DNA from: a virus
Direction: 5' to 3' (one strand)
Length of the DNA: 20,242 nt
Virus record (IMG/VR): IMGVR_UViG_3300042922_000436
Location: 1-20,242 of that record
Below are positions 1 through 20,242 of the stretch, in pieces. A model generated the notes under the pieces. The model did not search any database and had not been told where the DNA came from. It saw only the letters and a program-made list of their open reading frames with translations. The position numbers and the translations under genes were made by a program. Positions within the stretch are counted from its first letter, which is position 1, and every line of letters starts with the position of its first letter.

Positions 1-1980
1 GTGTTCAAAGAGAAGCGATCCGGCCGCGAAGAGTTATGGCGCAAGGAACAACAACTATGGGCAGGTGACCACTGGAAGGGCCTGAGGCCGCCAGATAACG
101 GTCCATACCCAGAGCGCATGGAATATGTCGGTAACTACGCATGGAGCCAGTTAGAGTCTATTGTGGCGCGTTTAACAGGGTGGGTGCCGACACCAGACTT
201 TGAACCGACTGAGCCGGGAGACGAAGAGAAAGCCGCACTTCTGAATGTGTTCATCCCATGGGAATTGAACCAGATCAAATTCAAACAAAAGCATATCCGA
301 GCAGTACGGCGCATGGTCATCCATGGGCCGATTATTTATAAGGTCATTTATGACCCTACGGTCAATGGCGGAAAAGGAATGAATCGATACATTGGACAAA
401 ATGATATTCTTCCGGTCAACTTCGGATCATTCTTCCCGGATCCTGCAGTTAAGGATTTCATAGACCTCCAAAAAGGCCGGGCGCACATCATCAATAATCT
501 ACTGACTCTGGATTACATCCGGGAACGATGGCCCAAACAGGGTGTAAAGGTGCAGGCTGACAATCAGTCCAGCGACACCGAAATCTTTGACCGGGACAGT
601 GACACCATTGTTGGCAACACCGTCCAGACCGAGGACAACCGTACAACCGTCAATGTTCTAGAGTATTGGTACAAGGGAACCCCGAAGTACATGAGCAGTG
701 AGGACACCAAGATATTCAAGGAATTGGCCGATCAGCAGTTGATGGAAGGCAAAGACCCCATGGAGGCTATTCAGAAATCCAAGGGTAAAGCCAAGGGTGT
801 CCATTGTCTATATGTCACCACAAACGGTGTGTTCTTGGAGCATAAGGCGTATGTGTACGACCACGGTCAATACCCGATCATTGCGCGGACCTTGTTCCCG
901 GAGGAAAACAACCCTTGGGGCAAAGGTTATGCCCGGGATATGATCGCTCCTCAGACGTTCTATAACCGTTTTGTGGAGTTGGCGATTGAAATCACAGCCA
1001 AGATGGGCAATAGCGTCATTGTGTACGGCACAGGAGCCAGCCTCACCGAGGCATTCAAGACCATCTGGAAGAGATTCCGCAGCAAGCCTGGGGCTATGCT
1101 TCCTTTGCAAGGAGATGTCAATCAGGTCAAGGAATTGCAGGGTGTACCGCCTAATCCAGGCATCTATCAATACATCCAACACTTCTTGGAAATGTTGCAG
1201 AAGATCCCCGGCATGTTCGATTCTGCTAATGGTTCGGCAAATCCCAATGTAACCAGTGGACGCCAATCCGAGGCGCTTATCGCAGCTGCACAGGGACGAT
1301 TGTCCAACGCTGCTGAACTCATTGAGGATGCCGTACAGGAAGCAATTGAGCAATATATTGCATTATGCGCACAATTCTATAGCACCGAGCGTGTGGCCCG
1401 CATTACCGGCAAGGATGTTAAGTTCAGCCGGGATGCTTTGATGAACACGGTTCAAACCGAATATGAGACAGGAGGAGTGATGGTTGATCAGGCAACAGGT
1501 CAAGAGGTACCGGAAGTGGTTCCGGTCATGGAGGAGTATGTACCCAAGTTTGATGTGAAGGTCAATATTGGTGTAGAAAAGCCGCGTGACCGCGAGTATT
1601 ACATCCAAACGGCCATGAACCTACTGAAAACCGTTGACCCCATGACGCAGATGCCCATGATCGATGCCAAGGCGGTGAAATATACGCTGGAGAATGGCCG
1701 TATGGAGCCGATGAGTGTCATTGAGGAACGGATGCAGGTAGCGCAGCAACAAATGATGCAGATGCAACAGCTCCAGCAGGAAAACGCCATGCTGCAGGAA
1801 CAACTGGGGCAAGCCTCACAGCAGATTCAGCAGGCGCAGCAAAACGATATTACCGCGGCGAATCAATCGCTAGAGTTGCTGCAAAAACAGGACGAACAGC
1901 AATTCAATCGGCAGATGCAAGTAAGAAAGATGGAGAATGATGAACGAAAAACAGCCATGATGGGGGTGGGAAGACAATGA
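1..1980 (+). CDS. Portal protein (5' end probably outside the window)
   Basis: Probable phage portal, the dodecameric ring at the capsid vertex through which DNA is packaged and ejected. The frame is open from base 1. The GTG there is only the first visible start-like codon with no upstream sequence to judge it, so the N-terminus is probably missing. The visible part is 659 residues. The body has the mixed alpha/beta, aromatic-rich character of large podoviral portals, including the segment NPWGKGYARDMIAPQTFYNR near residues 303-322. The last ~80 residues (about 580-645) are extremely Gln/Met-rich and helical, compatible with the coiled-coil barrel that extends P22-type portals into the capsid. 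Position directly before scaffold and capsid genes supports the call. It could be a related portal family; the family assignment is inference. The stop overlaps the next start (ATGA). Confidence 0.8.
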   Translation: MFKEKRSGREELWRKEQQLWAGDHWKGLRPPDNGPYPERMEYVGNYAWSQLESIVARLTGWVPTPDFEPTEPGDEEKAALLNVFIPWELNQIKFKQKHIRAVRRMVIHGPIIYKVIYDPTVNGGKGMNRYIGQNDILPVNFGSFFPDPAVKDFIDLQKGRAHIINNLLTLDYIRERWPKQGVKVQADNQSSDTEIFDRDSDTIVGNTVQTEDNRTTVNVLEYWYKGTPKYMSSEDTKIFKELADQQLMEGKDPMEAIQKSKGKAKGVHCLYVTTNGVFLEHKAYVYDHGQYPIIARTLFPEENNPWGKGYARDMIAPQTFYNRFVELAIEITAKMGNSVIVYGTGASLTEAFKTIWKRFRSKPGAMLPLQGDVNQVKELQGVPPNPGIYQYIQHFLEMLQKIPGMFDSANGSANPNVTSGRQSEALIAAAQGRLSNAAELIEDAVQEAIEQYIALCAQFYSTERVARITGKDVKFSRDALMNTVQTEYETGGVMVDQATGQEVPEVVPVMEEYVPKFDVKVNIGVEKPRDREYYIQTAMNLLKTVDPMTQMPMIDAKAVKYTLENGRMEPMSVIEERMQVAQQQMMQMQQLQQENAMLQEQLGQASQQIQQAQQNDITAANQSLELLQKQDEQQFNRQMQVRKMENDERKTAMMGVGRQ

Positions 1981-2144
1981 GAGAAACATTCACGTTAATG
2001 GTGTACAAAGAATACCCAGGGAATTCCGAAGTTTTGATGGGTAAAATGGAATTTAATAATTATCCGACAAATGATGAAATACGATCTGAAATTGATTCGT
2101 TTGAAGGAACACACGCACGAGTAATTAAAACATACAGAAAGTAG
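1977..2144 (+). CDS. Small 55-residue hypothetical protein
   Basis: Short gene overlapping the portal stop as ATGA, preceded by a purine-rich GGGGGTGGG that can act as ribosome binding site. The product starts MRETFTLMVYKEYPGNSEVL and ends in a basic tail. It is acidic/polar without a membrane segment or signal peptide, and could form a small beta-alpha fold. Translational coupling to the portal and a terminator hairpin beginning inside its stop codon suggest that it is the last gene of the portal transcript unit. Function unknown; I do not recognise a family. Confidence 0.6.
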   Translation: MRETFTLMVYKEYPGNSEVLMGKMEFNNYPTNDEIRSEIDSFEGTHARVIKTYRK

Positions 2145-2174
2145 GCCGTTCCTAGTCGTAGGTTCGGCCTTTTG
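2143..2174 (+). terminator. Intrinsic terminator after the portal unit
   Basis: AGGCCG at 2143-2148 pairs with CGGCCT at 2165-2170. An inner CCTA/TAGG stem lies beyond a small TT/TT mismatch, with a GTCG loop. A TTTTGTT tract follows. The hairpin begins inside the stop codon of the 55-residue gene and separates the portal from the scaffold and capsid genes. Confidence 0.7.
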
Positions 2175-2249
2175 TTATGCGACGCTTTGCCATAAAGATA
2201 TACCGACTCTAGCGGTCACCACGCCGCCTTTCGATAAGGAGTGTTACCC

Positions 2250-3194
2250 ATGAGTGAAGAAATCGCCAACCATAGCGAGGAATCACCCGAGATTCAAACC
2301 GACGCCGAAACGGAAGCTGTTTATGCCTCATTTGGACTGACTCCGAAGGCAGAAAAGAAAGAAATTGAATTCCCTGTCGTGAACGATGATCCAAAACCGG
2401 AGGAAACGGAAGATTCTGAACCCACCACAGTCCAGGAGAAGCCAGCCAAAGGTATCAAGGTCAAGTTTCTTGGCGAGGAAAAAGAAGTTCCGGAAGACGA
2501 AGCGCCAACGTGGATTCAGAAAGGAATGAACCACGACCGCTTGCAAGAAAAACTTTCGGAACAGCAAAAAGCTTTGGATGAAGTGGCTGTCCTACAAGGA
2601 TTCAAGGATCACGCAGACCTCATTGCCAATCTCCCGAAACTCCGGGAGCAGCAGCAAAAACAACGGCAGACCGAATTGGACAACATGAAAGCCGATATGT
2701 TGGACCAGTTGGAGGCAAACGGCATTGACCGTGAAGCTGCTGAAAAGTGGATTGAGAATCACCCTACGTTCAAAGCAGGACGTGAAGCGCTGGAAAACCA
2801 GCGTGTAGCCGATCAGAAAGCCGCAGAGAGCGAACGTTGGGGCGAACTGTACAAAAAGTACCCTAACCTATGGGAAGACGTGCAGAAGTCAAACGGAGCG
2901 CCTGTAGAATGGTTCTCCGGCGAGTTTGAACGCATGGTGCAAGAAGGGAATCGGCCATTGCTGGTCTATGAACACCTGTTCCGTGATCAGATTCAGGCCA
3001 AAACCAAAAAGGACACTGAACAAAAGTTAATCAAGCAGCAACAATTGGGCGCACGTGCCCAGGTTGAGGGCAGCGGCGCACCGGAACCGGAGGCAAATGA
3101 CCTTTTGCCGGAGCAACGAGCCTTAGCAGAACTCTACGGAGTATCAGAAAAAGGCGTGAAGCAGCAACAAAAAATGATCCAAAATAGGAGGTAA
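2250..3194 (+). CDS. Scaffolding protein
   Basis: Predicted internal scaffold that guides capsid assembly and leaves or is degraded before DNA packaging. The 314-residue product is highly charged. It has an acidic N-terminal ~70 residues rich in Glu and Asp, a predicted helical/coiled-coil centre (about residues 95-190, rich in Glu, Lys, Gln and Leu), and a basic, Gln-rich C-terminus ending KQQQKMIQNRR, the usual place for capsid-binding residues in scaffolds. I chose ATG 2250 because AAGGAG at 2236-2241 sits 8 bases upstream; the in-frame GTG at 2241 overlaps that site. Location between portal and major capsid protein is the classic scaffold position. Scaffold sequences are poorly conserved, so the call rests on composition and position. 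Confidence 0.8.
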   Translation: MSEEIANHSEESPEIQTDAETEAVYASFGLTPKAEKKEIEFPVVNDDPKPEETEDSEPTTVQEKPAKGIKVKFLGEEKEVPEDEAPTWIQKGMNHDRLQEKLSEQQKALDEVAVLQGFKDHADLIANLPKLREQQQKQRQTELDNMKADMLDQLEANGIDREAAEKWIENHPTFKAGREALENQRVADQKAAESERWGELYKKYPNLWEDVQKSNGAPVEWFSGEFERMVQEGNRPLLVYEHLFRDQIQAKTKKDTEQKLIKQQQLGARAQVEGSGAPEPEANDLLPEQRALAELYGVSEKGVKQQQKMIQNRR

Positions 3195-3199
3195 CACAT

Positions 3200-3628
3200 A
3201 TGGCATTTGTGTGGCATCAGTCCAGCACATCGAGACAACCCAAATACATCACTAATATTCCGTTCACGGCTTCCACCACCTTCACCTATGGTCAAGCCTT
3301 GATCGTCTCCAGCAGCACAGGCAAATGGGTGACCGCTGCGGCAGGCGGTCCGATTGGCGGTATTTACAATGGTCCGACAGTAACAACCCCGGCAAGCCCG
3401 GACGTATATCCGGAAGTGATTGAGGCCCAAGCAGGCGACGAGTACACCGTGGATTATGTCGGAACCCCAGATGCAACATTCCTTCCCGGTCAAGCAGCAG
3501 CAGACATCTCTTCGGGTGGGCTGACCCTTAATGCGGCAGACGTTACAGGCGGTCCGTGCGCAATCCTGTCTCTCAACACAACCAAATCGAAGGCCATTGT
3601 GCGGATCAAGAACCGCCAATTCAGCTAA
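3200..3628 (+). CDS. Putative capsid decoration (cement) protein
   Basis: A 142-residue beta-rich protein, small-residue and Thr/Ser/Gly-rich, without signal peptide or membrane segment. Its central part (about residues 33-60) alternates Val/Thr/Ala with Gly-Gly turns, as in beta-barrel capsid stabilisers that often sit beside the major capsid gene. TAGGAGGT at 3185-3192 is a very strong ribosome binding site, indicating high expression, as expected for a stoichiometric virion part. It lies 5 bases after the scaffold stop and 14 bases before the major capsid gene. The role as capsid cement is inferred from position, size and composition. Confidence 0.6.
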   Translation: MAFVWHQSSTSRQPKYITNIPFTASTTFTYGQALIVSSSTGKWVTAAAGGPIGGIYNGPTVTTPASPDVYPEVIEAQAGDEYTVDYVGTPDATFLPGQAAADISSGGLTLNAADVTGGPCAILSLNTTKSKAIVRIKNRQFS

Positions 3629-3642
3629 GGGGGCGAACATAA

Positions 3643-4635
3643 ATGACCATTAACACAGGCACTTTTCAATCCATGCGCACGATCAATACCATATATGAGC
3701 CGATCTTGCGCGAAGTATACACCCAATCGGTATCTGAGCAAACGGATTACCTGCCCTTGATGTACAACATGGGCAAGACCACCAAGGAACGCGAACACTA
3801 TGAAGGCGTAGGCGCTCAAGGTCTCATGCAGCCGTGGAATTCCACGGGCAAGGCCGTGTTTTATGAAGACCGGGAAAAATTATTTCCTACCAACATTCCG
3901 CAGGTCAAATACTCCTTGGGTACGCAAATTGACCGGGAATGGTTTGACTTCAACAAGCACCAGGACATCAAGGATGAAGTGATCAAACTGTCCGATGCGG
4001 TGTATCAAACCCGGCAATATCAAGGCATTGAAACGTTCAAGAATGCCTTTACCACAAGCGGTACGGACTACCGAGGCATTACCGTTATCAACGGAACTGC
4101 AGGACCGGATGGTAAAGCCTTGTGCGCCACAGACCACCCGCTGAGCCCAACCAATTCCAGCCAAACAAACAGCAACTTGATTTCGCTGTCCCTGGACTAT
4201 GACTCTTGGCATGAAGTTCAGGTTATGGGGCAAAACTGGGTTGATTCCAAGGGCAATCTGATGCCGGTCATGTTCGATTGCTTGATGGTATCCCCTCGCC
4301 TCATGAGCATTGCCTATCAATTGGCCGGCATGAACGCGAAGAAAGCAGACAATGCACAAGCGGTTTATGTTCCGGAGCAGGCCAATTTCTCGCTAAACAT
4401 CTATCGCGGCACATTTGACGTTATCGTCAACCCGTATCTGCCCAATGCGTACAACTGGTTTGCCATGAACAAATCTCGGATGCGCCGGTACAACAAGTGG
4501 AACGAGTTCCGCAAGCCGGACTTCAAGAATGAAACGGATTTCGATACGGAAATCTTCAAATATGCCGTTGTTGGCCTGTGGGGCAAGGGCTTTATCGACT
4601 GGTCCTGGATCATCGGCTCCAACGCAACTTCCTAA
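3643..4635 (+). CDS. Major capsid protein
   Basis: Forms the capsid shell. The 330-residue length fits a HK97-fold capsid protein made with a separate scaffold. Supporting features are an N-terminal helical arm, a segment around residues 62-95 with many aromatic and charged residues (EDREKLFPTNIPQVKYSLGT) resembling the extended loop of Mu gpT-like and related head subunits, a central beta/alpha region with a LMVSPRLMSIAYQLAG helix, and a C-terminal aromatic-rich stretch (VVGLWGKGFIDWSW). The ribosome binding site AAGGGGGCG lies at 3627-3635. Order portal, scaffold, cement, capsid is canonical. The HK97 fold and family resemblance are inference; that this is the major head protein is well supported by context. 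Confidence 0.88.
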   Translation: MTINTGTFQSMRTINTIYEPILREVYTQSVSEQTDYLPLMYNMGKTTKEREHYEGVGAQGLMQPWNSTGKAVFYEDREKLFPTNIPQVKYSLGTQIDREWFDFNKHQDIKDEVIKLSDAVYQTRQYQGIETFKNAFTTSGTDYRGITVINGTAGPDGKALCATDHPLSPTNSSQTNSNLISLSLDYDSWHEVQVMGQNWVDSKGNLMPVMFDCLMVSPRLMSIAYQLAGMNAKKADNAQAVYVPEQANFSLNIYRGTFDVIVNPYLPNAYNWFAMNKSRMRRYNKWNEFRKPDFKNETDFDTEIFKYAVVGLWGKGFIDWSWIIGSNATS

Positions 4636-4646
4636 GGAGGCGTGAC

Positions 4647-5003
4647 ATGAGCAAATACGGCGTAGATTACACCTCAAATAACGGGAAGGGAATTGTCCGG
4701 GCCGACGGGTTTGTGATTGGTAGTGTAGCAAAGGCTCCGGCTGTGGTGATTTCGACCGCGATCACCTTTGACCCTCCTTCTCTCGCCACCGCGACTCCGG
4801 CAGTTTCCAGCGGCATCACGGTTACAGGCGTTGCTTTAGGGGATCACATTGATCTGTTCCCTCCTTATAACACCCAAGGCATCATCTACTCAGCGTCTCC
4901 GTCTGCAGCAAACACCATCATTATCTCCCTGTTCAATGCTTCTGCCGGAACGGTTGATCTTGCCTCCGGCACATGGGGCGTTGTGGTGACCAGGAGGGCA
5001 TAA
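4647..5003 (+). CDS. Beta-rich head fibre/decoration-like protein
   Basis: A 118-residue virion-type protein. After a short N-terminal region (MSKYGVDYTSNN) it has a beta-sandwich-like module of about 75 residues with the pattern FDPPSLATATPAVSSGITVT, then GDHIDLFPPYN, then SAANTIIISLFNASAGTVDL, ending TWGVVVTRRA. This VxVPPxxx...AANTVxVxLxNxTAGTVDxxxGTW arrangement recurs in phage head-fibre and minor structural proteins. ATG 4647 is chosen because AAGGAGG at 4634-4640 precedes it by 6 bases; a longer in-frame start at 4578 would lie inside the capsid gene. Cotranscribed directly after the capsid gene, so capsid surface decoration is the likely role. Confidence 0.65.
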   Translation: MSKYGVDYTSNNGKGIVRADGFVIGSVAKAPAVVISTAITFDPPSLATATPAVSSGITVTGVALGDHIDLFPPYNTQGIIYSASPSAANTIIISLFNASAGTVDLASGTWGVVVTRRA

Positions 5004-5004
5004 C

Positions 5005-5178
5005 ATGGAGAATATCACATGGTCTGTGGGCAGTAACGCTGCCCCGACACCAGACAAGAAACTGGAGTATGTGTCCACCTGGAAGGTGTTTAGCAAACTG
5101 CCGGAGGACGAAAAGGAAAAACGATTCAACGAAATGCGCGCCGATCTGATTATCTTGGGACGCATGGAAAACAAATGA
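5005..5178 (+). CDS. Small 57-residue hypothetical protein
   Basis: Starts two bases after the previous stop (TAACATG), with AGGAGGG in the end of the upstream gene, a typical coupled phage gene. The product begins MENITWSVGSNAAPTPDKKL and has a charged, probably helical C-terminal half with DEKEKRFNEM. No membrane segment or signal peptide. It is followed immediately by a UUCG-loop terminator, so it is the last gene of the capsid unit. Function unknown; it may be a minor structural or assembly factor by position only. Confidence 0.6.
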   Translation: MENITWSVGSNAAPTPDKKLEYVSTWKVFSKLPEDEKEKRFNEMRADLIILGRMENK

Positions 5179-5180
5179 TG

Positions 5181-5206
5181 GAGGAGCTTCGGCTCCTCTT
5201 TTTCTT
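5181..5206 (+). terminator. UUCG-loop intrinsic terminator after the capsid unit
   Basis: Perfect 7-bp stem GAGGAGC (5181-5187) and GCTCCTC (5192-5198) closed by a TTCG tetraloop, followed by TTTTTC. It starts two bases after the stop codon of the 57-residue gene. The next gene's ribosome binding site GGAGGTG begins only seven bases after the T-run. Confidence 0.8.
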
Positions 5207-5220
5207 TATGGAGGTGCGCC

Positions 5221-5394
5221 ATGCCCTTACACTTGGCCGAATTGAAGAAGCACAGCGAGCAAAACGAAGCAATCATCAAGCAAAATAATCGAATCATTGA
5301 ACTGTTGGAGGGATTAACCGATGGGAATCGAGATCAGGCCACGGAGAGTGTACACGAACGCAAACCTCGGAAACGCCGGGGTGTTCCTGAGTGA
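5221..5394 (+). CDS. Small 57-residue protein overlapping the next gene
   Basis: ATG 5221 is preceded by GGAGGTG at 5210-5216. The product begins MPLHLAELKKHSEQNEAIIK, an amphipathic helix likely to be coiled-coil, and ends in a very basic tail (HERKPRKRRGVPE). Its last 74 bases overlap the start of the 114-residue gene in another frame. The N-terminal helix is encoded outside the overlap and looks like a genuine protein; the basic tail is encoded entirely inside it. Function unknown. It could be an assembly helper or a translational-coupling leader for the next gene. Confidence 0.5.
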   Translation: MPLHLAELKKHSEQNEAIIKQNNRIIELLEGLTDGNRDQATESVHERKPRKRRGVPE

Positions 5395-5665
5395 TGCGGT
5401 AAACGGCGAGAAATACGGCAGGTTCACCGGTAAAGTGGCATCGGATCAGGGCGGTACATTGGTGTTTGAACATGCTGACGATGACGGAACCGGGGAGACT
5501 CCTTCTGACGGATGGGACCAGTTGACCAGCATTACAGTAACAGGTGGAACACCGTCTAAGTTCGATGAAATCATGTATTGCAAATGGATCCGTGTGCGGT
5601 ACACCAATGGCGCTACACCTACGACCTCGTTCCGTTTGAGTGGATATCTGGGGCCGAGGGGGTAG
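5321..5665 (+). CDS. Beta-sandwich minor virion protein
   Basis: A 114-residue protein with alternating beta strands: SDQGGTLVFEHADDDG, WDQLTSITVTGG, then WIRVRYTNGATPTTSFRLSG. This order (SDQxGTL, a polar loop, WD, ITVTGG, VRVxYxNG, FRLxG) recurs in small phage head or tail surface proteins with a discoidin-like sandwich, here recognised only by pattern. GGAGG at 5308-5312 gives an 8-base spacing to ATG 5321 and lies inside the preceding overlapping gene, suggesting coupled translation. Position between capsid genes and connectors suggests a capsid or connector surface role. Exact function unknown. Confidence 0.6.
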   Translation: MGIEIRPRRVYTNANLGNAGVFLSDAVNGEKYGRFTGKVASDQGGTLVFEHADDDGTGETPSDGWDQLTSITVTGGTPSKFDEIMYCKWIRVRYTNGATPTTSFRLSGYLGPRG

Positions 5666-5670
5666 AGTAA

Positions 5671-6258
5671 ATGGCTACCCTCTTGGACTTGCGCTATATT
5701 ATCGAAAAGCAAGTAAAAGACAACATCGAGAATCAAGAAATGGTCAATTGGGCCAATGAGGTCAACGCGGATATTGGGACAAACATTAATGTTCCTGCAG
5801 ATCCCATATCCATCACGCTAACGCCAACTGATCTGGAGTACACGATGCCAACTGATTTAAAGGTCATCAATCGGCTGCGCCTACAGAGTTGGATTGACCA
5901 GAACCTGGACATTGAATTTACCACGCCGTACCGCATCTATAACGGGAAAATCATCCTGCCGCGGATACTCTGGATAGCTCCCGATGAATTGGTGGTGGAT
6001 TATTACAAGCACCTGTCCTATTTTGAGACGGAATCCGATGTGATTGATATTCCGGACCGCCTATCCACGGTGTATACCTTCTACGGATTCTGGAAGTATT
6101 ACAACATGCCGGAGGTATTGGTCAAAATGGGTGAAGCTCAGGCGCGTAAGATGGCTGAACTGTACTTGCCCATGTACAACAACATGCGGAATCAGGTAAT
6201 TTCGTATTACTCCCTGAGCGATGAACCGACTACGGTAGAGGGGATGTGGGGACGATGA
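5671..6258 (+). CDS. Head-tail adaptor-like protein
   Basis: A 195-residue protein predicted to begin with helices (LLDLRYIIEKQVKDNIENQE, MVNWANEV), followed by beta strands (ISITLTPTDLEYTMP) and a long C-terminal helix containing LVKMGEAQARKMAELYLPMY. Helical head, beta insertion and late helix with a repeated Ala/Met face match the general design of head-tail adaptors such as T7 tail tubular protein A and P22 gp4, which bind under the portal. GAGGGGGT precedes the start. The stop overlaps the next start (ATGA). Membership in a specific adaptor family is inference; role as a connector is supported by size and position. Confidence 0.65.
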   Translation: MATLLDLRYIIEKQVKDNIENQEMVNWANEVNADIGTNINVPADPISITLTPTDLEYTMPTDLKVINRLRLQSWIDQNLDIEFTTPYRIYNGKIILPRILWIAPDELVVDYYKHLSYFETESDVIDIPDRLSTVYTFYGFWKYYNMPEVLVKMGEAQARKMAELYLPMYNNMRNQVISYYSLSDEPTTVEGMWGR

Positions 6259-6458
6259 CAACCTTTACCTTTACACTCTCCTCCCGCATTGAAGCACCTG
6301 GCACAGACTGGGACGGTCACCTGTTTGTAATCCCTAAACTGACCTTTACCGTCACTGCAGCAAGCTTTGAAGACGCGCTAAACCGTCCGGAAACCATCGA
6401 ATTCTGCAAAACAAACAAATGCCGGATCGGGAAGTGCATAAAGAAGGTGAAGTCATGA
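6255..6458 (+). CDS. Small 67-residue hypothetical protein
   Basis: Begins MTTFTFTLSSRIEAPGTDWD and ends with a Cys/Lys-rich tail NKCRIGKCIKKVKS. ATG 6255 overlaps the previous stop as ATGA, and its own stop overlaps the next start in the same way, so it sits in a tightly coupled string of connector genes. The N-terminal half looks beta-stranded. The GTG at 6246 is a possible but less likely start. Function unknown; the two cysteines near the C-terminus are unusual among these neighbours. Confidence 0.6.
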   Translation: MTTFTFTLSSRIEAPGTDWDGHLFVIPKLTFTVTAASFEDALNRPETIEFCKTNKCRIGKCIKKVKS

Positions 6459-7117
6459 ATCAGTTCTGGACAGCCTCTGAAATGGCGCAAAAAATCATCA
6501 CGCAGAACGCCATGGACATTGAAGACCTGGGCAACCTCACGGCGCAGAAGGCCACCATCTACGGATATATCAATCTCGCATTGTGGGAACTGGCAAGGCT
6601 AGCGTTCCGGCTGATGTACTCAGACGAGATTGAGATTGACGCAGATGGGTTTGTGACCTTTACCCAATCAGGCAGCCCCATCACCAACATGTTTGAACCA
6701 ATGGTGATTTATATGCCGAGCGGTCAACCCATGATGAAAAGGTCTGCCGATGAAGCCCCGCTGGGCTGGTGGAGAGAAGCAGAAACTCAAGATATCCACG
6801 TTCGAGGATTCAACATTACCAATAACACCAAACTCGTACCGGGACTGTATAAGCTCAAATACCTCCGTTATCCCAATCCGGTCACAGTAGACACAGATTA
6901 CCCGGACTTCCCGCCTAGTGGGTACGGAGCAATCATCAACAATGTGTCAGCCCGTATCAAATACAGCAAGAACAGCTTTTCAGATGCACAATATTTTGAG
7001 GCGCAAGCCAAAAGTTCCTATGCCAATCTGGCCCAAGGCTCCATCAGCGCCCGGGGGACTGGAACCACCGGACAACCATTGGGCGATAACGATATCTCGA
7101 AAGCGAGGGGGAACTAA
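6455..7117 (+). CDS. Putative second connector/tail adaptor protein
   Basis: A 220-residue protein with an N-terminal helical region (WTASEMAQKIITQNAMDIED; YGYINLALWELARLAFRL) and a beta-rich middle with several Pro/Gly turns, ending in a low-complexity Gly/Thr/Ser stretch. I choose ATG 6455, with AAGGTGA at 6444-6450 and an ATGA overlap with the preceding stop; the in-frame ATG 6419 would extend 36 bases into the upstream gene and lacks a comparable site. Its stop overlaps the next ATG (TAATG). Position between a head-tail adaptor and the hub suggests a tail adaptor or head-closure component. I do not recognise a defined family. Confidence 0.55.
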   Translation: MNQFWTASEMAQKIITQNAMDIEDLGNLTAQKATIYGYINLALWELARLAFRLMYSDEIEIDADGFVTFTQSGSPITNMFEPMVIYMPSGQPMMKRSADEAPLGWWREAETQDIHVRGFNITNNTKLVPGLYKLKYLRYPNPVTVDTDYPDFPPSGYGAIINNVSARIKYSKNSFSDAQYFEAQAKSSYANLAQGSISARGTGTTGQPLGDNDISKARGN

Positions 7118-8679
7118 TGGCACAGAACCAGTACCAGCCGTTCGAAGTCAAGGTTTCCCCTCTATTGGGGACGGACACCGCATCAGCTCCCACCACCCTC
7201 GCAAAAGGGCGTTGGCGCTACCAAATCAACGCCTATCAAAACAAAATCGGATCGTCCACCAAACGCCCCGGCAGCGTACCCGTCACCAACACCGCGTTGG
7301 GTGCATTGATCAAGCACCTAACCGTGTACCGTAGCGGCGCGACAGAGACGATTCTAGGCACGTCAGGCACAAGCTTGTACAAATATGACTCCAGCGCCTG
7401 GAGCGCGGCTACAGGGTCATTAACGAGCGCAGATATGCAGGATGTAGACTTTACCAATGCAGACTTGGACAGCCGGAAGCTGATTACCGATGGAGGAAGC
7501 CTGAAAGAGTACAATGCCACCACTCATACAGTCAGCGCGGTAACGCCAGCTGCAGATGACCCAGACCCGGCACCCGGCAACGCATTGGCGGACATTAACG
7601 CCAAGGGACCGAAGTACATCTTCACTTATTTCGGTCAGGTATTTATCTCTGACGGTAAGGACGTGTGGTATTACTCCAAGCCCTATGAGTACGACTACTT
7701 CCCGGAAACACAGTTTGAACGATGGGTGAGGAACAACGATTACTTTACCGGAAACGGCGTAGTGTTTGATAATGTCGTGCTTCTGCCCATGCGCAAAGGG
7801 TGGGGCATTCTCACCGGGAAAGACTTTGATGATATCGAAGGAAATTTGTTTTTGAACACCGCAAACGGCTGTATCGCGCCGCGCAGCATCCAAAAAGTCA
7901 CCTATCCGAACGGTTCACAGACCGTTCTTTTTTTATCAGACGACGGGGTATATGAAATCTATGACACCGGATATCTGGACGTAGGGTCGCGGCGGTATTC
8001 AACCCGTAGCAAAACAGCCAATATCATCGACTTTACGGGGATTGGATTCACCGAGGCCGAGAAAGCTGCAGCCTCCAGTTACTACGATGCACAAAACTAC
8101 ATGTACATGCTCTGTATCAGCCGCGATACCCAGCGCTTGATGATGGGTTTTGACACCCGCAACGGCGAATGGTACATCTGGACAAACATCCGGGCCAATG
8201 GATTGGTACGGACAGACGCACTCTATTACGCCGGGGAAACGGGACATCTGCACAAGTTTGATGCGATATTGAATCAGGACTGGAACGAAGTTGCGAAGAC
8301 CACCGGAACAATCGTGGATTTTGTTTGTATGACGGACCTAATCGCATTTGAGAAATCCGGTTACGCTTCTTATCTGGATTATCTTGTAGTGTCCTCCAAG
8401 CAGTACGACATCCCGTCTTCCATTGATGTGGAGATACGAGCCTTAACCTCAACCGCAGAGTATACAAGCGCAGTAAACAATGAAATTATGTTGTGGGGTT
8501 TGGGTAAGTGGGGAATCGCCGCATGGTATAACCCTGATTTTTCTGAATTGGTAAGTAAACCGAAGCGAATTCCAGTCCATAAACGTTCTGTCTATTTTCA
8601 AATTCGATTCAGAAACAACCGCGACGAGCCGTGTGAATTGTACGATTACACGGCAATTGGCCGCGTGTCAGGGAGGTAA
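7117..8679 (+). CDS. Tail hub/nozzle protein, beta-propeller-like
   Basis: A 520-residue protein built of repeated beta blades: short strand pairs with aromatic and Gly-rich turns such as LGTSGTSLYKYDSSAWSAAT, QTVLFLSDDGVYEIYDTGYL and QRLMMGFDTRNGEWYIWTNI. This arrangement resembles podoviral tail hub or nozzle proteins (P22 gp10 and T7 tail tubular protein B in role), which sit under the adaptor ring and carry the tail fibres. No signal peptide, no membrane segment. GAGGGGGA precedes the start, and the ATG overlaps the upstream stop. It lies directly before the tail-fibre gene, as expected. The propeller fold is inferred from sequence texture, not from a profile search. Confidence 0.7.
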   Translation: MAQNQYQPFEVKVSPLLGTDTASAPTTLAKGRWRYQINAYQNKIGSSTKRPGSVPVTNTALGALIKHLTVYRSGATETILGTSGTSLYKYDSSAWSAATGSLTSADMQDVDFTNADLDSRKLITDGGSLKEYNATTHTVSAVTPAADDPDPAPGNALADINAKGPKYIFTYFGQVFISDGKDVWYYSKPYEYDYFPETQFERWVRNNDYFTGNGVVFDNVVLLPMRKGWGILTGKDFDDIEGNLFLNTANGCIAPRSIQKVTYPNGSQTVLFLSDDGVYEIYDTGYLDVGSRRYSTRSKTANIIDFTGIGFTEAEKAAASSYYDAQNYMYMLCISRDTQRLMMGFDTRNGEWYIWTNIRANGLVRTDALYYAGETGHLHKFDAILNQDWNEVAKTTGTIVDFVCMTDLIAFEKSGYASYLDYLVVSSKQYDIPSSIDVEIRALTSTAEYTSAVNNEIMLWGLGKWGIAAWYNPDFSELVSKPKRIPVHKRSVYFQIRFRNNRDEPCELYDYTAIGRVSGR

Positions 8680-8684
8680 TATCC

Positions 8685-10766
8685 ATGGGTGATCCGATTA
8701 ATAGAGCGCCACTAACCGCAGCACAAACCAACCTGGTCAACGGGGAAGTGTCGGACGGTCCGATATTGGAGGCTGCGGTAGAAAATCTGTACGACTACAG
8801 TGATACTAAAAACGCCGAGATTAACGCACACTTAGCAGCTTCTACCCTACCCCATGCGGATGGATCGGTGACCACATCCAAGATTCGGGATGGTGCTGTA
8901 ACGGAACCCAAACTCGCTACAGGTGCAGTCAGCACCAATAAACTGGCGGACAACTCCATCATTACACAAAAGATTCAAAACAACCAAATTACAGAAGATA
9001 AAATGGCAAGCGGCTCTGCAAGTAGCAGAGTCATTGCAAATCAGGCAGTAAAGGCTCAGCACATTGACCCTGCTTTATTTGCTCCGTATCCAGATACTGC
9101 GGTATGGGCGAAGTTTGCCCAGGTTGATAGTCAGTTTACTCAAGTTGAACAACGGTTTTCTGAGATTACACAATCCGGGTTCTACAAATCTGTTTCAAAG
9201 ATGCAAAACAACCAATCCACATATGTAATTGCTGTAGGTGACAGTGTAACGTGGAGTGTGCAGCCTTCTCCATCTTCGGCACAAGTACCAAATCCGTACC
9301 CCGCGTTATTGCAAGAAAAATTAAGGATGGTATACAACAATAACAATATAACAGTTGAAAACCAGGGCAAGAGCGGATGGTCTGCTGCTACATGGTTAGC
9401 AAGTGGAGCTAGTGCTTATTATACAAATGTAATCAATAAACACCCGGACATGATTGTCCTTATGTTGGGGATAAACGATGTGCAAAGCGGTTTTAGTTCC
9501 CAAAAGTACAAGACAGATGCGGAGTCTATGATAAAAATAGCTCTCGACAATGGCATCGAGGTACTTCTTCTGTCCCCGACTATGGTCATGGTTAAAAACG
9601 ACTTTTCTTCTAAGCAAGATGTGAACACGCTCGTATATGAGTATGCGGAAGTGTGTAAGAATCTTGCCAGTCTTTACAATATCGGATTTATTGACATGCA
9701 AAACGAGTTTATGGATTTGGTGTATAACAAAAATGTATATCTGGCATCAGATTTGGTGAATGCAACAGATTTTGTGCATCCCACGGAATTGGGATATGCA
9801 ATGATAGCAAATTTAGTGGTTAAACAATTCCAACGTGCGCCAGTAATGGTGGTTGATTCGGAAAAGTCCTTTGGTGCTGTTGGGTGTCCCTACATTGAAA
9901 GCAACATTAAGATCGCTGATAGCCCGACCGGAAGTTCGTTGAGGTTCAAGCAAGTGTACCTTGTTAAAAGCGACAAATACATTAAATTTAGGTTTATGGT
10001 GTTGAAAAACAACCTGTCGTTGTATTTGTTGCTTGCCAAAAGTTACTACGGTGGGCAAATGGATATTTATCTGGATAACACTCTGGTGGCTACGGTAAAT
10101 GAATATGATTCTGCAATCGGATCGGCAGTTACCAGATACGGTATGAAGACATTTATCTCAGACGTTTCCAATGGATATCATGAGTTATTGATTAGCGGAG
10201 CAAACATGACAAAAGTAAATGTTGATGCTTTGTACATGTTTATCCTGGAAGCCATCAGTTTTGAAGATAAAACAAAGAATAAGCGATTGTCGGATAACGC
10301 TACTGTTCAGCTTGCTAATAACGCTTTTGTGAGCTTGAGACAGGGCAATTTCGATGATTTTGCTTGTTTGCGATCAGGAAGAACATTGGTATGCAGGTTT
10401 AAAGGATATGGATTTGTAAATTCCAGCGGTATTTTGATAAACAACACAATAACAGCCACCGGAACAGATTCTGTGGCTAACTTTATTTCATTCGCATCAA
10501 GCAAAATTCAGTTGACCACATATAATATAAATTCCGGTACTCCTGTTGTTACGGCTGGAACATCAACTATAGATTTAACAAAAGAACTTGACATTAGAAT
10601 TGAGATAGATAGCAGTTACGGGTTCAAGGTTTACTGCAACAACGTGCTTGAAGTAACCGCATCAAATTCACAAAATTCAGTTACAGGAGGGTATGTTAAA
10701 TTACTTAATCAAAGTGGAAGCACCATAACATTGTCGCTATCGGATTTCAGCATATATTCGTATTGA
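8685..10766 (+). CDS. Tail fibre/receptor-binding protein with SGNH hydrolase domain
   Basis: A 693-residue adhesin-type tail protein. Residues 1-55 are likely the virion-attachment part. About 60-126 hold tandem ~10-residue repeats (GSVTTSKIRD, GAVTEPKLAT, GAVSTNKLAD) typical of trimeric fibre shafts. About 180-375 form an SGNH/GDSL hydrolase: GDS with Ser187, GIND with Asn264, and DFVH with Asp362 and His365, a complete catalytic set. SGNH enzymes commonly remove acetyl or acyl groups from polysaccharides. About 390-530 and 540-693 look like carbohydrate-binding beta sandwiches (GQMDIYLDNTLVATV; LDIRIEIDSSYGFKVYCNN). Likely role: bind and deacylate a surface polysaccharide of the host. GGGAGGT precedes ATG 8685. 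Base composition drops sharply after the repeats, suggesting domain exchange. Substrate unknown. Confidence 0.8.
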   Translation: MGDPINRAPLTAAQTNLVNGEVSDGPILEAAVENLYDYSDTKNAEINAHLAASTLPHADGSVTTSKIRDGAVTEPKLATGAVSTNKLADNSIITQKIQNNQITEDKMASGSASSRVIANQAVKAQHIDPALFAPYPDTAVWAKFAQVDSQFTQVEQRFSEITQSGFYKSVSKMQNNQSTYVIAVGDSVTWSVQPSPSSAQVPNPYPALLQEKLRMVYNNNNITVENQGKSGWSAATWLASGASAYYTNVINKHPDMIVLMLGINDVQSGFSSQKYKTDAESMIKIALDNGIEVLLLSPTMVMVKNDFSSKQDVNTLVYEYAEVCKNLASLYNIGFIDMQNEFMDLVYNKNVYLASDLVNATDFVHPTELGYAMIANLVVKQFQRAPVMVVDSEKSFGAVGCPYIESNIKIADSPTGSSLRFKQVYLVKSDKYIKFRFMVLKNNLSLYLLLAKSYYGGQMDIYLDNTLVATVNEYDSAIGSAVTRYGMKTFISDVSNGYHELLISGANMTKVNVDALYMFILEAISFEDKTKNKRLSDNATVQLANNAFVSLRQGNFDDFACLRSGRTLVCRFKGYGFVNSSGILINNTITATGTDSVANFISFASSKIQLTTYNINSGTPVVTAGTSTIDLTKELDIRIEIDSSYGFKVYCNNVLEVTASNSQNSVTGGYVKLLNQSGSTITLSLSDFSIYSY
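8862..9062 (+). repeat. Imperfect decapeptide repeats in the fibre shaft
   Basis: About six to seven imperfect ten-residue units in the tail fibre, with the pattern G-[AS]-[VI]-T-x-x-K-[IL]-x-[DNT]. The repeats are clear in protein but degenerate in DNA. Such repeats form shaft segments of phage fibres and often mark recombination joints before exchangeable tips. Confidence 0.6.
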
Positions 10767-10799
10767 TTAACAAATGTCACAATGATTTAATTTATACCC

Positions 10800-10828
10800 T
10801 TCAATTTAATATACAGAAAATGTATAAT
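10800..10828 (+). promoter_or_regulatory. Candidate promoter for the membrane SGNH gene
   Basis: A perfect TATAAT at 10823-10828 lies in the 95-base leader between the tail-fibre stop and the TTG start at 10862. The -35 region at the best spacing (TTCAAT, 10800-10805) is weak. The local sequence is very AT-rich, so chance occurrence is possible. It would permit expression of the hydrolase independent of the late operon. Confidence 0.4.
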
Positions 10829-10861
10829 TGTTCAAAACACGAACAGAATCGAGGGGTTATT

Positions 10862-11578
10862 TTGAAAATAGTTTGGAAGGCAATCATTATTGCATCAATA
10901 ATGGTTAACATCATAGGATTAGCAGGAGGTGGATATATTGCAATAAAAGCAGGTTGGATACTAAAGGGAAATGATACCCAGACATACCCAATAAATTATT
11001 ATATACAGAAGGGTGTATACGACAAATTAAGCGTATCTGAAAACGACATTGTTTTTTTTGGAGATAGTCTTACTGATTTTGGTCAATGGAATGAAGTGTT
11101 GTCATCCCCCAAAAAAGTGTTAAACAGGGGGATAATGGGGGATGATACAGAACGGTTACTTGGAAGAGTGAACGAGGTTGGAAATCCGAGTAAAGTTTTT
11201 ATTATGGCCGGAATAAATGATCTGATAAACGGTGAACCATTGGACCAAATATTAAGTAATTATAAAAATATCGTAACCACCATTTCCAAAAATTCTCCAA
11301 AAACTAAAATTTATATTGAAAGTGTTTTGCCTGTTGACAACATCAAATTTAAAGATTCATACAAAACAAAAAAAAGTATAAATCCCAATGACGTTATTTT
11401 AATGAATGATCAACTGAAATTACTAGTTCAGGAGTTTAATGGAGTCTATGTAGATTTATATGATTCCTTTTCGTATGGCGACGTACTGAGGAGTAATTAC
11501 ACATCAGATGGAATTCATTTGACTAGTGAAGGATATAACCTTTGGGCAAGTTTATTAATAAAACATGTGAACGACTGA
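10862..11578 (+). CDS. Membrane-anchored SGNH/GDSL hydrolase
   Basis: A 238-residue enzyme. I choose TTG 10862 because GAGGGG at 10851-10856 lies 5 bases upstream; a longer frame from 10763 lacks a site and overlaps the fibre stop. Two early lysines are followed by a hydrophobic segment (residues 7-28, AIIIASIMVNIIGLAGGGYI), a signal anchor that should place the enzyme outside the membrane. SGNH motifs follow: GDSLTDFG (Ser69), NRGIMGDD, GIND (Asn119) and DGIHL (Asp216, His219), so the catalytic set is complete. Such enzymes typically deacylate glycans or lipids. It is not a typical structural protein: it lies in AT-rich DNA between tail fibre and ejection genes, with its own promoter-like box and terminator. 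It may alter the cell surface of the infected or lysogenic host (superinfection exclusion). Substrate unknown; a virion role is not excluded. Confidence 0.75.
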   Translation: MKIVWKAIIIASIMVNIIGLAGGGYIAIKAGWILKGNDTQTYPINYYIQKGVYDKLSVSENDIVFFGDSLTDFGQWNEVLSSPKKVLNRGIMGDDTERLLGRVNEVGNPSKVFIMAGINDLINGEPLDQILSNYKNIVTTISKNSPKTKIYIESVLPVDNIKFKDSYKTKKSINPNDVILMNDQLKLLVQEFNGVYVDLYDSFSYGDVLRSNYTSDGIHLTSEGYNLWASLLIKHVND

Positions 11579-11607
11579 AACTAAGATATTTAATTGATAT
11601 TTAAGAA

Positions 11608-11637
11608 GCCTCGGGGCATCCCGGGGCTATTTATTTT
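11608..11637 (+). terminator. Intrinsic terminator after the membrane SGNH gene
   Basis: GCCTCGGG (11608-11615) pairs with CCCGGGGC (11620-11627), with one G-U pair and a GCAT loop, followed by TATTTATTTT. It closes the AT-rich cassette and is itself GC-rich. The ribosome binding site of the next gene follows at once. Confidence 0.75.
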
Positions 11638-11649
11638 GGGGGTGAACCC

Positions 11650-13386
11650 ATGGCAACCGCAAATAAAAACTTATTTCCCGATCTCAGCAACCCAAACGCC
11701 GAATACTACCAAGTGTATAAACCCAAGTTTGACACCACGCCAACTTACTCTGCTCCCACATCCTACAGCGGTCAGCAATCATCTTTGGGCAACATCACAG
11801 GTGTGAGCGCAGACAAGGTAAACTCCGCATACACAGGGTTTGCGGACAGCGCTCGCGCAAGTGGAACGGCAGGTACAGGCGGACAGGTTAACATGTACAC
11901 AGCGCCCGGGGGAAATGTGTATAACACCTCGAACATGACGCCACAGCAGATTAACGCCTTGATGCTGAACAAGGAAAACAACCCGAACGCTGCGGCGATA
12001 CTTTCTGGAATGGGATTGGACATCAACGGTAATCAGAAAATCAAGAGTCCGTGGGAGCAAGGCTTGGACCGTCTCCGTGACAACTACGCTCAAAGCACGG
12101 GTAACACCTACAACTACCAGACAGGTGCTTATACGTCGCCTACAGGATCGGGTAGTTCGTACAGCATTCCGCAGAATGGCGGATACGTGCCGCCATCAGC
12201 TGCAAGCGCGGCAAAAGGCGTATTCACAGCCCCTGTTTCAGCGACTGGCGCACAGCAGAATCCTTTGTATGAACAGGCCAAAGCGCAGGTGGATCAAAAA
12301 AGGGCGGCTATATTTAACGCGTATAATCAGCAAAAAGGAACTCTAAAGGATGAATATGATTACACCCAGCAGCACAAAAACGATAGCAGAATACTGGAGG
12401 ACGTAGCATTCCAACGAAACAACAATCCATTTAGCGGTCGTACAGGATATGCACAAAGACAGAATCAACGTGATCGAGGTATTGAAGATACCGCGGCGCA
12501 AAAAAGCTACAACTCTACTATTGCTGGACTTTCTAGTCAATTAGCAGAATTTGATGCTAATTATCCTGCACTTATTCAAGAAGCATTAAATGCTTTAGAA
12601 GACCGTCAATTCAACAAGGATACTACAATCGCTGGGTTGACAGGTAATTACAACGGACAACGGACGTTAGCGGGAAGCGCACAAGACGCAAACGTTCAGA
12701 ACCAACAGTTCAATCAGGGCATCGCACAAGCCAATGTAACGGGATCCTATCAACCGTATCAATCGCAAATAAACCAAATGAATGCAAACTCTCAGGCTTG
12801 GTTTAACGCTACTCCTGAACAACGTCAGCAACTAGAGGCGCAGAATCGTTCTATCGCCTCTCAAATTGGCGCCACACAGGACGCACAGGGTAATTGGGTA
12901 ATGCCACAAGCAACACCTACATTAGAAGCAATCAAGACACAATTTGAGAATGATAAATATTGGACTACATTCCAAGAAAATGTCCGTCAGTTTGACACCA
13001 CTACCGCCATTGAAAAGGCATATAAAGATGGTCAACTGTCTCTTCAACAAGCAGCGCAGGCGATCGACAAATACCAAGCCGAAACGAGTCGTATGGGCAC
13101 AATCTCAAGCGCAAATACAGCAGCGGAGAGGTTAGCATGGGAAAAAGATCCCAATAACCCGGATAACATCTACAAGATGAATCAGGCAAACAGTGCAGGA
13201 ACAACCAGAACCGACAACAACAATCAGTTCACATCAGCCGTTGTATCTAACGTTGATCAAATGGATCCAGACACAAGAAAGAAGTTCTTTACCAATGAAA
13301 AGCAGACGCTTATTAACCAACTTGGCTTGTCTGGTTATAACACGCTCTACAATCAATATTTCGATCAATACGGCGATCCCAAGTAA
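11650..13386 (+). CDS. Asn/Gln-rich internal virion (ejection) protein
   Basis: A 578-residue protein of unusual composition: Asn, Gln, Ala, Thr and Tyr dominate. The first ~200 residues are low-complexity Ser/Thr/Tyr/Gly/Pro sequence (NYQTGAYTSPTGSGSSYSIP), and about 200-480 are helical with many Gln and Ala (QAKAQVDQKRAAIFNAYNQQ; AEFDANYPALIQEALNALED). There is no signal peptide or transmembrane segment. GGGGGTG precedes ATG 11650. Its place after the tail fibre and before the giant gene matches the pair or trio of ejection proteins in podoviruses (T7 gp14-16, P22 gp7/16/20), which are stored in the head and enter the host envelope. The role is inferred from context and composition; a tail-associated structural role is the alternative. 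Confidence 0.6.
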   Translation: MATANKNLFPDLSNPNAEYYQVYKPKFDTTPTYSAPTSYSGQQSSLGNITGVSADKVNSAYTGFADSARASGTAGTGGQVNMYTAPGGNVYNTSNMTPQQINALMLNKENNPNAAAILSGMGLDINGNQKIKSPWEQGLDRLRDNYAQSTGNTYNYQTGAYTSPTGSGSSYSIPQNGGYVPPSAASAAKGVFTAPVSATGAQQNPLYEQAKAQVDQKRAAIFNAYNQQKGTLKDEYDYTQQHKNDSRILEDVAFQRNNNPFSGRTGYAQRQNQRDRGIEDTAAQKSYNSTIAGLSSQLAEFDANYPALIQEALNALEDRQFNKDTTIAGLTGNYNGQRTLAGSAQDANVQNQQFNQGIAQANVTGSYQPYQSQINQMNANSQAWFNATPEQRQQLEAQNRSIASQIGATQDAQGNWVMPQATPTLEAIKTQFENDKYWTTFQENVRQFDTTTAIEKAYKDGQLSLQQAAQAIDKYQAETSRMGTISSANTAAERLAWEKDPNNPDNIYKMNQANSAGTTRTDNNNQFTSAVVSNVDQMDPDTRKKFFTNEKQTLINQLGLSGYNTLYNQYFDQYGDPK

Positions 13387-13398
13387 GGGGAGATTATC

Positions 13399-16300
13399 AT
13401 GTCAATTGACTGGAGCAAGTATGGAATAAAAGAAAAAGACAGCACCGGCATTGACTGGTCAAAGTACAAAACCCCGACAAAACAAGAGAAATGGGAATCA
13501 GGCTTAGCAGAAGAAAAAGACCTTTTTTCCCGGATAATCAAGCCGGGTACAATTGAAGTAGGGATTCCCAATGTGGCTGCCTCTATTTCTGCCCCCTTGG
13601 GCGTGACCAAAAAGCAAATGGAGACCGCAAAAACTGTTCAACCTGTGCAAACAACAAAAGAAGAACTCCCGGGCCGGGATATTCCGGTCCTGGGTTCCGT
13701 CTTCCGCGCACTGGATAAGGTTGGAGACGCGGTAGAAGGCTCCGGCGTCGGTCCGCTTATGCGTTCTTTCTACGTCCCTGGAGCTGGTGGCGCCAATGTA
13801 TCCGGTCTTGTAGGCGCAGCGGAAAATGTTGCCTCTAAGATTGTGCGGCCCGGCACAGCAACAGCCCTGACAAGCGGACTGAGAGGCGTACAGCAAGCAC
13901 CTGTACTTGGCAGCATGGTATTGGGCCAAGGGGCAAAGAAAGCCATTGAGGAGGCCGCGGTAGGGGTTCCATTGGGAATCGGGCAGTATCTCGCTACACA
14001 GGGCTCCAGCGGCAAGGCAAGCCTGAGCGATGCGGCCATGGCTGGCGTAGACGGTGCATTGCTTGGGGGAGCGATTGGTGCAGCTGCGCCGGAAATAGGT
14101 GCAGGCATCAAGAATCTTTCAGCGAAACTGAGCAACAATTTGCGAAAAGGTAAAAACGCCGTGGAAACGGTTGTCCAAGAGGCGGATGCAGTACCTTCCA
14201 GAATCGTAGAGACTGTCCCGGAAAATCGTCCTGCAGCAGTAGAGCCGGTACAGCAAACGCAGCGGACACAGTTACCTGTTGAACCCAATGAGCGCGGCCT
14301 TGTCACCACCTTGAGAGAGTCCGGTAAACTCACGCCGGAAGTCAAAGCCAACCTGGAAGCATCCCCGGTGCGTACCTATGACCCCATCACCAACGCAGCC
14401 ACCGTCCAACGGGCTAACCAATTGATTGACCAAGGCTTAGACGTAGCCGAAGCATCTGTATTGGGAGCACAAGGCCGTTTAAACGCGGATAAGGTGGCTA
14501 CGGGATTCCGTTTGATTGACGAGTACCAAAAGGCTGGGAACGTTCAAAAGGCGGTCACCCTGGCTGAAAACCTTGCTAAGCAACTTACCGAAGCCGGACA
14601 AACCGTCCAAGCTGCATCCATCTGGAACCGGCTGACCCCGGAAGGGGCATTGGTGGCTGCCACACGCAAGGTGGAGGCCATCAACCAGAAGCTCCCGAAA
14701 GGCGCTGCAGACGTTGTACTGACCGAGAAAAACGCCAACGACATCATGACCGCAGCACAAGCTATCCAGCGCTCTGGTGTGAGCAAGGAACGCGCAGGAA
14801 ATGTTATCGAAATCCTGGACAATCTCAAAGCCGGAAAACAAGTCACCGTCGAAGAAAAGAAAATTGTCACCGACTTTATTAAGGACGCCAAACAATTTGT
14901 GAAGCCTGAAAAAACCATAACTCCTAGAGTCGCCAAGACGCCGAAGGAACTCACCGAACCGCGCGTAAGGGATAAGGTAGTCTCGTTCATGGACGAGGCT
15001 GAGAAGGCCGCTATGGAGCGCATAAATGCACGTAGAAACCGACTCAGTTCTACACCGTTTGATGAATGGGCTGATTATGCGATTGTTGGTGCTTCTAAAC
15101 TGGTCAAGGGCGGCGTTAAGTTTGCAGATTGGTCCGAGGACATGCTGCGTACATTTGGGGAAGAAATCAAACCTCACTTGGAAACGATCTTTGAACAAGC
15201 CCAGGAACGCATGAAGTTAACCAGCCGATACGTGAGCAAGGGGCAACTGGAAAAGGCCGCGGAAGCCGCCAATCGTATCACTTCTTCAAACGCCGAAAAT
15301 GAATTTGTCTCCAACTTTGCTGCATCCATTAAAAACGCTCTGGATAAAGCCAAGTCCGGGGATATCGAAGGAATCAACATCGATGAATTGAAGTCTATGG
15401 CACAGGATATTGTTGATAGCGCCAAACCTGGGAAGCCCACCAACGACGAAAAGAAAATTCTACAATCTGCCAAGCGATTAGCGAAGAAATTGACCCAAAA
15501 TGCAGATGAAGTGGAGCTTACTTCACCATCCGAGCAAGTACGGGAATTCAATGCTTTGGTGCGGCAAGTAGCGGAATTGGCCGATGAAGGCATTGAAAAG
15601 GGAGTGCCGCCGAAAATAGATAAAGAGGCCATTGAATCTTTGTCCTATCGGCTGTTCGAGCGCGCAAAACCAAGTCAAGCTGAAAAAGTGGCTACATCCT
15701 ACTTGAAGAAAAATGAAGCAAAACTGATGCCGGAAGATATCGAAATGGTACGGGAACTCGCCAAGAGTGTATCGGAACTGTCCGGTGATGCCCAACGCGC
15801 TGCTTCCCAGGATCTGCAGGTGGTGTTAAACGGTTTCGAACGCGCTGGCGTTGGTCAAAAGCTTTCGTCTGCTCAGTACATTTCCATGTTGCTGAATCCC
15901 AAGACACAGATTCGGAACATTGTCGGAAATGAGTTATTATACCGGATCGAGCGTATCCAACGCATGGCGGCAACGCCTATTGACTTTGCGGTATCGAAAC
16001 TGACCGGGAAGGACAGACAAATCACATTTAGCCGTGGTCCGATGTCCTGGGACAACTTTTTCAGTCCCACTCGAACGTTTATGAAGGGCATAAAAGAAGG
16101 CGCTGTGGCTGGCGCAAGGGGTGTGAACCCGGATGGACTGACTACCGCCTATGATATCAGCGGACAGGCATTTAAGAGCAAGTTGAACCCTCTCACCTAC
16201 CTAGAGAAGGCGCTAGGCGCAACCATGAAAGGTTTTGACTATGCCGCCTATAACAGGGCCGTAGATGGACGTTTGCGGGAAATGGCATACCTGGACGCAA

Positions 16301-17703
16301 TCAACAGTGGGGTAAAAGGGAAACAGGCGGTACAGGCGCATATTGACCGCTATATGACCAACTTGGATGACAATATCGCCTCTGTAGCTAAGGAGTTTGG
16401 GCAATATATTACGCTGCAGGATGAAACCACCTTATCCCGGTCATTGTCCCGGTTAAAGCGCGGCGCGAACAAACTCACCACCGGCTCCGAAAACTTTGGC
16501 GTTGGGTCTCTTGTTATCCCGTTTGCCAAGACTCCGGCTAACCTCTTACTACGGGCCATCGACTACAGTCCGGCAGGGTTTGCTAAGTCTATCACCCAAG
16601 GATATCAAATCCTGCGCATCCGTAATACGGACCTCACCAGGGCTGACGTGATCCAATCTCTGACCCGGGCGCTGTTTGGTACAGGATTATCTGGCGTAGG
16701 CGTGTGGCTGTCCTCCAAGGGCGCGTTGCGCGGCGAAACCTCCCCGGATGTGGATGTACGGGAACTCGAAAAAGCAGCAGGACTCAGCCAATATCAGTTG
16801 AACGCTTCTGCAGTTGGCCGGATGTTTGACGCTATGGTAACCGGAAATCTGTCGGATGTAGACAAGGCTGCAAAACCGCAGCCAGGTGATACATTTTATC
16901 AATACGAATGGGCGCAACCGACTTCTATCCCGCTTGCGCTGGGGGCAAACATCATCAATGAGCGCCGCCAAGCTGCTAAGGACTTGCTGAAAACTGGGAA
17001 GACGGAAGGCCTGCCGAAGCAAGCCACAGACGTTACCTTAGGCGCTCTGAACACGCTGTTTAACACATCTGTCCTGCAGGGTATCCAGCAGTCATTTGAG
17101 TTTGCACCGGGTGAGAGTAATAAAGTTAAGGCCTTTGCTATCAACGTGCTAAAGCAGATTCCCACCATGGCAACGCCGTCCTTTATCAGCCAGATCAATC
17201 AAGTCATGGACAACAAACTCCGGGAGAATTATAGCCCGGACTTTACGGAAGGCTTGCTGAATCCAGCCAAGTCTCGTGTACCCGGAGTAGCGCAAGGGAT
17301 GGAGCAAAAAGTAGGGACGCTGGGACAACCTCAGACGCGTTTGGATAATGTGTTTGATGTATTCCTCAACCCTGCTCAACGCAGCGTATACAAGCCAACT
17401 AAAGAGGCTCAGATGGTCATGGAACTGCTCTCCGATACAGGGGATGACACCTTAGCACCGCGGCGCGTAGCCAAGTACATCACCGGAACAGACCCGGTCA
17501 CCCGGGCACAGAAACGGGTAGACCTCACTACGGAACAGTATGTGCGTTACCAAACTATTGTCGGCCAAGAAGTCGCCAAGCAGTTGGGACGGATCCCGGA
17601 TAATGCCACCACGCAAACCAAGGTGAAGCGTATCAAGGACATTTTGACGGATGCCGGGGAAAAGGGTCGCAAACAAATGAAAAAGGAATTGAATCTTAGA
17701 TAG
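13399..17703 (+). CDS. Giant internal virion/ejection protein with polyvalent-type domains
   Basis: A 1434-residue protein, the largest in the window. It begins with a duplicated IDWSKY motif (residues 3-8 and 18-23). Gly/Ala-rich hydrophobic stretches follow, notably about 214-239 (MAGVDGALLGGAIGAAAPEI), which could insert into membranes. About 250-550 is helical and charged. Near 550-600 is a module with DEWADYAIVGASKLVKGG and FADWSEDM, seen in large polyvalent phage proteins. About 825-1100 carries LLNPKTQIRNIVGN and FAKTPANLLLRAIDYSPAGF, similar to large polyvalent-protein-associated regions. The C-terminus is strongly basic. I see no lysozyme or transglycosylase motif. AAGGGGAGA precedes ATG 13399. 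Together with the preceding gene it probably forms the DNA-ejection apparatus. Domain resemblances are from memory of the families, not a search. Confidence 0.65.
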   Translation: MSIDWSKYGIKEKDSTGIDWSKYKTPTKQEKWESGLAEEKDLFSRIIKPGTIEVGIPNVAASISAPLGVTKKQMETAKTVQPVQTTKEELPGRDIPVLGSVFRALDKVGDAVEGSGVGPLMRSFYVPGAGGANVSGLVGAAENVASKIVRPGTATALTSGLRGVQQAPVLGSMVLGQGAKKAIEEAAVGVPLGIGQYLATQGSSGKASLSDAAMAGVDGALLGGAIGAAAPEIGAGIKNLSAKLSNNLRKGKNAVETVVQEADAVPSRIVETVPENRPAAVEPVQQTQRTQLPVEPNERGLVTTLRESGKLTPEVKANLEASPVRTYDPITNAATVQRANQLIDQGLDVAEASVLGAQGRLNADKVATGFRLIDEYQKAGNVQKAVTLAENLAKQLTEAGQTVQAASIWNRLTPEGALVAATRKVEAINQKLPKGAADVVLTEKNANDIMTAAQAIQRSGVSKERAGNVIEILDNLKAGKQVTVEEKKIVTDFIKDAKQFVKPEKTITPRVAKTPKELTEPRVRDKVVSFMDEAEKAAMERINARRNRLSSTPFDEWADYAIVGASKLVKGGVKFADWSEDMLRTFGEEIKPHLETIFEQAQERMKLTSRYVSKGQLEKAAEAANRITSSNAENEFVSNFAASIKNALDKAKSGDIEGINIDELKSMAQDIVDSAKPGKPTNDEKKILQSAKRLAKKLTQNADEVELTSPSEQVREFNALVRQVAELADEGIEKGVPPKIDKEAIESLSYRLFERAKPSQAEKVATSYLKKNEAKLMPEDIEMVRELAKSVSELSGDAQRAASQDLQVVLNGFERAGVGQKLSSAQYISMLLNPKTQIRNIVGNELLYRIERIQRMAATPIDFAVSKLTGKDRQITFSRGPMSWDNFFSPTRTFMKGIKEGAVAGARGVNPDGLTTAYDISGQAFKSKLNPLTYLEKALGATMKGFDYAAYNRAVDGRLREMAYLDAINSGVKGKQAVQAHIDRYMTNLDDNIASVAKEFGQYITLQDETTLSRSLSRLKRGANKLTTGSENFGVGSLVIPFAKTPANLLLRAIDYSPAGFAKSITQGYQILRIRNTDLTRADVIQSLTRALFGTGLSGVGVWLSSKGALRGETSPDVDVRELEKAAGLSQYQLNASAVGRMFDAMVTGNLSDVDKAAKPQPGDTFYQYEWAQPTSIPLALGANIINERRQAAKDLLKTGKTEGLPKQATDVTLGALNTLFNTSVLQGIQQSFEFAPGESNKVKAFAINVLKQIPTMATPSFISQINQVMDNKLRENYSPDFTEGLLNPAKSRVPGVAQGMEQKVGTLGQPQTRLDNVFDVFLNPAQRSVYKPTKEAQMVMELLSDTGDDTLAPRRVAKYITGTDPVTRAQKRVDLTTEQYVRYQTIVGQEVAKQLGRIPDNATTQTKVKRIKDILTDAGEKGRKQMKKELNLR
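13405..13467 (+). repeat. Duplicated IDWSKY motif at the giant protein N-terminus
   Basis: Two IDWSKY copies are encoded at 13405-13422 and 13450-13467, 45 bases apart start to start. They use different codons for Ser and Tyr, so conservation appears to be at the protein level. This could be a short linear binding motif, for example for packaging into the head or docking to a partner protein. Confidence 0.6.
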
Positions 17704-17727
17704 GAGTCACTTCGGTGGCTCCTTTTC
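17703..17727 (+). terminator. UUCG-loop terminator after the giant ejection gene
   Basis: GGAGTCAC (17703-17710) pairs with GTGGCTCC (17715-17722), with one G-U pair and a TTCG tetraloop, followed by TTTTC. The stem begins on the last base of the stop codon. The next gene's GGGAGGG lies only a few bases beyond the T-run. Confidence 0.78.
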
Positions 17728-17743
17728 TTATGGGAGGGATAGC

Positions 17744-17953
17744 ATGATCGAATGTATTTCGACCACCTGCAGCGCCTTGGACGGTATGCCAGTCAATGAG
17801 AGCGACACCCACCGCATCTTACGAGCCTTTATAGGCTGTGCCGCAGCCGGCTTGACCTATGAAGATGCTGTCTATAACCATCCGCCTCCAAGGGGTGAGC
17901 AACATGACACTGTTTCTAGAGCTAATTTGGTGGATGCTCGATCATTGGCGTGA
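17744..17953 (+). CDS. Small 69-residue protein at the start of the lysis cassette
   Basis: ATG 17744 has a strong GGGAGGG upstream and follows the terminator hairpin. The product begins MIECISTTCSALDGMPVNES and contains Cys residues at 4, 9 and 32; the middle (THRILRAFIGCAAAGLTYED) is helical. The last 50 bases overlap the next gene in another frame, and the C-terminus encoded there (VSRANLVDARSLA) has no special features. No clear membrane segment. Function unknown; position suggests an accessory lysis or last structural gene. Confidence 0.5.
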   Translation: MIECISTTCSALDGMPVNESDTHRILRAFIGCAAAGLTYEDAVYNHPPPRGEQHDTVSRANLVDARSLA

Positions 17954-18470
17954 CCTGACCATATCCGGTGTGCTGATCTTCATTGGCCGGAAGGTAGCGT
18001 TAAAAGAGGTACAGCGCCTCTTACATTTGGACAACGGAAGGGACGAATTAGAATGGACCAGGAAGCGCGTAGAGAAAATGACGGGGGAAACCTATATTCC
18101 TATCAAGCCATCATGGAGCGAGGCTCAGAAGAACTTAAAGCCGCTGTACAAGCCATTACAGGCGGTCATCGTCCTGGTACTGATCCGCGCACGGGAAAAC
18201 TATATCAAATCAAATGGAGGGAAAGACGTGGTCATTAATAAGAAATGGTTGATTGGTCTGATCGGGTATGTGTTGTTTTTTATCAAGCAGTTTGTGCCGA
18301 ACCTGGAGGTTCCGGATGCCTTCATTGACAACATGGCCGATGTGATACTGCTCTTGATGGGCCTTATTCCGATGCTGCTTAATATGTTCAAACCCAAGCC
18401 CAAGGAACACCCGTTTGAACAGCACACTGACCCGAACGAACTGCCATTCGATAGCAGCAAATCCAGTTAA
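17904..18470 (+). CDS. Holin-region membrane protein, long form
   Basis: Open frame of 188 residues with up to four hydrophobic segments: about 2-12 and 18-28 (LTISGVLIFIG), 85-94 (LQAVIVLVLI), 115-131 (WLIGLIGYVLFFIKQFV) and 144-162 (ADVILLLMGLIPMLLNMF), and a polar Lys/Pro then acidic tail. The last two segments with the charged tail look like a complete two-span holin, which would make the membrane lesion that releases the amidase. ATG 17904 has AAGGGGTGAG upstream; an earlier in-frame start at 17859 has a poorer site. An internal GTG at 18228 with GGAGGG could produce the 80-residue holin alone. Either two proteins are made from one frame, or the N-terminal half is an old gene fused to the holin. 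Immediately precedes the amidase. Confidence 0.6.
   Translation: MTLFLELIWWMLDHWRDLTISGVLIFIGRKVALKEVQRLLHLDNGRDELEWTRKRVEKMTGETYIPIKPSWSEAQKNLKPLYKPLQAVIVLVLIRARENYIKSNGGKDVVINKKWLIGLIGYVLFFIKQFVPNLEVPDAFIDNMADVILLLMGLIPMLLNMFKPKPKEHPFEQHTDPNELPFDSSKSS
18053..18238 (+). CDS. Alternative-frame 61-residue protein inside the holin gene
   Basis: Lies in a different frame within the long holin frame. ATG 18053 has GGAAGGGA at 18036-18043, about 9 bases upstream. The product begins MDQEARRENDGGNLYSYQAI and ends with TGKLYQIKWRERRGH. It is hydrophilic, with helical GSEELKAAVQAI. Its stop lies 8 bases beyond the internal holin start GTG 18228, the usual spacing for coupled phage genes. By hand, first-codon-base purine bias is about equally strong in this frame and the holin frame, so either or both could be coding. 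Function unknown. Confidence 0.35.
   Translation: MDQEARRENDGGNLYSYQAIMERGSEELKAAVQAITGGHRPGTDPRTGKLYQIKWRERRGH
18228..18470 (+). CDS. Short-form holin from internal GTG start
   Basis: Alternative start within the long frame: GTG 18228, with GGAGGG at 18216-18221 and 6 bases spacing. The 80-residue product begins MVINKKWLIGLIGYVLFFIK, has two hydrophobic segments separated by a short polar turn (NLEVPDAFIDN), and a charged C-terminal tail of about 27 residues. This is the size and layout of a class II-type phage holin. It would be translated together with, or instead of, the 188-residue form. Confidence 0.55.
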   Translation: MVINKKWLIGLIGYVLFFIKQFVPNLEVPDAFIDNMADVILLLMGLIPMLLNMFKPKPKEHPFEQHTDPNELPFDSSKSS

Positions 18471-18481
18471 GGGGGTATTCG

Positions 18482-19252
18482 ATGTTTGACATCATCTGGA
18501 AGGGGAATAACGGAAGCAACTTCTACCCGGACCGCCGCGGCCAATTCGCCCGGGCCATCTGTAACCATATCTCTGTTGGGACTATGGGGAGCATGTACAA
18601 CACATTCTCCAATCCCAAAAATGTGAACTCATCCGCTCACTTCGGCGTTGGCCGGGATGGGACGATACACCAATACGTCGATCTTAAAGACGGAGCTTGG
18701 ACGCAAGGTATTTCCCAGGGACAAATCCCGATGTCCACCGCTCCCATCGTAAAGGACTTGGGCATAGACCCGAATCTGTACTGTGCCTCCATCGAACACG
18801 AAGGGTACACCGATCAAAACGGAGAAGTGCTGGGTGTAGACGGTAACCTTACGGAGATTCAATTCTACGCCTCCTGCTGGCTCCATAAATGGATTCAGAA
18901 AGAAGTGGAGGATAAGTGGGGTATTCACATCCTCCTGGGCCCGTACAACGTCATCGGTCACTTCCAGATCAATCCCCGTAATAAGCCGTATTGCCCGGGC
19001 CTGAATTTCCCGTGGAGCCGGTTATATGCGGAGCTGGCGATTGCGGAGATTATGACATTCGAGGAGTACAGCGTCCGGGTGCAATACAAACTGAACGCCA
19101 ATTCGGAGAGACAGCGCGGGGCCAAAGTGGTAAACCGGATCTACGATTTATGGAAGAAAGTTGAGACTCCCAATCAGTTTGAGCATAACGCCATTGAAAA
19201 GCTGCTGAGTATTGAAAAATACATGCAGGACAATGACATTATGAATCCGTAA
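18482..19252 (+). CDS. N-acetylmuramoyl-L-alanine amidase (endolysin)
   Basis: Cleaves the bond between N-acetylmuramic acid and L-alanine in the host wall at the end of infection. The 256-residue protein has an Amidase_2/T7-lysozyme-type catalytic domain over about residues 1-190. Zinc ligands are His29 (CNHIS), His160 (GHFQI) and Cys171 (PYCPG); Lys168 in NPRNKPYCPG and Glu105 in IEHEG are also family features. No signal peptide, so export depends on the neighbouring holin. Residues about 190-256 form a helical, charged tail (VRVQYKLNANSERQRGAKVV) that might bind the wall, but no known binding repeat (LysM, SH3, SPOR) is seen. AAGGGGGT precedes ATG 18482. Last gene of the rightward block, followed by a strong terminator. 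Confidence 0.92.
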   Translation: MFDIIWKGNNGSNFYPDRRGQFARAICNHISVGTMGSMYNTFSNPKNVNSSAHFGVGRDGTIHQYVDLKDGAWTQGISQGQIPMSTAPIVKDLGIDPNLYCASIEHEGYTDQNGEVLGVDGNLTEIQFYASCWLHKWIQKEVEDKWGIHILLGPYNVIGHFQINPRNKPYCPGLNFPWSRLYAELAIAEIMTFEEYSVRVQYKLNANSERQRGAKVVNRIYDLWKKVETPNQFEHNAIEKLLSIEKYMQDNDIMNP

Positions 19253-19256
19253 ATAA

Positions 19257-19291
19257 AAAAAGCCGGGGCGATTACTCGTTCCCGGCTTTTT
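19257..19291. terminator. Bidirectional terminator between converging transcripts
   Basis: AAAAAGCCGGG (19257-19267) pairs with CCCGGCTTTTT (19281-19291). An inner CGA/TCG stem with a TTAC loop lies between. T-runs occur on both strands, so it can end the rightward late transcript and the leftward small-gene transcript. Confidence 0.85.
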
Positions 19292-19351
19292 CCTGATCAG
19301 GCTATGTATCCGGCGCGCCCAACCTGACCCATTTGCCGGACTACCACCTTC

Positions 19352-19380
19352 ATTATACCACATCGGGTCCATCATATCAC
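19352..19380 (-). promoter_or_regulatory. Candidate leftward promoter before the bidirectional terminator
   Basis: Reading leftward, TGGTATAAT at 19352-19360 is a perfect extended -10 box, with GTGATA (4/6 to consensus) at 19375-19380 and a 17-base spacer. Transcripts would start near 19345 and end near 19255, giving an RNA of about 90 bases. The -10 also falls within a possible short reading frame, so it may be fortuitous. Confidence 0.35.
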
Positions 19381-19394
19381 TACTTCCCGGCTTA

Positions 19395-19766
19395 TTATGG
19401 ATATATGATTTCTGCATAGTAGGTAACATTGTGTATGTCCAAACCGTCAAAATCATCTTCCCATATAACTTCTTTTCCGTGTCTAATCAATTTACCGACT
19501 TGTGTTCGTTTTGTCTTAACATCTACATTATTTTCCCAATCCCAATCCGATTCTTCTGAGCATACCCAGAACCACTTTCCCATTTCTGGAGGATTGGAAT
19601 CATCATATTTAACCCACTTTATTACTTGTTCCTTATAACGTTCATTCTCTTGTTGTAACCGCTTTATTTCAGCGTTTCTTGCATCTACCATTTGCGCTAA
19701 CTGTATGGCGTAATCATGCGTCAGATCACCTAATTCGCATATCTGTTTTGTTGTTTCCTCTAACAT
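19395..19766 (-). CDS. 123-residue protein, coiled coil plus DUF551-like domain
   Basis: Leftward gene. Start chosen at 19766, where GGAGTGATACG precedes ATG; the in-frame TTG at 19784 would overlap the ribosome binding site. Residues about 1-50 are helical/coiled coil (NAEIKRLQQENERYKEQV). Residues 52-123 carry the pattern IKWVKYDDSNPPEMGKWFWV and end NVTYYAEIIYP, resembling DUF551-like domains (W-x-x-Y, PPxxG, then Trp-rich strands), often encoded in phage early regions. Function unknown. Its ribosome binding site lies inside the end of the upstream gene, so the two are translationally linked. Confidence 0.6.
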   Translation of the reverse strand: MLEETTKQICELGDLTHDYAIQLAQMVDARNAEIKRLQQENERYKEQVIKWVKYDDSNPPEMGKWFWVCSEESDWDWENNVDVKTKRTQVGKLIRHGKEVIWEDDFDGLDIHNVTYYAEIIYP

Positions 19767-19770
19767 CGTA

Positions 19771-20013
19771 TCACTCCTCCCCAAACTTATTGAACATTTC
19801 CATTACAATGGGCAGTAAAATAACCGCCTGATGATGTTCTTGTAGGTGGTTTAGTTTACCTTTTTCTTCGTAAAAACGTTTAATAAATTTCTTGTATTCC
19901 TCAATAATCTTGTTTTTCTGTTCCAATTCATCCTGAACCTTGTGTTTCTGCGCCAATTCATTCTGCAGATTAGATATGGTCCGTCTCAGCGATTTCTCCG
20001 TTAACACATTCAT
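19771..20013 (-). CDS. 80-residue coiled-coil protein
   Basis: Leftward gene starting MNVLTEKSLRRTISNLQNEL, with GGGAGGAG upstream. ATG 20013 is preferred over the in-frame ATG at 20064 because the longer form would overlap the upstream gene and lacks a site of this quality. Nearly the whole protein is a charged helix, rich in Lys, Glu and Gln with heptad-like Leu/Ile spacing (ELEQKNKIIEEYKKFIKRFY), then a more hydrophobic end (AVILLPIVMEMFNKFGEE). Function unknown; probably a small early protein acting by oligomerisation. Confidence 0.55.
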   Translation of the reverse strand: MNVLTEKSLRRTISNLQNELAQKHKVQDELEQKNKIIEEYKKFIKRFYEEKGKLNHLQEHHQAVILLPIVMEMFNKFGEE

Positions 20014-20032
20014 CAGAATCACTCCTCCCGGC

Positions 20033-20212
20033 TCATCCGTTGGTATTTCCTTTGCGATTTTCATCCGCTATTGAGTCTATCACTTTTGCGATATCTTCAA
20101 ATTTCATCCCAATCACCATGTATGATTTTATCTGAAAATATTCCTGATCGTTTATCACTCCCTTAGAATGAAGAAGACCCATCAATGATTCAATAATTTT
20201 TTCTGGTCCCAT
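20033..20212 (-). CDS. 59-residue small protein
   Basis: Leftward frame starting MGPEKIIESLMGLLHSKGVI with AAGGGAGTGATACG just before ATG 20212. The product ends NRKGNTNG and is predicted helical, with a second helix at YMVIGMKFEDIAKVIDSI. It stops 19 bases before the next leftward gene starts. Its initiation region shares an identical 14-base sequence with that of the gene ending at 19395. Function unknown. It may be the third gene of a leftward operon whose start lies right of the window. Confidence 0.55.
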   Translation of the reverse strand: MGPEKIIESLMGLLHSKGVINDQEYFQIKSYMVIGMKFEDIAKVIDSIADENRKGNTNG

Positions 20213-20242
20213 CGTATCACTCCCTTATCTGAACTAATCCAT

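What the first reader, a model, noticed from the sequence alone, without database searches (positions are those of the whole stretch)
8685..11578. Two SGNH hydrolases side by side: one on the tail fibre, one anchored to the cell membrane
The tail fibre carries a complete SGNH triad (Ser187, Asp362, His365), and the next gene encodes a second, different SGNH hydrolase (Ser69, Asp216, His219) behind an N-terminal signal anchor. The first fits an adsorption enzyme that deacylates host polysaccharide. The second would sit on the outside of the infected or lysogenic cell, where it could strip the same substituent and so block re-adsorption by sister phages. A matched pair of receptor-processing and receptor-masking enzymes would be a neat, perhaps undescribed, adsorption/superinfection-exclusion module. 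Motifs are seen; shared substrate and exclusion are inference.
Basis: partly seen in the sequence, partly recalled or inferred. Interest (0 to 1): 0.78.

Follow-up and report, generated by a model that had tools for sequence, protein, structure and literature searches.

The report
Phage deacylase fibre plus membrane esterase
This virus carries an ester-cutting enzyme on its tail fibre and, in the next gene, a second one anchored in the membrane of its bacterial host; many otherwise unrelated temperate viruses have the same pairing, which suggests that the second enzyme alters the cell surface the fibre grips so that the infected cell resists further viruses.

Summary
The tail fibre (8685-10766) has a full SGNH triad (Ser187/Asp362/His365). 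The next gene, which starts at TTG 10862, encodes a different SGNH hydrolase (Ser69/Asp216/His219) behind one N-terminal membrane helix.

Related sequences strengthen the case. Of 16 phage or prophage loci with this membrane enzyme, 13 have it directly after a tail-fibre gene. Ten of those fibres carry SGNH, two carry a CE4 polysaccharide deacetylase, and one phage has a separate SGNH gene nearby. In 54 Gram-positive phages chosen without regard to either gene, 2 fibres carry SGNH and none has the membrane enzyme (Fisher p about 1e-8). The membrane genes look like repeated captures from bacterial chromosomes, most carriers are temperate, and promoter-like sequence precedes the gene. In a close relative, fibre tip and neighbour are replaced together by a beta-helix fibre and an EpsG-type polymerase.

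Best reading: a receptor-modifying (lysogenic-conversion) esterase matched to a deacylating receptor-binding protein. Shared substrate and superinfection exclusion remain inference. The link runs one way: SGNH fibres often occur without the membrane enzyme. I found no description of the pairing in the held library. It is a new variant of prophage receptor modification.

The parts
8685..10766 (+). Tail fibre / receptor-binding protein, 693 aa: N-terminal attachment part (about residues 1-160), SGNH domain (183-372), beta-rich C-terminal part
   Evidence: Pfam PF13472 E 5e-21 and PHROG tail-fibre hits; N-terminal part conserved at 58-63% in L006 and L007 whose C-terminal parts differ
9231..9800 (+). 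SGNH catalytic domain of the fibre (residues 183-372; Ser187, Gly231, Asn264, Asp362, His365)
   Evidence: Pfam boundaries; residues checked; PDB sequence relatives are GDSL esterases and acetyl xylan esterase Axe2
10767..10850 (+). Intergenic stretch with promoter-like sequence (TATAAT near 10824; best-scoring pair near 10763)
   Evidence: sequence; promoter score against own shuffles p=0.05 here, enriched over 13 loci relative to other phage intergenic gaps. Consensus match only
10851..10856 (+). GAGGGG ribosome-binding site, 5 nt before the TTG start
   Evidence: Sequence
10862..11578 (+). Membrane-anchored SGNH hydrolase (TM-SGNH), 238 aa; TM helix about 3-29; Ser69, Asn88/Gly90, Asn119, Asp216, His219
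   Evidence: closest solved structure is the Bacteroides/Phocaeicola vulgatus sialate O-acetylesterase (6njc, 7pzg; 34-35% identity)
11607..11628 (+). Intrinsic terminator closing the cassette; homology to relative L006 resumes here
   Evidence: blastn alignment restarts at window 11606; identical hairpin seen in L006 after the EpsG gene

Best explanation
The fibre SGNH domain is a receptor-processing esterase: the phage binds an acylated (probably O-acetylated) cell-surface polysaccharide and removes acyl groups during adsorption. The next gene makes an esterase held on the outer face of the cytoplasmic membrane by an N-terminal signal anchor. It would strip the same class of ester from that polysaccharide, most likely from the prophage through its own promoter and perhaps also late in infection. 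The lysogen or infected cell then no longer displays the form the fibre recognises, so superinfection, and loss of progeny to sister cells and debris, is reduced. It works like classical lysogenic conversion (Oac, GtrABC, D3 Wzy), but by removing a group instead of adding one, and it is encoded with the receptor-binding protein as an exchangeable cassette. SHOWN: both SGNH enzymes, membrane anchor (by sequence and model), recurrent pairing with acyl-hydrolysing fibres, temperate carriers, joint replacement of fibre tip and neighbour in a close relative. INFERRED: O-acyl substrate, shared substrate, expression in the lysogen, exclusion.
For: (1) Pairing: of 16 phage loci with a strong TM-SGNH, 13 lie directly downstream of a fibre; 10 of those fibres carry SGNH (window, L003, L010, L044, L050, L062, L064, L066, L067, L072), 2 carry CE4 polysaccharide deacetylase (L042, L043), and L059 has a separate SGNH gene beside a beta-helix fibre. 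Background: 2 of 54. Fisher p = 1.1e-6 (SGNH alone), 1.4e-8 (SGNH or CE4). (2) Not simple co-inheritance: fibre SGNH domains share on average 22% identity, TM-SGNHs 38%, with no correlation (rho 0.02, p 0.45); phage TM-SGNHs interleave with chromosomal ones, 10 label changes, at least 2 forced. (3) Cassette: in relative L006 homology breaks at about 9128 and resumes at the terminator 11606; between them lie a beta-helix fibre tip and an EpsG (PF14897, E 1e-43) gene. GC falls from 0.50 to 0.39 (fibre tip) and 0.33 (TM-SGNH). (4) Substrate class: nearest structures are carbohydrate O-acetylesterases (EstA activity in PMC5512079); SGNH fibres of other phages are active esterases/deacetylases (PMC13123978). 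(5) Temperate: integrase in L006's contig and in 10 of 14 TM-SGNH viral contigs, with L010 inside a bacterial genome. (6) Promoter-like sequence enriched upstream, Mann-Whitney p 1.4e-4 against 60 control gaps. (7) In P22-like vB_EcoP-683R2 a related SGNH sits between tailspike and integrase, where P22 keeps gtrABC (the P22 position is from general knowledge).
Against: No activity, localisation or adsorption data. The two SGNH domains belong to different subfamilies, so a shared substrate is not shown. The one-way association leaves the enzyme dispensable for SGNH-fibre phages. Three of 16 TM-SGNH loci (L046, L063, L068) show no acyl-hydrolysing fibre next door. A chromosomal homologue (L110) lies beside an MBOAT acyltransferase, and a Vibrio prophage homologue (L198) beside an Acyl_transf_3, so some family members may take part in acylation. 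The background set is rich in Bacillus cereus-group phages, and the 16 loci were found by similarity to the window. Integrase and promoter evidence is indirect, and the window itself shows no integrase.
Confidence: 0.6

Rival explanations
1. Late receptor-destroying or lysis-helping enzyme: made with the late genes, it removes acyl groups from wall polysaccharide or peptidoglycan of the dying cell, so that endolysin works better or progeny do not stick to debris. It is not a lysogen function.
For: The gene lies in the late region on the same strand, directly after the fibre; peptidoglycan O-acetylesterases are SGNH enzymes (general knowledge); in several phages lysis genes follow soon after (L010, L042-L044, L059, L067).
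Against: In the window the amidase is about 7 kb away and the invariant neighbour across phages is the fibre, not the lysis genes. Endolysin types vary (amidases and GH25), so no link to muramidases. Promoter-like upstream sequence and temperate carriers favour separate expression. The P22-like homologue lies next to the integrase.
Confidence: 0.17
2. The membrane SGNH acts as an O-acyltransferase (PatB/DltD-like), teaming with a host MBOAT or acyltransferase-3 to add a group that the fibre does not accept.
For: Chromosomal homologue L110 sits beside an MBOAT gene and Vibrio prophage homologue L198 beside an Acyl_transf_3 gene. Weak DltD similarity in L010 and L064. SGNH folds serve in both esterases and transferases.
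Against: No acyltransferase partner is encoded in the window or was seen beside the 13 fibre-linked TM-SGNHs. Nearest structures are O-acetylesterases at 34-35% identity with the full SGNH set. Pairing with deacylating fibres is better explained by matching chemistry.
Confidence: 0.15
3. A host-benefit moron (surface remodelling, nutrition, stress) with no role in phage adsorption, carried in a tolerant gap after the fibre gene.
For: Homologues are common on Bacillota chromosomes (18 of 199 genomes at E<=1e-30); the gap after the fibre is a variable site that also holds EpsG, Wzy and Acyl_transf_3 genes.
Against: It predicts no match between fibre chemistry and neighbour, but SGNH/CE4 fibres are strongly over-represented (p about 1e-8). 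The other genes in the gap are also surface-polysaccharide enzymes.
Confidence: 0.08

Closest known systems
Lysogenic conversion by O-antigen acetylation or glucosylation (Sf6 Oac, P22 GtrABC, Salmonella A3/A4)
   Same: A temperate-phage membrane enzyme alters the surface glycan that the phage's own tail protein uses; in P22-like phages the genes lie beside the tailspike and integrase, and an SGNH of this family occupies that place in vB_EcoP-683R2.
   Different: Those enzymes add groups and act on Gram-negative O-antigen. Here a hydrolase presumably removes a group, the hosts are mostly Bacillota, and the gene lies directly behind a fibre with the same enzyme class.
Pseudomonas phage D3 seroconversion (Oac, Wzy-beta, Iap)
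   Same: Phage-encoded surface-glycan enzymes prevent superinfection (D3 O-acetylation is cited in PMC13123978; its polymerase is from general knowledge). Relative L006 carries an EpsG-type polymerase in the slot used here by TM-SGNH.
   Different: D3 has no membrane esterase and no fibre/neighbour chemical match was described there (general knowledge).
SGNH (GDSL) deacetylating tail fibres: E. coli phage G7C gp63.1, Klebsiella prophage RBPs
   Same: Same fold on a tail fibre; active esterases, and for G7C a deacetylase of the O-chain that does not cut it (PMC13123978 and citations in it).
   Different: No membrane-anchored partner is described there; that paper mentions SGNH proteins adjacent to RBPs only where the RBP lacks a recognised domain.
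Sialate O-acetylesterase EstA (Bacteroides / Phocaeicola vulgatus 6njc, 7pzg)
   Same: Closest solved relative of the membrane enzyme: about 34% identity, TM-score 0.87 by target, complete SGNH blocks.
   Different: EstA acts on 9-O-acetylated sialoglycans (PMC5512079); the phage enzyme has an N-terminal membrane anchor and an unknown, probably bacterial, glycan substrate.
Prophage TarP of Staphylococcus aureus
   Same: A prophage enzyme that changes a Gram-positive surface polymer, wall teichoic acid (PMC9650247).
   Different: A glycosyltransferase, not an esterase; no pairing with an enzyme-bearing fibre known to me.

Membership tests
SGNH/GDSL hydrolase superfamily (both proteins) | Four blocks: catalytic Ser in GDS, oxyanion Gly and Asn, and DxxH | tested here: met
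   All residues present in both proteins; Pfam PF13472 above cut-off for both; invariant in 19 TM-SGNHs
Enzymatic tail fibre / RBP of the SGNH type (G7C gp63.1-like) | Tail-fibre N-terminal attachment part followed by an SGNH domain | tested here: met
   PHROG tail-fibre hits at residues 35-127, SGNH at 183-372; N-terminal part shared with L006/L007 fibres
Enzymatic tail fibre / RBP of the SGNH type (G7C gp63.1-like) | Deacylates the host polysaccharide receptor | not testable with these tools
   No assay; host not identified
Sialate O-acetylesterase EstA-like esterases | Overall fold and sequence relation to EstA | tested here: met
   phmmer E 4e-31, Foldseek E 6e-19, 34-35% identity
Sialate O-acetylesterase EstA-like esterases | Removal of 9-O-acetyl from sialic acid | not testable with these tools
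   Substrate unknown; not claimed
Lysogenic conversion / receptor-modification genes | Encoded by a temperate phage | tested here: inconclusive
   The window is a fragment with no integrase seen; close relative L006 has a serine integrase, and 10 of 14 TM-SGNH viral contigs carry an integrase
Lysogenic conversion / receptor-modification genes | Expressed from the prophage | tested here: inconclusive
   Promoter-like sequences enriched upstream of the gene over controls; consensus only
Lysogenic conversion / receptor-modification genes | Changes surface glycan and lowers adsorption of the cognate phage | not testable with these tools
   Needs experiment
PatB/DltD-type acyltransferase partners | Encoded with an MBOAT or acyltransferase-3 partner | tested here: not met
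   No such gene recognised in the window; seen only beside some homologues (L110, L198)
Known anti-phage defence proteins (PADLOC) | Match to a PADLOC-DB model | tested here: not met
   No match for fibre, TM-SGNH or the L006 EpsG protein

The most novel reading that the evidence does not exclude
Temperate phages, mainly of Bacillota, have repeatedly assembled a matched receptor cassette: an enzyme-bearing receptor-binding protein followed by a membrane enzyme whose chemistry predicts, or is predicted by, the fibre's. Deacylating fibres (SGNH or CE4) go with a membrane SGNH esterase, while beta-helix fibres go with an EpsG/Wzy-type polymerase or an acyltransferase-3. The cassette swaps as a unit and couples host-range switching to exclusion of one's own siblings.
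Probability: 0.4. Interest if true: 0.8.

Novelty: new variant of a known kind. Interest (0 to 1): 0.63.

Why it matters
Phage receptors on Gram-positive surface glycans are poorly known. If the neighbour of the fibre gene modifies the receptor, that neighbour names the chemical group the fibre reads, so receptors could be predicted from sequence. It would also add removal of acyl groups to the known ways (addition, re-linking) in which prophages disguise their hosts, and explain a recurring orphan esterase of phage genomes.

Tried and rejected
A start at TTG 10763 was rejected (no RBS there, homologues start later). Recent duplication of one SGNH into the other was rejected (about 20% identity, E 0.003). 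Single inheritance of one bipartite cassette was judged unlikely (no correlation of fibre and TM-SGNH distances, phage genes interleaved with chromosomal ones). PADLOC: no hit. A scan with the window fibre's SGNH domain found no close viral relative. The GH25 alignment was too divergent to scan with, so a holin_4 alignment served as the neutral sampler. Fibre AlphaFold model too weak to search beyond the SGNH core (mean pLDDT 47), so not used for a fold search. The BppU_N survey gave too few loci for a table. The EpsG scan and INPHARED searches returned only itself or one weak hit, so the polymerase half of the generalisation rests on very few cases. Host of the window not identified: portal and tail proteins have only remote or no relatives in INPHARED. 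INPHARED 'Bacteriophage sp.' hits MT836395 and MT838366 look like bacterial contigs and were left out.
Full report
WHAT IS THERE. The window is a 20,242-base fragment of a virus record with a P22-type portal, an SU10-type adaptor and an amidase endolysin. The fibre gene 8685-10766 has a tail-fibre-like N-terminal part and an SGNH domain at residues 183-372; Ser187, Gly231, Asn264, Asp362 and His365 are all present. The next gene starts at TTG 10862, five bases after GAGGGG, and encodes 238 residues: one N-terminal hydrophobic helix, a short flexible linker and an SGNH domain with Ser69, Asn88, Gly90, Asn119, Asp216 and His219. AlphaFold2 gives mean pLDDT 92.7 with the helix at 3-29. The closest solved structures are the Bacteroides/Phocaeicola vulgatus sialate O-acetylesterases 6njc and 7pzg (34-35% identity, TM-score about 0.87 by target); the fibre domain's include acetyl xylan esterase Axe2. 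Both therefore resemble carbohydrate O-acetylesterases. The two domains are only about 20% alike.

THE SLOT IS AN EXCHANGEABLE CASSETTE. Two close relatives of the phage exist in IMG/VR (tail protein 95% and 93% identical). Both keep the fibre's N-terminal part and differ beyond it. In L006 DNA homology stops near window 9128 and resumes at 11606, exactly at a terminator (11607-11628) present in both. Between these points L006 has a beta-helix fibre tip and an EpsG-family polysaccharide polymerase (PF14897, E 1e-43) in place of fibre SGNH plus membrane SGNH. GC content falls from 0.50 in the flanks to 0.39 and 0.33 in the window's cassette and to 0.42 and 0.37 in L006's, which fits acquisition from outside. 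L007 is cut off by the contig end before the slot.

THE PAIR RECURS. Searches with the membrane enzyme gave 16 phage or prophage loci with a strong family member (profile E below 1e-65). In 13 it lies directly downstream of a tail-fibre gene (in L010 one small ORF intervenes). Ten of these fibres carry Pfam Lipase_GDSL_2 (window, L003, L010, L044, L050, L062, L064, L066, L067, L072; L064 is at the cut-off and L072 just below it). Two carry a CE4 polysaccharide deacetylase instead (L042, L043). The thirteenth, L059, has a beta-helix fibre and a separate SGNH gene a little further upstream. The carriers include a podovirus-like phage, siphovirus-like phages and baseplate types with unrelated fibre N-termini, such as BppU_N in L010.

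BACKGROUND. As a neutral sample I took 79 Gram-positive phages found by a holin, which reduce to 54 after removing near-copies. By the same profiles and by Pfam only 2 of 54 have an SGNH fibre, none a CE4 match by my profile and none the membrane SGNH. Fisher's test gives p = 1.1e-6 for SGNH fibres (10/16 against 2/54) and 1.4e-8 when CE4 is included (12/16 against 2/54). Caveats: the background is rich in Bacillus cereus-group phages, the 16 loci were found by similarity to one another, and CE4 was added to the criterion after it had been seen.

NOT JUST SHARED DESCENT. A tree of 49 membrane SGNH domains scatters the 16 phage sequences among chromosomal Bacillota homologues (10 label changes, at least 2 forced by well-supported branches). 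The window's enzyme is sister to L003's (97/95). Fibre SGNH domains are much more diverse than the membrane ones (mean identity 22% against 38%), and the two sets of distances do not correlate (rho 0.02, permutation p 0.45). The combination was therefore probably put together more than once, which points to a functional reason. The dependence is one-way: SGNH fibres occur without the membrane enzyme in L151, L154 and three INPHARED phages, whose whole records were searched (the one weak hit, in MW824374, is its own tail protein).

LIFESTYLE AND EXPRESSION. L006's contig has a serine integrase, and 10 of 14 viral contigs with the membrane enzyme have a tyrosine or serine integrase. L010 lies in a bacterial genome. 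Promoter-like sequence upstream of the membrane gene exceeds shuffles in several loci (combined p 1e-4) and exceeds 60 other intergenic gaps of phage loci (Mann-Whitney p 1.4e-4). In the P22-like phage vB_EcoP-683R2 a related SGNH sits between tailspike and integrase, the place of gtrABC in P22 (general knowledge). In a Vibrio prophage a related SGNH sits between repressor, acyltransferase and integrase. All this fits prophage expression without proving it.

MECHANISM. I think it most likely that the membrane enzyme removes, from the cell's own surface polysaccharide, the class of acyl group that the fibre recognises and cleaves, so that lysogens and infected cells are poorly adsorbed by sister phages. 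Shown: two SGNH enzymes, the anchor (by sequence and model), the pairing, the swap. Inferred: O-acyl substrate, shared substrate, expression in lysogens, exclusion. SGNH tail fibres of other phages are established active esterases, and acetylation by prophages is an established exclusion route (PMC13123978 and works it cites). That paper raises deacetylation and superinfection exclusion in general terms but describes no membrane-anchored partner. My searches of the held library found no report of the pair; most subscription literature is not covered.

RIVALS. A late receptor-destroying or lysis-helping role is possible, but the constant neighbour is the fibre, not the lysis genes, and endolysin types vary. 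An acyltransferase role is possible, since a chromosomal homologue lies beside an MBOAT gene and the Vibrio one beside an acyltransferase-3 gene, but no partner was seen with the fibre-linked enzymes. A neutral host-benefit gene would not predict the match of chemistry.

BROADER PATTERN, WEAKLY SUPPORTED. The gap behind fibre or tail genes also holds an EpsG polymerase beside a beta-helix fibre (L006), an acyltransferase-3 beside a fibre whose sequence looks pectate-lyase-like to me but had no Pfam hit (L118), and a Wzy polymerase (L161). The idea that the neighbour reports the fibre's chemistry is worth a census but rests here on few cases outside the SGNH class.

VERDICT. Observation confirmed, interpretation partly supported and strengthened at the level of association; novelty is a new variant of prophage receptor modification.

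Noticed in passing
L006:11644-12690: Close relative of the window has an EpsG-family polysaccharide polymerase (PF14897) behind a beta-helix fibre, in the slot where the window has the membrane SGNH.
   Followed up: partly
L161:7439-8923 and L118:7162-8241: Two phages from the neutral holin sample carry an O-antigen-type Wzy polymerase and an acyltransferase-3 between the tail/fibre genes and the holin.
   Followed up: partly
L042:2965-4680 and L043:3450-4952: Tail fibres with a CE4 polysaccharide deacetylase domain, each directly followed by a membrane SGNH.
   Followed up: yes
L196 (ON470594, vB_EcoP-683R2), locus 1863-2663: SGNH esterase of the same family between the P22-type tailspike and the integrase of a Lederbergvirus, where P22 carries its seroconversion genes.
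   Followed up: partly
L198 (PQ189390, Vibrio phage ZF14_PE001), locus 4156-7644: Order repressor - acyltransferase-3 - membrane SGNH - integrase; looks like a two-gene surface-acylation conversion unit (the acyltransferase carries an unrelated isovaleryl-CoA transferase label in the record).
   Followed up: partly
L110:1-2232: A chromosomal Bacillota homologue of the membrane SGNH is followed by an MBOAT acyltransferase gene, so some members may work in acylation.
   Followed up: partly
L204 (MG592581, Vibrio phage 1.211.A), locus 3145-6708: Two adjacent tail-region genes both annotated as SGNH hydrolases, the second without an N-terminal membrane helix.
   Followed up: no
L072:6829-8223: A KAP-family P-loop NTPase gene follows the membrane SGNH; a possible additional accessory gene.
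   Followed up: no
L005/L051/L076 (152-kb contig IMGVR_UViG_3300022689_000474): An SGNH domain of the same family lies inside a giant open frame of more than 4000 residues.
   Followed up: no
L200, L201 (MT836395, MT838366): INPHARED 'UNVERIFIED Bacteriophage sp.' records that carry bacterial housekeeping-type genes; they look like bacterial contigs, not phages.
   Followed up: partly
window:1-8679: The phage's structural genes have only remote relatives (portal about 23% identity) or none in 50,697 phage records, so the lineage is essentially undescribed apart from two IMG/VR contigs.
   Followed up: partly
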